Source of the DNA: Gloeobacterales cyanobacterium ES-bin-313
GTDB taxonomy: Bacteria > Cyanobacteriota > Cyanobacteriia > Gloeobacterales > Gloeobacteraceae
Reading direction: 5' to 3'
Assembly (NCBI GenBank): GCA_014379585.1
Contig: JACMLN010000024.1
Span: forward strand, 1 to 64,000
Length of the DNA: 64,000 nucleotides
The notes below the pieces were generated by a model. It was given only the letters and a program-made list of their open reading frames with translations. It was not told the DNA's origin and searched no databases. Shown in pieces: positions 1 to 64,000 of this stretch. The translations under genes were made by a program, and so were the position numbers. Positions within the stretch are counted from its first letter, which is position 1. Each line of letters starts with the position of its first letter.

Positions 1-2
1 GG

Positions 3-53
3 GGACACTTCGATCCCTTTAAATTGCAGTGGGTGGTGCGGGCAACTAAGTAG
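3..53 (+). CDS. C-terminal tail of an upstream gene (partial)
   Basis: A short open frame enters from the left edge and ends at a TAG at 51-53. It encodes about 16 residues (GHFDPFKLQWVVRATK) whose composition looks coding. The other two frames close or read less naturally. Too little is present to name a family, and chance openness over 50 bases is quite possible. About 100 bases of apparent leader for the next gene follow it. Confidence 0.3.
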   Translation, partial: GHFDPFKLQWVVRATK

Positions 54-155
54 GTTTTTAAGGATTTCCTATTTTTGATCCAAGATCCGCCTACACAAGG
101 GAAGATCGGGTATGTTTACACCCGGTAGACACTCTTAAAATCCCTGGAGGATGCA

Positions 156-626
156 ATGAAATTGTGGAAAAAACTGGCGATGGCCAGCGTCATCTCAGCA
201 GTCGTCGGTTTTACCCTGGTACCGCACAACGCAGTTGTTGCCCAAGGCAAAGTTCGTTCTGTTGAAACCAAAGCAACTGTCACCAAGCGCGGTGAAGCAG
301 ATCCAAATGTCAAGAAGGAAATCACTGAGAACGATCCGAAAGCGCCTGCTACAGCTCCTGTCAGCAAAGGTGGCACCAAAAAGCGTGGAGCTTACTCTTC
401 GATCATCCATGTTGACAACCGGACAGCCTGGATCGTAAAACTCTACGCCAATGGTGACTACGTCGGTTCTGTCTCGCCCTACGGCGACTCCTACGTCTCG
501 GCCACAGCAGGCAGTTTTGGTCTCTATGCCCGTGCTGATTTTACCGATGGTACTGCTTTTACCTGGGGCCCCCGCGCCATCTCCCTCGATCCAGGCGAAG
601 CCTTCACCTGGCACCTCAAGAACTAA
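156..626 (+). CDS. Secreted protein of unknown function
   Basis: A 156-residue protein starting at an ATG with a good ribosome site (GGAGG, 5 bases upstream). Residues 1-30 form a signal peptide: a Lys-rich start, a hydrophobic core, and a cleavage region near AVVAQG. Residues 31-78 are a charged, Lys/Thr/Pro-rich linker. From about residue 82 to the end is an aromatic, Gly/Asp-rich region beginning IHVDNRTAWIVKLY that looks like a compact beta domain. It stands alone, with its own terminator immediately downstream. I do not recognise the family. Export to the periplasm or outside is inferred from the signal peptide; the role is unknown. Confidence 0.8.
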   Translation: MKLWKKLAMASVISAVVGFTLVPHNAVVAQGKVRSVETKATVTKRGEADPNVKKEITENDPKAPATAPVSKGGTKKRGAYSSIIHVDNRTAWIVKLYANGDYVGSVSPYGDSYVSATAGSFGLYARADFTDGTAFTWGPRAISLDPGEAFTWHLKN

Positions 627-650
627 GCGCTGAATTCACTTCGATGAACT

Positions 651-676
651 GCCGGCCAACTTGGCCGGCTTTTTTT
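651..676 (+). terminator. Rho-independent terminator
   Basis: A perfect 7-base GC-only stem (GCCGGCC / GGCCGGC) with a 5-base loop is followed directly by seven T. It lies 24 bases after the stop codon of the secreted protein gene, so it ends that monocistronic transcript. Confidence 0.9.
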
Positions 677-740
677 ATGTCAGTTTGGCTTGAGCCAGGG
701 TGATTAGTCACCAAGAAGGCTAGGAGCTTTCGTGCAAAGA

Positions 741-1859
741 TTATTCTGCACAGACTTCTGTCTCGCTCCGATTGATTGAGGACTGTTTAACAACTATTTG
801 GTTTCTGCCATTCATTTTTGCTTCGTACATGGCTGCATCGGCTTGTTTGATACAGCCTTCAATTTGAGCATTGTCTGATGGGTGCGTGACGAAAGCACCG
901 ATGCTGAGGGTAAAGGATATATCTCCCGATGGTGTAACAATTGGACAATTTTCAATGGCGTTTCGGGCACGCTCTAAGATTTGAAAAACATTGCTCGCTT
1001 GACAGTTGGGGAGAATACATAGAAATTCATCTCCGCCCCATCGACAGATAGCATCGCTGGCTCTGAGAACAGAGATCATCACTTTTGCAACTTGACGAAT
1101 CGCTGTATCGCCCAAACTATGACCATAGGTGTCATTGACTGTTTTAAAGTGATCGATATCCAACATGACCAAAGCAATTTGATGACCATGAAGCTTCGCG
1201 AGTAACCATTCTCGCTGCAGCAGTTGTTCACCGCCTCGTCTATTCCATAATTGGGTCAGTGGGTCAATTAATGCGGCACGTTCAGCCTGGGCTAGCTCAG
1301 AAATAAGCTGGATATGAGCGCTAGAAAGTGCGACTGTTTTTAACTCAGACTCAACCATTTTCCTGAGATCATCCATGATCTCTAACTGCTCCAATGTTAT
1401 CTCTCTGGGTTTGTTGTCAATTGCACATAAGGTTCCGATTCTTACGTCTTTGGAAATCGATATTGGAAACCCTGCATAAAACCGAATGATTGGCGCGTCT
1501 GTCACAAGTGGGTTCTTGCAAAATCGGTCATCTTTTGTGGCATCTTCAATAATAAGTGGCTCATTTTGAAGAATGGCATGAGCACAGAAGGCGACGCTGC
1601 GCGGGGTTTCGTTGGCGGTTATTCCCTGGATTGATTTAAACCACTGCCTCTCTTCATCGACCAACGAAATGGCAGATATTGGGACGTTTAATGACCTACA
1701 GACTATCCTCGTTATCCGTTCGAAGCGTTCTTCGATGGGCGTATCAAGAATTCTCAATGCGCGGAGCGCCTTTAGTCTCTCAGTTTCATTTTTTGGCAAG
1801 GCAGCTTCTGTCACGTCCTGACTCCTAAGTTCAGCGAAATATTTATTGTTCATAAACAT
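741..1859 (-). CDS. GAF-GGDEF diguanylate cyclase
   Basis: A 372-residue signalling protein predicted to make cyclic di-GMP from two GTP. Residues about 30-175 are a GAF sensor domain (ILDTPIEERFERITR, FCAHAIL, RFYAGFPI). Residues about 205-365 are a GGDEF domain with the intact active-site motif GGDEF near residue 275. An RxxD sequence (RASD) sits exactly five residues before it, which is the spacing of a product-inhibition I-site. No transmembrane segment is seen, so it is cytoplasmic. Its start overlaps the end of the upstream GAF gene by 17 bases, indicating co-transcription and probably coupled translation. The two GAF domains are clear paralogues. Confidence 0.93.
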   Translation of the reverse strand: MFMNNKYFAELRSQDVTEAALPKNETERLKALRALRILDTPIEERFERITRIVCRSLNVPISAISLVDEERQWFKSIQGITANETPRSVAFCAHAILQNEPLIIEDATKDDRFCKNPLVTDAPIIRFYAGFPISISKDVRIGTLCAIDNKPREITLEQLEIMDDLRKMVESELKTVALSSAHIQLISELAQAERAALIDPLTQLWNRRGGEQLLQREWLLAKLHGHQIALVMLDIDHFKTVNDTYGHSLGDTAIRQVAKVMISVLRASDAICRWGGDEFLCILPNCQASNVFQILERARNAIENCPIVTPSGDISFTLSIGAFVTHPSDNAQIEGCIKQADAAMYEAKMNGRNQIVVKQSSINRSETEVCAE

Positions 1860-2394
1860 TTCTCAAAAGTGTCGCTTTCAACTCATTCGTTACACTGGCG
1901 GCCATGTCTTCTAAAAACTGAAGGTCTTCACTGCCAAGTGCTCTTGGAACTACGTCATAAACACAGAGTGTTCCCACATTCGCGCCTTTGCTAATGCACA
2001 ATGGATATCCCGCATAAAACCGAATACTTGGGGGATTCACTACAAATGGGTTCTCGGAAAAGCGCTCATCTAAAGTGGTGTCTTCCACAATAAAAGTCTC
2101 TTGTCCCAAAATGGCGTGAGCACAGAATGAATGATTTCTTGCTGTTTCTTTCACGTCATATCCCCGAATCGATTTAAACCACTGCCGAGAATCATCAACG
2201 AGTGATATAGCGGCAATTGGGACACAAAGCACCCGGCTCACTAGGCGTGTAACTCGTTCGAAGCGTTCTTCAATCGGAGTGTCAAGAATGTTAATACTTC
2301 TTAGAATGGCCAAGCGATGCTGTTCGTTATCAGGCTTCTCAGGGTCGATCATTGTCTTTACCACCAAAAGTTTTTGAAAAATTTTTGTTAACAA
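1843..2394 (-). CDS. Stand-alone GAF domain protein, paralogue of the adjacent cyclase sensor
   Basis: A protein of up to 183 residues consisting of one GAF domain and no output domain. It shares long matches with the GAF part of the downstream diguanylate cyclase (ILDTPIEERFER, RQWFKSI, FCAHAIL, IRFYAGYP). This indicates a tandem duplication in which only the sensor half was kept or copied. A later ATG at 2352 (MIDPEKPDNEQ) with GGTGG upstream is an equally good start and would give 169 residues. The overlap with the cyclase gene suggests one transcript. A role as partner or decoy sensor is inference. Confidence 0.85.
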   Translation of the reverse strand: MLTKIFQKLLVVKTMIDPEKPDNEQHRLAILRSINILDTPIEERFERVTRLVSRVLCVPIAAISLVDDSRQWFKSIRGYDVKETARNHSFCAHAILGQETFIVEDTTLDERFSENPFVVNPPSIRFYAGYPLCISKGANVGTLCVYDVVPRALGSEDLQFLEDMAASVTNELKATLLRNVYEQ

Positions 2395-2651
2395 GTAGCA
2401 ACAGTATCCAGGCTATTGAGTGATTAAAAATGCACTAAGGATCAAAAAAGCATTGTTGGAATACTCTTATACAGTACCCATTTTTCCGGAATAATTCTCT
2501 GCGAGTTCAAGATGAATAGGACGCGATTATAAGTTTAAATTACTGCCTGTTACCTCTGTTTTTCCCTCGGAATCTCTTCATGGAAAGTGCGCGTCTTCTC
2601 ACCGAAGCAGACTGTGCAAAAAGCTTTAATGCTCTTGATTTCATGACAAAT

Positions 2652-4865
<2,214 letters not shown>

Positions 4866-4932
4866 TACGGATTTGAGCGAGAGTGAGTACAGCTATCATA
4901 GGAGTTCTAGCGCATCCTCAAGGAGTTGCTTT

Positions 4933-5445
4933 CTGGTTGATATTGAGTTGGCATTTCGCAAGGCTTGGCTCTTTCTCTACGCCCGTGGAGTTGGCGCTGA
5001 CTACCTCGATGCATTGGACAAATTTGTGCGCTCTGTCGTCGTTGCTTACCGCAGTAGTTACAGCATTGATCGACTCAAACTTGAACTGCTCGCCAATCGC
5101 CGCTTGACCGGGAATACCGAAGTCGATAAAAGTCTCGCTCTCAACGAAGAAGAAGTATCGGTTCGGGATCTGTGGTTGCGGCTCGTCTACCTCACCCTTG
5201 AAGGGATCGGTGAGCCTTGTTCACAAACCCGTATTTCTCTAGACAATCCCAGTGAAGATGACACAGGGGTTCAACTCCTCGTCAATGGCGTGATCCGCGC
5301 CTTTAACAATGGCTACACCCTAGAATCTTTCAAACTCGAAATGCTCTTTGATGGCGCACGGGTCGATGATCCCCAACAGTCCGCTTTGCTCAGTCAGTGG
5401 ATGCGCATTATTTTTATTACGCTCCAGGTTCATAGCGAAAAGTAA
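4933..5445 (+). CDS. Unknown protein made of two related helical halves
   Basis: An open frame divergent from rarA. It begins at 4831 inside rarA, but the coding-like part starts near LVDIELAFRKAWLFL. A ribosome site AAGGAG at 4920-4925 is correctly spaced only for a CTG at 4933; TTG codons at 4873 and 4948 are alternatives, so the start is uncertain. The protein of about 170 residues is all-helical and internally duplicated: SYSIDRLKLELL in the first half matches GYTLESFKLEML in the second, and LWLRLVYLTLEGI matches QWMRIIFITLQ. There is no signal peptide or known motif. Function unknown. Confidence 0.65.
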   Translation: MVDIELAFRKAWLFLYARGVGADYLDALDKFVRSVVVAYRSSYSIDRLKLELLANRRLTGNTEVDKSLALNEEEVSVRDLWLRLVYLTLEGIGEPCSQTRISLDNPSEDDTGVQLLVNGVIRAFNNGYTLESFKLEMLFDGARVDDPQQSALLSQWMRIIFITLQVHSEK

Positions 5446-5453
5446 GTAAATTT

Positions 5454-5900
5454 TTACTTGAGCTGGGGTTCGACGACGGGAGGCCAACGGGTTCCGTCAG
5501 TAAAAGTGACCGACTTGACTTGGGCTGATGTAAAGACGCCAGGCCAAGCGAGGTAGACTTCTCGTAGACGTTGCGCACTCGCTGCCTGGGGCGCAAGGGA
5601 AAGAGGCATCGCGCGCACAATCCGAGTGATGATAAAGCCCTGGATATCGGCCATCGTTAATTCGATATCGATAGACTGGACAGGTTTGCTGGAAACATTT
5701 CTGACGCTCACCGTCGTATCCCAGGTCAAATCTGGCGATTTCACTTCGTCCTGGACGCTGCTCGTCACACCTTCAACGATCACGGGCTGATCTTTGATCG
5801 AGGGCAACGCGATACCTTTCAAGGGGCGATAGGCCCAAGCCGCCGTCGCCGAAAGCGTAACCAGGGTACAGACCAAAAATAACGATTTTTTCACATCCAT
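5454..5900 (-). CDS. Small exported protein at the end of the secretin operon
   Basis: A 148-residue protein starting at MDVKKSLFLV, 13 bases after the stop of the pseudopilin-like gene. The longer open frame upstream overlaps that gene and is discounted. A signal peptide (hydrophobic core LFLVCTLVTLSATAAWA) is followed by a beta-rich domain with alternating Val/Thr/Ser (VSVRNVSSKPVQSIDIELTM). It resembles small periplasmic beta-sandwich proteins but I cannot name a family. Its position makes it a likely accessory factor of the pilus/secretion machine encoded upstream; that is inference. Confidence 0.75.
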   Translation of the reverse strand: MDVKKSLFLVCTLVTLSATAAWAYRPLKGIALPSIKDQPVIVEGVTSSVQDEVKSPDLTWDTTVSVRNVSSKPVQSIDIELTMADIQGFIITRIVRAMPLSLAPQAASAQRLREVYLAWPGVFTSAQVKSVTFTDGTRWPPVVEPQLK

Positions 5901-5913
5901 AATCCAAAGGGTA

Positions 5914-8085
5914 TCATGTTCCATTGGCCTCCTCTTGAGGTGCTTCAGGCGGGGACGTTCGCCAACGCTCAAAGTCGGAGCGCTGCCAGAGCAGACCATC
6001 GATCCGCGTCACCGCCACCGGTTTTGGCGGCTGCGAAAAGCGTCGAGGCCGAAACGTAATTAGCCACTCGCCGACATTTTCTGGAATCCGCCGATAGATA
6101 GCATCGAATAGATAGCGCGACCCATATTTGGGATCGCCGTAGAGCAGGGCTTGGGTCGTGGGAGCACCACCCCCTGGATTGATCGCAATCGACGAGGCAA
6201 TCAGCGAACCGACAATCCGGACACTGCCCTCGCTGACAAACGGGCCATTTGTGTAAACGTGCGCCTGCAGGCGAACCAAAGGAACCACGGAGGCATCTTG
6301 GACGCTTTCAACCTGCAGGCTACCCCGCTGGGCACCGCTGTTGATCCCAAGGGAAATTAAAACCTGGGATTCGTCCCCCCGCTCAGACACCCGGGCCAGA
6401 ACATAGTTTCGGTTATCCAAGTTCACCGCACGGGCACCACTGGGAATCGAAACGCGGTCAAAGCGCACACTGCTAATTAGCCGCTTCAACGTTGTCGGCA
6501 GACCAGGAGGAGCACCAACATCCGTTTCGACTTCCTTGTTCTTGAGCACGTAGGGAACGCCCCGTTTGTCTGCCAAGATCGTTCCTGGAATTGCTGTCGA
6601 GAAAGTGACGCGAATGGCAGCTGGGGTTGTCGGCAACTGTGGGGTGGTGGCCGGATTGGCGGTCGAATTGACCGTCGTATTGACGGTTGTTGTCACCCCA
6701 GTTGAGACAGGCAGGCTTGTGTCGCGGGGCGTAGAAATGCTATCTGTACCTGGGGTTGAAGTGGTTGCGGAACTGCGGGGCTGCCCCGGAATACCTGGTT
6801 TTACGGTACAAATAATCGTCAAACTGTCCGCACTGGAAATCGGCACCAGGCTGGCATTTTCGAGGGTTAAACAGGTGTCCTGGGCGGTAATGACAAGGAC
6901 ACCGTTGCCTTTATAAGTAAATAGGCGAAAGGGATCCCCCCGCAGGGCAAGGGTACGTTTCGGCAGATAAAAGATGCCTCGGCGGGCTTTCGTGAAGTCG
7001 AAGCGCCCTTTTTTGGCATCGTAGATCATCTCCCCAGCGGGGTTGAGAACGTTGTGGGTAGGGTTAAATTCTTTGCGTAGACTCGTCCCTGCCTTACCGA
7101 TAAATTCGGCAAGGGCTTGGGTCAACTGCATAGTACCTGGGGCATCTTCTGGTTCGATATTTGAAAAGCGGGTATCCAACTGGATATCTCCTGGCCGCTC
7201 CACTTTGCCCTCCCCACCACTCAGCAAAAAAGACTTTCCTCGATCTGTAGCCTGGGTAAATAGCACTGGGTTGATGGGCTTGGTTTCAAGATCACTTGTG
7301 GGCACCTCATTGATGCTGACCTGCATTTTGCCGTCAAGACGCACCCACTCTTTTTCGACTTTGGGAGCGTCTATTAAGACAGGCCCCTCAAAGCGAATCC
7401 GGCTCTGTTGATCCGTACTGCCTTTAATCGTAAAAGCTGCTTTTTGATCAGGAATTACCTTGGCGATCCCCACAACCCCCATCGCTACTTCTGGTCGGCG
7501 CGATGTTCCCTGATCCGTCAGATCAATGGCAAGTTGGAAGGTCTGGGTCACAGCTGAACGCCCACCCCCACTTTCACCGACCACCTCAACTTGGCGCACG
7601 GCAACTGGGACGGTGCCCCCACTCGTCGCAAGATCGGCCATCGCCAACGGTAGCCAGCGCACGGCTCCTAACTGATGTACCCACCAACGCTGGTCTGGAG
7701 TGCGATCTTTGAGGGTCGTGGCATCGTAGTCCTCAGGCAGGCTCTCTTCAGCGATCAGACTACTGAGACCCATGAATTTGCCGTCGTAGCCGAGCTTCGG
7801 ATAGCCAAAGAAGTATTGATCGCCTTGGTAATAAAGTCCGAAGGGTCCACTGTCCTTGGGCAAAGGCCCGCCACGGTCGTCGAACCCCAATAAATTTGAA
7901 CCCTCGACATTGCGCAAATGAGCAAGGGCAGACTCCGCCGAAAGCGAAGCAGCCACCCGATTGCGGTTGCCAACAGTTTCAGAGGAATGGTTGACCGCAA
8001 GATTGAAAATCGCCAATCCACTAACAACCAGGATGGCACCCAAAAACAGCACCATCACCAGGGTAAAGCCCCGGCGATTTCTCAC
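5914..8085 (-). CDS. Large PilX/GspK-like prepilin with a long exported domain
   Basis: A 723-residue protein with a type III (prepilin) signal: a basic leader MRNRRG cut before FTLV, then one hydrophobic helix (VMVLFLGAILVVSGLAIF). The glutamate expected at mature position 5 is absent (Met instead), as in GspK and some PilX-type minor pilins. These are normally 200-350 residues, so 723 is very long. A Ser/Thr/Pro-rich linker lies at roughly residues 437-485, separating two beta-rich regions. The start overlaps the secretin stop by 4 bases (ATGA type), implying translational coupling. A role as an initiating or tip minor pilin of the same machine is inferred. The C-terminal regions are unrecognised. 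Confidence 0.8.
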   Translation of the reverse strand: MRNRRGFTLVMVLFLGAILVVSGLAIFNLAVNHSSETVGNRNRVAASLSAESALAHLRNVEGSNLLGFDDRGGPLPKDSGPFGLYYQGDQYFFGYPKLGYDGKFMGLSSLIAEESLPEDYDATTLKDRTPDQRWWVHQLGAVRWLPLAMADLATSGGTVPVAVRQVEVVGESGGGRSAVTQTFQLAIDLTDQGTSRRPEVAMGVVGIAKVIPDQKAAFTIKGSTDQQSRIRFEGPVLIDAPKVEKEWVRLDGKMQVSINEVPTSDLETKPINPVLFTQATDRGKSFLLSGGEGKVERPGDIQLDTRFSNIEPEDAPGTMQLTQALAEFIGKAGTSLRKEFNPTHNVLNPAGEMIYDAKKGRFDFTKARRGIFYLPKRTLALRGDPFRLFTYKGNGVLVITAQDTCLTLENASLVPISSADSLTIICTVKPGIPGQPRSSATTSTPGTDSISTPRDTSLPVSTGVTTTVNTTVNSTANPATTPQLPTTPAAIRVTFSTAIPGTILADKRGVPYVLKNKEVETDVGAPPGLPTTLKRLISSVRFDRVSIPSGARAVNLDNRNYVLARVSERGDESQVLISLGINSGAQRGSLQVESVQDASVVPLVRLQAHVYTNGPFVSEGSVRIVGSLIASSIAINPGGGAPTTQALLYGDPKYGSRYLFDAIYRRIPENVGEWLITFRPRRFSQPPKPVAVTRIDGLLWQRSDFERWRTSPPEAPQEEANGT

Positions 8086-10004
8086 CGCGCCTCAGCCGCA
8101 GGAAAGGACAACCGCTGATCTTGGCTAATTTCTACATCCCGAATGCGTGGGGTAATAAAGACCACCAGTTCCCGCTGTTCGATATTGTAGGTCGTGTTGC
8201 TAAAGAAATCACCAATAAAAGGGATATACCCTAGCAAGGGAAACTTTGTCGTATTCTCTGTGCGGTTGTTCTGGAGTAAGCCGCCAATTTCGATGGTTTG
8301 ACCATCTTTTAAGAGCAGCGTGTTTTTGACTTTGCGCCTCGAAATATTGGGGGCTGTATTGGCATTGGCTTGGGTGCCAGGAATCGAAGACTCTAGGTTG
8401 AGTACAGCCAATACGTTTCCATCCGCTTGTACTGTCGGCTCGATCTCGACAAGGGTGCCAGCGCGTAGCGTCGTAATCGTTTGATTGACGGTTCCAACCC
8501 CATTGAGTGTCGCTGTATTCTGAAGGCTGATGTTGATATCTGTCTGTACGTCAATTGCCGCTTTCTGGCCGCTGACGGTATTGAGTTTGGTGTCAGTGAC
8601 GAGCCGAGCTTCACCCCGACCGATTAAGCCACTTACCGTTTGCAAAATGCGGGCGATGCCATTGAGTACAGGAACAGAGCCGAAGCTAGCAATCTGTCCG
8701 GCAAGATTCAAAGCCTGACTATTATCTGCGCCACCCGTGGTGTTGCCGCCAACCGTACTATTTGTCTGCAAACTGGCGAGGGCATTGAGCGCACGAGAAC
8801 CTGTTTCTGAAAGCTCAACAATTTTGACTTCAAAGACAACTTGTTTGAGTGGCTTATCGATCTCTTTAATTAAATCTTTAATCTGATTGCGCAGTGTTTG
8901 AGTCGCTGTAATCACTACAGCATTGCGGGTGGCATCCGGTTTGATGTATTGGGACAAAATACTCGGTAGTAAAGTCGTGACATTTTTGGCGGGTGTGTAG
9001 GCCAGGGAGATGACTTCGGTTCCCTGCAAAGCCTGACCAGTGAGCGTACCTTGGCTCGTGTCCCCGATTAGATACACTTGGCCTTGGCGCACGTAGCCGA
9101 AACGCGTTCCGGTGAGAATTTGATCGAGAGCTTTTTCAAAAGGCACATTGCTGAGGCGAGCTGTGACTTGATCTTGGAGAATTCCGCCTTTGATGATCAG
9201 TTGCGCCCCAGATTGGTTGGCCATATTTTCGATCACCGAACCGATCTGGGCATTTTTAACGTTGATGTTGACAACGCGGCTGGCCGTGTCTATGCCAGCA
9301 CCGCCAGGGTTTGGGGCGATCGGGAGCGGGGTCAATCCCCCACCAGGCTTCGCCTGACTGATGACGTAGACATCACCATCGGTGCGATTGACGACAAGAC
9401 CTGCTGATGCTGCCAACGCCGAAAGTGCCTCAGGAAAAGTCACTCTTTCAAGATTTAACGAGACTTTGCCTGAAACAGAACTGTCGGTGACAACGTTTGC
9501 TTTTGTCACCCGACCCAACAAAGTCAGGGTGTCTTTGATATCGCCATCTCGAACTTTTAAGGTGACGCGAATGACTGGGGTCGCCGGACTCGGTGCAGTG
9601 CCACTGGCTGGGGCGGGGGGCAATTTGGCGAGGGCATTAGTGGGCTGAATCGCAATCGCCTGTCCATCGGGGCTAGCTACCACTTCGAAGGCAGTGCCCA
9701 GCAGGCGCGGCTTGTAGGTTAGGCGCGTCCCTCCGGCAACGCTCTGCAACTGAATTTCTCCCAACGTGTTGGTTTGGGAAGCGTTAAGTTGGCCAGGCTC
9801 GACCCCATTCAGCAGCAACACGACTTCGTTGGTGGTGTTCTTCTCGATCAAAAAGGCCGTCTTCGCACCTGTGCGAATCAGCAGTGTTTTCCCACTTGGC
9901 TCGATGCCGAGCAAAGGTGCTGCCCAGAGTGCAGAAGGCTTCAGGGTAGTTGCCAAGAGCAATCCCAGAGCTAAAGATGTATACTTCCGCAAAAGAGCAG
10001 GCAT
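8082..10004 (-). CDS. pilQ: Secretin (PilQ/GspD family)
   Basis: A 640-residue outer-membrane channel protein. I place the start at MPALLRKY, 13 bases after the ATPase stop, because a clear signal peptide follows (LGLLLATTLKPSALWAAP). Residues about 30-130 resemble an AMIN-like beta domain. Repeated STN/N-domain modules follow (VTLKVRDGDIKDTLTLLGRV, then VVNINVKNAQIGSVIENMA). The C-terminal secretin core contains VPLLGDIPLIG-like signals (FPLLGYIPFIGDFFSNTT, LVVFITPRI). The multimer would form the outer-membrane pore for a type IV pilus or type II-like exporter. The symbol reflects the usual cyanobacterial name; gspD would be the alternative. Confidence 0.92.
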   Translation of the reverse strand: MPALLRKYTSLALGLLLATTLKPSALWAAPLLGIEPSGKTLLIRTGAKTAFLIEKNTTNEVVLLLNGVEPGQLNASQTNTLGEIQLQSVAGGTRLTYKPRLLGTAFEVVASPDGQAIAIQPTNALAKLPPAPASGTAPSPATPVIRVTLKVRDGDIKDTLTLLGRVTKANVVTDSSVSGKVSLNLERVTFPEALSALAASAGLVVNRTDGDVYVISQAKPGGGLTPLPIAPNPGGAGIDTASRVVNINVKNAQIGSVIENMANQSGAQLIIKGGILQDQVTARLSNVPFEKALDQILTGTRFGYVRQGQVYLIGDTSQGTLTGQALQGTEVISLAYTPAKNVTTLLPSILSQYIKPDATRNAVVITATQTLRNQIKDLIKEIDKPLKQVVFEVKIVELSETGSRALNALASLQTNSTVGGNTTGGADNSQALNLAGQIASFGSVPVLNGIARILQTVSGLIGRGEARLVTDTKLNTVSGQKAAIDVQTDINISLQNTATLNGVGTVNQTITTLRAGTLVEIEPTVQADGNVLAVLNLESSIPGTQANANTAPNISRRKVKNTLLLKDGQTIEIGGLLQNNRTENTTKFPLLGYIPFIGDFFSNTTYNIEQRELVVFITPRIRDVEISQDQRLSFPAAEAR

Positions 10005-10017
10005 AGTTTTTACCGAA

Positions 10018-11571
10018 TTAGACAGCGACAACCCGCAAGAGTTCTTCGATGGTGGTGCTGCCTTCCATAACCTTGGCAATCCCAGCTTCCGGCAAAGAGC
10101 GGACGCTACGGGCGCGGAGGTAGTGGGACAGATCCGCCTGGGAAGCGCGTTCGTGGATCAGACCTTTCAGTCCTTCATCGACGGTCATCACTTCGAAGAT
10201 CCCTTCGCGGCCATAGTAGCCCGAACTGAAACATTCTTTGCAACCGAATGCCCGCTTCCAGGACAGGGGAATCTCAGCATATTCAGGATGGCAGTCCAGT
10301 TTGAGACGCTGAAGATCTGTTTCATCGGGTACGTAGCTCGCTCCACAGGAACGGCAGACCCGACGAACGAGCCGTTGGGCGACAACACCGACGAGGGCAC
10401 CGGCGATCAAATAAGGCTCAATGCCCATATCCAAAAGACGGCTGACGGCATTGGGGGCATCGTTGGTGTGCAGCGTACTGAGCACCAAGTGACCAGTCAT
10501 CGCGGCTTGAAAGACGGTTTGGGCAGTTTCAAAGTCGCGGATTTCGCCGACCATGATGATGTCAGGATCTTGGCGAAGGATAGACCGCAGGCCGCTCGCA
10601 AAAGTCAGTCCGGCACGGGGATTGACTTGCACCTGATTAATATCGGGCAACTGGTACTCGATCGGATCTTCGATGGTGACGACATTGCGTCGCTCATCGA
10701 CGATCTCGCGCAGGCTGGTATAGAGGGTGCTAGTCTTGCCCGACCCGGTTGGCCCCGTGATCAAAATCAGACCTTGGGCACGACCGAGCCAGTCGCGAAA
10801 AGTGGCGAGATCTCGATCGTCGAAGCCCAACTGTTCGAGGGCTTTAAAGCTGTTGTTTTTGGGGAGTAGCCGCAGAACCGCTTTTTCGCCGTGGAGACAA
10901 GGAAGCGTGCTGACCCGCAGATCCACCATCTGGCCATTGATCGACTGACTGACCCGGCCATCTTGAGGGGTGCGGTGGTTGGCAATATCGAGGTCGGCGA
11001 GTACTTTGACCCGCGAGAGCATCTGCTTGCTCTCTGCTACCGGGAAACTGCCCATCTCTCTCAGCAGACCATCAATGCGGAAGCGTACCCGTAGGCGATC
11101 CTCTTGGGACTCCATATGGATATCACTTGCTCTGCACTTTAGGGCATCGTTGAGCAAATTTTGAAGTTGGGTACTGATCCGCTTGCCTTCGGCGGTGCCG
11201 TCGGAACCAATCGTGATCGCAATAGCCGGTTCAGTGCCGCCTACCCCTGGAAAAGCATCGGGTAGTTGTTCACGACCGAGTTGCCACCAACGCCGCACTT
11301 CCGAGGAGGCGAGGATATGAAATTGCAGTTTGCTATTCGTCTTTTCGGTGATCCGGCGCTTCTCCGCTTCTGAGAGGGCGCTGAAGCTGCCCATGTGCAG
11401 GATGCCCTGATGAAAAAGCAGTGGCACGACGGAGCGCAGATCGTCGCCGAGGCGTGTAGCGATCGAGCGAACCAGCCGCCAATCGAGGGCTTCTTGGAGG
11501 AGCACCATGCCGATCCCAGGACTTTCGGTGATCGGCAGCTTCAGTTCAGAATTTGGCGAAGAGGTCTGCAT
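10018..11571 (-). CDS. GspE/PilB-family assembly ATPase
   Basis: A 517-residue cytoplasmic ATPase that powers pilin or pseudopilin extrusion. Features: the ASDIHMESQEDRLRVRFRID segment, Walker A GPTGSGKTS near residue 272, the Asp box VTIEDPIEYQL, Walker B IMVGEIRDFETA, a His box (LSTLHTND), and a four-cysteine zinc site (CRSCG and CKEC). It is shorter than typical PilB (about 670 residues) because the N-terminal region is reduced. It heads an operon running ATPase, secretin, prepilin-like protein, small exported protein. No pilMNO or pilC genes are adjacent, so it could serve a separate type II-like system rather than the main pili. Confidence 0.92.
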   Translation of the reverse strand: MQTSSPNSELKLPITESPGIGMVLLQEALDWRLVRSIATRLGDDLRSVVPLLFHQGILHMGSFSALSEAEKRRITEKTNSKLQFHILASSEVRRWWQLGREQLPDAFPGVGGTEPAIAITIGSDGTAEGKRISTQLQNLLNDALKCRASDIHMESQEDRLRVRFRIDGLLREMGSFPVAESKQMLSRVKVLADLDIANHRTPQDGRVSQSINGQMVDLRVSTLPCLHGEKAVLRLLPKNNSFKALEQLGFDDRDLATFRDWLGRAQGLILITGPTGSGKTSTLYTSLREIVDERRNVVTIEDPIEYQLPDINQVQVNPRAGLTFASGLRSILRQDPDIIMVGEIRDFETAQTVFQAAMTGHLVLSTLHTNDAPNAVSRLLDMGIEPYLIAGALVGVVAQRLVRRVCRSCGASYVPDETDLQRLKLDCHPEYAEIPLSWKRAFGCKECFSSGYYGREGIFEVMTVDEGLKGLIHERASQADLSHYLRARSVRSLPEAGIAKVMEGSTTIEELLRVVAV

Positions 11572-11670
11572 AAGAATAGTTCGGTGAGGACGGTTTCATG
11601 AACAGTTTAGGAGACTAGTGCATAGTACCCCGTGTTCCCTTTGATACCGAAACGAGAACTAGTTTCCTCA

Positions 11671-12825
11671 TTACTTTGGATCAGCAATCGGTTTCAATTC
11701 AATACTGCCTTGAGAAACAGTGCCCAGGGCAGTCGGTGGGGCAAAATGCCAATGTTGACGAAACTGGGTCAAGAAATTCTGGCCGATGATGCCATCGATC
11801 CCCAGGCGTTCAAGCAGAGAACTCGTCAAAATCAGACCGTCGAGATTTTTCCGTAGGTTCTTGCCAATGGTGACTTCTTTGAGGGCGACAGGATAGACCT
11901 GCTCAGTACCGCAGAACCCCAAAACACTCACGGTCTTTTGGGAAGTGGGGCGCAGGGCAAGCTTTTTGGCAACCTGCTTGGAGACGACAATCACATCTGC
12001 GCCTGTGTCCAGAGCAAAGACAAAGTTTTGGCCATTGATGACCACAGGGGCAGTGAGAACACCAGAATGGCCGTCTAGAGGGATATCGGTGGCTTCGGAA
12101 GGTGACGGAGGCAGGAGCTGCAACTGGGGTATCTGGGGATCAAGAACCACATCGAAGCTACTCAAAAAGTCCAGACCCAAAACGCCAGAAAGCCCCCCAG
12201 GAATCCGATTCGCAGGCAGACTCATGCCAATCAGGTTCTCGACAAGGGCATTTTGAACGGCGACGGCAGGCAGCATGTGTGCAGCAACTTTGAGGTTGCT
12301 CTTGCTGCACTGGGTACCGATGACCCCCTCAGAAAAAAGACTGGCTGGAATGTCGAAGCCCGCGAGGTGCAATTCTTTGGCGATGCCACTGCCAATGATC
12401 GTGTTACTCGCTCCGGTGTCGAGCAAAAAGCGGCGGGTTTTGCCAGCGATGCGCACAGGCACACTCAAGACCTGCGATGTCTTCTCTGCGGGGCTGACGC
12501 GCTTGAGTGCGACAGTTGCCTGCCCTCTGCCGCTGTGTTTGGGGAGACTGACCCCTGTGGCAGCCATCAAGGCTTCGGTGCGCTGTTCCGCATCGGTGCG
12601 CTGTTTTCCGTCTTTGTCAAAAAGAATGACGCTGAAGTAACACTGTTGAGATGCCGCTAACAGTTGGGGTCGGCTCGGAGGGGTTTTTGAGGGCTTTACT
12701 TTGCCGAGAACACAAGTCTGTACCTCCTGAAGTATCTGTTGACCGAGTTGCGAATCAGGAGCGGCGAACACCTTAAGGGGCATCAAACAGAGCAACAAAG
12801 CCAGACAAAAACTGCGCAGGTTCAT
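11671..12825 (-). CDS. Exported retropepsin-like aspartyl protease with two DTG domains
   Basis: A 384-residue protein with a signal peptide (MNLRSFCLALLLCLMPLKVFA); an ATG at 12843 is an alternative start. After an N-terminal helical region come two tandem aspartyl-protease domains. The first has RFLLDTGASNTIIG and later VLGLDFLSSF; the second has FALDTGADVIVVS and IIGQNFLTQF. Retropepsins act as homodimers with one DTG per chain, so two copies in one chain could form a self-contained pepsin-like active site. The substrate is unknown and may be periplasmic. It lies alone between the ATPase operon and the divergent cysE. Confidence 0.85.
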   Translation of the reverse strand: MNLRSFCLALLLCLMPLKVFAAPDSQLGQQILQEVQTCVLGKVKPSKTPPSRPQLLAASQQCYFSVILFDKDGKQRTDAEQRTEALMAATGVSLPKHSGRGQATVALKRVSPAEKTSQVLSVPVRIAGKTRRFLLDTGASNTIIGSGIAKELHLAGFDIPASLFSEGVIGTQCSKSNLKVAAHMLPAVAVQNALVENLIGMSLPANRIPGGLSGVLGLDFLSSFDVVLDPQIPQLQLLPPSPSEATDIPLDGHSGVLTAPVVINGQNFVFALDTGADVIVVSKQVAKKLALRPTSQKTVSVLGFCGTEQVYPVALKEVTIGKNLRKNLDGLILTSSLLERLGIDGIIGQNFLTQFRQHWHFAPPTALGTVSQGSIELKPIADPK

Positions 12826-12937
12826 AAATTTTTCCGAGTTCATGGATATAGCTTGCCTCCTCATCGCCAATATGCCCCCGCTGCGCCTGTTATCATATGA
12901 AAGTTCTGTGCGGCTATTCCCCGTGCTTAAAACATTG

Positions 12938-13642
12938 ATGACGACTGTCCGAGCTGATTTCCAGGTGATCTTCGAAAAAGATCCCGCAGCCCGCTCGTGG
13001 TTAGAAGTGTTGACTTGCTATCCAGGGTTTCATGCTTTGGTCTTCCACCGCATTGCCCACCAACTTTATCGTCTGCGCCTCTACTGGCTCGCCCGCTTGA
13101 TCGCTCACTTGGGTCGGGGGCTGACTGGGGTTGAAATTCACCCTGGGGCAACGATTGGCAAAGGGGTATTCATCGATCACGGCATGGGTGTTGTCGTCGG
13201 AGAAACCGCAATTATTGGCGATGGGGTGCTGATCTATCAAGGCGTTACCCTCGGTGGCACAGGCAAGCAAAAAGGCAAACGCCATCCGACTCTCGGCAAC
13301 AATGTCGTGGTCGGTGCGGGAGCCAAAGTCCTCGGCAACATCGAAGTTGGCCACGACACCCGCATCGGTGCAGGTTCAGTTTTGCTCCGCAGTGTACCAA
13401 GCGACTGCACAGTGGTTGGTGTGCCTGGGCGAGTGGTCTATCAAGCTGGTGAACGCATTGATGCTCTTGCCCACGGCCAAGTCCCCGATCCGGTCACCGA
13501 TGTGATTCGCAATTTGATCCAACGCGTCGAAGATCTAGAAGCCGAACTCCAACAGCGGCAGGTCGAAAGTGGGCAGATTCTCGAAGCCCATCCAGTTGAA
13601 GTTCGAGTCTGTGAAGACTTCTTGCATGGATCTGGGATCTAG
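12938..13642 (+). CDS. cysE: Serine O-acetyltransferase
   Basis: A 234-residue enzyme that transfers acetyl from acetyl-CoA to L-serine, the first step of cysteine synthesis. The start is taken at MTTVRADFQVIFEKDPAAR, which matches the family N-terminus; the open frame upstream overlaps the protease gene. An N-terminal helical domain is followed by a left-handed hexapeptide beta-helix (VEIHPGATIGKGVFIDHG, VVGETAIIGDGVLIYQGVTL). The conserved GGTGKQKGKRHP loop and the catalytic His of DHGMG are present. The C-terminal tail (about 45 residues) is a charged helix. It is convergent with the SpoIIM-like gene; their ends overlap by 4 bases. Confidence 0.95.
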   Translation: MTTVRADFQVIFEKDPAARSWLEVLTCYPGFHALVFHRIAHQLYRLRLYWLARLIAHLGRGLTGVEIHPGATIGKGVFIDHGMGVVVGETAIIGDGVLIYQGVTLGGTGKQKGKRHPTLGNNVVVGAGAKVLGNIEVGHDTRIGAGSVLLRSVPSDCTVVGVPGRVVYQAGERIDALAHGQVPDPVTDVIRNLIQRVEDLEAELQQRQVESGQILEAHPVEVRVCEDFLHGSGI

Positions 13643-14607
13643 GTGCGTGCCAATTGCGGTTTTCGACTCCGACAGTAGGCAATCAGCAGAATAAAGTTCA
13701 CTAGACCTGCGAAGAACTTGAGGGAATCAGGAATATTCGGGTTGGGCGAGAAAAAGCCTTCGATAGTACCAGCGACTATGAGCATTGGGATCACCGCAAG
13801 CACCAATTGGGCGGCCTGTCCACCGTAGAGGCGTAGTGCCTCTTTGCGGCTGTAGCGCCCTGGGAAGAGCAATGCACGAGCCAAAAGTAGTCCTGCTGCA
13901 CCTGCAAAGAAAATAGCAGGCAATTCCAGGGCACCATGGGGAAAGATAAATGCCCAAAACGGTGTCGCAAGATTGTTCTGAGAAACCAGAACAGCCAACG
14001 TGCCAACATTAACCCCGTTGGAAAGCATCATAAAACCGGTGACTAGACCCGCAGTCATACCTCCCGCCACAGCAGCAAAAGAAACAGACAAGTTGTTGAT
14101 GATGATGCCGCTTGAGGCGAGGGGTTCGATCCCAACGATGGAACCCATCCACAGTTCATGGCGATCACGTACTTTCGAAATCAGTTCACTGCCCGCCACA
14201 GTTTGGATGAAATTCGGATCGTGCCAACCGTACCACCAGCCGAATAAGCCGCCAAGGACGAATAAGCCTGTGGCAATGGCAGTGTAGATCCATGTTTGGC
14301 GAATTGTCTCCGGCAGCTTCCAGCGATAAAAGGCGATGGCCTGTCGCCACTCCTGGCCGCGCGAACCTTGATAGATCTGCGCATAACCCCGCGCTGTCAA
14401 AGTTTGCAGATCTGCTAGCAGGGTATTTCCGACAGCAAAAGTGCGACCACGGGCGAGATCCGCTGAAACTGAGCGGTACAAACTCGACATCTCGCGAACT
14501 TCTGTGGCGCTCAGACTAGGCAGTCCTTTTTTTTCGGCTTGGGAGAGAAGCTTCTCAAGATCTTTCCAATTTTGCTCACGGCGGGCGATCCAACGCTGAA
14601 TATTCAT
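13639..14607 (-). CDS. SpoIIM/DUF95 family membrane protein
   Basis: A 322-residue integral membrane protein. It has a cytoplasmic helical N-terminus (about residues 1-100, RWIARREQNWKDLEKLL) and then about six hydrophobic segments, including LFVLGGLFGWWYG and a Gly-rich FIFPHGALELPAIFFAGAAG. That last motif is the hallmark of the stage II sporulation protein M family. In non-sporulating bacteria these genes usually sit with RDD and other membrane-protein genes. Here an RDD gene and a six-helix protein gene are divergently transcribed across a 111-base spacer. The molecular role is unknown. Confidence 0.88.
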   Translation of the reverse strand: MNIQRWIARREQNWKDLEKLLSQAEKKGLPSLSATEVREMSSLYRSVSADLARGRTFAVGNTLLADLQTLTARGYAQIYQGSRGQEWRQAIAFYRWKLPETIRQTWIYTAIATGLFVLGGLFGWWYGWHDPNFIQTVAGSELISKVRDRHELWMGSIVGIEPLASSGIIINNLSVSFAAVAGGMTAGLVTGFMMLSNGVNVGTLAVLVSQNNLATPFWAFIFPHGALELPAIFFAGAAGLLLARALLFPGRYSRKEALRLYGGQAAQLVLAVIPMLIVAGTIEGFFSPNPNIPDSLKFFAGLVNFILLIAYCRSRKPQLART

Positions 14608-14718
14608 GGATATTTCCTAGTCTTAATTCAATAATATTCCGAAGTTTGCTACCAAAGATCTTCAAATGGTGGGCATAATATGCACATAATTTGCTAGATT
14701 CACGCGGAGATTTTATCT

Positions 14719-15537
14719 ATGCCTCAAGCTTTTGGGATCTCTGAATTTAAACCCCTAAGTGTCGGTGCTGTTGTCACAGGAGCAGTTCAGCTTTACCGGG
14801 ATAATTTCAAACAATACTTAAAGATTGCCTTTTTTTCTACGCTTTGGCTCATTGTGCCCGTTTTTGGATGGGCAAAGGGGCTTGCAGGGTTTGCCCTAAT
14901 TTCCCGTCTCGCTTTTAACGAGATCAGTGGAAAGTCTGAAGATGAGCAAGTCGCACGCAGCATAGTCGATCAGCGCAAGTGGACATTTTTGGGTGCTCTC
15001 CTGCTTCTTTTTCTGTTTTATACGCTGTTTTATATTGGCGCTATCTCTATAGCTCTTGCTCTAGGTTTTATGTTCGGTGCTCTAGGCTTCGCTAGTAATC
15101 CAAACCCAGTTTTCACGGCCCTTGTCTTTCTTCTCGCTTTTCTGGTGACCTTCAGCGCTATTTTGTGGATAGTGACACGGTTTTTTATCCAGGATGTCGC
15201 CTTAGCCATTGAAGATGGTAGTGGGGCTTCTGGATCGCTCAAACGCTCATGGTCACTGACAAAAGGGTCTGTGTTTCGCTTGCAATTAGTGATACTAGTA
15301 GGAACTTTGATTACCGGACCTTTCGTATTAATTAGTCAGGGAGTCAGTTTTGCTTTTCAAAGTTTCTCAGGGGTAGATGCTAATCCACTGGTTGCTTTAG
15401 TTTTGTCATTTGCACTGATTGGAATAACACTAACTAATAGCGCTCTGCTCTCTCCTTTTTGGCAAGCCATCAAAGCCTTAGTCTACGCAGATCTGCTCAC
15501 TCGCCGCGAGGGTGTAGATCTGGAATTGCGGGGATAA
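14719..15537 (+). CDS. Polytopic membrane protein, probable partner of the RDD protein
   Basis: A 272-residue protein with about six hydrophobic segments and a short cytoplasmic N-terminus (VVTGAVQLYRDNFKQYLKIA). It has the general shape of the glycerophosphodiester-phosphodiesterase membrane-domain/DUF975-like families, but no catalytic motif is seen. It is followed five bases later by the RDD gene, so the two are co-transcribed. With the divergent SpoIIM gene they form a common bacterial membrane-protein neighbourhood whose function is not established. Confidence 0.8.
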   Translation: MPQAFGISEFKPLSVGAVVTGAVQLYRDNFKQYLKIAFFSTLWLIVPVFGWAKGLAGFALISRLAFNEISGKSEDEQVARSIVDQRKWTFLGALLLLFLFYTLFYIGAISIALALGFMFGALGFASNPNPVFTALVFLLAFLVTFSAILWIVTRFFIQDVALAIEDGSGASGSLKRSWSLTKGSVFRLQLVILVGTLITGPFVLISQGVSFAFQSFSGVDANPLVALVLSFALIGITLTNSALLSPFWQAIKALVYADLLTRREGVDLELRG

Positions 15538-15542
15538 TCGCT

Positions 15543-16307
15543 GTGTCTCTGTTTAATCGCGTTACCCTACAAACCCCCGAAAGTGTTGAACTGGAGTTTC
15601 GGCTGGCTGGGGCTGGTAGCCGCGCCCTCGCTTTGGTGATCGACTATGTGATCTGGGGAGCACTGCTCTTCGTCCTTGCCCTTGCTTGGTTCTTCACTGC
15701 GGCAGTTCTGCCTGAAGCCGTCCAACAGTTCTACGCTGCCATCAGTTTATTTATTCTGTTTGCAACCTACGTTGGCTATTTTGTTTTCTTTGAAACGCTT
15801 TGGCGTGGTCAAACCCCTGGTAAGCGCCTCACCAAAATCCGGGTTGTCCGCGAAGATGGCCGCCCCATTGGCCTAACTCAAGCACTGCTCCGTGCCCTCC
15901 TGCGCCCCATCGACGATCTGTTCTACCTGGGTCTGCTGTTCATTTTGTTTAGCAAGCAAGAAAAACGCCTTGGGGATATAGCCGCTGGCACTCTCGTCAT
16001 CGAAGAGGGCTCTGCCGATGCCAAAGCACAGATCGAGCTTTCTAATAATGCGCAGGCTTTGGCCAGAGAACTTCTAGAAACGGGAAATATTGTCAAACTT
16101 TCGCCTGACGATTTCGCGACAGTTCGGGAATTTTTAAAGCGCCGGAAGAACCTTAGCCCTGCAGCCCGATTATCACTCAGCGATAAACTCGCTGGCCAAG
16201 CTGAAAAACTTTTGGACATGCAAGAAACTCCCCTGAACGTCGTTCCTGAGAGTTTTCTTGAAGCGATTTACTTGGCCTACCAACAGCAGTCTCAAGCTCG
16301 TAATTAA
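15543..16307 (+). CDS. RDD family membrane protein
   Basis: A 254-residue protein starting at a GTG five bases after the previous stop; the frame remains open far upstream inside the neighbouring gene, which is discounted. The RDD domain (residues about 10-155) has the typical AGAGSRALALVIDYVIWG start, a GQTPGKRLTKIRVV loop after the second helix, and a third helix pair. The C-terminal 100 residues are cytoplasmic and helical, with no known motif. RDD proteins are sometimes linked to ion transport, but the function here is unknown. The gene is convergent with the cytochrome b6 / subunit IV-like pair and overlaps it by 4 bases. Confidence 0.88.
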   Translation: MSLFNRVTLQTPESVELEFRLAGAGSRALALVIDYVIWGALLFVLALAWFFTAAVLPEAVQQFYAAISLFILFATYVGYFVFFETLWRGQTPGKRLTKIRVVREDGRPIGLTQALLRALLRPIDDLFYLGLLFILFSKQEKRLGDIAAGTLVIEEGSADAKAQIELSNNAQALARELLETGNIVKLSPDDFATVREFLKRRKNLSPAARLSLSDKLAGQAEKLLDMQETPLNVVPESFLEAIYLAYQQQSQARN

Positions 16308-16708
16308 TGCAAAAGAATCGAAACACCAAGAGCAAGAACGCCAAGATGAATGGCGGTAAAGATCACCCGTGCAGTGACCTCACCACCAGGCAAGTACTTG
16401 TCTAGGTTGGGCAGCAGAGGCAGGGCAAACAAAGAGACTGGAATCGTGCTCATGACCATTAAGCCAATCAGCTTAGTAGGCATGGCCTTAATGATGGCAA
16501 AGGCCGGAAGCATATACCACTCAGGAATCACTTCTGGAGTAGCAAACACATCGAACATGTCGATAAGACGAGGCGGTTGAAGAATCGTAAGAACGAGGGT
16601 AAGTGCGATACATGCGAGGGCAACGATCGCTAAGTCAAAAGCTTGAAGGTTAATCGAACCTGCAACCTTAGTTTCAGATGAGATCTGCTTTTTTTGCGGC
16701 GTATACAT
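16304..16708 (-). CDS. Subunit IV (PetD)-like protein, divergent second copy
   Basis: A protein of about 134 residues starting at MYTPQKKQ; the start overlaps the upstream cytochrome b6-like gene by 35 bases in another frame. It has the PetD/cytochrome b C-terminal layout of three membrane helices. The quinol-site PEWY motif is kept in VIPEWYMLPAFAIIKAMPTK, with LIGL following, to compare with [19 protein letters not shown] in the canonical petD of this window. Outside that motif identity is low. With its partner it would form a split cytochrome b. No Rieske or cytochrome f gene is adjacent. Membrane location is certain from the helices; the role is unknown. Confidence 0.85.
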   Translation of the reverse strand: MYTPQKKQISSETKVAGSINLQAFDLAIVALACIALTLVLTILQPPRLIDMFDVFATPEVIPEWYMLPAFAIIKAMPTKLIGLMVMSTIPVSLFALPLLPNLDKYLPGGEVTARVIFTAIHLGVLALGVSILLH

Positions 16709-17255
16709 GTGACACCATTGCCAAAACAGTGAAGAGCGGAAGAACAATCGTATGTAACCAGTTGATGCGGGCGATGCTTAAGGTGCTGATACTGCTGCCG
16801 TTGAGCAAGAAGCCCTTGACAGCTGCACCGAGGACAGGCACGCCGTTAAACAAATTTGCTTCAATCGCCAATCGCCAGTAAGCATTCTGGTCGAGTGGCA
16901 AGTAGTAGCCCGTGATGTTGCCACCGAGGAGCATCAGCCCCAGAAGCAATCCAGACCACCAAAGCCACTTGGCAGGGCCACGGAAAACCCCAAACCAGTA
17001 GGCCAGGGTCGTAAACAGCAAGCTGCAGATCAATGCGAGGGAGCTAGACCACCAGTGGAGTCCACGGATTGCCCAACCGAAGTTCACCCCTTCCGTGATG
17101 GTTTGGGTGGCTTTGTAGGCATCCATGGACGGGACAAAGTTGGCTGCTAGCAAGGTTCCGGTGAGCAGGGCAAGTGCCATGAAGGTGATCGTTGCCGTCG
17201 AAAGGTAGGGCCAAAGCTTCTTGAAAAAATCTTGAGATGGATTTGTAGCAACCAT
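16674..17255 (-). CDS. Cytochrome b6-like protein lacking the Cys35 and one heme b_n ligand equivalents
   Basis: A 193-residue four-helix protein related to PetB, with a strong ribosome site (GGAGG, 8 bases upstream). Aligned by hand to the petB product of this window, His67 and His168 match the heme b_p ligands His86 and His187, and His183 matches His202. The position of His100, the other heme b_n ligand, is Phe81. The position of Cys35, which covalently holds heme c_n (c_i), is Tyr17. Other marks are kept (TG at 32-33, VNFGWAIRGLHWW, NITGYYLPLDQNAYW). Both losses concern the stromal-side heme pair, so this is probably not a canonical b6f subunit. It is co-transcribed with the subunit IV-like gene. 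Confidence 0.88.
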   Translation of the reverse strand: MVATNPSQDFFKKLWPYLSTATITFMALALLTGTLLAANFVPSMDAYKATQTITEGVNFGWAIRGLHWWSSSLALICSLLFTTLAYWFGVFRGPAKWLWWSGLLLGLMLLGGNITGYYLPLDQNAYWRLAIEANLFNGVPVLGAAVKGFLLNGSSISTLSIARINWLHTIVLPLFTVLAMVSHVYAAKKADLI

Positions 17256-17422
17256 TTACAAGCCTCCGCCTGCTTACCTCTCAATTGTAACGAAAGAACT
17301 CAGAATGTTGCATTTTATTTACTTGCTTTACATCGCTAAATTCTGCTAGCTTGCAAAAGGGAGATTCTGCGCTCGCTGATCGGCGAGACAGATAATTCCC
17401 ACGTCCCTTCAGGAAGTCGCCA

Positions 17423-18349
17423 GTGAAACCTGAGCCGCTCCTCAATTTTGTCCAGATCTCCGATACCCATCTGCGTCCAAGTGGAAGCCCGTCGGGGTGG
17501 TGGCTATCGGACGATCCAGAAGATCTGTTACGGAGCGCCGTCGCCCGCGTCCAACGTTTAGGCAATGTTGATTTTGTGCTGTTTACTGGGGATCTTTTTG
17601 ATCGTGCCGAGGCGGCTGCCCTCGATCAATTTCTTGAGATTGTTCAGGATCTGCCCTGCCCCTACCATGTCGTTGTTGGCAACCATGATGTCGTCGCCAA
17701 GCCTTGGACGGGAAGGCTCACCAAAGCCAGTTTTGCAGAGCGTCTCAAGTTGCCGACAGAACTGTATTACAGTGTGGCGATCAAACCAGGGTACCGCTTG
17801 ATTGTTCTCGATACTGTTCCTGATCAATTTCCCCATGCCCAGGGCCGACTGCCCCAAGAACAGATGGACTGGCTACGTTGGCAGTTGCTCGTCTATCGAG
17901 ATGAAGTCGTGGTGATTGGAGTACATCATCCGCCGATTGCCCCTGCCTACTTTCGTGATTTTCGCCTGAATCCTGACGATGGCATCCAGTTTGCTGAGTT
18001 GATTGCCGCTTCTCCCAATGTTGCAGCGGTGCTCAGTGGCCACCTCCACGTGCCGAGGCGTTGGAGCTATCGGCGGCGGCCTTTCTTTAGTGCCCCCTCC
18101 CTCGGTGGCCCTCCAAATGCCTTCCGTCACTTCCGTCTCGAAGTCTCTGCAACCGTAGCCAGACTTCGCTACGACTGGATACCGGTCAAAAGTGGCGAAC
18201 GTCGCCGCCCTCTTTGGTATCCCCTTGCCGCTGGCACCCTTAAAGATCGCCGTGGCCGCTATCGACTCTCACTGCCAGTACTGGGCATCGGTGGCGGCAA
18301 GCGCCTCCGACTTCGCCTCAGAATCAAAAAATTGGGCGCAGTTTCCTAA
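17423..18349 (+). CDS. Calcineurin-like metallophosphoesterase (Icc/CpdA type)
   Basis: A 308-residue cytoplasmic phosphoesterase starting at GTG. All two-metal-site motifs are present in order: QISDTHLRP (about residue 11), FTGDLFDRA, VVGNHDVV, GVHHPPIAP and LSGHLHVPR. This pattern is shared by 3',5'-cAMP phosphodiesterase CpdA and related nucleotide or phospholipid phosphoesterases; substrate cannot be decided from sequence. A basic C-terminal tail (RLRLRLRIKK) is unusual. The gene is divergent from the cytochrome b6-like gene and convergent with a small exported protein gene. Confidence 0.9.
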   Translation: MKPEPLLNFVQISDTHLRPSGSPSGWWLSDDPEDLLRSAVARVQRLGNVDFVLFTGDLFDRAEAAALDQFLEIVQDLPCPYHVVVGNHDVVAKPWTGRLTKASFAERLKLPTELYYSVAIKPGYRLIVLDTVPDQFPHAQGRLPQEQMDWLRWQLLVYRDEVVVIGVHHPPIAPAYFRDFRLNPDDGIQFAELIAASPNVAAVLSGHLHVPRRWSYRRRPFFSAPSLGGPPNAFRHFRLEVSATVARLRYDWIPVKSGERRRPLWYPLAAGTLKDRRGRYRLSLPVLGIGGGKRLRLRLRIKKLGAVS

Positions 18350-18670
18350 TTAGCTTTGAGGTCTGAGCAGGGAATTGCACACACCGACAGCGCCAGTCAC
18401 CCCTTTGGCAATCGCTGAGTCACAGACTTGCTGCATTTGGGCTGTAGCTGTGTCCACTTGGGCGCAGGTTACTTCTGCATTTGGGTCGTTACTTTGCCGT
18501 GCAGAGTAGCACAATTGCCGTGCGCGACTCAGGTTAATGGTTGCCCGATTGAGGAGATTGCGCTCCATCTTGTAGTTGACAGGAGCCTGAGGAATCGGGG
18601 TTTCTTCCTGTGCCTGGAGAGGCATTGCCGTTGCGAAGCAGACAAGCAACACAGCGAACCATTTGCCCAT
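18350..18670 (-). CDS. Small exported protein, cysteine-containing
   Basis: A 106-residue protein with a signal peptide (WFAVLLVCFATAMPLQA, cleavage near QAQ). The mature part is helical with four cysteines (QLCYSAR, VTCAQVD, QQVCDSAI, GVCNSLL), suggesting disulfide bonding in the periplasm. I do not recognise the family. Its stop abuts that of the convergent phosphoesterase gene. A second, very short possible exported peptide lies just upstream. Confidence 0.75.
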   Translation of the reverse strand: MGKWFAVLLVCFATAMPLQAQEETPIPQAPVNYKMERNLLNRATINLSRARQLCYSARQSNDPNAEVTCAQVDTATAQMQQVCDSAIAKGVTGAVGVCNSLLRPQS

Positions 18671-18712
18671 AGCAAAAACCTCAAAATACTTCTATGAGAG
18701 TACCCAGGGTGA

Positions 18713-18808
18713 TTACGGATTAGTCTCTAACGCAGCATTGCTCTGGGCACTTGCCGCACCTTCTCCAAGCATCAAACAGATCGTCAGCAGTGAAAGAAAT
18801 CGTTTCAT
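18713..18808 (-). CDS. Possible 31-residue exported peptide
   Basis: A short frame encodes a signal-peptide-like sequence: MKRFLSLLTICLMLGEGAAS followed by AQSNAALETNP and a stop. It lies between ftsH and the small exported protein gene, on the same strand as both. No good ribosome site is visible and the start lies almost against the ftsH terminator hairpin. It could be a real small secreted peptide, the broken start of a paralogue of the next gene, or chance. Confidence 0.3.
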   Translation of the reverse strand: MKRFLSLLTICLMLGEGAASAQSNAALETNP

Positions 18809-18810
18809 TG

Positions 18811-18857
18811 AAAACACAAAACCCATGGATAGAGTGTACCCATGGGTTTTGTGTTTT
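18811..18857 (-). terminator. Rho-independent terminator of ftsH
   Basis: A perfect 18-base inverted repeat (AAAACACAAAACCCATGG at 18811-18828 and its complement at 18840-18857) with an 11-base loop. It lies just after the ftsH stop. The A/T ends give a U tract in both directions. Confidence 0.85.
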
Positions 18858-18873
18858 TCACAAGTGTGGAGAA

Positions 18874-20703
<1,830 letters not shown>

Positions 20704-20814
20704 AGAACGAGAACCCTCCTGGACACGTTTGTAAAGTTTGTTAACTTATTTTAAGCTATGTCAGACAGAAGTGCCCGTCAACTGCTGATCTAGATCTCTA
20801 TTATGAATCATGAA

Positions 20815-20837
20815 GAAAAAAGGGGGCCATAGCCCCC
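20815..20837 (-). terminator. Rho-independent terminator of petB-petD
   Basis: Read on the minus strand, the stem GGGGGC / GCCCCC with a 4-base loop is followed by a run of T, beginning 30 bases after the petD stop. Confidence 0.85.
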
Positions 20838-20866
20838 AAAGGTTTTTTGCGTTTTAACCCAAAACG

Positions 20867-21346
20867 TTAGAACAGACCCAAAGTCAAAGACTTTGGAATA
20901 TCCGCAAAGACTGCACCAGCACCGAGGTAGAAAGTCACCAGAGCACCGACCAAGAAAACTGTGGTGGCAATCGGGCGGCGAAAAGGGTTCTGGAACTTGT
21001 TGACGTTCTCGATAAAAGGCACAACAGCCAAACCAAGCGGAATCGCCAGCATCAACACAACGCCCAGCAACTTATTGGGGACGGTGCGCAGCATCTGGAA
21101 AACCGGGTAAAAGTACCACTCTGGCAAAATATGGCCAGGAGTTGCAAATGGGTCAGCGGGTTCGCCAATCTTGGAAGGATCGAGAACAGACAAGGCAATG
21201 ATGCTTGCGATCGTTCCGAAGATCACGACACCGAAGATCAAAATATCGTTCGGCCAGAAAGGTTCGCCGTAGGTATTGTGGCCCATCCCCTGTTCTAGTA
21301 ATTCGAGAATTTCGGGATCGTCCAACTCGGGGCGCTTAAGCGGCAT
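20867..21346 (-). CDS. petD: Cytochrome b6f complex subunit IV
   Basis: A 159-residue, three-helix subunit that forms, with cytochrome b6, the quinol-oxidising core of the b6f complex in the photosynthetic membrane. The N-terminus ([20 protein letters not shown]) is typical. The Qp-site motif [13 protein letters not shown] and the following VPNKLLGV are intact. Length matches the family. It lies 24 bases downstream of petB, with a GAGAG-rich ribosome site, and ends at a strong terminator. Confidence 0.97.
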
Positions 21347-21370
21347 AAGAGTCTCTCCTTGAATAGGGGT

Positions 21371-22018
21371 TTACAGGGGGCCAGAAATGCCCTGCTTGCG
21401 GATCATCAAAAAGTGCATCAGCATGAACGTCGCCGTCAGCCAAGGTAGCACGAAAGTATGAGCGCTGTAGAAGCGTGTAAGAGTCGCTTGTCCGACCCCA
21501 GCACTACCGCGCAGAAACTCAACAATGAACGTACCAACAAACGGGATGGCGCTAGGTACTTGGGTAACAATCTTCACTGCCCAGTATCCGACTTGATCCC
21601 AGGGAAGGGAGTAACCTGTGACCCCGAAGCTCACTGTTAGGCAGGCCAGCAAAACGCCGGTCACCCAGGTCAGTTCACGGGGACGCTTGAAACCACCCGT
21701 CAAATAGACACGGCAGGTGTGCAAGATCATCGACAACACCATCATCGAAGCGGACCAGCGGTGAATCGAGCGAATCAACCAGCCAAAGTTCACTTCATCC
21801 ATGATGTAGCTTACGGAAGCGAAAGCTTCTGCGACCGTAGGTCTGTAGTAATAGGTCATTGCGAAGCCAGTCGCAAATTGAATCAAGAAACAGATGAGAG
21901 TAACGCCACCCAGACAATAGAAGATATTGACGTGGGGAGGGACGTACTTGCTTGTAACATCGTCCGCAAGTGCCTGAATTTCCAAGCGCTCTTGAAACCA
22001 GTCGTATACCTTACTCAT
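21371..22018 (-). CDS. petB: Cytochrome b6
   Basis: A 215-residue, four-helix subunit. All cofactor residues are present: Cys35 for covalent heme c_n, His86 and His187 for heme b_p, His100 and His202 for heme b_n. The conserved segments [12 protein letters not shown] and [15 protein letters not shown] are intact. This is the functional copy, in contrast to the divergent pair at 16.3-17.3 kb. The operon order is petB-petD. The region upstream is shared with the divergent Rrf2 regulator gene, but no operator could be assigned. Confidence 0.98.
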
Positions 22019-22117
22019 GAGACCGCAGCCCTTTTACAAAAAATTGCGTTTCGATTTTGAATGTAACACCGCTTTTCGGCCATAGCTTGGAGACGGTTAC
22101 AATACTTTACCATACCC

Positions 22118-22561
22118 ATGAAGCTGACAACGCGCGGCCACTACAGTGTCAAGGCTATGCTGGACTTGACGATCCACCGCAATGGACCACCCCAATCCAT
22201 CCGCGCTATTGCCCTACGTCAAAATATTTCGCAACACTTTCTTGAGCAATTGCTCATTAAATTGCGGCAGGCTGGTTACATTCGCTCTGTACGTGGCGTG
22301 CAAGGTGGCTATCTTCTGGCGAAGCCGCCCGCCCAGATTTCTTTGGGAGCGATTCTGCAAGTCGTTGGCGACGGCATTGAACCTTTAGGAAAAATGTCTC
22401 GTGACTCCGATCAAGCGGAAGACTGGGTAACTTTTGCCCTCTGGAGCCGAGTCTCAACCTATGTTCAGACGGCTTTAGATCAGGTTTCCCTCGAAGACCT
22501 CTATTACGACACCCGCAGCCGCCAAGCCTCCCAAAGCGAAGAAGGTGGTTTTATCGTATGA
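22118..22561 (+). CDS. Rrf2 family transcriptional regulator without cysteines
   Basis: A 147-residue DNA-binding protein. The winged helix occupies residues about 1-75 (MKLTTRGHYSVKAMLDLT, ISQHFLEQLLIKLRQAG, SVRGVQGGYLLAKPP). Rrf2 members that bind an iron-sulfur cluster (IscR, NsrR) carry three cysteines near residue 95; this protein has none, so it is more like CymR-type, cluster-free members. It is divergent from petB across 99 bases and could regulate it or itself, but this is inference. No Shine-Dalgarno sequence is visible. Confidence 0.9.
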   Translation: MKLTTRGHYSVKAMLDLTIHRNGPPQSIRAIALRQNISQHFLEQLLIKLRQAGYIRSVRGVQGGYLLAKPPAQISLGAILQVVGDGIEPLGKMSRDSDQAEDWVTFALWSRVSTYVQTALDQVSLEDLYYDTRSRQASQSEEGGFIV

Positions 22562-22614
22562 GCGAAATCGTGCCGCATTGGCTTTTTTTAACGAAAGACC
22601 AATTAGTACAGGGG

Positions 22615-23055
22615 TCATTCCGGTGGTAGCTCGCGCCGAAGTAAGTAATCATTGATTCTTTCTTGGCGGCGATTAGCTACAAGGAGTTCTTCGACAATTT
22701 CTGCCTGACGGCGATCAGAAGCGCGGATCTCCTGAATCACTCCATCCTGACGACGATTGGATTCGCGGATCTCTTCAATCACTGAATCTTGGCGACGATT
22801 GGACTCGCGAATCTCTTCAATGGTGTTGTTGAGGGTAGCGACAACGGGTACAAGCACACTGACAGCACTCACGAGATGAGACACAGCAATATCAGTCATA
22901 GCCGTTTGCTGCTTTAACTCTTCAATGCGTTGGCCAGTAGCGGCAATTTGCTGGCTGAGGATCACTTGACTCACGCGGAATTCGGCCACTAGATTCATCT
23001 GGTTATCTATACGCTCAGCTAAAGCTCTAAGTATTTCTTGAAAGTCGTCGGGCAT
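22615..23055 (-). CDS. Coiled-coil protein with a 14-residue tandem repeat
   Basis: A 146-residue protein starting at MPDDFQEILRALAERI; an in-frame start 33 bases upstream is less likely. It is almost entirely helical. From about residue 85 it has four 14-residue repeats (IEEIRESNRRQDSV, IEEIRESNRRQDGV, IQEIRASDRRQAEI, VEELLVANRRQERI), giving a 42-base repeat in DNA. Related coiled-coil proteins are common in cyanobacteria without known function. Confidence 0.7.
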   Translation of the reverse strand: MPDDFQEILRALAERIDNQMNLVAEFRVSQVILSQQIAATGQRIEELKQQTAMTDIAVSHLVSAVSVLVPVVATLNNTIEEIRESNRRQDSVIEEIRESNRRQDGVIQEIRASDRRQAEIVEELLVANRRQERINDYLLRRELPPE

Positions 23056-23139
23056 CTCACTATCTCCCCTAGCAGAGAATCCATGCACCTATCTTACCCG
23101 CTCATTCTGAGTGGTAACACGGCATTGTAGGGAAAAATC

Positions 23140-24657
23140 TTAGGGTGTCCCCTCGCCCCATCCACCACCACCAGGGGTTTCAATGCGGACTTGGTCGCCA
23201 GCTTTCAGTTCGCGGGAAGTTTTAGCGGGCAGGATTTCATTATTGAGGAAGTTATGGCCAGGAGTGCCAGACTGCCCACCAAGAATGCCTTGAGGCGCAT
23301 GATGACGCCGATCGCTGAGTAACGACAAAGTACAGTCTTCCAGGACTTGGATCGTGCGAACAATGCCCCAACCACCGCGATAGGCACCATTTCCTCCAGA
23401 GTTCTCTCGGAGTTCGTAGCTCAGGAGTCGCAGAGGGAACTCCATTTCGAGGGCTTCGATTGGCGTGTTTAGGGTATTGCTCATACCAACGTGAACCCCA
23501 TCGAGTCCAGAGCCGCTCGAACTTGCTCCTTGACCACCACCGATGGTTTCGTAGTAGCTAAAGTTTGCGTTGCCGAGGATCAGGTTGTTCATGGTGCCTT
23601 GCCCTTGGGCGAGGCCATTTCCCAAAGCAAGCATGAGCAAATCCGCAACGCGCTGAGAGGTCTCGACATTTCCAGCCACCACAGCCGCAGGCCAGACAGC
23701 GTGGAGCAAACAGCCTTTAGGCACTACCAAGTGAACAGGCACCATTGCTCCAGCATTGGCAGGCAGGTAGGGATCGATCAATGCACGCAGAGCAAAAGCG
23801 ACAGCGGAACGCGTGACTGCTAGTGGTGCATTCAAGTTGCCATGGATCTGTGGAGCCGTGCCCGTAAAGTCGATGGTGAGAGCATCTCCCGAAACGGTAA
23901 CTTTCACTTGGAGGAGAATATTGCTGCCATCAGCAGCTTCTAAATAGTCTGTGGCAGAGTAGATCCCATCACGTAGTTGCGCAATTCCTCGGCGGATCCG
24001 GCGCTCGGTGTAGTCAAGCACTTCGGCAACTCTGAGGTCAAAAGCTTCACTGCTGAGGGGGTAACAGAGAGATTGCAACCGCTCCGCACCTAATTGGTTG
24101 GCGGAAACCTGTGCTCGCAGATCCGCGCGTCGCAGTTCCGGTTGACGGACATTGGCCAAGATCAGTCTCAAAATATTTTCGTCCAGCTGACCATGTCGGC
24201 CAATGCGGGTCGGTGGGATCACCAAACCTTCTTGGAAAATCGTGGTCGAATCGGCAGGCATCGAGCCAGGACGCATTCCACCGATATCCGCATGATGTGC
24301 CCTCGATACGGCAAAGCCCAAAATCTGCTCTGGATCTTCAGGCTGTGCAATGACAGTAATCAGGGTCAGATCGGGAAGGTGGGAACCACCAGAAAAGGGA
24401 TCGTTGAGCAAAAATATTTCGCCAGGAACGGGATCGCGGGAAATCACGGCAGCAACTGCGTCCCCCAAGGCACCAAGATGGACAGGAATCGCTGCTGCTT
24501 GAGCAATATCGCGACCCTGGCGATCAAAAAGAGCCGTCGAGCAATCCCGCCGTTCTTTGATGTTGGCCGAGTAAGCCGCCCGAATCAGTCGGGCCATCAT
24601 CTCTTCGGTGATTCCGCCCAGGGCATTGGTAAAAACTTCTAGATCGATGGCATCCAT
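23140..24657 (-). CDS. Hydantoinase B / oxoprolinase family protein
   Basis: A 505-residue cytoplasmic enzyme subunit of the HyuB family, which with HyuA hydrolyses hydantoins, 5-oxoproline or related cyclic amides using ATP. Family motifs are clear: NIKERRDCSTALFDRQGR, PVHLGALGDAV, NDPFSGGSHLPDLTLI, and near the C-terminus YRGGWGIVRTIQV and RIETPGGGGWGEG. The start is taken at MDAIDLEVF because the longer frame overlaps the divergent ATPase gene. No hyuA gene is adjacent. The actual substrate is unknown. Confidence 0.92.
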   Translation of the reverse strand: MDAIDLEVFTNALGGITEEMMARLIRAAYSANIKERRDCSTALFDRQGRDIAQAAAIPVHLGALGDAVAAVISRDPVPGEIFLLNDPFSGGSHLPDLTLITVIAQPEDPEQILGFAVSRAHHADIGGMRPGSMPADSTTIFQEGLVIPPTRIGRHGQLDENILRLILANVRQPELRRADLRAQVSANQLGAERLQSLCYPLSSEAFDLRVAEVLDYTERRIRRGIAQLRDGIYSATDYLEAADGSNILLQVKVTVSGDALTIDFTGTAPQIHGNLNAPLAVTRSAVAFALRALIDPYLPANAGAMVPVHLVVPKGCLLHAVWPAAVVAGNVETSQRVADLLMLALGNGLAQGQGTMNNLILGNANFSYYETIGGGQGASSSGSGLDGVHVGMSNTLNTPIEALEMEFPLRLLSYELRENSGGNGAYRGGWGIVRTIQVLEDCTLSLLSDRRHHAPQGILGGQSGTPGHNFLNNEILPAKTSRELKAGDQVRIETPGGGGWGEGTP

Positions 24658-24692
24658 GTAGTTACGATAGGTCAGGACGTTCAGGGTAGGAC

Positions 24693-25775
24693 ATGGCACG
24701 GGTTATTTCTTTATTAGGTAAGGGTGGCACTGGTCGCAGTACGCTGACTTTGGCCATGGCCCAAGCGGAGGCGAGGAGGGGCAAAAAAGTCCTGGTGATT
24801 AGCCTTGAGCCCCTGAGTGCCATCGGCCATTATCTTGATGTCAATCTGAGCGCTGAACCCCAAGAAGTCGCTACGGACCTTTGGGCCGTGCACTTTAGTA
24901 CCACCAGCCGGCTCGAAGGGTACTGGAGCAAACTGCGGGTTGCTGAGGAAGAATTCGCCCGGATTTCCCTATTTCGAGAAGTCTACGGTCAAGAGATGGG
25001 CATCTTGCCGGGGTTCGACCAGTTCTTGCTACTCTTTGCACTCCGGGACTGGGATTTAAACGGTAACTACGACTATCTCTTCTTTGACGGCGGTTCCGGC
25101 CTCGAACACCTGCGCATGTTTGCTGTCCCCGAACAGGGCAGTTGGTACGTGCGACGTTTCGGTGAAGCATTTTCGAAATCCCCCATTGGCCAAATTCTCT
25201 CGCCATTTCTCGAACCGATTGCCCGATCCATCCTGACGGTGAATTTCTCTGGGGACAACGTCAAGCAGACTACAGGCAAACTCACAGATATTCTTGGCGA
25301 AGGCAAAGCCGTGATGGAAAGCCCAGATCGTCTATTACTTTACTTAGTAACAACAGGGGATCCCCTGGCTGTGGCGACAGCGCGCAGACTTTGGGGTGCC
25401 AGCCAACTGATGGGTCTTAGTGTCGGCGGCATTCTCGTCCGGGGCACAGAAGATCTTGGTGAGCAATTCTCTTCCCTACCGATCCGCCGTGTTCCCGAGG
25501 GAACGGCGGCTGTACTTTCCGAAAAAGTCGAAGATTTAGCAGGTGCTAGCCCGATCTTGCCGCGTACGTTTGTCACAGATGAGCAGGCCAGAACGGTGAG
25601 TATTCATCTCCCCGGATTTACCAAAAAGCAAGTGGAACTCAGTCAGTACGGCCCGGAACTGACGATTCGCGCCGCCGATCAACGCCGCAACTTTGTGCTT
25701 CCCTATGGACTGAATGGTTTACGGGCAACCGGAGCCAAGTTCGCCAACGACTATTTGACAATTACCCTAGGCTGA
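24693..25775 (+). CDS. Get3d-like (ArsA/Get3 family) ATPase with C-terminal alpha-crystallin-like domain
   Basis: A 360-residue protein. Residues 1 to about 280 are a SIMIBI ATPase of the Get3/ArsA family. The deviant P-loop reads LGKGGTGRSTL: the signature lysine is at residue 10, but the usual P-loop lysine is Arg15. Switch-like DYLFFDGGSG follows. Residues about 285-360 look like an alpha-crystallin/Hsp20 fold (VSIHLPGFTKKQVELSQYG, RNFVLP). This architecture matches Get3d, described in cyanobacteria and plants. A role in handling hydrophobic clients is inferred from the family. It is divergent from hyuB. Confidence 0.87.
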   Translation: MARVISLLGKGGTGRSTLTLAMAQAEARRGKKVLVISLEPLSAIGHYLDVNLSAEPQEVATDLWAVHFSTTSRLEGYWSKLRVAEEEFARISLFREVYGQEMGILPGFDQFLLLFALRDWDLNGNYDYLFFDGGSGLEHLRMFAVPEQGSWYVRRFGEAFSKSPIGQILSPFLEPIARSILTVNFSGDNVKQTTGKLTDILGEGKAVMESPDRLLLYLVTTGDPLAVATARRLWGASQLMGLSVGGILVRGTEDLGEQFSSLPIRRVPEGTAAVLSEKVEDLAGASPILPRTFVTDEQARTVSIHLPGFTKKQVELSQYGPELTIRAADQRRNFVLPYGLNGLRATGAKFANDYLTITLG

Positions 25776-25834
25776 TATTTGCCCTATGGATAGTTAGCTT
25801 TTGATTGCCCATTCTTGAAAAGCGGTGAATTTCG

Positions 25835-26320
25835 ATGAGTGTAACTTGCGAACTCTTTCAACTTGACGAAGCAAAAATAGCCGAATGCTTGGCGATCCCT
25901 GACCAACTCATGGTCGATCTCGAAGAAGGAATCTGGGAAGAAGCAGACAGAGCGACTCTTGGAGAAGCGTGGCACATTATTCACTTTCTGTTGACAGGCA
26001 CCGAGAATTTCAGCGACTGGCCCCTTGGGTTTCTGTTCAGCGGTGGTGAGGTGATCGAAGAAGCGATCGTCGGCTACGAGCCTGTGCGCATCTTGCAACC
26101 AGAACAAGTGAAAGAAGTGGATGCAACCTTGTCAAAAATGGATACCCAGAAGCTTTTCGCCCAGCATGGATCTCAGGCAATGCTGGAAGCTGAAGAGTTA
26201 TATCCAGATCATTGGAAAGCTTTTCAAAAGGTCTACTTTATCCAAGCCTTTGAAACTTTGCGAAATTTTATGCAGGCAGCGACATTGCGACAGAATGGGA
26301 TCCTAATTGTCTATATCTAG
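25835..26320 (+). CDS. DUF1877 (YfbM-like) protein
   Basis: A 161-residue cytoplasmic protein. The pattern LGEAWHIIHFLLTG followed by PLGFLFSGGEVI and GYEPVRILQPEQVKEV is typical of the DUF1877 family, as is an acidic, helical C-terminal half (LEAEELYPDHWKAF). No catalytic function is known for the family. It is a single gene at the edge of an accessory patch. Confidence 0.82.
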   Translation: MSVTCELFQLDEAKIAECLAIPDQLMVDLEEGIWEEADRATLGEAWHIIHFLLTGTENFSDWPLGFLFSGGEVIEEAIVGYEPVRILQPEQVKEVDATLSKMDTQKLFAQHGSQAMLEAEELYPDHWKAFQKVYFIQAFETLRNFMQAATLRQNGILIVYI

Positions 26321-26380
26321 ATTCCCTGAATTTACAGCCTAAAGCTGTCCAGAATATTGGATCTACTCAGCCAGTTGTTG

Positions 26381-27274
26381 TTAAACCGTGCTCGGATCGA
26401 TGCCTAGAGCGCGAAGCCGTTCAGCCAAAGCTTCAGCTCTTTGCCTTTCCTGTCGTGCTTCCTGTTCAGCCAGTTCAGCGCGTTGCTGTTCCTGCTGTAC
26501 CTGCTCTTCAACACGCTCGATCCGCTCTTCCGCTATATCAGCCCTTTGTTCTGCCAGATTTGCCCTTTGGCGCTCTTGCTGTAGCTGTGCCTCCGCCAGT
26601 TCAGCACGATGGCGCTCATATTCCGCAAGTTCCTTACTGATCGGTAGAAGGTTGCCCTCGTTGTCATACCACCGCATCCAGGGCAACGTCATATCGATGA
26701 ACTTTGAGTGCCAAATGCCAAGCGTCACTCCTAAGAGTTCAATCGGAAAATGGCCATGTTCATTCGGTCTGACCAATTCATAGCGGCCACCGATTAACTC
26801 ATAGACTGTGACATGACCCAACTTGACTTCGTAGATGCCGTAATAAGGCGCACGGATCACCCGCTCATACACCCAAAATTTGCCCTTGCCACGAGTTTGG
26901 TCACGCTCTTCAGTGCCATCACCAGAAACAAATTCAAGCACGATCAATGGAGCAATTAATTCCTGCCACATCACATAAGATTTGCGATACTCGCCATCCA
27001 ATAAAGGTGGCACATCGGGAACATAGAACCAATCAGGAGCCTCAGCGCCCTTCTCCGCTGGCTCAGGTGGGATAGTCTATCGCCAATAGATGCCACAATC
27101 TTGGCCGATGCAGTACTGTCCATCGGGGTGCAATTGTTCTAAAACAGGTTGAATCGCGTCAGACAACAGCAAGCTTTGAGGATGTTCTTGGAAATTTTTC
27201 ACAAAGTTGCCATCCGACCCTGGGAGTTGTGTATGGTCGGGCAATCTTGTGGAGAGTGGTTCTTGAGCAAGCAT
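26381..27274 (-). pseudogene. Uma2 (DUF820) endonuclease-fold gene interrupted by an in-frame amber codon
   Basis: Two pieces of one Uma2-family gene lie in the same reading frame, separated by a TAG at 27077-27079. The upstream piece (65 codons) has PDHTQLPGSDGNFVKNFQEH and ends GQDCGIYWR. The downstream piece continues PPEPAEKGAEAPDWFYVPDV, YVMWQELIAPLIVLEFVSG and KGKFWVYE, then a Glu/Arg-rich coiled-coil tail. Family members run through YWRLTEPPE-like sequence here, so a TTG-to-TAG change would explain the stop. No frameshift is needed. The rest is intact, so decay is recent, or there is readthrough or a sequencing error. Confidence 0.85.
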
Positions 27275-27329
27275 CAGTCTTCCCCCGACAATGCTGGTGG
27301 GCTAGGTTTGAAGGCAATCGCACAGACTT

Positions 27330-27565
27330 GAAAGCCTGTCGCTCCATCTTAATCCCTGGCATTTGATGGCGTGTGGCGCATGGCATTTGCCTTTAATCCA
27401 GAAAGATGGGCTGTTCTGCTTGTTGCAGGCGACAAATCTGGGTCAGTTCCTTTCACTCTCTCGTTTAAATCTGTTCAATCAACGCGCATCTTTCCTGACC
27501 GAGGGGGCTTTGCCCAATTTCTATCGCGTCGTTTAACTCAACGCTTTCCCTGCAAGGGGATGTGA
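27330..27565 (+). pseudogene. Remnant of a RelE/HigB-type toxin gene
   Basis: In a plus-strand frame the core WRMAFAFNPERWAVLLVAGD plus KSG is present. It closely matches the conserved WRVAFAFDPKR-AILLVAGDKSG segment of chromosomal RelE/HigB-like toxins of about 110 residues. Just upstream the homologous region is broken by stops (for example a TAA shortly before LAFDGVWR) and a frame change. After KSG the sequence no longer resembles the family. No antitoxin helix-turn-helix gene follows. The limits given are approximate. Confidence 0.6.
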
Positions 27566-27584
27566 ATGCGAATGTCGCGAAGAT

Positions 27585-28118
27585 TTATTCTTGCTGCTCC
27601 AGCAAAAATCGCAGCAAATCGCGTTGCTCTTGAAGCAACTGCTGCTGCTCCAGCAACAGATCCGAAAGTTGCCCATTCGCTTGTGTTAAAAGAGCTACTA
27701 AATCTCGGTACCGTTGCAGTAAGCGGGTTTGTTCTGCTTGCTGCCGCCGGCGCATTCGATATTCCACCAATGGCGCACGATTTAGCCGCAGTCGCAGAAT
27801 CGTAAACTCTCCACAGGAGCTAATTCCTACTACTCGTCCATCCTCTAACTCTACGAAATTGCCTGAAGTATTTCCTTGCCGAGGATTCCAAAGCATTGGA
27901 TCAGCTTCGCACGTTGGCCAGTAATCCTGTTTGTACTGGTTGCAACGTACACAGCAATAAATCAAATTGTCTAAATCATCACTACCACCCTTCGATTGCG
28001 GATGGAAATGGTCAATGGTCAACAGTCCGCCCACATCAACTTCTGAAACACCGCAAAACTCACAGGCACGCCTTGCCCTTTGCCTCACTTGCTCTCGGAT
28101 TTCCAGCGATAAGCTCAT
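27585..28118 (-). CDS. HNH endonuclease with C-terminal coiled coil
   Basis: A 177-residue protein. The N-terminal 70 residues form an HNH nuclease fold with a zinc-binding CEFCG, the core LTIDHFHPQSKGGSDDLDNL, and a second cysteine pair CCVRCNQYK. The remainder is a Gln/Leu/Arg-rich coiled coil (LLLEQQQLLQEQRDLLRFLL). Its start overlaps the stop of the upstream small coiled-coil gene by 4 bases (ATGA). It may be a free-standing nuclease or half of a toxin-antitoxin-like pair; no restriction methylase is nearby. Confidence 0.85.
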   Translation of the reverse strand: MSLSLEIREQVRQRARRACEFCGVSEVDVGGLLTIDHFHPQSKGGSDDLDNLIYCCVRCNQYKQDYWPTCEADPMLWNPRQGNTSGNFVELEDGRVVGISSCGEFTILRLRLNRAPLVEYRMRRRQQAEQTRLLQRYRDLVALLTQANGQLSDLLLEQQQLLQEQRDLLRFLLEQQE

Positions 28119-28423
28119 GCAAATTTCAATGTGCCCAACTGCTGCTGCAACGCCGAAATCTCCCGCCGAAGTACTTCATTTTCAGATGTGACTTGCCGGA
28201 CTTGCTGAATAACAGTCATTAATTGTGTCAACGCTATATCCACCTGGACTGGTAACCCCGATGTCTCGGCAGTAGTAGAAAATGGGCTCAAATTTTGAGC
28301 TTCTTCAGCGTCTTGTTGCTGATACCATACCTGTAGCTGTGCCTGTTCTTCAGCAGTGAGAACCTCTGCTTTTGTCCAACGATCATGCAATTGCAGCCCT
28401 AATTCATTTGAGATCGTAGTCAT
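28115..28423 (-). CDS. Coiled-coil partner encoded with the HNH nuclease
   Basis: A 102-residue protein starting at MTTISNELGLQLHDRWTKAE. The N-terminal half resembles short sequences found before HNH nuclease genes in cyanobacteria (VLTAEEQAQLQVWYQQQDAEE). The C-terminal half is a coiled coil (QQVRQVTSENEVLRREI). Translation is coupled to the nuclease by the 4-base overlap. The nuclease also ends in a coiled coil, so direct pairing is plausible. An antitoxin-like role is speculation; DNA targeting is another possibility. Confidence 0.7.
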   Translation of the reverse strand: MTTISNELGLQLHDRWTKAEVLTAEEQAQLQVWYQQQDAEEAQNLSPFSTTAETSGLPVQVDIALTQLMTVIQQVRQVTSENEVLRREISALQQQLGTLKFA

Positions 28424-28472
28424 GTTCGGCTCCAAGATTTAAACCGCTAGAGAACAATTCACCTACGCTATT

Positions 28473-28803
28473 CTACTTTTTCCTTGGGCTGTATGACTTG
28501 CTGTGCCCAAATCTATCCAAAAAACTATGAACCAAGAAAGGATATAAATTATTCCTTATATTTTGCGTGCTTTGGCTATCTGAATAGTTCGCCTGCGCAA
28601 TCTCCACCCCTTGAAATTGACCATTTACTGCATTCAAAGAGCTGGTTCCACTTCCGCCGACAACATTCCCGCCACCATATGGTTGGATTTTTTTCTGTAG
28701 GAGTTGTGGTAGGTGGGGGCGTAGGTTTTGGCTCTGGCTCTGGTGGCTCGTTATACACCAAGCCACCACTAAGCTTTACATCAAGTGCTTGCTTTTGCCG
28801 CAA
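28473..28803 (-). pseudogene. Possible frameshifted proline-rich ORF
   Basis: This covers most of the 386-base stretch between the HNH pair and the ABC permease. Two overlapping minus frames read as one protein if joined at a run of seven A (plus-strand T run at 28688-28694). The first is LDVKLSGGLVYNEPPEPEPK with a Pro/Thr linker PTPPPTTTPTEK. The second is IQPYGGGNVVGGSGTSSLNA followed by GQFQGVEIAQANYSDSQST. The start would be TTG without a clear ribosome site. It could be a broken small surface-type protein or chance openness. Nothing else is seen in this stretch. Confidence 0.35.
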
Positions 28804-28809
28804 GCCCTG

Positions 28810-29634
28810 CTAAATAATGTCAGCAAATGTCCGTTCAGTTTTGCGGAAGTACCAGATGCCACTTGCTAACAAAAGAGCAACGATGACCAGGGACAGAGCA
28901 AAGCCTGGTAAGTAGAGTGCCGATTTGCCCCCAAGCAGTGCCCAGCGGAATCCATCGATCACGCCGACCATCGGGTTGAGAGAGTAAAGAAAGCGCCACT
29001 GGGCTGGAACGATGTTGCTGCTGAAACCAACTGGCGAGATGTAGAGGCCGAACTGGACAATAAAGGGGACGATAATCCGAAAGTCACGGTACTTGACATT
29101 CAGCGCTGCAAGCCACAACCCAGCCCCCATGGAAGCGGCAAAGGCAACGGCTATAAACAGGGGCAAGGTCAAAATCCGCCAATCTGGCAGGAATTGGTAC
29201 CAGATCATCAGACCCACCAAAATCAGCGCCGAAATTAAAAAATCGACGAAGCTGACAATCACCGCACTGGTCGGTACGACGAGGCGGGGGAAATAGACTT
29301 TTGAAATCATATTGGCGTTGCCGACAACGCTATTGCTGCATTCAGTCAAAGCATTGGCGAAGAACTGCCAGGGCAGCATAGCCGCAAAAACCAACACTGG
29401 GTAGGGAGCACCGTCGGAAGGGAGCTTGGCAAGCCCACCAAAGATGGCAGTGAAGACGATCATCGTCAGAATCGGGCGGATCAGCGCCCAGGCAATCCCG
29501 ATCACTGTCTGCTTGTAGCGCACCAAAATATCGCGCCATGCCAGAAAGTAAAAAAGTTCACGGTAATTCCACAGATCCTGCCAGTACTGGCGTTCAGTAC
29601 GGCCTGCTTCAATGACCAGTTCGCGATCTCGCAT
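28810..29634 (-). CDS. ABC-2 type polysaccharide/lipid export permease (Wzm/KpsM/TagG family)
   Basis: A 274-residue inner-membrane permease. The cytoplasmic N-terminus LWNYRELFYFLAWRDILVRY with KQTVIGIAWALIRPI and the six-helix layout are diagnostic of exporters of O-antigen, capsule or teichoic-acid-like glycans. The C-terminal ISPVGFSSNIVPAQWRFLY and NPMVGVIDGFRWALLG are also typical. The usual ATP-binding partner (Wzt/KpsT) is not next to it. Downstream lies the possibly frameshifted ORF. The ATPase may be elsewhere, or the operon may have been disrupted here. Confidence 0.93.
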   Translation of the reverse strand: MRDRELVIEAGRTERQYWQDLWNYRELFYFLAWRDILVRYKQTVIGIAWALIRPILTMIVFTAIFGGLAKLPSDGAPYPVLVFAAMLPWQFFANALTECSNSVVGNANMISKVYFPRLVVPTSAVIVSFVDFLISALILVGLMIWYQFLPDWRILTLPLFIAVAFAASMGAGLWLAALNVKYRDFRIIVPFIVQFGLYISPVGFSSNIVPAQWRFLYSLNPMVGVIDGFRWALLGGKSALYLPGFALSLVIVALLLASGIWYFRKTERTFADII

Positions 29635-29778
29635 GTTTGCCCTTAGCTGATGCTCCGGCCTTAATATACCCTAGTGGCTTCGTTATTGCTGTCAGCCAAG
29701 ATATATCTCTCTCTGCAGCCAGATGTGTCCGGTATTGGGTATGTTAAGAATAGTAAAGCGAAAAGATGGAGCATTGTT

Positions 29779-30021
29779 ATGGAAATCTTCAACATCAATT
29801 GGAACAATCCCCAACTTGTCGATGGTCTCAAGCTGTTTTACGCGGCCGAAATTGGTATTGCTACGGTTTCCGAGTTAGCGATTGGTGCTCTGGGAATCGA
29901 CAAAATTGCCCGTCCGATTGTGGACTTCCAACGCCTAAATGCGGCGGCTCAGTTGGCTCTTTGGGGTGCTTTGATCTACCATCTCGAAGCAGAAGCCAAG
30001 CAGACTACTGTTCAGAGCTAG
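29779..30021 (+). CDS. Small conserved-looking protein of unknown function
   Basis: An 80-residue protein starting at MEIFNINWNNPQLVDGLK; the frame upstream of this ATG looks non-coding. It has two moderately hydrophobic helices (ELAIGALGIDKIARPIV and AAQLALWGALIYHLEAE) that might associate with a membrane, but no signal peptide. Not recognised. It is followed by an inverted repeat shared with the convergent HAD gene. Confidence 0.65.
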   Translation: MEIFNINWNNPQLVDGLKLFYAAEIGIATVSELAIGALGIDKIARPIVDFQRLNAAAQLALWGALIYHLEAEAKQTTVQS

Positions 30022-30031
30022 CAAGCCTACT

Positions 30032-30063
30032 GAGGCGAGCCAAGAGGGTTTCGGGCTCGCCTC
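30032..30063. terminator. Inverted repeat between convergent genes, probable terminator
   Basis: A perfect 10-base stem (GAGGCGAGCC / GGCTCGCCTC) with a 12-base loop lies between two convergent genes, 10 bases from one stop and 10 from the other. No strong T run follows on either side, so termination is likely but not certain. Confidence 0.6.
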
Positions 30064-30073
30064 GGATTTAGAA

Positions 30074-30733
30074 TCATCCCAGCCATTGCCCCAGCAAGGT
30101 CTTCAGTTCAGCCACAGAATCGACCCAGAAGCGGGGGTCTGCAATGGCCAACTCTTGGCGGCTATGGGTTCCCCAAGTGACCGCACAACTGGTTACTCCA
30201 GCCCGGTTTGCCATCTCAATATCGAAGTGGGTATCGCCGATCATGATCGCTTGGTTCGGCTGAAATCCGGTTTTGTCAAGGGCAACCACCATGGATTCTG
30301 GGTCAGGCTTGCCACGCTTCACATCGTCGGGAGAAATAACCACGGGAAAGATTTGCGTCCAGCCGACATGGGCAAGCACCTCTCGAATCGAAGGGCCACG
30401 CTTGCCAGAACAGATCGCCAGAATATCACCTTGGGCGTGTAACTCTCGAAGCAAGTCGTCCACGCCAGGAAAAGGTTGGCTGTTATCGAGCATGATCTCC
30501 CGATACAGAACGCGGTAGGTTTCCACAACAGTTGGTGCTTCTGCAAGGCGATCCGTGGGCAAAATCAAAGCCATCTGTTCGCGCAGAGGCACCCCGATCA
30601 AGCGCCGCCACCGCTCTACCGTTTCTGCAGGTAAGCCCAAAGCTGACACAGTCAGCGCCATGGCCGAGACAATACCCTGCTCAGAATCGACCAATGTGCC
30701 GTCGAGGTCGAAGACGATGAGCCGGGTCGCCAT
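30074..30733 (-). CDS. HAD phosphatase, phosphoglycolate phosphatase-like
   Basis: A 219-residue cytoplasmic phosphatase with all HAD motifs: FDLDGTLVDSE (residues 8-18, both catalytic Asp), AICSGKRG (motif II Ser), a Lys in KRGKPDPESM, and IMIGDTHFDIEMA (motif IV). The cap domain is the four-helix C1 type. Phosphoglycolate phosphatase would serve photorespiration, but pyrophosphatase or other sugar-phosphatase activity is equally possible for this subfamily. It precedes rpsR-rpmG on the opposite end without sharing an obvious operon. Confidence 0.87.
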   Translation of the reverse strand: MATRLIVFDLDGTLVDSEQGIVSAMALTVSALGLPAETVERWRRLIGVPLREQMALILPTDRLAEAPTVVETYRVLYREIMLDNSQPFPGVDDLLRELHAQGDILAICSGKRGPSIREVLAHVGWTQIFPVVISPDDVKRGKPDPESMVVALDKTGFQPNQAIMIGDTHFDIEMANRAGVTSCAVTWGTHSRQELAIADPRFWVDSVAELKTLLGQWLG

Positions 30734-30824
30734 GGACAGTTCTCCACAGGGTTAAAGCGGGAAAAGCCTGCGCAGAGCGACCCGCGCAGGTTATCCACAA
30801 AGTTTTCCACAGGGAATTTTGGAC

Positions 30825-31049
30825 TTAGCCTTCTTGGTTGACGAAGGGCAGAAGCGCCATAATCCGGGCACGCTTGATCGCCACGGTCAAATCCCGCTGC
30901 TGTTTGGCAGTCAAGGTTGTGATCCGGCGAGGAAGAATCTTGCCGCGTTCGGTGATGAATTTGCGCAAAAGATCGACATCTTTGTAGTCAATTTTATCTT
31001 TTGGGGGAATCGGCGAAACCCGCTTGCCGCCACGTAGTCCAAAGCTCAT
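30825..31049 (-). CDS. rpsR: 30S ribosomal protein S18
   Basis: A 74-residue ribosomal protein of full length: [37 protein letters not shown] and [13 protein letters not shown] are the family core that binds 16S rRNA with S6. Encoded 2 bases after rpmG, the usual cyanobacterial/plastid pairing of L33 and S18. Confidence 0.98.
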
Positions 31050-31051
31050 AG

Positions 31052-31243
31052 TTACTTAATCTCTTTGTGAACGGTGTGCTTGTTGCAATTGGGACAGAAT
31101 TTTTTGAGTTCCATGCGCCCAGTCGTGTTGCGCTTATTTTTGCTGGTCGTGTAACGAGAGACACCTGCCCGCCGTTTGGACGTGTTCGTCCGGCACTCGG
31201 TACACTCTAAAGTAATGATGATGCGGGCTCCAGGCTTCGCCAT
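31052..31243 (-). CDS. rpmG: 50S ribosomal protein L33
   Basis: A 63-residue protein starting at [18 protein letters not shown]; the 12 upstream codons are not part of the family. The four zinc-binding cysteines are present (CTEC and CPNC), so this is the zinc-containing form. The family core [20 protein letters not shown] is intact. It is the first gene of the rpmG-rpsR operon. Confidence 0.97.
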
Positions 31244-31374
31244 TGGACTATCCTTTATTTTGCATTTCGCGATCTCCAATTATTCCACAAAACGAGCCAT
31301 GTGGCTAGTGCCAAAATTTCTGTGGTTTCCTCGATCCGCTTAAAATAAAGCGTCGATCTTACTTATCTAAAACT

Positions 31375-31968
31375 GTGGATCATCCGCCCCTACTCGTCTT
31401 CGACCTCATGGACACGGTGATCGTCGATCCTTTTTACCGCGAAGTCCTCGACTATCTGGGGACGACGCTTCCCGACTTAGGCCAAGTCAAGCACCCGACC
31501 AGTTGGATCGAGTTTGAAACGAATCTATGTGATGAGATCAGCTTTCTAGAACGTTTCTACCGTCCTGAGACGGGGTTGAAGCTTGCCGATCCACAAGCTT
31601 TCAAGCAAGTTTTTAGGGACAACTACCGTTTTTTGCCCGGAATGGAAGAACTGCTCACTGAACTCAAAGCAATGGGTCATTCCCTTTGGGTGCTCTCGAA
31701 CTACAGTGCTTGGTGGCAAGTAGCCCGCCAAAAATTGGCCTTAGATCGTTTCTTTGTCGGCTACTGCGTCTCCTGCGACATTGGTTTTCGCAAACCCAGT
31801 GGTGAAGCGTATAGTGCCTTGATCAACGCCATCGGTCACGAGAACCTAGTCCTGATCGACGACCGTTCAACCAACATCGAGGGCGCACGGCAAATAGGCA
31901 TCGAAGGAATTTTGTTTGAAGACGCAAAGAGATTGAGAAATGCGCTGAAAAAACGCAGTATTCTTTGA
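31375..31968 (+). CDS. HAD-family hydrolase with FDLMDT motif, related to a plant chloroplast family
   Basis: A 197-residue HAD protein with GTG start. Motif I reads VFDLMDTVIVDPFY: the nucleophile Asp is present, but the second Asp normally two residues later is Met, with Asp one place further. The segments KHPTSWIEFETNLCDE, WVLSNYS, GFRKPSGEAY and LIDDRSTNIEGA complete the fold. Plant plastid HAD proteins, including a flavin mononucleotide hydrolase, carry the same FDVMDT variant and WIEFE segment as far as I recall, so a similar role is possible but unproven. Confidence 0.83.
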   Translation: MDHPPLLVFDLMDTVIVDPFYREVLDYLGTTLPDLGQVKHPTSWIEFETNLCDEISFLERFYRPETGLKLADPQAFKQVFRDNYRFLPGMEELLTELKAMGHSLWVLSNYSAWWQVARQKLALDRFFVGYCVSCDIGFRKPSGEAYSALINAIGHENLVLIDDRSTNIEGARQIGIEGILFEDAKRLRNALKKRSIL

Positions 31969-31978
31969 GGGCAAAAAC

Positions 31979-32251
31979 TTAATTTTCGCGGCTGCGTTCG
32001 TCGGTGTCGGGTGAATTGTTATAGAGCGCTTCGAGCTGACTACGAATGTCAGGATCGCGGGGAGTGACGCGGACGACGAGGAGGGGATCGCGGATCATCC
32101 GGCCTTGGCGGTCCAGCAGCTCAGGATGGGTACGGGCATTCACCCGTCGATCTCGGCCCGAAAGATTGCGGCGCCAACCGGTTGCCATGGTGTAAAAGGA
32201 GAACGCCCCCAGAAGCAAGAAGAAGAAAATATAAAGCAGTTGAGGGATCAT
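31979..32251 (-). CDS. Small membrane-anchored protein (DUF2973-like)
   Basis: A 90-residue protein with one N-terminal membrane helix (LLYIFFFLLLGAFSFYTMA) and a charged cytoplasmic tail containing HPELLDRQGRMIRDPLLVV. The LLD-xxG-xx-xx-PLLV pattern after a single helix is typical of a small cyanobacterial family (DUF2973). Function unknown. Convergent with the HAD gene. Confidence 0.7.
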   Translation of the reverse strand: MIPQLLYIFFFLLLGAFSFYTMATGWRRNLSGRDRRVNARTHPELLDRQGRMIRDPLLVVRVTPRDPDIRSQLEALYNNSPDTDERSREN

Positions 32252-32488
32252 GAACAGCCTCGGCGCAGTGAAAGTGACTCAGGGATCCGACCCAGACTTC
32301 CCTTAGCTTCTGCGAAGAAAGGAACGCCTACATTTCATAATATCTCTCGATTCCCTCCCATGCTTCTTTCTAAAGAAATTAGTCATTTCACTCCTGAGGG
32401 GGTGAGATTTCACTGGCTTTTATAAAATTCCTGATCCGCCTCGGTGGTGGGATCGTTCATGATTGTAAAGAAGTTATGGATTTTCTCT

Positions 32489-33538
32489 ATGTCATCCCGA
32501 ATCGACCTGCGCAGCGATACGATCACACGACCGACTGAGGGAATGCGTGAGGCGATGATGGCAGCAGCAGTCGGAGATGATGTCTACGGCGAAGATCCAA
32601 CCGCACAACTTTTACAGGAACGCGTCGCCCAGCTCCTCGGCAAAGAAAAAGGGCTGTTTTTCCCCAGTGGGACGATGTGCAACCAAGTGGCGATCGCCGC
32701 TCACATCCAGCCCGGTCAGGAAGCTCTCTGCGACCGCAACTGTCATATCTTTAACTACGAATTGGGAGGAGCGAGTTGGCTGGGTGGGGTGCAACTCAAT
32801 GCCCTCGATGCACCCAATGGCATCTTGAGCGCCGAACAGATCGAAGAAGCGATTCGCCCCGATGATATCCACGAACCTCAAACCGGCTTAATCTTGCTGG
32901 AGAACACCCACAACCGGGGCGGTGGAACGATCTATCCCCAATCCACTATTGCCGCAATTGCCGATGTTGCTCGCCACAACGCGATTCCGCTCCACTTAGA
33001 TGGAGCACGGATGATCAACGCCAGTGTCGCCAGTGGTTTCTCCCCTGCTGAAATTGCTGCACCGTTTGACTCGGTCTATTTTTGTCTCTCGAAAGGATTA
33101 GGCTGCCCAGTTGGCTCAGTTTTGGCTGGAAGTGCGCGCTTTATTGACCGGGCGAAGCGCTTGCGCAAAGCGTTTGGCGGTGGGATGCGGCAGATCGGTT
33201 TTTTGGCGGCAGCTGGTCTTTATGCCCTCGATCACCATGTCGATCGCCTCGCAGAAGATCATCGGCGCGCTCGGATACTTGCCGAAGCCCTCGCAGAGTT
33301 AGAAGTCTTTTCGATCAACTTGGCGTGCGTGCAGACGAATATCGTCCTGGCAGATATCGTTCCTCCCCACCAGAATGCGGCGAGTGTACAGGCAGAATTG
33401 GCGGAACAGGGGGTGTTTGTCAGTTTGTTTGGCCGTCGGCGCATCCGTCTTGTCACCCATCTGGATGTCGATGATAACGGGATCGACAAGGCAATCAGTA
33501 TTTTCAAGAAGCTCTACTCCCCAAGTCCTGTGAGCTAG
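32489..33538 (+). CDS. ltaE: Low-specificity L-threonine aldolase
   Basis: A 349-residue PLP enzyme that splits L-threonine or allo-threonine into glycine and acetaldehyde. The start is taken at MSSRIDLRSDTITRPT, as in the family; upstream in-frame codons are not conserved. Conserved segments: DDVYGEDPT, GLFFPSGTMCNQVA, NTHNRGGGTIYP, PLHLDGARMINA, and CLSKGLGCPVGSVLAG, which contains the PLP-binding lysine. Full length for the family. Stands alone. Confidence 0.95.
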   Translation: MSSRIDLRSDTITRPTEGMREAMMAAAVGDDVYGEDPTAQLLQERVAQLLGKEKGLFFPSGTMCNQVAIAAHIQPGQEALCDRNCHIFNYELGGASWLGGVQLNALDAPNGILSAEQIEEAIRPDDIHEPQTGLILLENTHNRGGGTIYPQSTIAAIADVARHNAIPLHLDGARMINASVASGFSPAEIAAPFDSVYFCLSKGLGCPVGSVLAGSARFIDRAKRLRKAFGGGMRQIGFLAAAGLYALDHHVDRLAEDHRRARILAEALAELEVFSINLACVQTNIVLADIVPPHQNAASVQAELAEQGVFVSLFGRRRIRLVTHLDVDDNGIDKAISIFKKLYSPSPVS

Positions 33539-33628
33539 TCTAGGTGCGGCTTTACACAGCGGAAGATGTTTCGGCTAGAGAGTTTGCTGTTAAGATATAT
33601 AAACAAGCATTCAGTTTTGGACTGCCCT

Positions 33629-34297
33629 ATGAATTTATCCGTCGAAGAGATCCGCGAGCAGATGGCTCATGGCGATCCCGGTAAGCGCATGGCTGCCTTA
33701 GTAGCTCTACGGTTCATCGACGAAGATGCCGCAGCGCCGATTCTTGTGGAAGCGGCAGCGGATCCCATTCCCTTGGTACGGGTCTATGCAGCGATTGGCC
33801 TCGGCAAAAAGCGTGGTGTTGGTACGTTTGAATTGCTGACTAGCCTGCTGAATGAAGACAAAGACGCTTCGGTTCGGGCGGAAGCAGCCGGTTCTTTGGG
33901 TTACTACCGCGATCAAAACGCGGTCGAATATCTAGTGCGATCCTACTACGAAGATATGGACTGGATCGTGCGCTACAGCGTGATTGTTTCTTTGGGGCAA
34001 CTTCGAGATGAACGCGGCTATTCGGTGTTGCGCAGTGCTTTGACCAGCGAGACAGAAATGATTCGCGATGCGGCGATCAGTGCTTTAGGTGAACTCGGCA
34101 ACGCCCAAGCCATCGAAGTCTTGCTGCCAATGATTTCCAGTGAAGATTCAGAGGTGCGCCGCCGTGTGGGCCAAGCGCTCGGTGCGATTGGCACCTCAGA
34201 ATGTCGTTCCCCCTTGAACTATCTCGTCAAAGATGAAGATCCGACAGTAGCAGAGTTTGCCCGCTATGCCTTGGCAAAACTCGACGAAGCGCACTAA
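33629..34297 (+). CDS. HEAT-repeat (PBS lyase-like) protein
   Basis: A 222-residue all-helical protein starting at MNLSVEEIREQMAHGD. It consists of about six HEAT-like repeats of roughly 30 residues (VRVYAAIGLGKKR, VRAEAAGSLGYYRD, VRYSVIVSLGQLRDER, IRDAAISALGELG, VRRRVGQALGAIG). This is the repeat type of CpcE/CpcF bilin lyases and NblB-related proteins, but no neighbouring phycobiliprotein gene supports a lyase role. Protein-binding scaffold is the safe reading. Its last four bases overlap the convergent amidase gene. Confidence 0.85.
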   Translation: MNLSVEEIREQMAHGDPGKRMAALVALRFIDEDAAAPILVEAAADPIPLVRVYAAIGLGKKRGVGTFELLTSLLNEDKDASVRAEAAGSLGYYRDQNAVEYLVRSYYEDMDWIVRYSVIVSLGQLRDERGYSVLRSALTSETEMIRDAAISALGELGNAQAIEVLLPMISSEDSEVRRRVGQALGAIGTSECRSPLNYLVKDEDPTVAEFARYALAKLDEAH

Positions 34298-36048
34298 GGT
34301 TGCTTTGTCTGAATCCAGTGCTCTAGGCCGACTGCAACCGACTGGGCAATGCGGTTTTGGTAGTCAGGGCGATTGAGCAGAGCGTATTCTTCGGGGTGGG
34401 TCATGAAGCCCAATTCCAGCAGCACTGCTGGCGATTCCGTGGGACGGATCACCACGAGGCTGTCCCAGAAGAGGCCATAGTCGGGACTTCCGAGATCTTT
34501 GATCAGCTGGTCATGGAGGGTTTGGGCCAAAGAACGGCTCTGCATCTGGTACCAATAGACAGAGGTTCCATATGTTTTGAGTGGGTCGCCCTGATCGGGA
34601 AGGGCGTTATTGTGAATGCTCAAAAAAACAGTCGGCAGTTGTTGGGCGAGCAGAGCATTCCGTTTATCGAGGGAAACAGTCGCGTCTTGGTCGCGGGTCA
34701 TGATCACCGTGGCACCCGCCTTTTGCAACGCAGTCCGCAGACGTTGGGCAATGGCAAGATTTACAGTTTTTTCTGGTATCCCCGAAGGACCCATGGAGCC
34801 AGGTTGTTCGCCGCCGTGGCCAGGATCGATCATGACCCGAATGCCCTTAAGACGCTTTGAGAGCTTCGGGGCTTTTCGAATCGCCACGATTAAGGATGTG
34901 CCTTCGTAGCGCAGTTGATATCCCCACTGGCGTGCCTGAGTGAGATCGATGTAGTAGCGCACTCCCTCTGGGCTGGCCGGTTCCCACTGCACAGAGCGGA
35001 TCAGCGGATCGTGACTGACGAAACGAATGATATCCGTTTGGGACTGCGCTCCCCAGACAGTGACGACGAGACGATGCTCTTCTTGGCGCACGCTGTAGGG
35101 CAACAAACTTTGCAGAGGAATGCGCAACTCACTACCGACTGCTGTGGTGCGGGTACCGAAGGCACGCACCACACTGCGGGGTACGGGGGTTCCTGCGGGC
35201 AAGACTTTGATATCTTTTTGGGCAATCCAGCCCTCCCCCTGAAGCCGCAACCAGTCGCCACTGGTGCCCGTTACTACAGAGCGCACACCTTTTGGTAAAG
35301 GCGTGAGGCGGGCAAAATCGCTCCCACCGCCCGCACGGATAATCGCTTCCGAAGTGATCACTTCGACGACGGTCAGTTGACGGGGGGTGAGGGTCGTGAT
35401 CGTGCCTGGTGCATTCTGGGCGATCATCTGGCCTTGCCAACTAAAATTGAACTTTACATTCTCCCCCTGCCAGCTTTGATCCGCAGGCAAACAACCACTG
35501 TAGATACCGACAAGGGGAGGCAAAATCGATTTGCCGCTGAGTAGAGCCCCTGTATCGGCAGGATCGACTTGGGGTGGCTGCTCAAACAGTCTCAGTACTT
35601 GGTCATGAATCGTTGCCTGCAACTGTGCACCGGGTGTTGCTACTGCCTGGAGGCAGAGTGGCTCTCCAGGGCGAACCTGTTGCTTTGTGACTGGAAATTG
35701 AATATCCAGATAAGCACGATTTTTCGGAACAGTCGGACGGGCAAGACGGCGCGTTACCTGGCGCGCGACAGTTTCTGTCTGACCATCGCCATGGCGATAG
35801 GTCCACGCAAAGACATTACTGCCGACTTGCAAAGGAATTGTCCAGGCAAAGTATCCCAAAGCGGAAATTGGAACGTTCTGATTGTTAACACTCAGGCTCC
35901 CGCCTGGCGACACTGAGCCAGTAAAGTAAATACTTGTGCTAGCTGTAGCGTAGTCTTTGGGAGGATTGACGATTTTGAGTGATTCGGCTCCCACGGGCTG
36001 GAGCGCGATTAGGCAAAGGCTGCAGGCAAGAAATGTTGTAAAACGCAT
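34294..36048 (-). CDS. N-acetylmuramoyl-L-alanine amidase (AmiC/Amidase_3) with N-terminal beta domains
   Basis: A 584-residue exported peptidoglycan hydrolase. A signal peptide (FLACSLCLIALQPVGA) is followed by a long region with SH3-like and AMIN-like beta modules (VEVITSEAIIRAGGG; LRIPLQSLLPYSV). The C-terminal zinc amidase domain starts near residue 405. Zinc ligands and the catalytic glutamate can be traced in IDPGHGGEQPG, SGIPEKTVN, VFLSIHNNALP and AVLLELGFMTHPEEY. It cleaves the bond between N-acetylmuramate and the stem peptide during cell separation. Single gene. Confidence 0.94.
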   Translation of the reverse strand: MRFTTFLACSLCLIALQPVGAESLKIVNPPKDYATASTSIYFTGSVSPGGSLSVNNQNVPISALGYFAWTIPLQVGSNVFAWTYRHGDGQTETVARQVTRRLARPTVPKNRAYLDIQFPVTKQQVRPGEPLCLQAVATPGAQLQATIHDQVLRLFEQPPQVDPADTGALLSGKSILPPLVGIYSGCLPADQSWQGENVKFNFSWQGQMIAQNAPGTITTLTPRQLTVVEVITSEAIIRAGGGSDFARLTPLPKGVRSVVTGTSGDWLRLQGEGWIAQKDIKVLPAGTPVPRSVVRAFGTRTTAVGSELRIPLQSLLPYSVRQEEHRLVVTVWGAQSQTDIIRFVSHDPLIRSVQWEPASPEGVRYYIDLTQARQWGYQLRYEGTSLIVAIRKAPKLSKRLKGIRVMIDPGHGGEQPGSMGPSGIPEKTVNLAIAQRLRTALQKAGATVIMTRDQDATVSLDKRNALLAQQLPTVFLSIHNNALPDQGDPLKTYGTSVYWYQMQSRSLAQTLHDQLIKDLGSPDYGLFWDSLVVIRPTESPAVLLELGFMTHPEEYALLNRPDYQNRIAQSVAVGLEHWIQTKQP

Positions 36049-36162
36049 CGGTATTTAACGCTTGGTGTCGTTTATTTTCTGAATAAAGGGTAAAATTTTG
36101 TTAAGAGACTATTAAACAGGTGGGCCTGTTCACAGTCTTGGACTCACTGCTGGTTTTGCGTC

Positions 36163-36504
36163 ATGCCGACCTACGCTCAGATCTTGAATTGCTCCGAAGG
36201 TGGTCACTTTACCCCCTTTGCCCACCTTAACCATCGAATCATCCGCTTTCTCTGTCATGGGCTGGAGACCAGGGATTCGGTGCTCCTCAAAGAGTCCGTA
36301 GACAATGCCAGAATGCATTTTAGCTTGCGTAGCGCCCTGCGTGCCTACGAGGTCTTTGGGACAAGTTATGCCCAATTCATCGAGCAAGGGGTTGCTTCCT
36401 CTACTCTTGACGAACGTTTGATCTGCGATTTGTATGCCGTGTATCGCCGTCGCCTTGAAGGCGAGGTTGCCGACTATCTCGCAACAGTTTCCGCTCACGC
36501 CTGA
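36163..36504 (+). CDS. Unknown 113-residue protein
   Basis: A plus-strand frame between the amidase and pheA, both on the minus strand. The protein is helical and soluble, with no signal peptide (LNHRIIRFLCHGLETRDSVL, LRSALRAYEVFGTSYAQFIE). It begins at an ATG (MPTYAQILNCSEGG) without a clear ribosome site; its end overlaps the pheA 3' end by 10 bases. Composition looks coding, and the opposite-strand frame looks like its shadow. No family recognised. Confidence 0.55.
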   Translation: MPTYAQILNCSEGGHFTPFAHLNHRIIRFLCHGLETRDSVLLKESVDNARMHFSLRSALRAYEVFGTSYAQFIEQGVASSTLDERLICDLYAVYRRRLEGEVADYLATVSAHA

Positions 36505-37319
36505 GGAAGAGCAAGAATCGGGTAAGTGCCCAAAATTTTCAGTTTCTCGACAGAAGCCCAAAGTTCCTCAAGGGCTTCTTTAAGTGGGTTTTGATCGGCA
36601 TCTCCTTCGAGGTCTGCGAAAAAAAGATATTCACCGATCACCTTCTTCGTCGGGCGAGATTCAAGTTTTGCCAAATTAATGTTTCGAATGGCAAAGTGGG
36701 TCAGAGCATCGTGGAGTGCGCCAGCACGGTTGTTGTGCAGACTAAAACCGATGGAAGTGCGGGTCGGTTGCGCAAGTGATTGTCCGGGTGGGCCGACTAG
36801 CCAAAAGCGGGTGCAATTGTCCGGTGCATCGTTGATCCCAGCATGGAGGATCGGCAAATTGTAGAGTTCGGCGGCACGTGTACTGGCAACCACAGCGACA
36901 CCGGAGCTAATTTTCTGTAGTGCTTCCACTGTCGAAGCCGTCGGTACACAGGGAATTGCACCGAGGTGTTCTTCAAGCCAGCCTTGGCATTGGGCAAGGG
37001 CTTGGGGATGGGAAAAGACGGTTCGAATCGTCTCTATACTCGGTTCTTGAGTGATTAAGCAGTGACGAATCGGCAGAACGAGGGCTTTAAATACCTGCAA
37101 CTGGGGCAATACCCAGAGGCTATCGAGGGTCGCACTGACGGTTCCTTCGATGGAATTCTCGATGGGCACGACAGCAAAGTCTGCTTCGCCCTTGGCGAGG
37201 GCACGGAGGGTGCCTTGAATGCTCGGATGGGGAAGAGAAACAAAGTCTTCCGGAAAAAGCGTGAATGTGGCTTCTTCCGCGTAGGTTCCCTGGGGGCCCA
37301 AGTAGGCAATGCGCTTCAA
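36495..37319 (-). CDS. pheA: Prephenate dehydratase
   Basis: A 274-residue enzyme converting prephenate to phenylpyruvate in phenylalanine synthesis. The start is a TTG with AGGAG 5-6 bases upstream, giving LKRIAYLGPQGTYAEEA, the family N-terminus; the longer frame has no support. The catalytic domain (about 1-180) has FAVVPIENSIEGTV and VFSHPQALAQCQGWL. The regulatory ACT domain follows, with TSIGFSLHNNRAGALHDAL and LAKLESRPTKK, so phenylalanine feedback is expected. Full length for the monofunctional family. Confidence 0.95.
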   Translation of the reverse strand: MKRIAYLGPQGTYAEEATFTLFPEDFVSLPHPSIQGTLRALAKGEADFAVVPIENSIEGTVSATLDSLWVLPQLQVFKALVLPIRHCLITQEPSIETIRTVFSHPQALAQCQGWLEEHLGAIPCVPTASTVEALQKISSGVAVVASTRAAELYNLPILHAGINDAPDNCTRFWLVGPPGQSLAQPTRTSIGFSLHNNRAGALHDALTHFAIRNINLAKLESRPTKKVIGEYLFFADLEGDADQNPLKEALEELWASVEKLKILGTYPILALPQA

Positions 37320-37418
37320 ATGTTCTCCTCTGCTCTGCTTAGTATTGTCGCGCACATCGACAATCTAGTAAAAGTCAGCGTAAAATACCCAAGCGTGTTT
37401 CAAATAATACAGTTCCCA

Positions 37419-37856
37419 ATGAATTCACTTAGTATCAAGCGTACAGTCACGATCAAGGCCATCGTGACCCCCCGCCTCAAAGAAGAAATGATGGCCCAAC
37501 TCCAGGGCGTTCTCGGTCAGGCGGATCAGCAAATGCAGCAGCTCGAATTTCAAGGTAAGCGCGCAGTCGCCGAAGTCGAGCGCACCAACATCAAACCCCT
37601 CGGCCCCGATGCCAAGGGACAGATCGAAAACATCCGTGGCCAGGTCAACGAGCAAAAAAACCAGCTGCTTCAACAAAAAAACCAATGGCTCCAACAGCTC
37701 TCCCAGGTGACTAGTTGGGAGATGGCCCAAGAAGTTGTCCAAGGCCAAGTGGATAGCTTCTTCGACATTGCCGTTGGCGATAACCTCGTCGAAAAGATGA
37801 ATGTTGAGGTTGTTCTCGAAGACGGTATTGTCAAAGAGATTCGCGGCACAATTTAA
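37419..37856 (+). CDS. YlqD-family protein
   Basis: A 145-residue protein starting at MNSLSIKRTVTIKAIVT. It has a short beta N-terminus, a central coiled coil (ENIRGQVNEQKNQLLQQKNQ), and a beta C-terminus (NVEVVLEDGIVKEIRG). This is the YlqD arrangement found in Firmicutes and cyanobacteria. Function unknown. It precedes the ferredoxin gene by 39 bases in the same direction; they may share a transcript. Confidence 0.82.
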   Translation: MNSLSIKRTVTIKAIVTPRLKEEMMAQLQGVLGQADQQMQQLEFQGKRAVAEVERTNIKPLGPDAKGQIENIRGQVNEQKNQLLQQKNQWLQQLSQVTSWEMAQEVVQGQVDSFFDIAVGDNLVEKMNVEVVLEDGIVKEIRGTI

Positions 37857-37895
37857 GCCTGTCATATACTGAGACAGACTTTCAAGGGATTCTCC

Positions 37896-38123
37896 ATGCC
37901 TCATACCATCGTCACCGATGTCTGCGAAGGTGTTGCCGACTGCGTAGACGCCTGTCCTGTTTCCTGCATCGACGTGGGGCCAGGCAAAAATGCCAAGGGT
38001 ACTGGCTGGTATTGGATCGATTTTTCTACCTGTATTGACTGCGGCATCTGCCTCCAAGTCTGTCCTGTAGAAGGAGCAATCTTGCCAGAAGAGAAGCCTG
38101 AGCTCCAAAAGACCCCAGCATAA
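37896..38123 (+). CDS. Bacterial-type 4Fe-4S/3Fe-4S ferredoxin
   Basis: A 75-residue electron carrier with two cysteine sets. The first is irregular: VCEGVADCVDACPVSC, with cysteines at 10, 16, 20 and 24. The second is classical, CIDCGICLQVCP. An insertion around PGKNAKGTGWYWIDF lies between them. This pattern fits the small cyanobacterial bacterial-type ferredoxins. The ribosome site AAGGGA lies about 7 bases upstream. It lies directly before rodA (2-base gap), though a functional link is unlikely. Confidence 0.92.
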   Translation: MPHTIVTDVCEGVADCVDACPVSCIDVGPGKNAKGTGWYWIDFSTCIDCGICLQVCPVEGAILPEEKPELQKTPA

Positions 38124-38125
38124 CG

Positions 38126-39391
38126 ATGCAAATCGCACGCGCTCCTTGGTGGCAGCGGCTCAACCAGTTGCCCAGGCTATGGCGCGGCTTCGATGGTTGG
38201 CTCCTTGGCTTTGCTATGGCGCTCCTTGGGACGGGGGTTTTAGCGATCTTTAGCACCCGCCCCGACGGTGGCGAATGGAAGTCCCAGCTGCTCACGGGTA
38301 TTCTCGGAGCTGTAACCGCTTTCCTGCTTTCTCGCTTTCAGTACAGCTCTATCCTGCGCTGGCAGTGGATCATCTACGGCGTCGTCTGCACGATGTTAAC
38401 GGTGGTTCTTTTCACTGGGAACTCGATCAAAGGATCCCAACGCTGGATCGAACTGGGCTTTATGCAATTTCAGCCCAGCGAATTCTCGAAGCTTGGGATC
38501 ATCATCGTTTTGGCTGCCTTTATCCACAACAACCCGATTCAAAGCGTGAAGCAGATGTGGGTGGTACTTGGCGTTCTAGCGGTACCATTTTTGTTGGTAT
38601 TTAAGCAGCCCGATCTCGGTACGGCTCTTGTCTTTGGGGCGATCTGTCTGGGGATGCTCTATTGGGGTGGAGCGCGGCTGAGTTGGCTCGTTCTTTTGGT
38701 TTCGCCATTGGTCGCGGCAATTCTGTTTGCCCTGTGGATCCCAGCTTGGATTTGTTGGGTAGTAGCGATGGGCTACTTGGCCTATCGAGCCTTCGAGCGC
38801 AATTGGTTTGCCCCTTTGAGTGTCTTGATTCTCAATCTGATTTCTGGGGGTCTTGGCCAAGGACTCTGGCACATTCTCAAGCCTTACCAACAACAGCGCC
38901 TTGTCGTTTTCTTAGATCCAAGTAATGACCCATTGGGTTCTGGATACCATATCATTCAATCGGAAATTGCCATCGGCGCGGGCGGCGTGTTAGGACGGGG
39001 ATTTTTTCAAGGCACCCAAACCCAACTCAATTTTATTCCTGAACAGCACACGGACTTTATCTTTTCAGCCCTAGGCGAAGAGTGGGGATTTTTCGGTGCG
39101 CTTATTCTTCTGGGACTGTTTTTCTGTTTGCTCTACCGCCTGCTCGTGATTGCCCGCAACGCTCCCGATGACTTCGGTTCGCTCTTGGCAGTAGGAGTGT
39201 TCACGATGTTGCTATTTCAAACTGTTGTCAATATTGGCATGACCATTGGTCTCGCCCCCGTCACAGGAATTCCACTACCCTTTATTACTTTTGGTCGCTC
39301 TTTTTTAATTACCTGCTTCTTCGCCCTTGGCCTTGTTGAATCGGTAGCCGCCCACAGCAGTAAACTTGTCTTCCCCAACTCAAATGGCTGA
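38126..39391 (+). CDS. rodA: Rod-shape peptidoglycan polymerase RodA (SEDS family)
   Basis: A 421-residue membrane protein with about ten helices. SEDS signatures: GSQRWIELGFMQFQPSEFSK, KQPDLGTALVFG (with the catalytic Asp), LDPSNDPLGSGYHIIQSEIA and GIPLPFITFGRS. It is somewhat long because of an extra hydrophobic region after residue 180 (LVSPLVAAILFALWIP). It polymerises lipid II during elongation with a class B PBP, which is not encoded here. The last 8 bases overlap folB. Confidence 0.94.
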   Translation: MQIARAPWWQRLNQLPRLWRGFDGWLLGFAMALLGTGVLAIFSTRPDGGEWKSQLLTGILGAVTAFLLSRFQYSSILRWQWIIYGVVCTMLTVVLFTGNSIKGSQRWIELGFMQFQPSEFSKLGIIIVLAAFIHNNPIQSVKQMWVVLGVLAVPFLLVFKQPDLGTALVFGAICLGMLYWGGARLSWLVLLVSPLVAAILFALWIPAWICWVVAMGYLAYRAFERNWFAPLSVLILNLISGGLGQGLWHILKPYQQQRLVVFLDPSNDPLGSGYHIIQSEIAIGAGGVLGRGFFQGTQTQLNFIPEQHTDFIFSALGEEWGFFGALILLGLFFCLLYRLLVIARNAPDDFGSLLAVGVFTMLLFQTVVNIGMTIGLAPVTGIPLPFITFGRSFLITCFFALGLVESVAAHSSKLVFPNSNG

Positions 39392-39737
39392 CTGGATTCG
39401 TCTGCGTGATATTGTTTGCTACGGCTATACAGGGGTACTTCCCGAAGAGCGCACCTTGGGCCAACGTTTTGTCATTGATGTCGATTTGCAGGTCGATCTA
39501 CAGCAAGCAGGAGGAGCAGATCGCCTTGAAGAGACCGTCGATTATGTTGAACTGCTTGCAGCCATTCGGACAACAGTCGCCAACGAAAGCTTTTATCTGC
39601 TCGAAGCCCTAGCTGAAACGTTAGCGACTGAGATCAAGAAACACAAAAAAGTGCAACAGGTGCGCGTCCAAGTCTGTAAACCCCAGCCACCCATTCCTGA
39701 CTTTACTGGTTCTGTCTGCGTCGAAGTTTGGCGATGA
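39384..39737 (+). CDS. folB: Dihydroneopterin aldolase
   Basis: A 117-residue folate-pathway enzyme that converts 7,8-dihydroneopterin to the hydroxymethyl pterin plus glycolaldehyde. The start MADWIRLRDIVCYGYTGVLP overlaps the rodA end. Conserved parts: the YGYTGVLPEER strand, VDYVELLAAI, the active-site glutamate in YLLEALAETLA, and a Lys/Pro-containing strand VQVCKPQPPIP. Length is typical. Confidence 0.95.
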   Translation: MADWIRLRDIVCYGYTGVLPEERTLGQRFVIDVDLQVDLQQAGGADRLEETVDYVELLAAIRTTVANESFYLLEALAETLATEIKKHKKVQQVRVQVCKPQPPIPDFTGSVCVEVWR

Positions 39738-40967
39738 TTATCGATTGAAATAGGACTTCCACCGCTTGGCTTGGACTTGAAGCGAAAATTCTGCTTCAAC
39801 CATAGCCCTTCCTGCTTTTGCGTAGTCGGCTCTAGCCTGGGGGTTTGCGCGAAAAAAGTTGATTTCCTCAATGATTCCTTCTGCTGTTAAGGAGCGGGAT
39901 AGCCGAGCACCGACCCCTTGACGGGCGATCTCCGGAATTCCACCAACCGCAAAGGCAACCACCGGAAGGCCACAGGCTTGCGCTTCACAAAAGGTTTGAC
40001 CAAAGGCTTCTTCGAGGGAGGTACCGACGAAAAGATCCGCCGCACTATAAATCAGTGGCATTTTTCGATAGTCCCGCACGAGAGCCATTTTGTGCCATGA
40101 CTTTGGACTTTTCAGCGAATCCTGCCAACCGAAGGCAAGAAATTCGACTTCGTCTTGAAGCTGCTGATAAATTTCGACAAATATGTGCCCACCCTTACGA
40201 AACTGATTGAGTTTCACTGCACCACCAAGCACGATAAAAGCATGCTCAGGTAGGCCAAGTAATTTGCGGGCGTACTGACGATCAATCGGGCTAAAAAGGT
40301 GCGTATCCAAGCCGCAGTAAAGGCAATCAACTGCCTGTGGTCCACCGAGGGCTCCACGGGCAAAGTCGGCAGTCCATTCACTATTGGCGAGTAGGGGCAC
40401 GCCATTTGGCCCGCAGAAGATCTTTTGACGCAACTGCCATTGTTCGGCAATCTGTTCAGGAACAAGAGATGGATACTCATCTGCCGTTGGGCACTGGCTG
40501 TCACACCCAGTTTTATATTTTTGGCAATTCCCAACATAGGCGCAGCGCCCTGTCACAAAATAACAGTCGTGCATATAAGCAACTACTCTACAGCCTAAAG
40601 ACTGGAGTGTTGGCAATAATTCCAGAGGAATATTCGCACCGTGTAAGTTGCCAACTAACACAACATCTGGTTCGCGGAGGGCGACTTCTAGCAGCAGTGT
40701 ATCGAGGATAAGCTTTTCTTCGGCGACATCGAGGTAATCGAGGCAGGTATAGCCGAGCCAGGTTCCTGACATTTCTGGCATGATGACTGGGATCATGCCC
40801 TCTGGCCCTTGTCGAAGGCAGAGCAATTCGACAGTATAACCAGCTATAAGCAGAGACTGAATCTGGCGGAGAGTACCAATTCCAGCTCCATATTGAAAAC
40901 CGATATCATTAATAACCAGAATGGAAAGGGCGTCAGATCGCTCGTGCTGAGTTAAAGGCATATTCAC
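39738..40967 (-). CDS. Family 4 glycosyltransferase with a cysteine-rich insert
   Basis: A 409-residue GT-B fold enzyme. The N-terminal domain has GAGIGTLRQIQSLLIAGY and a cysteine cluster CYFVTGRCAYVGNCQKYKTG followed by CDSQCP, common in one GT4 group and possibly metal-binding. The donor domain carries LVRDYRKMPLIYSAADLFVG, EEAFGQTFCEAQACGLPVVA with the family glutamates. It is translationally coupled to the preceding GT2 gene (4-base overlap), so both probably build the same surface glycan. Acceptor and donor unknown. Confidence 0.9.
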   Translation of the reverse strand: MNMPLTQHERSDALSILVINDIGFQYGAGIGTLRQIQSLLIAGYTVELLCLRQGPEGMIPVIMPEMSGTWLGYTCLDYLDVAEEKLILDTLLLEVALREPDVVLVGNLHGANIPLELLPTLQSLGCRVVAYMHDCYFVTGRCAYVGNCQKYKTGCDSQCPTADEYPSLVPEQIAEQWQLRQKIFCGPNGVPLLANSEWTADFARGALGGPQAVDCLYCGLDTHLFSPIDRQYARKLLGLPEHAFIVLGGAVKLNQFRKGGHIFVEIYQQLQDEVEFLAFGWQDSLKSPKSWHKMALVRDYRKMPLIYSAADLFVGTSLEEAFGQTFCEAQACGLPVVAFAVGGIPEIARQGVGARLSRSLTAEGIIEEINFFRANPQARADYAKAGRAMVEAEFSLQVQAKRWKSYFNR

Positions 40968-42706
40968 AAAGGTTGACTCTTCTGTAAGAAGCGCTCTCGT
41001 ACCTGTCGCAGTTCCGAATCGAAAGTGGAAAGGCCACCATGGGTCTTCTGTTGATCGTGCACTCGAAAAAGAACAAGTGGATCAAGAATGTGGAGAATCT
41101 GGGCATTTTGCTGCGCCATACGCAACCACAATTCATAATCCATACTGTAGTACAGTGCTTCGTCAACATGGCTTCCTGAACGCTCCCAAAGTTGGCGAGT
41201 CCAGAAAACCTCCGGTTGATAAAAGAAGTCGCTTTGGTACCAACTTCCATCAATATCGAGCAGTTTGTCCAACGATAGACTCACTATCTCGCCCACAGGA
41301 AGCGAAGTATGGTGGCGAGCGTAGGGTTGCGCAGCCTCCCCCTCGATCAATAAGCATCCACCAGCAATCATGTCCGGCTGATCCTTGTCGAAAGCCATCG
41401 CAATCCGTGTTAGAGTTCCCGGTAAATAGCGATCATCACTATTCAACCAAGCCAAAATTTCACCTGTGGACTGCTGAAAGCCTTTATTGAGAGCATCCGA
41501 CTGACCATTGTCCTTTTCACTGATGCAGTAACTCAGCTCTTGATCGTAGCGCTTCAAGATGGTTGAAGTGTCGTCTGTAGAACCACCATCGATAACAATA
41601 TATTCTAGGTTTGGGTAGTTTTGAAGCAACACCGAGCGAATGGTCTGCTCCAAAAAAGCACCTTGATTGTAAGTGGCTGTCACCACCGAAATCTTCGGCC
41701 AAGGTCTACCAGACGGCAAGGTCGCTTGATGGAATGTGGGGCGAGAAATCCAGGGCCATTGATCTTGTGAAGGCTCAACAAATGGTGCCTGCCAACCACC
41801 TGGCAGTTTTTCATAGATCTGCAAGTGCTCTGTTTGCAGATCCGATGAGCCAAGGTTGAGTCCTTCAAGTTCTCCAGAACCAACCACAAAAAGCTTTGTC
41901 TGCAACGGAAGACGGCCACGCAACCCATTCAAAAAACGGCCTGCATTCTGACCATCGATCAGCACTGCATCAAAAGCAAGGGGAATCCGCTGTTCCTCAG
42001 TTGCTTCCATCAACCATCCCTCGAATTCTTGGGAGTATATCTTGAAACCAGGATGGACAAAAATATTTGCACCAGATTCCCCAGCAAAAGCAGTCACCCT
42101 CACGGCCAGTTCTGCACACAACTCTAGCAACGCCATCGTTTGCGCTGTCAATTCTGGACATAACAAGTGTTTGCACTGAGCGATCCATTCAGCAAAGCAT
42201 TGAAGTGACTGCACATCCATCTCGCAACTGCGACTGAGTACTACAAGTTGTACAGAGAGGCTGTCGATCCCTTGGGCGTTCAATGGATCATAAGATGTGG
42301 ACTTGCCATCTGATCCTGGCTGCAAAGAGCCACTTACTACCCCATTAACTTGTGCATATTCTTCCTGCATTTTGGAGGGCACCAGCCGCTTCGCATTTTT
42401 TTCTGCGAATCTGGAAAACTCTGTCCGTAACAACGAAAGCAAAGCCAAAACACGTTTTTTCAGGCGTGAACTCAGCTTACGTTTGTGCTTCAGATTTTCA
42501 ACCTCCGCCTTCAGAGCCTCGTTGTAATCTTCTAAACTAGCAACCCACTGCTTCAGCGCCCTGACTTCTTTTTGATGTTTTGATTCTTCTAGGATAGTCG
42601 GCTCACCTATTTGATATTTATATTGAATGTCTCGAAGCTTGCGAATCAAGTCTTTGCGGATCGATTCGCTCAAATCGAGCTTACGTTGTAAATCATCATT
42701 TGACAT
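40964..42706 (-). CDS. Family 2 glycosyltransferase with N-terminal coiled coil and degenerate middle domain
   Basis: A 580-residue cytoplasmic protein. Residues 1 to about 85 form a charged coiled coil (SNDDLQRKLDLSESIRKDL). A middle region (about 150-320) resembles a worn methyltransferase or glycosyltransferase fold (LAFDAVLIDGQ, LQTKLFVVGSGEL) without a clear cofactor motif. The GT2 domain starts near residue 335: ISVVTATYNQGAFLEQTIRS, YIVIDGGSTDDT, ILAWLNSDDRYLPG, and MDYELWLRM. It is the first gene of the two-gene glycosyltransferase operon. Confidence 0.88.
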   Translation of the reverse strand: MSNDDLQRKLDLSESIRKDLIRKLRDIQYKYQIGEPTILEESKHQKEVRALKQWVASLEDYNEALKAEVENLKHKRKLSSRLKKRVLALLSLLRTEFSRFAEKNAKRLVPSKMQEEYAQVNGVVSGSLQPGSDGKSTSYDPLNAQGIDSLSVQLVVLSRSCEMDVQSLQCFAEWIAQCKHLLCPELTAQTMALLELCAELAVRVTAFAGESGANIFVHPGFKIYSQEFEGWLMEATEEQRIPLAFDAVLIDGQNAGRFLNGLRGRLPLQTKLFVVGSGELEGLNLGSSDLQTEHLQIYEKLPGGWQAPFVEPSQDQWPWISRPTFHQATLPSGRPWPKISVVTATYNQGAFLEQTIRSVLLQNYPNLEYIVIDGGSTDDTSTILKRYDQELSYCISEKDNGQSDALNKGFQQSTGEILAWLNSDDRYLPGTLTRIAMAFDKDQPDMIAGGCLLIEGEAAQPYARHHTSLPVGEIVSLSLDKLLDIDGSWYQSDFFYQPEVFWTRQLWERSGSHVDEALYYSMDYELWLRMAQQNAQILHILDPLVLFRVHDQQKTHGGLSTFDSELRQVRERFLQKSQPL

Positions 42707-42835
42707 TCGCTTCTCAAACTAACAGTTGCTTCAGGTGAACAGATATTTTTAAGTAGGATAGCACAATCTCAGATTACTGTATTACAGAAAATTGTTGCTA
42801 TTTGGTGTTCGACGACAAAAATAAGTTGATAAAAT

Positions 42836-43603
42836 CTAGACCGAAACGCTTTTTGATCGCCAGAATAAAAATGCCGCTCCCGCCAAAGGAACGACCAGGA
42901 AGAGTTGCCAGTTTGGTAGGTTAAATCCTGCTTCAAGATGATTGACTTGCTCAAGTTGCAGATGCCAAATCAAAGTATTGCCATCTTGCTCACTCGCATT
43001 TGAGCTGGCAGCCATGAGCGGTGTGGTGAGTGCAAATTCAAGATTGACGACACCAATTGCGGATAGAAATGCTTCGCTTCCTGACGCACGTAGTGGATTG
43101 CGTAGATCTAGATCAGCAATCACTTTATACTCAGTCCATAGCCAGCGATTGACGGTTTCAATCCGAAATGGTTCAGGGTTTCGGGAAACTGAAGTGATCG
43201 CGGAACGTGGTTCCTGAACTGGCGTTGGGGTAGTAATTTGTACAGTTGGCGAAGTTGATTTTTTAGTTTGGGCAATCGATGAAACAGAGATAGGTTGACC
43301 GAGAAATTGGTTTACTCTTTGACTCAACTCCTCGCTACTAGTAAACGGGATCACTAAGTGCAGTTCGTCGTTTAACCACAGAACTCTTCCCCCCAGTTCC
43401 TCGGTGCGAAGGCTGAGTTGCTGCGTAAAATCCTGCATCTGCTTGCCGCCCGCCTGGGACAGTGCCGGATCCATCTGGAGAATCTGCTCGATATTGCCAT
43501 GGCCTAGCCAATCAAAAGCGATGCCGAGGCGATAGTGTACACAGCCTGTTATCAACAAAAGACAGGCACATCCCCCAATCCAGCGCAGTCCAGAGTTCAA
43601 CAT
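42836..43603 (-). CDS. DUF3153-type lipoprotein with C-terminal membrane helix
   Basis: A 255-residue exported protein. Lipobox LLLITGC gives a lipid-modified Cys at about residue 22. The mature part matches the cyanobacterial DUF3153 pattern (FDWLGHGNIEQILQMD; RVLWLNDELHLVIPF; LEFALTTPLMA-like LEFALTTPLM). A membrane helix (WQLFLVVPLAGAAFLFW) and a basic end close the protein, an odd combination with an N-terminal lipid anchor. Function unknown. The TPR gene lies 17 bases upstream on the same strand. Confidence 0.8.
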   Translation of the reverse strand: MLNSGLRWIGGCACLLLITGCVHYRLGIAFDWLGHGNIEQILQMDPALSQAGGKQMQDFTQQLSLRTEELGGRVLWLNDELHLVIPFTSSEELSQRVNQFLGQPISVSSIAQTKKSTSPTVQITTPTPVQEPRSAITSVSRNPEPFRIETVNRWLWTEYKVIADLDLRNPLRASGSEAFLSAIGVVNLEFALTTPLMAASSNASEQDGNTLIWHLQLEQVNHLEAGFNLPNWQLFLVVPLAGAAFLFWRSKSVSV

Positions 43604-43620
43604 ACTCTCAGCTTAACGGT

Positions 43621-44682
43621 TCAAAGCCCGATTTTCTGTAAGACAGTTTGCACTTTTTGCTGATTTTCTGGGTCACTCCGCTCGCCATAAAGCTTTGCCG
43701 CTTTCTGAAAGTCGGCGATGGCTCCTTGGCGATCACCTGCAGCTAACTTACTTTGACCACGGCCAAAGAATGCGGCAGCAAAAGGTGGGTGAAGGGCAAT
43801 TGCCTGGGTATAGTCGGCTACTGCACCTGGATAATCTTTGGTGTTCAGGCGAGCAATAGCCCGTGCCTGAAAGTCAAATTCGTTCTTTGGCTCTAAAGAA
43901 GCTGCGGCACTGTAGTCTGCTTGGGCCTCTGACTTGAGACCTAAATAAAAGTTGGCGTTGCCACGTCCGTAGTAGGCCAGCACATTCTGGGGATCGGTTT
44001 TGAGGGCTTCTGTACAGTCGCTCATTGCGGGAAGATTTCGGCCATTTTGGTAGCGGGTAAAACCTTGTTGGGCAAGTAGTCCAGGCACTTCGACGTTGAG
44101 GAGCGCGGCTTGTTTGTAGGCTTCCAGTGCTAAAGGAAACTTATCGAGACGTTGATAGATCTTGCCGCTTTCGAAATAGGCTTGGGCTGCGATTTCAGGA
44201 TCTTGATCAAAGAGCACCTGGTAATCCGCCAAAGCTTTCGTATACTCCCCGATTGCAATGTAGACACTGGCTCTCAATTTGCGGGACTGTGGCGATGACT
44301 CATTGAAACTGACGAGTCGCGAGAATGCCTCAATGGCTTTTGGATAGTCTTGAAGCGCCAGGTAAGATTCGCCGATGCGCTGATAGGCCCCACCATCGTT
44401 GGCGTAGAGGCGGAGCATCTGTCTGTAGTCTTCGATGGCCTTCGCATATTCCTGCAACTTAAAGCGCAGTTCAGCGCTGCGTGCGTAGGCATCGTAGTAG
44501 CCAGGAAACTTTTTGACCGAAAGGGCATAGTCGGCGAGGGCACCTTGATAATCGCCTTTGGCCGATTTGTCGTTGGCTTGATTAAACAGGCGCACAGATT
44601 CGTAGCGTTCAGCATCGCCCTGGGCAAGCGTTGGAATCGGCGCAAAAATGAGAAGCAGTGCGAGCCACAGACTTGGTTTCAT
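43621..44682 (-). CDS. Exported TPR-repeat protein
   Basis: A 353-residue protein starting at MKPSLWLALLLIF; the upstream codons overlap a divergent leader and are discounted. A signal peptide (LALLLIFAPIPTLAQ) is followed by about nine TPR units of 34 residues with typical spacing (AKGDYQGALADYALSVKKFP; GGAYQRIGESYLALQDYPKA; AFFGRGQSKLAAGDRQGAI). It would act as a periplasmic or surface protein-protein scaffold. It precedes the DUF3153 lipoprotein gene in the same transcription unit. Confidence 0.85.
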   Translation of the reverse strand: MKPSLWLALLLIFAPIPTLAQGDAERYESVRLFNQANDKSAKGDYQGALADYALSVKKFPGYYDAYARSAELRFKLQEYAKAIEDYRQMLRLYANDGGAYQRIGESYLALQDYPKAIEAFSRLVSFNESSPQSRKLRASVYIAIGEYTKALADYQVLFDQDPEIAAQAYFESGKIYQRLDKFPLALEAYKQAALLNVEVPGLLAQQGFTRYQNGRNLPAMSDCTEALKTDPQNVLAYYGRGNANFYLGLKSEAQADYSAAASLEPKNEFDFQARAIARLNTKDYPGAVADYTQAIALHPPFAAAFFGRGQSKLAAGDRQGAIADFQKAAKLYGERSDPENQQKVQTVLQKIGL

Positions 44683-44821
44683 CCCCTCAGCATATCCGAA
44701 AGATCTCGCTATAGCTTGGCGAGGGAGCATCAATTTCTTCGCTAGCAGACGACGTAAAATCGACCACCCGAATACTGTTATAATCTCACCCGCTGTTCAT
44801 CTTCAATGCGAAGTAAAATTA

Positions 44822-46069
44822 ATGTTCATACACATTATCATTCCATGCCTTAACTCTGCAAAGTACCTCGATCAATGCTTGAGTAGCATCATGATGCAGA
44901 GGGGAGATTTCGAGCTGCATATTCATATTCAAGACGGACTATCTAGTGATGCAACACTTTTGATCGCGAAGCGCTGGCAAGCTTCATTATCAGAAGATCG
45001 AATCTTGGGCGCAGAAAAAATAACTCTAACAATAGATTCTGAATCTGACAATGGCATCTATGATGCTATTGCGAAAGGCTTTGCGAAAGTCCCTGCTTCT
45101 AGAAGTAGTATTATGACTTGGATTGGTAGTGACGATCTATTGACGCATGGCAGTTTAGCGACTGTAAGCAAAATTTTTCGAGATCATGAAGAAATTTCAT
45201 GGCTTACAGGAAGTTCACAAACGATAGATGCAACAGACTGTTTGTTTTCTCCTTGGGAAAATATTCTTTTCTCTCGAAGAAACATCATCATGGGACTACA
45301 TGATGGTAGAACGCTCGGTTTTATCCAGCAGGAAGGAACTTTTTGGCGCTCGGATCTTTATCATCGTGCTGGAGGAATCAACGCAACATTAAATTATGCA
45401 GGCGACTTTGATTTGTGGAGAAGATTCGCCTGCCTTGAAAAGATTTATGCATTGAACTTTCCCCTTGGGACGTTCCGTTATCGAGAAAAGCAAACATCCA
45501 GTGATAAAGACAGTTATTATCAAGAAGTTGAATGTCTAAAAGCCAATTTTAATCTTGATCACTTGTGCCAAAACCTAGATTTAAACCGCGCAGATGAATA
45601 CTCTTATATCTATTTGATCGAGCGATTTCCTATAGCCGAAAGTTACAAAATTATAAGATCGACTAACTTTAACTTTACCCCATTGCAAGCATTTACGGAA
45701 CAACTGGATCCGCTTCCAGAAAAGAATATGTTTACTACATACTATTGGACACTTGGTAAAAAATCCTGTCTTAGAATAAACGTCTTCGCGCTTCCTATTG
45801 TTTATAGAATTACACTCAAAATTCGCAATCCTCACAAAAATCAACTTTTGAAAATTTACAATCATGAAGATAAAATCCTAGGAAGTTTTAGTTTAGATAG
45901 CAACTTCGACAAGAGTCAAGAAATAACGTTTGAATATAATTTCGGCAGTGGAGACACAACCTTAACGTTGCAAATAAGTAAACCTTTCAATCCTGGTTTG
46001 CGACAAAATCCACTAGGCATCGTCATTGAAGGTCTATTGATATTGCCGATCAAATACATGCACCAGTAA
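44822..46069 (+). CDS. Family 2 glycosyltransferase with C-terminal beta domain, AT-rich
   Basis: A 415-residue protein starting at MFIHIIIPCLNSAKYLDQCL; the long upstream extension of the frame runs antisense through the TPR gene. The GT2 domain (about 1-230) has IHIQDGLSSDATL, SDNGIYDAIAKGF and MTWIGSDDLLTHG (DD pair for metal). The last 150 residues are beta-rich with a carbohydrate-binding look (LKIYNHEDKILGSFSLD, FGSGDTTLTLQISKPF). The gene is distinctly more AT-rich than its neighbours, with many AAA/AAT/ATA codons, suggesting horizontal acquisition. Confidence 0.85.
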   Translation: MFIHIIIPCLNSAKYLDQCLSSIMMQRGDFELHIHIQDGLSSDATLLIAKRWQASLSEDRILGAEKITLTIDSESDNGIYDAIAKGFAKVPASRSSIMTWIGSDDLLTHGSLATVSKIFRDHEEISWLTGSSQTIDATDCLFSPWENILFSRRNIIMGLHDGRTLGFIQQEGTFWRSDLYHRAGGINATLNYAGDFDLWRRFACLEKIYALNFPLGTFRYREKQTSSDKDSYYQEVECLKANFNLDHLCQNLDLNRADEYSYIYLIERFPIAESYKIIRSTNFNFTPLQAFTEQLDPLPEKNMFTTYYWTLGKKSCLRINVFALPIVYRITLKIRNPHKNQLLKIYNHEDKILGSFSLDSNFDKSQEITFEYNFGSGDTTLTLQISKPFNPGLRQNPLGIVIEGLLILPIKYMHQ

Positions 46070-46309
46070 AATTTTTGATCATGCTCTAACAGAAAGTTTT
46101 CCTGTGAGCGTGTGTCTCTAGAGCACCCTGGTTTTGTTTGCCCACCAACACAGTCTCCACGTCCTAGGACGACGCTGAGAGCCGACAAAGACGACTTTAA
46201 GCTGCATGGAATGAGCGCAAACCCAACTGATCGGCCCTCTGTGCCACACTAGATACAGGTATTCCCGCGTACAAGCTTGGAGGAGTGGGTGAAAGGCCCA
46301 CTTTTTAAT

Positions 46310-46786
46310 ATGCAAAATCAGGAGATTATCGAGCGCATCACCGCCTTGGCCGAACCGGTTGCCGAGCAACTTGGTTTGGAACTTGTCGCTGTGGCCTACC
46401 AAACCCATACTCGTCCTGCAACTCTGCGGGTGGATATTCGCCACCCCAGCGAACAGACGGGCCTGGACGACTGCGCTAAGATGAGCCGCGCCCTCGAAGC
46501 GGTTCTCGAACTCGACGATCCGATCACAAGTGCCTACACCCTGGAAGTTTCCAGCCCTGGAGTCGAGCGCAACTTAACCACTGACCGCGAATTCACGGCC
46601 TTTCGGGGATTTGCGGTGCTCGTAAAAGCCGACGAACCGATCGACGGCAAACTCCAGTGGGAAGGCCAATTGATCGCCCGCGACGATGAACACATTCACC
46701 TGAGCCTCCAAGGGCGGCGCATTGCCCTTCCCCGTGCCCAGGTTTCCCTTGTGCAACTGACCCGCGTTGGCAAAAAAACTACATAG
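46310..46786 (+). CDS. rimP: Ribosome maturation factor RimP
   Basis: A 158-residue factor for 30S subunit assembly. The start is at MQNQEIIERITALAEPVAEQ. Family core: LGLELVAVAYQ, LRVDIRHPSEQTGLDDCAKM, YTLEVSSPGVERNLTTDREF, then the C-terminal SH3-like domain. About 240 bases upstream, between the AT-rich glycosyltransferase gene and this start, hold no gene I can recognise. nusA follows after 16 bases with a GAAGGAG site. Confidence 0.95.
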   Translation: MQNQEIIERITALAEPVAEQLGLELVAVAYQTHTRPATLRVDIRHPSEQTGLDDCAKMSRALEAVLELDDPITSAYTLEVSSPGVERNLTTDREFTAFRGFAVLVKADEPIDGKLQWEGQLIARDDEHIHLSLQGRRIALPRAQVSLVQLTRVGKKTT

Positions 46787-46802
46787 TGAAGGAGATGAAC
46801 TG

Positions 46803-47960
46803 ATGTCCATGATTCAACTGCCCGGTATCAATCAGATGATTGAAACGATCTGCCGGCAACGGAACTTACCCAAACATGCTGTCCACGAAGCCCTTGTCGA
46901 TGCTCTCAAGAAGGGCTATGAGCGCTACCGTAAGACCTACCGCGACCCCAAAGAGACCCATCTCGATGAGATGCTCTTCGATAACTTCACCGTCGAAATT
47001 GACGCGGACAAAGAAGGATTTCGGGTGCTTGCCACCAAGACGATTGTGGAAACTGTCAGTGACCCAGACCAAGAAATCGCCCTCGGCGATGTGCGTAAAG
47101 TTGCCCCGGACGCAGAAGCTGGTGGTACCGTCATCGTCGATGTCACGCCCGAAAAAGGCGACTTTGGTCGCATGGCAGCGATTCAGACCAAGCAAGTCCT
47201 CTCCCAAAAGTTGCGCGATCAGCAACGCAAGATCATTCAAGAAGAATTTCACGAACTTGAAGGCACCGTCATTCAAGCCCGCGTCATGCGCTTTGAAGGC
47301 CGTTCGGTGATCTGTGCAGTCTCCAGCGGCTTTGGCCAGAACGAAGTCGAAGCAGAATTGCCCAAAAATGAGCAGCTCCCCAACGAACCCTACCGAACTG
47401 GATCGGCGTTCAAAGTCTTCCTGCGCAAAGTTTGGGAAGGTTCAAGGCGTGGCCCCCAGCTCCTCGTCTCGCGGGCGGATGCAGGTCTCGTTGTCTACTT
47501 GTTTGCCAATGAAGTGCCCGAAATCGAGGACGAAGTGGTGCGTATTGTCGCTGTCGCTCGCGAAGCAAACCCACCTTCGCGCACCGTTGGCCCCCGCACC
47601 AAGATCGCTGTCGATACCTTGGAGCGGGACGTAGACCCAGTTGGTGCCTGTATCGGTGCCCGTGGTTCCCGTATTCAAGCGGTGGTCAACGAACTGCGGG
47701 GCGAAAAGATCGACGTGATCCGCTGGTCCCCCGATCCTTCGACCTACATCTCCAACGCACTTTCGCCGGCACGGGTGATTCAGGTGCGCCTCGTCGATCC
47801 CGATGCGCGTCAGGCTCATGTCATCGTCCCCGACGATCAGTTGTCCTTGGCCATCGGCAAGGAGGGGCAGAATGTGCGACTCGCAGCGCGCTTAACAGGC
47901 TGGAAGATCGACATCAAGAAGTCTTCTGAGTACGCTGCGACAACACCAGCCGCTTACTAG
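46803..47960 (+). CDS. nusA: Transcription termination/antitermination factor NusA
   Basis: A 385-residue RNA-polymerase-binding protein. The N-terminal domain (about 1-130) binds polymerase; S1 (VMRFEGRSVICAV), KH1 (GPQLLVSRADAGLVVYLFANEVPEI) and KH2 (DPVGACIGARGSRIQAVVNEL and IVPDDQLSLAIGKEGQNVRLAARLTGW) follow in order. It lacks the C-terminal acidic repeats of enterobacterial NusA, as usual outside proteobacteria. The common rimP-nusA-ylxR-infB order breaks here: a hairpin and the convergent ntcA follow instead. Confidence 0.97.
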   Translation: MSMIQLPGINQMIETICRQRNLPKHAVHEALVDALKKGYERYRKTYRDPKETHLDEMLFDNFTVEIDADKEGFRVLATKTIVETVSDPDQEIALGDVRKVAPDAEAGGTVIVDVTPEKGDFGRMAAIQTKQVLSQKLRDQQRKIIQEEFHELEGTVIQARVMRFEGRSVICAVSSGFGQNEVEAELPKNEQLPNEPYRTGSAFKVFLRKVWEGSRRGPQLLVSRADAGLVVYLFANEVPEIEDEVVRIVAVAREANPPSRTVGPRTKIAVDTLERDVDPVGACIGARGSRIQAVVNELRGEKIDVIRWSPDPSTYISNALSPARVIQVRLVDPDARQAHVIVPDDQLSLAIGKEGQNVRLAARLTGWKIDIKKSSEYAATTPAAY

Positions 47961-47980
47961 CCTTGAGAGATATCTGAGGT

Positions 47981-48000
47981 GGGCGCAGCCTACTGCGCCC
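47981..48000. terminator. GC hairpin between nusA and ntcA
   Basis: A perfect 8-base stem GGGCGCAG / CTGCGCCC with loop CCTA, extended by imperfect pairing, 20 bases after the nusA stop and 23 before the convergent ntcA stop. There is no T run, so it may slow rather than end transcription, or be a small repeat element. Confidence 0.5.
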
Positions 48001-48022
48001 TACATGCCTCTTGGCTTTATCC

Positions 48023-48691
48023 TTAGGCGAAGCGTTGGCCGAGTTTGATCGGATCGTGAACGGTAATCCGTTTCTTGCTGATCGAAATCAGTTTGCGCTT
48101 GCGCAGATCCCCAAGCAGGCGCGTAATCGTCACCCGCGTCGAGCCAATTGCTTCGGCAATTGCCTGATGGGAAAGCCGCAGATCGATCGTCACACCCTCT
48201 TTGGTAGGCAAACCGAAGTCGCGGCAGAGAATCAACAGAAAACTTTCAAGACGCGAACCCATGTCTCGGTGAGCGAGGGTTTCGATCATCATTTCTGTCT
48301 GCAAAATCCGAGAAGCGAGTCCCTGAAAGAGCAATCGAGAAATTTCTGGGTCTTCTTGGATGATTTTTTCCATCTGCTCGACAGGAACCGCCACCAAGTC
48401 CACAGGTGTAAAAGCGACGGCGTGATAGAACCGATCCGAGCGATTGCCTGTAATCAAAGAGAGCACCCCGAAGACGCTATTTTCGCGCAGCAAGGCCACC
48501 GTGATCTCTTCGCCGTGCTCGTATACCCGCGAAAGCTTGACAGCCCCACGTTTGAGGAAGTAGACCCGTACTGCCGGATCTCCTGGGAAAAAGATCGTCT
48601 TATTGCGGTCGTAGTGTTCAACGACAGGAGGGTACTGCCCCCCTCCTTCGACCTGTTTAAATAGGCTTGCGAACGGATCGTCCCAGCTCAC
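48023..48691 (-). CDS. ntcA: Global nitrogen regulator NtcA
   Basis: A 222-residue CRP-family regulator that senses 2-oxoglutarate and activates nitrogen-assimilation genes in cyanobacteria. The effector domain contains [20 protein letters not shown] and [20 protein letters not shown]. The helix-turn-helix [20 protein letters not shown] and the terminal KKRITVHDP are signatures of NtcA. A GTG with AAGGTGAG 6 bases upstream gives [11 protein letters not shown] and the usual length; a GTG at 48727 is less likely. No NtcA box (GTA-N8-TAC) could be assigned upstream with confidence. Confidence 0.95.
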
Positions 48692-48835
48692 TGGCGTCTC
48701 ACCTTGCTTTTTAACGTTCCTCAACACTTAAGCAGACCTCCGGCTTTTTTTTGTGTCCGCCAATACCAAAGACCATGGATTGGTCAATTATGAACGGTTT
48801 TCGCCAAATATTGCTCATCTAGGGCACAAATTGAT

Positions 48836-48863
48836 AAAGCCTCCGGGATATCCCGAAGGCTTT
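48836..48863 (-). terminator. Probable terminator of psaC
   Basis: An inverted repeat (AAAGCCTCCGGGA / TCCCGAAGGCTTT, one mismatch) starts 27 bases downstream of the psaC stop. On the minus strand it ends in TTTAT, a weak U tract. Confidence 0.65.
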
Positions 48864-48890
48864 GGATGAGGACGTTATGATAACGCTCGC

Positions 48891-49136
48891 TTAATAAGCG
48901 AGACCCATGCTGCGAGTCGTTTCTGCTCCCAAGTAGACGCGGATACTCAAGAAATCTGTTGGGCAAGCAGTTTCGCAACGCTTACAGCCAACACAATCCT
49001 CAGTACGCGGCGAGGCAGCAATAGAACCCGCTTTGTTGCTGTCCCAGGGAACCATCTCTAGGACATCAAGGGGACATGCACGAACGCATTGCGTGCAGCC
49101 GATGCATGTGTCATAGATTTTGACAGAGTGCGACAT
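48891..49136 (-). CDS. psaC: Photosystem I iron-sulfur subunit PsaC
   Basis: An 81-residue protein carrying clusters FA and FB, the terminal acceptors of photosystem I. Both motifs [12 protein letters not shown] and [12 protein letters not shown] are intact. The start [11 protein letters not shown] is universal; upstream codons are leader. The loop after MVPWD reads [11 protein letters not shown] instead of the near-universal GCKAGQIASSP, so Gly33, Cys34 and Gln38 are replaced (numbered from Met1); none is a cluster ligand. Single gene, with a terminator on each side. Confidence 0.98.
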
Positions 49137-49248
49137 TGGACGCTCCGATAGGCTAGCTAGACACTTAGAGGGCAGTTTATCCCGCCCCCACACGCTTTGA
49201 CCCACTTCGTTAAAGAACTTAACTTTTTGTGGCCTTTGACTTTTTTCT

Positions 49249-49284
49249 AAAAAAATTGCCCAAGAATTTTTGATTCTTGGGCAA
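49249..49284 (-). terminator. Rho-independent terminator upstream of psaC
   Basis: A perfect 12-base stem (TTGCCCAAGAAT / ATTCTTGGGCAA) with a 5-base loop; on the minus strand it is followed by seven T. It ends whatever is transcribed from 49.3-49.6 kb and insulates psaC. Confidence 0.88.
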
Positions 49285-49300
49285 AACTAGCCGTTAAAAC

Positions 49301-49645
49301 TTAAAGCAAGATCAACTTCAAAGAGAGCGGATTGAGGGGAATGGGTCGCTTGTAAACTTGGCTTTGGGGAATCCCACTCCGTTGCTCACTACCATCGGGC
49401 AGACAGTTGATCACCACAGCGTCGCGACCGGCGATACTCTGGGCATCTTCGAGGTAGATCGAAGCATTTTCGTCCGACCTGTTGATCAGCAGCACTACTT
49501 TTTGCCGCCCGTGGACAGCAAACACTTCGACTATCGGGTGATCTACGGTGGACTGGCACACTTTGCCCACCAGATACTTTGCATGACTGGGCTCCGGGGG
49601 GGACGTAAGGAAAGACGGAGTGGGCGTGAATCCACTTACGTGCGA
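49301..49645 (-). pseudogene. Possible C-terminal fragment of a sugar-active or surface protein
   Basis: An open minus frame with no convincing start but clear coding character: GFTPTPSFLTSPPEPSHAKY, FAVHGRQKVVLLINRSDENA, and a short basic/proline tail ending LSLKLILL. The KVVLLINRS-x-x-NA strand is like the C-terminal beta domain of some glycoside hydrolases. It follows an in-frame stop at 49646-49648 and lacks a catalytic domain. A GTG at 49570 could start an 89-residue protein instead. It has its own strong terminator. Either a remnant or a small unknown gene. Confidence 0.45.
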
Positions 49646-49759
49646 TTACTGACGCGATGACCGTATTCTAATTCCGAAACCCAGAAGCGTTAAGTGTTTA
49701 CGCAAAAACTCAGTACGACTACGGAGCATTTTCCTCAGTACATTGCCGGAGGAGGAGGC

Positions 49760-50662
49760 CTAGACTGCCAAGCTTACCCAATCTTGAGGCACCAAAAACA
49801 CGTCGTAGAGTTCGGCTTCCGGGGTGCCAGGTTCTGGGTGGTAGTTATACTGCCAACGCACCAGCGGCGGCATGGACATCAAGATCGACTCGATCCGTCC
49901 CTGGGTCTGCAAACCAAAGATCGTGCCCCGGTCAAAGACGAGATTAAATTCGACGTAGCGACCCCGACGGTAGAGCTGAAAGTTGCGCTCCCGTTCCCCG
50001 TAGGCAATTTCCTTGCGCCGTTCGACGATCGGTACGTAGGCGGGCAGAAAGGCGTTAGCGCAGGACTGGTGAAACGCAAAGTATTTTTCCCAGTCTCCTT
50101 CGAGGTAATCAAAGAAGATTCCCCCCACCCCACGGGGTTCTTTGCGGTGCTTCAGATAAAAATATTCGTCGCACCACTGCTTGAATTTGGGGTAGTAGTC
50201 CAGATCGTGACCGTCGCAGGCAGCTTTGAGGGTGCGATGAAAATGAGCCGCGTCTTCTTTGAATCCGTAGTAGGGGGTTAAATCCGCTCCACCCCCGAAC
50301 CACCAGACGGGCCCCGCTTCGAAGTAGCGGTAGTTCATGTGAACCGTCGGGATATAAGGATTGCGCGGATGAATCACCAAAGAGGTTCCGGTGGCGTAAA
50401 ATCCATGGCCTTCCACTTCTGGGCGTTGCTGAATGATCGAGGGGGGCAATTGACTGCCAAAGACTTCGGAGAAGCCGACCCCCGCCCGTTCAAACACTTT
50501 GCCTTCCGTCATCACACGGGAGCGCCCACCGCCCCCTTCTTCCCGTTCCCAACTGTCTTCTTCAAACTCGCCCCCCCCGTCGAGGAGTGTTAACTTTGCA
50601 CAGATCTCATCTTGGAGATTTTTCAGAAATGCCGAAGCACGCTCGCGGGAGGCTGTCGTCAT
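49760..50662 (-). CDS. hemF: Oxygen-dependent coproporphyrinogen III oxidase
   Basis: A 300-residue enzyme that decarboxylates coproporphyrinogen III to protoporphyrinogen IX with oxygen, in heme and chlorophyll synthesis. Family motifs: [56 protein letters not shown] and the C-terminal [14 protein letters not shown]. Full length. The start overlaps the hemE stop by 4 bases, so hemE-hemF is a coupled operon for consecutive pathway steps. Confidence 0.97.
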
Positions 50663-51684
50663 AGGGATTTCACCGTTTCAAAGAAGCAGCGGGCATTGTC
50701 TTCGGGGGTGATCGGCAAGATGCCATGGCCGAGATTCATAATGTGTCCCGTTGGCCCTGCTTTTTCAATGATCTCTAAAGTGCGGCGGCGAATTTGGGCT
50801 TGATCGCCGAGGAGAACGCAGGGGTCGAGGTTGCCCTGTACCCCCATGTCTGGCCCCAGAATCTTGCGGGCTTCGGCCATATCTACAGTCCAGTCGAGAC
50901 TGATGATATTCACACCACTTTCGGCGACGTGACTGAGCAATCCGGCGGAGTGATTGATATAGAGAATCAAGGGCACATCGGGGTAGACCTTGCGCACTTG
51001 ATCGACGATGCGCTTTTCGTAGGGCAGGGCAAAAATTTTGTAGTCGGCAGGGTTGAGTTGGCCGGCCCAAGTATCGAAGATCTGAACGATCTGTGCCCCG
51101 GATTCGATTTGAAAAATCACGTAGCGGGCAATCGAATCGGCCAGTTTGACCATCAAGTCGTGGAGCAGTTCCGGCTCTGTGAAGGCCATTTGCTTAATCA
51201 AGGCGTAGTCTTTGGAACTCTTGCCCTCGACAGCGTAGGCGGCCAGGGTCCAAGGAGCACCGACAAAACCGAGAACAGTGGCTTCGTCGCCCACTTCTTT
51301 GCGCAAGGTCTGCAAGATCGTGCGCACAAAACCGAGGGATTCTTCTGGATCTAGAATACGCACAGCATCCACTTGGGCACGGGTACGAATCGGTGGGTCG
51401 ATCACAGGGCCGCGACTTTCCACCAGTTCAAACGGAATCCCCATGCCATCGAGGGGTGTGAGAATATCCGAGAACATGATCACCCCATCGGGATGAAAAG
51501 CATGAAAAGGTTGGAGGGAAATTTTGACCGCGAGTTCAGGATTTTCGCAGCGTTCTTTAAAGCCGTACTTATCCCGCAGTAGGCGGTACGAAGCCATATA
51601 GCGACCAGCCTGCCGCATCATCCATACAGGGGGACGGGCTACAGGCTTTCCCTGAGCCGCATTGAGCAATAACAAATCGGACAC
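50659..51684 (-). CDS. hemE: Uroporphyrinogen decarboxylase
   Basis: A 341-residue enzyme removing four carboxyl groups from uroporphyrinogen III to give coproporphyrinogen III. Diagnostic N-terminus: [20 protein letters not shown]; later [36 protein letters not shown], and C-terminal [19 protein letters not shown]. Full length. First gene of the hemE-hemF operon. Confidence 0.97.
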
Positions 51685-52254
51685 AGTTCTCCCTCGGTTC
51701 TTGCGCCCACCGATTATGGCTTCTGTGTAGGTGATTCCTCAAGATTTGGGGTTCAAGCTTCAAATTCTGTAATAGATGGATGTTGGCGACGCGAACTGAT
51801 CCTCAGTCAGGGACTTTTCGACGCACTCCAAGGCGATCATCTCGCCGCAGTCTTAGCCCACGAATCCGCCCAATGCCATTGCCGCGATACTTTTTGGTTT
51901 TTCTGGCTCGGTTGGTTGAGCGATGCTATGGCTTGGTTCCCGAATACCCCGAAGCTTTGGGAAGAAGTATTACTCCTGCGCGAACAGCGGGCAGATCGTA
52001 GAGCCGCAGCCCAAGTCGATGCGTTGGTCATGGCAGAAGCACTTTTGCAAATTGCGAGTTCTCGCCATCACCAAGCCCACTTCTGCGTACCAGCGCTGAG
52101 TGCCGCTGAAAACCTTTCTAAACGCATTGAAGCCTTACTTCAGCCCGAAAATCTCGAACCCGAAAAACCCTCCTATCCCTGGGTTTGGTGGATGATCATC
52201 GTACTGCCCATGGCGACTTTACCTTTTCATACCCTCACCAGACATTGCCCTTGA
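51673..52254 (+). pseudogene. 5'-truncated M56-type membrane metallopeptidase remnant
   Basis: An open plus frame without a plausible start encodes the C-terminal half of an M56 (BlaR1/MecR1-like) peptidase. The segment LILSQGLFDALQGDHLAAVL matches the family, followed by the zinc motif AHESAQCHCRDTFWFFWLGW, then LLLREQRADRRAAAQVDAL and a final membrane helix (VWWMIIVLPMATLPFH). The motif HExxH reads HESAQ, so the second zinc histidine is lost. The N-terminal helices are missing; the frame closes inside the hemE start. A TTG at 51916 could start 112 residues, but not an active enzyme. Confidence 0.7.
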
Positions 52255-52345
52255 CAGTATCGAATCATTAAAGTCTGGCCTTCGCAATCCGTTCTCGTTG
52301 TATACCAGTGCAGTGCATACTGCATCCATATTTTGGAAAATGATC

Positions 52346-52561
52346 ATGAAAAAATTTGAGTACGAGCTTCTCATTGCTAAAAACGACGATTCTGTCGCTA
52401 GTGGTGTCCTCTGGTACTTGGCCAGTGAACCCCAACTGCTTGGAGCAAATTTAGTCGAAATTCTGAATGACTTGGGGGATAAAGGTTGGGAAGTGGTTGG
52501 TTTGGGAGATTTAGCTTTCGATGAGAGAGCCGAAATCATTCTTAAGCGCGAACGAGTTTAG
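52346..52561 (+). CDS. DUF4177-like small protein
   Basis: A 71-residue protein starting at MKKFEYELLIAKNDDS. The pattern of one N-terminal strand, a helix with LVEILNDLGDKGWEVVGLG and a final strand (AEIILKRE) is that of the DUF4177 family. Function unknown. Stands alone after the M56 remnant. Confidence 0.7.
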   Translation: MKKFEYELLIAKNDDSVASGVLWYLASEPQLLGANLVEILNDLGDKGWEVVGLGDLAFDERAEIILKRERV

Positions 52562-52638
52562 TTTCGCTTTTGCCTGAATCGTGAATGAGCGGACTTGATC
52601 TCTTGAAATTCCGCTTTTCATTGCATTGTGTGCAAGAA

Positions 52639-52660
52639 GTAGGGAATCTTCATTCCCTAC
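52639..52660. terminator. Inverted repeat, possible terminator
   Basis: A perfect 9-base stem (GTAGGGAAT / ATTCCCTAC) with loop CTTC lies 78 bases after the DUF4177-like stop and 12 bases after the stop of the small membrane peptide on the other strand. There is no T run on either side, so termination is only likely. Confidence 0.5.
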
Positions 52661-52671
52661 TCAAAAGCCCA

Positions 52672-52767
52672 CTACCTTTTTGCATCCGCACCAGAAAGCA
52701 TCACAGTTCCGAGAATAAGACAAAGAACACCAAGGATAGTGGAGGCATACATTAAATTGTGCATCAT
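52672..52767 (-). CDS. Candidate 31-residue single-helix membrane protein
   Basis: This short frame lies in the 420-base interval between the DUF4177-like gene and fabI, otherwise empty. It starts at ATGATG with GAGGA 7 bases upstream. The peptide is MMHNLMYASTILGVLCLILG continuing TVMLSGADAKR: one hydrophobic helix and a short basic end. Its size and shape are like small photosystem or cytochrome b6f subunits, but it matches none that I know. A hairpin follows the stop. Confidence 0.45.
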   Translation of the reverse strand: MMHNLMYASTILGVLCLILGTVMLSGADAKR

Positions 52768-52981
52768 GACTGAATCCTCATTTTGTTTTAATAAGTGTCT
52801 TAGTTGTACGTCTGTTTATAAATTTGAGCGAAGTTTTGGTCACAAAACTTGTTAATGCGTAAAAAACATCTCACATCTACGTTTGCAGAGGCGCGAGGAA
52901 ATCAATCAAGACAATTTTCGGCTTGGACGTGAGACTAGCTAGTCTTGCGAAAAATCTAAAAAGTTGGTGGAGCCGAGGCGT

Positions 52982-53755
52982 TTAGCCACCCATGATGCTG
53001 AAACCACAATCCACATAAAGGATTTGGCCTGTAATTGCTGTAGAGAGATCGGAACACAGAAAGAGGGTGGCATTGGCGACTTCCATTTGGGTAACGGAGC
53101 GCTTAAGGGCTGACGCTTCTTCCGTTTTATGAATCGCCTCGTGAATATTGACAGCCGAAGCAGCCAAGGTGCGAATCGGGCCAGCGGAAACGGCGTTAAC
53201 GCGGATCTCTTTGAGGCCAAGTTCCGAGGCAAGGTAGCGGGTGTTCGCTTCGAGAGCAGCCTTGGCCGCACCCATCACGCCATAGCCTTCCATGACCCGC
53301 ACAGAGCCGATATACGTCAAGGTGACGATGCTACTGCCAGCGGCCATCAAAGGTGCTGCTTTTTGACACAGGGCAATCATCGAAAAAGCACTGACATCCA
53401 TGGCCAGACTGTAACCTTCGCGCTTGATGTCGGTAAATGCGCTCGAAAGATCTTCGCGATTGGCGAACGCTAAACAGTGAATGAGAATGTCGAGACTGCC
53501 CCACTTTTCGGCGATGGTATCGAACAGCCCATTGATCTGATCGTCGTTGCGGACATCCAGGGGCGCGAAGATCGTCGGGCTGAGAGGTTCAGTCAATTCT
53601 CGGACTTTCCCTTCAAAGCGGCCTTTTTCGTCGGGCAAATAGGTCACTGCCAGTTCTGCTCCGGCGGCATGGAGCTGCTGAGCGATTGACCAGGCGATCG
53701 AGCGATTGTTGGCAATGCCTGTGACGAGTGCTTTTTTGCCTGCGAGGGTAATCAA
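52982..53755 (-). CDS. fabI: Enoyl-[acyl-carrier-protein] reductase (NADH)
   Basis: A 257-residue short-chain dehydrogenase completing each round of fatty-acid elongation. It starts at TTG, with AAGGAG 6 bases upstream. FabI features: GIANNRSIAWSIAQQL (NADH-binding), the HCLAFANRED segment, the Tyr-x6-Lys catalytic pair in YGVMGAAKAALEAN, and GPIRTLAASAV. C-terminal YVDCGFSIMGG is typical. A small gene lies 19 bases upstream on the same strand. Confidence 0.97.
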   Translation of the reverse strand: MITLAGKKALVTGIANNRSIAWSIAQQLHAAGAELAVTYLPDEKGRFEGKVRELTEPLSPTIFAPLDVRNDDQINGLFDTIAEKWGSLDILIHCLAFANREDLSSAFTDIKREGYSLAMDVSAFSMIALCQKAAPLMAAGSSIVTLTYIGSVRVMEGYGVMGAAKAALEANTRYLASELGLKEIRVNAVSAGPIRTLAASAVNIHEAIHKTEEASALKRSVTQMEVANATLFLCSDLSTAITGQILYVDCGFSIMGG

Positions 53756-53773
53756 GAGAAGCTCCTTTGAAAT

Positions 53774-53977
53774 TTAAGCGTCGAGGCGCAGATGTTGTTC
53801 TTGAAAGTAGCGACGGGGATGTTGATCGCCTAAGTTGACTTCGTAGGTGATCGCTTTGATCCCTTCCCCTGGTGGGATCGTGGCGGTGACTGTGCCTCGG
53901 CGATCTTTGAGGGCACTGCCGTGGAAGCGTGCATTCACAGAAATGATTCGCACACGGTCTCCAAGTTGAAATGCCAT
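53774..53977 (-). CDS. Small SH3-like protein of unknown function
   Basis: A 67-residue protein starting at MAFQLGDRVRIISVNARFHG; the longer open frame runs into the tRNA gene region. The beta-rich sequence (LKDRRGTVTATIPPGEGI, YEVNLGDQHPRRYFQE) suggests a KOW/SH3-type barrel. It is 19 bases upstream of fabI and probably co-transcribed. Not assigned to a family. Confidence 0.7.
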   Translation of the reverse strand: MAFQLGDRVRIISVNARFHGSALKDRRGTVTATIPPGEGIKAITYEVNLGDQHPRRYFQEQHLRLDA

Positions 53978-54054
53978 CGCTTCGCCTTTGCGCCTCGGAC
54001 ATCTTAACATTGACACTGGGGCTGGGTTTTCTGATAATGGGTGAGCTGAATTTT

Positions 54055-54137
54055 GCGGTCGTGGCGGAACGGTATACGCGCTAGCTTGAGGTGCTAGTGA
54101 GAGCAATCTCTTGGGAGTTCAAATCTCCCCGACCGCA
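54055..54137 (+). tRNA. tRNA-Leu (anticodon GAG)
   Basis: A class II tRNA of 83 bases. Acceptor stem GCGGTCG / CGACCGC with discriminator A; D arm TGGCGGAACGGTATACGC; anticodon stem CTAGC / GCTAG with loop TTGAGGT giving anticodon GAG; a long variable arm (GAGAGCAATCTCTT); T arm GGGAG TTCAAAT CTCCC. No CCA is encoded. It reads CUU/CUC leucine codons. Confidence 0.96.
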
Positions 54138-54150
54138 TAGGTACTCATAC

Positions 54151-54522
54151 ATGGCTGAACTTCCGGCTCTCATCCCATCGACCTTTTCGGCCATTTTGGA
54201 CGAGACCCTGCCCGATGCAATGGTGAATGCCCTGGTCTGGCAGGCACTTGGCTACCAACAACGAGAAGATGGCAAATGGGACAACAGTGCTGTGAGCGAT
54301 ACCTGGCGGCAGGACTACCCCGAACCACCCAACTTCATCGATAGCCGTCCAGCAACGATCAAGTTGACCCGCTCCATTCCCGATAGCGATAAACAACTGC
54401 TCAAAGAACAATTGGGGTTTCAGGGCTATCAGATCTCAGAACTCACGCCGCGCCGCACCCGCCGCGCCACAGCCGTAAACTGGCTGCTCAGTTTCTTGAA
54501 ATCCTCACAACCACAAGCCTGA
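54151..54522 (+). CDS. DUF1823 family protein
   Basis: A 123-residue cyanobacterial protein starting at MAELPALIPSTFSAILDETL, 13 bases after the tRNA. The central WDNSAVSDTWRQDYPEPPNF and the segment SRPATIKLTRSIPDSDKQLL are the family pattern. Function unknown. Soluble, no signal peptide. Confidence 0.8.
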   Translation: MAELPALIPSTFSAILDETLPDAMVNALVWQALGYQQREDGKWDNSAVSDTWRQDYPEPPNFIDSRPATIKLTRSIPDSDKQLLKEQLGFQGYQISELTPRRTRRATAVNWLLSFLKSSQPQA

Positions 54523-54548
54523 CTTTTGGGATAAAGGTCTCTCAGGTT

Positions 54549-55304
54549 ATGATTGCTACCAAAAGTCAAAGGAACGTTTCCAACTTGACTAAGCCTGCAC
54601 CACGTCTACGCGTTCGTCCGCGCCCAACACCCCCCAAACCAACTTCCGGTAAACGCAATTGGGTGTTGGCGGCGCTGATTTTGGTGGGTGGCTCTCTGGC
54701 AAGTGTGGCGGGCTATCACTTTGGCCAAAATGCCCTTGCCGATGTCACCGCGCCCCACTCCCCCGTTACTGACAAACGCAAGTTGCTGGGCAAGAGCCAA
54801 GGTCTGCTCAGAGAAACGGACATTTTGGGTAGCTTGACCAATCTTCCGGAAGTGGCAGATGCCCCGGATCTCACGCAGGACGAACTACTCGAACAACAAG
54901 AAGACATTGCTGCGAGCGATCCGAGTGTGGCTACGATCAAAGTGGGTGCCCGCTCCACCGACCAAGAAGTCACGTTGATCGTCGATACGATCTCCTGGCA
55001 AGGCACGAACTTGGTTTTGCAAGTCACTATGCAAAACAAAAGTTATCATCCAACCCGCTTTTCCTACAGTCCTTTTGGTGGCCTGTTGGTCGTCAACGAC
55101 GACCAAGGTCATACTCTACGCACCTTTACCGATGGACTGCCCACTGAGTTGCCCGACGACCGCGAACTCTACAAAGGCTCTATCCAAGTTTCTGCCAATG
55201 AAATACCCAATGCCCGAAGTATCAATGTCAGCCTCACAGACTATCCTGAGCGCGAGTTGCAGTTGAATATTAAAGGTATTCCGATTCCGCTGCGTCCTCG
55301 CTAG
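54549..55304 (+). CDS. Membrane-anchored protein with periplasmic beta domain
   Basis: A 251-residue protein. A basic, Pro-rich cytoplasmic start (LRVRPRPTPPKPTSGKR) leads into one membrane helix (WVLAALILVGGSLASVAGY). An acidic linker (ELLEQQEDIAASDPS) and a beta-sandwich-like domain follow (VTLIVDTISWQGTNLVLQV; FSYSPFGGLLVVNDD). The last domain resembles DUF4352-type exported domains. Function unknown. It may share a transcript with the DUF1823 gene 26 bases upstream. Confidence 0.75.
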   Translation: MIATKSQRNVSNLTKPAPRLRVRPRPTPPKPTSGKRNWVLAALILVGGSLASVAGYHFGQNALADVTAPHSPVTDKRKLLGKSQGLLRETDILGSLTNLPEVADAPDLTQDELLEQQEDIAASDPSVATIKVGARSTDQEVTLIVDTISWQGTNLVLQVTMQNKSYHPTRFSYSPFGGLLVVNDDQGHTLRTFTDGLPTELPDDRELYKGSIQVSANEIPNARSINVSLTDYPERELQLNIKGIPIPLRPR

Positions 55305-55489
55305 TCGTTGCATAGCCCCCACGCAATGGTGCGCCTCGATGGTGATTTCCTGCGGTTGAAACGTAGCGATCATGACGGATTTTTACGCATTGAGAGCTAA
55401 GGTGTTACCGCAAAAAGTGCGGGCTTCCTTCTCAAGACTGATTAGACTGGAAGACCAAGAACACCATCGTCACATTGAGGTGAACCTGA

Positions 55490-56044
55490 ATGGAAGTTCA
55501 GCGTCAAGCACTCACCCTGGATGAATTTCTCGCTTTGCCGGAGGGCGAGGAGAGCCTTGAGCTGATCGATGGAGAGGGAGTGCCAAAGGTGTCGCCGAAG
55601 TACTTTCATGCCGTTTTGCAAGCTGCTCTGCTAGTACTGCTCGGCGGTTGGTGCAGGGGTAAAGGCAGGGTGTTGCCTGAATGGGCAGTAGCCTTGAAGC
55701 GACAATCAGCAGATTGGGTGCCAGTTCCAGACCTCACCTATATTTCCTACGAGCGTCTGCCCCGTACTTGGTGCAAAAATGAAGCCTGCCCCGTAGCCCC
55801 TGAACTGGTCATCGAGATCATTTCGCTGGGACAGACCTTTGGCCAGCTCACAGCGAAAGCTGGAGATTATCTCAAAGCTGGGGTTGTTCAAGTGTGGATC
55901 GTCGATGCTGAAGCGCGCTCGGTCACGATCTTTTATCCAGATCGTTCCCCAGAGACTTTCGATGGCAATCAGCCCTTGGATACCCCCGACTTGGTGGACC
56001 TTGTGTTGACTCCGTCTCAAATCTTTGATCAAGCGAGGGTCTAG
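55490..56044 (+). CDS. Uma2 family endonuclease-fold protein (intact)
   Basis: A 184-residue DUF820/Uma2 protein with the restriction-endonuclease fold: TLDEFLALPEGEESLELIDG, KRQSADWVPVPDLTYIS, PELVIEIISLGQTFGQL with the catalytic-type Glu, and KAGDYLKAGVVQVWIVDAEA. Such genes are very numerous in cyanobacteria and linked to mobile sequences; function is unknown. Unlike the copy at 26.4-27.3 kb it is uninterrupted. The 185-base gap upstream holds no clear gene. Confidence 0.88.
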   Translation: MEVQRQALTLDEFLALPEGEESLELIDGEGVPKVSPKYFHAVLQAALLVLLGGWCRGKGRVLPEWAVALKRQSADWVPVPDLTYISYERLPRTWCKNEACPVAPELVIEIISLGQTFGQLTAKAGDYLKAGVVQVWIVDAEARSVTIFYPDRSPETFDGNQPLDTPDLVDLVLTPSQIFDQARV

Positions 56045-56096
56045 AAGCACCTTTCGTAAGGAACGACCTCTTGCTCTGCTTTTAAGGCATTCGTGC

Positions 56097-57164
56097 TTAA
56101 GGACGAAAATTTTTGAATTTTCTCCACATCTTATGAGCAACCCCTGTCAACGCATAGTTGCTCCAATTCTCTGTTGGCTCCCAAACTATTTTTTGATCTG
56201 CCCAGAGATCTAGCAGTTTTTGAGGCTCTACTTTTCCATCTATCTTGACCCAGTAGATCGCAACAGCAATCTCAAAATGGGTGTAGGCATGTTCGACGGT
56301 ACCGACACAGATGGGGTCTGAGCCGAAAACTATTCGCCAATCTTCAGCACCTTCTATAGTAGGGAACTCCCAAAGTCCACCAAGAAGACCCTTTTCTGGT
56401 CGTTTGACGAGCAAGAAACCATTTTCAGATTGCACAAAGAAACCAACAGCCTGCTTTTGGGGGCGCTTGCGCTTAGGAGGCCGGACTGGAAAACGGTCGG
56501 GCTGCTGCTGACCCAGACAAAAAGGTTGCCAAGGACAAAGTAAGCATTGGGGATTTCGTGGAAGACAGACGGTTGCGCCCAAATCCATCAGGGCTTGGTT
56601 GAAGGCAAACGGGGATTCGCGATCCAATAAAGCCTCCGAAACTTCCCAAAGGTGCTTTTCAGCGGCGTTCCCTGTGGTTTCAAGGGCGATCACTCGGCTC
56701 AGTACCCGCCGAACGTTGGTATCGAGAATGGCGTGGGGTTGGCCGTAGGCACTGCTGAGGATCGCTCCGGCAGTGGATCGGCCAATTCCTGGCAGAGCAA
56801 TGGCTGAATCGAAGGTTTTCGGAAAAATGCCGCTGTGTGCTTCGACAATCTTCTGGGCGGCTCGATGCAGATTGCGGGCACGCGTGTAGTAGCCCAGACC
56901 TTCCCAAAGTTTGAGCACTGTTTCACTCGCTGCTCCAGCCAACGCCTGAATCGTCGGGAGAGCAGCGAGCCAGCGTCGGTAGTAAGGAAGCACCGTACGC
57001 ACTTGAGTCTGCTGGAGCATAATCTCCGATACCCAGATAGCATAAGGATCCTGGGTCTGCCGCCAAGGAAGATCCCTTCCCGATTCGTCGTACCAGGCGA
57101 GCAAAGTTTTCCGCAGTCGATCTGCTTGGTTAAGCACAGCAGTGAAACGCAAAAGTGAGTCCAT
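56097..57164 (-). CDS. mutY: A/G-specific adenine glycosylase
   Basis: A 355-residue base-excision-repair enzyme removing adenine opposite 8-oxoguanine. The start is at MDSLLRFTAVLNQADRLR. Features: SGRDLPWRQTQDPYAIWVSE, the glutamate-bearing MLQQTQV, helix-hairpin-helix LPGIGRSTAGAILS with the catalytic Asp in ILDTNVRRV, an Fe-S cluster site C-x6-C-x2-C-x5-C near residues 197-214, and a C-terminal NUDIX-like domain (GFFVQSENGFLLVKRP; GGLWEFPTIEG). Complete. Confidence 0.95.
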   Translation of the reverse strand: MDSLLRFTAVLNQADRLRKTLLAWYDESGRDLPWRQTQDPYAIWVSEIMLQQTQVRTVLPYYRRWLAALPTIQALAGAASETVLKLWEGLGYYTRARNLHRAAQKIVEAHSGIFPKTFDSAIALPGIGRSTAGAILSSAYGQPHAILDTNVRRVLSRVIALETTGNAAEKHLWEVSEALLDRESPFAFNQALMDLGATVCLPRNPQCLLCPWQPFCLGQQQPDRFPVRPPKRKRPQKQAVGFFVQSENGFLLVKRPEKGLLGGLWEFPTIEGAEDWRIVFGSDPICVGTVEHAYTHFEIAVAIYWVKIDGKVEPQKLLDLWADQKIVWEPTENWSNYALTGVAHKMWRKFKNFRP

Positions 57165-58083
57165 GATATGTTTCGCACCATGGCATGGATACATGCGCTC
57201 AAGGATTTAGCGCAAAGGGCGAACAAGCTGGGGAGCACGGTAAGAGTCCGATCAATTTCGGCAGATCGATCCCCTCGAGCAAGTTCCAGAGGTAAACGCT
57301 GTGGCCAAATTTTTGAATGGCAGGTTTAGTGACACTTCCCAGGGAACTTTACAGTTTGCTGCGTGCCCAATTTTGCTGGCAAATGGGCAAGCTTTCCTAA
57401 ATATTGGGCAACATTGAGAAACAATTCGCTTGCCAACTTGAACGACTTCGCAGATCCTTCGCGGGGATCACTCGCTAGTACTCAGTTTCTTTGAAACCTT
57501 AGACCGAACCCTCCACTGCGACGGCGGAAAACCTTTACCAGCAACGCTTCAAAAACCTCAATGGATCCTCACCCTCGTGCAGCAAGAAGATGTTTTTGTT
57601 GGGATAGGCGATTATTTTTAAGTGCAAATTTCCCGCGAACGCTTGCCAATGTCAGTTCGCGATCGTCGCTGGCAACCAAAGTCAAATCAAGTGGGATTTT
57701 CCCTTGTTCTGACCATAAACACGAAAGAAATTTCTCGCTTCTGGATATACATTTAGCTTGATGTGTTGTGCCAGACATTTGCGCCGGACGCACATTTTCA
57801 AGAAAAAAGAAAATTTTACTTTTCTTTAAAGATCGTTCAATTTTTTCTGACTAAAAATTGGGGACATCTACGGATGTGAGGATTCCAAGGAACTGGGCAC
57901 TCTTGTGACTAGCCATACATTATGATGCTGCCATTTCGGGAAAATACACCAAAGTGTATTCCGCGCTACCGAAATTCCTCTGTCACCCACCCGAAGTCCG
58001 ATGTATATGTCATCCGTCAGAGGGACTTTTTGTTAGAGCGCATGGTATGGTTTCTCAGTCGAACGAAACAGTGAGGAGTCTAA
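57165..58083 (+). other. Gene-poor interval with a decayed reading frame
   Basis: This 919-base stretch between mutY and the rlpA-like gene has no intact gene. In plus frame 57244-57621 three stretches read like coding sequence in one register, split by TGA at 57415 and 57439: QIDPLEQVPEVNAVAKFLNG, then FSDTSQGTLQFAACPILLAN, and later FFETLDRTLHCDGGKPLP with QWILTLVQQEDVFVGIGDYF. I cannot name the ancestor. Around 57806-57827 an A/T-rich inverted repeat (AAAGAAAA / TTTTCTTT) might be a terminator. The rest is AT-rich leader for the rlpA-like gene. Confidence 0.4.
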
Positions 58084-58983
58084 GTGGCAACATCCATCAA
58101 AGGCCTCATTGGTGCGCTTCTATGCGTGGCAATGCTAAATGTCGCTCCAGCTCAAAGTGAAGAGCCAGCGACAAAAGACCTTCCGGTGACGGGCGGGCAA
58201 GTGGCAGGTATTGAACCTGGTGCCCAGCAACCGGCCAGCATCTTCGAGTCTAACGAATCGTTACCGCTCAAGGTGGGTAGTACTGCGCCGCAGTCTGCCA
58301 TCGAACAGTCCGCCTCCCGCGTCGAATTCATCTCGGCTACGAAGACAGCCAAGGTGTATATCGGCGAAGCCCCGCTATTAGCCGTTTCCAATGGTTCAGT
58401 CAGTCTTGATCGTGCAAGCCGCATCTCGGCAACGATCAACAAAATCCGCTGGGATCGTACTCCCGCTACCGCCATCCGCGTTTCCTTCAACGGAAAAAGC
58501 TACCGCGTCATCGTTGGCAAAAACACCGAAATTGTGACGATCGACCGGACTATCCGCGTCAGCCTCTCCGAAAAGCTCTCAGAAAAAGCATCAGCGCTAC
58601 TGATTGCGAACCGCCTGCGCCGCTTCTTTGGCGACGCCCCTGTCCTGAGTGAAGTGGATGCCCCTGCTGTTGCGACTCAAAGCAACGGGGTGGTTGTCAG
58701 TGTCCTGCAAGGAGTCGCTTCTTGGTACTCCGAACCTTCGGGCCAAACAGCAAGTGGCATGATCATGCACCGCGACAGTATGATTGCTGCCCACAAGCAC
58801 TTGCCTTTCGGCACAGTCTTACGGGTGACGAATGTTGCCAACGGCAAGCAGGTGAATGTCAAGGTCATGGATCGCGGCCCCTTCGTCCGTGGTCGCGTTC
58901 TCGATCTTTCTGAACGGGCGGCTTCCCTGCTCGGCATGATGGGTTCAGGCGTTGCTCATGTCAAAATCGAGATCGTTCGCTAG
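58084..58983 (+). CDS. RlpA-like septal ring protein (double-psi beta-barrel)
   Basis: A 299-residue exported protein starting at GTG with GAGGAG 5 bases upstream. The signal peptide (LIGALLCVAMLNVAPAQS) is followed by a variable region and, from about residue 205, an RlpA domain: GVASWYSEPSGQTASGM, AAHKHLPFGTVLRVTN and VMDRGPFVRGRVLDLSERAA. The conserved Tyr-Ser, His and Asp residues of RlpA-type lytic transglycosylases are present. There is no lipobox, so it is soluble or wall-bound. A role in peptidoglycan turnover is inferred. Confidence 0.9.
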   Translation: MATSIKGLIGALLCVAMLNVAPAQSEEPATKDLPVTGGQVAGIEPGAQQPASIFESNESLPLKVGSTAPQSAIEQSASRVEFISATKTAKVYIGEAPLLAVSNGSVSLDRASRISATINKIRWDRTPATAIRVSFNGKSYRVIVGKNTEIVTIDRTIRVSLSEKLSEKASALLIANRLRRFFGDAPVLSEVDAPAVATQSNGVVVSVLQGVASWYSEPSGQTASGMIMHRDSMIAAHKHLPFGTVLRVTNVANGKQVNVKVMDRGPFVRGRVLDLSERAASLLGMMGSGVAHVKIEIVR

Positions 58984-59022
58984 ATAAGATCGACAGTTCC
59001 TCAGCTTGGCTATCCTGTTGGA

Positions 59023-60903
59023 ATGGAATTTGCTTCAGGACTATCGAATCGCTGGCTGGGGTTGATCGTCGGGTTGGTTTGGGGAGTGCTGTGGAGTCTC
59101 TTCATCCCTTTGACCCCCTTGGTCAGCCTCGATCTGCAGAGCCGAGACTGGTTTGCCCGTCTGCAACCCCGCGCAGCTGCCCCAAAAGAGATTGCAATTG
59201 TTGGCATTAGCAGCCAGACAAATTATGTTCTGCCTGCGACCTATGCATCTTTGATCGAGCGCATTCTCGGACAAGGTCGGGCGAAAGTGGTGCTGTTGTC
59301 GTTGCCGAACGAGTACAGTCGGCCTGCCGGAAATGACTACTACGACCCCCTCAAACGAGCCATTGCACGCTACAAGGATCGCCTCGTCCTCGAAGGTGTA
59401 CCCACTTCCCAGGGTCTTGAGCGCAGTGTCGATATCTTCAGCAATTTACTGCCCTTCGATAACCGCGAATTGGCCTACTCGGTGGATCCGTCTCAGATCG
59501 TTGGCATTCGAGAATTTCTGAGGGATCCAGACGAAATTGTCCGTAGAACTCAGTTGCAGAACAACCTCAAACGGAGCGACAGTGGCATCTTTGAGACGTT
59601 TTACTCCGCAGATTTCTTAGCCGTTCGCCAATATGCAGGGCATTCTCCAAGACTTTTGAATGGGCAAGACCGTCTCTATTTGTTTGAATCGGATCGAGAT
59701 TTTGCCAATATTCCGTTTAAAACCCTGTGCCCTCTGCAAAAAGATCTCGAAGACCGCTGTGGAAAGCTCGCAGATCCAAAGATTTTAGCGGGGCTTCGCG
59801 ATCATATCGTCTTGGTCGGCAATGTAGGCGACCATCCCGATGCCTTGATCGTGAACACAATGATTGGCCCGATGAATGCCGTGGCGCTCCATGGCAATAT
59901 CATCGCCGGTTTATTGACTGGGCGCAGATGGCAGTACCTGCCTCAGGGACTAGAAATTCTTTTGGTGTTCGGCTTTAGCCTAGTCAGCGGTCTCGCTTTG
60001 GGAATGCGCCGCCGCAGCATCAGCATTGCTCTGGTACTGGGCTATGTTGCCCTCACTTTTGGGGCAGCAGTCCAACCATCTGGTCTCTTGCTGCCGATCG
60101 TGCCTAGTCTGGCTGCTTTTGTCTTCATCGGAAATACGCTTTTTTACTTTCGGCGCAGCGAAGCCACCCGATTGCGCCTCGCCGCCCAAGAAGCAGAATT
60201 AGAACGCCTGCGACGGGCAGAACGCGAGGCGATTCTCAATCAAGCCAAAAAGTTGCTTTATCGGGTTGCCACGGACATTCATGATCGGCCTCTCCAAGAA
60301 CTCAAACTGGTGATGGATCAACTCGAAGATCAGCTGATCGATTTGCCTACCGAGTCCGCGTTGGCGATTGCTCTCGATCGCTGCATCGTCGAACTGCAAG
60401 AGGTCGGTCGCTCGATTCGCCTCGAACTCAACGACTTGCGCACAGTCGCGGCCAAACTTGAAATTACCCCGACCCTGAAAGCTGGACTACATGCTGGCAT
60501 TGAAACCGAATTGGATCGCTTGATCGCCAACGCAGACCTACAACTGCGGGTCGAACGCCATATTTCTCCCCTCATCGAACCGACAGCAGATAGTCAGTGG
60601 CTCGATGCCCGCGAAGATCTGTTTCGTTTTTTTAAAGAAGTGATCACCAATGTGCTCAGACATGCCCAACCCAAAGGTGCTACCTGGGTCGCTATCGCCC
60701 TCACCCAAACAGGACTGCAGGCGACTCTCAAAATCGAAAATGATGGTCCCCCCTTGGGAGTTGCTTCAACGTCCGGGGGCTACGGAACCAAAGTACTGAA
60801 TACGATCGCCAAAGAACTGCCCGATGGAAACTGGGAACGCCAAGAACGCAAAGAGGGTGGCGTTACCGTCACCCTCCATTGGAACATGCCACCAAGTCGT
60901 TAA
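59023..60903 (+). CDS. CHASE2 sensor histidine kinase (NarL-class HisKA_3)
   Basis: A 626-residue membrane sensor. One N-terminal helix is followed by an extracellular CHASE2 domain (about 35-305; IAIVGISSQTNYVLP, IVLVGNVGDHPDALI). Three more helices and a coiled coil follow. The phospho-acceptor histidine lies in DIHDRPLQELKLVMD near residue 419, the form used by NarL-type kinases. An ATPase domain with N-box EVITNVLRHAQ and a G-box-like GGYGTKVL completes it. No response-regulator gene is next to it, so its partner is elsewhere. The stop overlaps the convergent regulator gene by 4 bases. Confidence 0.9.
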   Translation: MEFASGLSNRWLGLIVGLVWGVLWSLFIPLTPLVSLDLQSRDWFARLQPRAAAPKEIAIVGISSQTNYVLPATYASLIERILGQGRAKVVLLSLPNEYSRPAGNDYYDPLKRAIARYKDRLVLEGVPTSQGLERSVDIFSNLLPFDNRELAYSVDPSQIVGIREFLRDPDEIVRRTQLQNNLKRSDSGIFETFYSADFLAVRQYAGHSPRLLNGQDRLYLFESDRDFANIPFKTLCPLQKDLEDRCGKLADPKILAGLRDHIVLVGNVGDHPDALIVNTMIGPMNAVALHGNIIAGLLTGRRWQYLPQGLEILLVFGFSLVSGLALGMRRRSISIALVLGYVALTFGAAVQPSGLLLPIVPSLAAFVFIGNTLFYFRRSEATRLRLAAQEAELERLRRAEREAILNQAKKLLYRVATDIHDRPLQELKLVMDQLEDQLIDLPTESALAIALDRCIVELQEVGRSIRLELNDLRTVAAKLEITPTLKAGLHAGIETELDRLIANADLQLRVERHISPLIEPTADSQWLDAREDLFRFFKEVITNVLRHAQPKGATWVAIALTQTGLQATLKIENDGPPLGVASTSGGYGTKVLNTIAKELPDGNWERQERKEGGVTVTLHWNMPPSR

Positions 60904-61307
60904 GCAGTCAACACTTCATCATCCTCTTCGTCTTCGATGTCCCACAACTGTTCACTGAGCAAAGGATTGTCCTTATTCCAGTAGAGCAACGCGACGATCA
61001 AAGATTGATAGCCAATGTTGCGGGCTTCTCCTTCAGATTTCAGCCAACGCAGTAGATCTGCGGGCATCCGAATGCTTATCAAAAAGCGCTGCTGGGGGTT
61101 AGCAGTCGAAAGATCTTCATCCAAAGAAGTCCGTGGTGGTCTGGCATGTTTGCGCCACTGTCTTTGGTAGCGGTAGACGGTGCTCCGCGCTAAACTCGTC
61201 ACCTTCATCAGTTCATCGACCAGTTGACCCGCGTTCATCGGAAGTCGTCCATCGCTTTCCATTAAACGCAGAGCACCTTTGATCCGCTCCTGGGTGTTCT
61301 CTGTCAT
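60900..61307 (-). CDS. DNA-binding protein with helix-turn-helix and ribbon-helix-helix-like parts
   Basis: A 135-residue protein starting at MTENTQERIKGALRLMESDG. The N-terminal half looks like a resolvase/KfrA-type helix-turn-helix (VDELMKVTSLARSTVYRYQR). The C-terminal half resembles a BrnA/CopG-like ribbon-helix-helix (RFLISIRMPADLLRWLKSEG then NIGYQSLIVALL) and ends in an acidic tail. BrnA-like proteins are usually antitoxins, but no toxin gene is adjacent. It may be a free-standing regulator. Confidence 0.75.
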   Translation of the reverse strand: MTENTQERIKGALRLMESDGRLPMNAGQLVDELMKVTSLARSTVYRYQRQWRKHARPPRTSLDEDLSTANPQQRFLISIRMPADLLRWLKSEGEARNIGYQSLIVALLYWNKDNPLLSEQLWDIEDEEDDEVLTA

Positions 61308-61493
61308 CTCGCATTTCCCCCTTTTGACAGTGATTTCTAATAAGGAAGTGTAGGGCAATTACTAATGTATCGCACCTACCCCAAGATAGAGATGTCAACT
61401 TCCGATAGTATTCTTAATCTCTACTCTAGAGGACGAAGTACTGGGCTGCAACGACATAGAGGATCGCACCTTTCTTGTCAATATGACTGCGGG

Positions 61494-62126
61494 CTATTTT
61501 ACTGAGGTGAAATTTTTTTCTAGGTGTATCGCGAGTATTTCGATCCAGGCTAGCTCCTGGGGGCTGAAACTGCGAGGGTAAGCGGAGCCAACGAGCACAA
61601 TGCCTGTTTGACCGATGCCCTGGCAAACGAGGGCACGGGTTCCTTCCGGTAGACAGGCGAACTCAATACGCCCCGGAAACAAGTTGAGATCCACCAGATA
61701 GACAGGTTTTGCGGTACTCAAGACGCGCTGAGCTATCGTACTTGGGATAAACGCTGCACTTTCCGCGAAGATCCCGGCTCGCAATAACACTTCCCCCTGG
61801 TACCAGACCAACAAAGAAGCAGCGCGGGTCTGTTCTAAAAGACAGCTTTTGAGCAGATCAAAGTCTTGGCGAAAGCGCTCATCGGCAATTTCGTAGCACT
61901 CAGAACCATTTAAGGGCGAGGCTTCTGGGGGATCCGGGACAACCTGTTGCCAAAGCAAGCCGACCAAGACCAACACAGCACTCATGCCAAGTCCAAGCGC
62001 ATCGGAACGGGTCTGAGCGGGTTCTGGGCTAGCAGTGACAAAGCGATTGATCACCAAGAGACTACTTCCGAGAAGCCCGACAAAGATCGGCAAGTTGCGC
62101 AGCAAGACCGCAGAGCGTTCGCTCAT
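61494..62126 (-). CDS. Cofactor assembly of complex C subunit B (CCB2/CCB4 type)
   Basis: A 210-residue membrane protein with two N-terminal helices ([34 protein letters not shown]) and a soluble GAF-like domain ([32 protein letters not shown]). This is the CCB2/CCB4 family that attaches heme c_n to Cys35 of cytochrome b6 in plastids and cyanobacteria. The start overlaps the hisF stop by 4 bases (ATGA). Its target should be the petB product in this window; the divergent b6-like protein lacks the cysteine. Confidence 0.85.
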
Positions 62127-62884
62127 AAACGCACAGGAATCCGGTGGGCATCGAGATCTGCTTTGATCTCCGGCACAGTCAATTCGCCGTAGTGGAGCAG
62201 TGAAGCGAGGAGCGCAGCCTGGGCGCACCCTTCAGTCAGGACTGTGCGGATATGCTCACAGTTGCCAGCGCCACCGGAGGCAATCACTGGCAACTCGATG
62301 GCATTGGCCACTTGCTGGGTGAGAGCCACGTCGTAACCCGCCTTCGTACCATCTGCGTCCATGCTGGTCAACAAAATTTCTCCCGCACCGCGCCGCTGCA
62401 CTTCGATTGCCCAAGCCACAGCGTCGATGCCTGTGGGTGTTCTACCGCCGCGCACATAAACCTCCCAACCCTCTGCACCTGTGCGTTTGCGCGCATCGAT
62501 CGCCACGACGATACACTGCGCACCGAAGCGTTGACTGGCACGGTCAATAAAATCCGGATCTGCCACTGCCGCCGAATTAATGCTGACTTTGTCTGCACCC
62601 GCCGCCAACAGTTGCGAAATCGTCTCCAAGTCATTGATGCCTCCACCAACCGTGAGGGGGATGAAGACCTGCTCGGCGGTGCGCTGGACAACGTCCAAAA
62701 GAATGCCCCGACCTTCGTGGGTCGCCGCAATATCCAAAAATACGAGTTCGTCGGCTCCCTGGGCATTGTAGACCCGCGCCAACTCGACTGGATCCCCAGC
62801 ATCCCGCAGACCCAAAAAATTGACCCCTTTCACCACCCTGCCTGCTTTAACATCCAGGCAAGGAACAATGCGTCTGGCTAACAC
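62123..62884 (-). CDS. hisF: Imidazole glycerol phosphate synthase subunit HisF
   Basis: A 253-residue TIM-barrel cyclase of histidine synthesis, working with the glutaminase HisH. The start is a GTG with GGAGGT 5 bases upstream, giving [20 protein letters not shown]. Both catalytic aspartates are present (CLDVKAG near residue 11 and the [14 protein letters not shown] region near 130). Other marks: [27 protein letters not shown]. Full length. First of two overlapping genes with the CCB factor; divergent from atpG. Confidence 0.96.
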
Positions 62885-62952
62885 GGCGTACCTCCGGCTC
62901 CGCATGGTAGCATTATTAAGAAATTTTGAACGTATCGCATCGGAGGCGAACC

Positions 62953-63894
62953 GTGCCCAATCTCCGGGGGATCCGTGATCGGATCAAGTCTGTTAAAAAT
63001 ACCCGCAAGATCACCAAGGCCATGCGCCTCGTGGCAGCGGCTAAAGTTCGCCGTGCCCAAGAGCAGGTGCTGGCCACCCGTCCCTTTGCGGATCGCCTCG
63101 TCGGTTTGCTGTTTAAATTGCGCACCCGTCTGCGCTTTGAGGATGTCGATCTGCCCCTTTTCAAACGTCGGGAGATCAAGACTGTCGCAGTCGTCGTGAT
63201 TTCTGGAGACCGTGGTCTGTGCGGTGCCTACAACTCCAACATCATTCGCCGCGCTGTCCAGTACGTCCGTGAACTGCAAAAATCCGGTACAGCTTTCAAG
63301 CTCTATCTCGTCGGCAATAAAGCGATTTCTTTTTTCCGTCGCTCCAACTTCCCGATCGCCAAAACTTTCGCAAATATTGGCCAACCACCGACTGCCGCCG
63401 ATGCAGGTGCTTTGGTCGATGAAATCCTCGCGGCCTTTTTGTCAGAAGAAGTGGACAAAGTCGATCTGATCTACACCCGCTTTTTGTCCTTGATTTCCTC
63501 GAAGCCAGCTATTCAAACACTGCTCCCCCTCGATCCTGAAGCCCTCAGCCAGGACAACGAGACGTTCCGCCTCACTTCTAAGAGTGGAAATCTGGAAGTG
63601 GCGCGGGAGCGTTCCGGGGTGCGCTCTGCTGTCGAGTTCTCCCCAGATACGATCTTTGAGCAAGAGCCTGTTCAACTGCTCGACTCCCTGTTGCCCCTTT
63701 ATTTGAATAGCCAAATCCTGAGGGCACTTCAAGAAGCAACCGCAAGCGAACTTGCTTCTCGGATGACAGCGATGAGTTCAGCGTCCGACAATGCCAGCAA
63801 ATTGCTGAATACCCTGACCATCGTCTACAACAAGGCACGTCAAGCCGCGATCACCCAGGAAATTCTAGAAGTAGTCGGCGGGGCAAACGCCTAA
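62953..63894 (+). CDS. atpG: ATP synthase gamma subunit
   Basis: A 313-residue rotor subunit of F1. The start is GTG with GGAGGC 5 bases upstream, giving [20 protein letters not shown]. The N- and C-terminal coiled helices are conserved ([37 protein letters not shown] with [12 protein letters not shown]). The Rossmann region has [20 protein letters not shown] cyanobacterial insertion of about 30 residues near position 200-230 is present, without the redox cysteines of chloroplasts. Other atp genes are not adjacent in the window. Confidence 0.97.
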
Positions 63895-64000
63895 GCAACT
63901 GGCAGAGGCGAACTAAATTCCTGCACTTCTAACTGGGTGCAGGGAATCGTGTCTGCGAGCAAACAAGTGGCATGGCTGCCCGTATAGACTTCCAGAACTG
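63891..64000 (-). CDS. C-terminal end of a gene running off the window (partial)
   Basis: A minus frame from the right edge to a TAG at 63891-63893 encodes [20 protein letters not shown] followed by [15 protein letters not shown]. Composition looks coding and the other two frames look less natural. It overlaps the atpG stop by 4 bases, convergent. Not identifiable. Confidence 0.4.

Follow-up and report, generated by a model that had tools for sequence, protein, structure and literature searches.

In the cytochrome b6f complex, His100 of cytochrome b6 (PetB) is a ligand of heme b_n, while Cys35 anchors heme c_n. In subunit IV (PetD), the residue nearest to the iron of heme c_n is Phe40 (PMC12112970). 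The CCB proteins chaperone heme c_i of b6 and deliver it, and CCB1 belongs to the system that attaches this heme to Cys35 (PMC3555230). In the bc1 complex of Rhodobacter, the H212N mutant has been described as a knock-out of heme b_H (PMC4807273). In the H198N mutant, in which one ligand of heme b_L is replaced, a high-spin heme stays in place and turnover is not supported (PMC8138165). Here we analysed a stretch of 64,000 nucleotides (the window) from the Gloeobacterales cyanobacterium ES-bin-313, which encodes, apart from a canonical petB-petD pair, a second pair of b6-like and subunit IV-like genes, called petB2 and petD2. No prior description of PetB2 and PetD2 was found in the open-access literature searched; they may have been noticed earlier elsewhere.

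The petB2 gene (16674-17255, minus strand) is an open reading frame for a cytochrome b6-like protein of 193 amino acids (Pfam PF00033, E=7.9e-30). Inspection of the upstream sequence revealed a ribosome-binding-like GGAGG immediately 5′ of its ATG. The petD2 gene (16304-16708, minus strand) encodes a subunit IV-like protein of 134 amino acids (PF00032, E=6.8e-10). Its most likely start is the ATG at 16706-16708, so that its first 35 nt are also the final ones of petB2, and both this inferred start and the overlap are the same in relatives. The canonical petB (21371-22018, minus strand), with all ligands present, and petD (20867-21346, minus strand) served as the reference from the same genome. 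They lie about 4 kb away, a closeness that is not kept in other Gloeobacterales genomes, and their products pass the NCBIfam cutoffs for cytochrome b6 and subunit IV. Divergent from petB2 is a gene for a calcineurin-like phosphoesterase (17423-18349, plus strand). It adjoins petB2 in all six Gloeobacteraceae genomes and not in those of the other two families, and we do not claim it as a member of the module. Besides petD2, no conserved operon partner was found across the order, the phosphoesterase being confined to the Gloeobacteraceae.

PetB2 is 30% identical to the canonical PetB of the window over 176 amino acids (BLASTP, E=8e-29). In this alignment both heme b_p ligands are kept, with H67 (codon at 17055-17057) and H168 (16752-16754) matching His86 and His187 of PetB. 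The second b_n ligand, His202, is kept as H183 (16707-16709), the codon of which overlaps the ATG of petD2. The other b_n ligand, His100, is replaced by Phe81 (17013-17015), and the heme c_n anchor Cys35 is replaced by Tyr17 (17205-17207; all codons on the minus strand). This is the ligand pattern that had been claimed by an earlier, sequence-only reading of this DNA, which had left room for a better alignment that restores the lost histidine. No such alignment exists: the ligands are spaced by 14 and 15 residues, the same and without gaps, in all sequences spanning the region, be it PetB, PetB2, an outgroup cytochrome b or a member of B3, a further b6-like family treated below. Moreover, histidines are missing from the roughly 7 residues on either side of position 100 in all PetB2 and B3 proteins. 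Both facts together rule out a realignment that restores His100.

With 104.5 bits, PetB2 passes the gathering score of PF00033 (27.2 bits). On the NCBIfam cytochrome b6 model it reaches 108.7 bits, under the cutoff of 325 bits, against 376.5 bits for the canonical copy. Structure prediction was carried out on single chains without heme. AlphaFold gave a confident b6 fold for PetB2 (mean pLDDT 90, pTM 0.83), and the model superimposes on Nostoc PetB (4ogq, chain A) with a TM of 0.85, so that the four-helix b6 fold of the PF00033 superfamily is predicted for this protein. PetD2 was modelled as three helices with low confidence (pLDDT 69), and this model was left out of placement.

PetD2 keeps the PEWY motif (16514-16525, minus strand), which marks the p-side quinol site of subunit IV and putatively does so here. 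The motif had been noted before and is present in all 8 PetD2 sequences. The position of Phe40, next to heme c_n, is L26 in this protein (16631-16633, minus strand) and Leu, Ile or Val in 8/8. The segment YGEPxWPND is absent, and the score of 60.4 bits misses the cutoff of TIGR01156 (127.05 bits). In addition, PetD2 has a histidine, H121 (16346-16348, minus strand), that is invariant in all 8 proteins and, in a gap-free alignment, falls on Thr137 of spinach subunit IV. The b6f chlorophyll is ligated by a water that is presumably held by Gly136 and Thr137 of subunit IV. A His-ligated chlorophyll in PetD2 is a lead only.

The losses in PetB2 go beyond the two ligand positions. The C-terminal GISGPL of PetB and most n-side contacts are lost, the helix-A position Gly37 is occupied by Ser or Ala, and Arg103 and Arg114 are gone. 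We compared the positions that are invariant in PetB and six outgroup cytochromes b (n=36), dividing them into p-side and n-side by helix boundaries that we set ourselves after the b6f structures. By this presumed division, PetB2 keeps 16 of the 20 p-side positions and 5 of the 16 n-side positions (Fisher p=0.006). Among the n-side positions that survive are His202 (H183) and Gly121 of helix C (G102), both of which are invariant. Judged by its sequence, PetD2 has independently lost n-side features as well, namely Phe40 and YGEPxWPND. The earlier claim that both losses hit the n-side is thus borne out and widened, since it is chiefly the n-side that is eroded, in PetB2 and PetD2 alike.

Orthologs of PetB2 (57-71% identity) were found in 8 of the 9 sampled genomes of the Gloeobacterales, an order to which Gloeobacter-type genomes belong. 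An ortholog with 72% identity is present in DNA recorded as Aphanocapsa lilacina HA4352-LM1. None was found in the 381 other sampled genomes of the class, where the best matches are about 30% identical. PetD2 occurs in the same 8 genomes. In two of these (G083 and G061), petD2 is a long way from petB2 or on a different contig, and this joint retention without linkage argues that both proteins work together. The ninth genome (G094, 93% complete) has neither gene, a joint absence that could be real or due to an assembly gap.

All 8 PetB2 proteins have Phe at position 81 and His at positions 67, 168 and 183. Position 17 is Tyr in seven of them and Met in one. Of the two replacements for which conservation in homologues had been asked, the Phe is therefore fixed, while the Tyr is conserved in part. 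The situation in which homologues keep His100 and Cys35 and the gene in the window is a lone decaying copy was not encountered, as all 8 orthologs have Phe and none has Cys. We also rejected the idea that H183 is kept only through the overlap of its codon with the petD2 start, because this histidine is found without exception in B3 as well as in the two genomes with an unlinked petD2 (G083 and G061).

Profile searches of 242 sampled genomes of the class identified the B3 family in 59; it was not found in Gloeobacterales. B3 and PetB are clearly separate by profile score (about 245-370 against about 125 bits). Among the 47 B3 sequences read, Cys35 is present in none, position 100 is Gln in 44 and Asp or Glu in three, and His202 is found in all. 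His86 is kept, as is His187 in all but one sequence, and Gly135, Tyr136 and Pro139 are lost. By contrast with these families, His100 is present in all sampled canonical PetB that span the position. Gly37, His100, Arg114, Gly121 and His202 are found in each of the 12 outgroup cytochromes b, which come from other phyla or from non-oxygenic members of the phylum. The lesion shared by PetB2 and the widespread cyanobacterial B3 family is, as far as it can be read from the sequences, newly found here.

In our trees, PetB2 and B3 are sisters outside all PetB (support 98/95, or 87/91 when the outgroup was broadened). Each of the two has a long stem, and alternatives to the sister grouping were not rejected by AU tests (p 0.09-0.32). 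The PetB clade of the class, Gloeobacterales included, excludes PetB2 (support 89/88 and 97/97). A phylogeny against PetB and PetD had been proposed, and that against PetB places PetB2 outside the PetB clade. Since PetB forms a clade without PetB2, a recent duplication of the petB of the window is disfavoured.

Several further observations were made on B3 and on more distant relatives. A cation/proton antiporter-like gene stands beside B3 in 12 loci (L121, L122, L125, L127, L129-L132, L134, L138, L143 and L145). The B3 proteins of two families have an N-terminal extension of about 100 residues with no Pfam match, and a gene for a PadR-type regulator stands beside N-extended forms in 8 loci (L157, L159-L164 and L167). 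One in-frame stop is present in a few B3 genes (G155:C5, G148:C1 and G161:C5), suggesting loss in some lineages. An equivalent of PetD2 was not found in B3 genomes. Extra PetD-like matches in G025 and G054 were rejected as such equivalents, being copies of the canonical type; these second petD genes (L215:1387-1869 and L216, respectively) lie beside an AraC-like regulator, and the copy in G054 is apparently truncated. Non-oxygenic members of the phylum (L172, L174, L175 and L176) have split b6-like cytochromes b with all four heme ligands and Thr or Trp at the Cys35 position. Plasmid relatives were not counted as family members: they are ordinary bc-type cytochromes b, with His100 in 6/6 examined closely. 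One of them, on a Pannonibacter plasmid (L202:2011-3282), is a complete-length cytochrome b gene next to the chromate resistance gene chrB, with no Rieske gene nearby.

Taken together, we consider it probable, at roughly 60%, that PetB2 and PetD2 are an old and functionally specialised relative of b6 and subunit IV that serves as a p-side quinol-interacting module beside b6f and does not run a standard Q-cycle. The pair would form a membrane core of four plus three helices with one low-spin bis-His heme b_p on the p-side, beside a quinol pocket made up of PEWY and the GYxLPxDQ segment. Heme c_n would be absent. The b_n site would be broken, being either empty or occupied by a single high-spin heme that is five-coordinate, with H183 as its only histidine. 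From quinol or semiquinone on the p-side, electrons would then reach b_p and not take the normal b_p-b_n-c_n-Q_n route, and with a broken b_n site and no heme c_n a standard Q-cycle would not be possible through PetB2. Most likely, the module would exchange electrons with, sense or restrain p-side quinol in association with the ordinary b6f machinery. For the cofactor content, the binding of quinol, the lack of a Q-cycle and the association with b6f, we infer from known chemistry together with the sequence.

No Rieske or cytochrome f gene was found on the 71-kb contig, in agreement with the earlier statement that none is nearby. The petC-petA pair is located on contig C5 of the same genome, where one clear petC-type Rieske gene (187 aa) adjoins the single petA, not near petB2. 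This genome has no b6f-type Rieske protein or cytochrome f other than these canonical ones, and a second cytochrome f scoring over the family cutoff was not detected in any genome of the order. Having just one petC-petA set to share would suit an alternative b6f core, in which PetB2 and PetD2 swap for PetB and PetD around the single PetC and PetA and quinol electrons go to plastocyanin without n-side recycling, as in a naturally broken Q-cycle. The retained Qp-side features and PEWY fit this idea, and bc1 mutants in b-heme ligands are still assembled and have their other cofactors inserted (PMC4807273, PMC8138165). However, PetB2 has just 30% identity to PetB, with GISGPL and most n-side contacts lost, and petB2 and petD2 are not linked to petC or petA, which makes such a swap unlikely in our view.

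The n-side survivors bear on another alternative. Because H183 and G102 do not vary although the n-side is mostly eroded, a five-coordinate high-spin heme b_n is as compatible with the data as none, and going by these two residues there could be an unusual but working n-site. A five-coordinate heme on H183 might then provide PetB2 with a new ligand-binding or oxygen/NO-reactive site. The universal His202 in the B3 sequences read points in the same direction, as does the bc1 mutant H198N, in which a high-spin heme is held with one histidine (PMC8138165). The exchange of Gly37 for Ser or Ala and the loss of Arg103 and Arg114, on the other hand, suggest that the pocket may be closed, and we hold a new reactive site to be doubtful.

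CCB1 is a single-copy gene in all 9 Gloeobacterales genomes. In G083, the only copy of the genome (L046:8275-8823, minus strand) is located 43 bp downstream of petB2. As PetB2 of G083 has no Cys35, this link, if meaningful, concerns b6f maturation in general. The adjacency, together with the role of CCB proteins in heme c_i delivery (PMC3555230) and the co-existence of canonical PetB with PetB2 in every genome that carries PetB2, would be in line with an assembly, heme-handling or regulatory protein of b6f in which the b6 fold would serve as scaffold or dimer partner and not as an enzyme. It was seen in one genome of eight, however, and a pure scaffold would not obviously keep PEWY and the b_p ligands; we find this role improbable. 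In G094, which also lacks petB2 and petD2, the only CCB1 copy (contig C124, L223 around 1492-2040) has one in-frame TAG, maybe an assembly error.

For close, unsaturated pairs, dN/dS was 0.09-0.19 for petB2, 0.08-0.18 for petD2 and 0.00-0.03 for petB; more distant pairs were saturated. Hence petB2 and petD2 are under purifying selection, which is weaker than on petB. In-frame stops were absent from all 8 PetB2 and all 8 PetD2. The two signs that the sequence-only reading had named as speaking against it, elevated dN/dS and stops in relatives, were thus looked for and not found. A functionless, decaying petB/petD duplicate, to which the long branches and the in-frame stop in a few B3 homologs elsewhere might point, is ruled out for practical purposes by dN/dS well under 1, the stop-free genes and residues that are invariant across three families. 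The proposal that the pair is not a spare b6f subunit stands, given an old divergent pair of paralogs with a fixed Phe, selection and n-side losses.

A specialised p-side module in Gloeobacterales raises the question of what role a one-sided cytochrome b plays in the earliest-branching, thylakoid-less oxygenic phototrophs, and as Gloeobacter-type genomes carry petB2, it is amenable to testing. Two cyanobacterial families without His100 that are nevertheless conserved indicate that a two-heme path across the membrane is not the sole use of the fold. As a speculative scenario, which we would not bet on, a b6 paralog might have branched off close to the base of living cyanobacteria or earlier, shed the n-side path and kept the p-side heme. 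In Gloeobacterales, the new histidine of its quinol-site partner might ligate a tetrapyrrole (chlorophyll or heme) at the position of the b6f chlorophyll, which would yield a natural p-side-only module, with B3 as a partnerless descendant elsewhere.

Set against known systems, PetB2 and PetD2 represent a variation within the cytochrome b family and not a system of a new kind. PetB2 shares with PetB the four-helix fold, the b_p histidines, the p-side core residues and about 30% identity, whereas it has none of His100, Cys35, Arg103 and Arg114, is truncated at the C-terminus and falls outside the PetB clade. PetD2 resembles subunit IV in its three predicted helices, PEWY and the PF00032 match, but is without YGEPxWPND and Phe40, has an extra invariant His at the Thr137 position and scores under the NCBIfam cutoff. 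The NCBIfam model on which PetB2 scores best is ExtP (NF040969), a b-type cytochrome of selenite/tellurite operons, yet with 111.7 bits it stays far under the 290-bit cutoff. B3 proteins lack His100 and Cys35 and keep His86 and His202 just as PetB2 does; they differ in the loss of Gly135, Tyr136 and Pro139, in having neither a PetD neighbour nor a paired PetD2 and in occurring in other cyanobacteria, not in Gloeobacterales. Finally, the Rhodobacter bc1 mutants H212N and H198N likewise have one b heme damaged by losing one His ligand (PMC4807273, PMC8138165). Those mutants were made in the laboratory, whereas the loss in PetB2 is natural, old and conserved, making PetB2 a natural counterpart of the b_H/b_n knock-outs.
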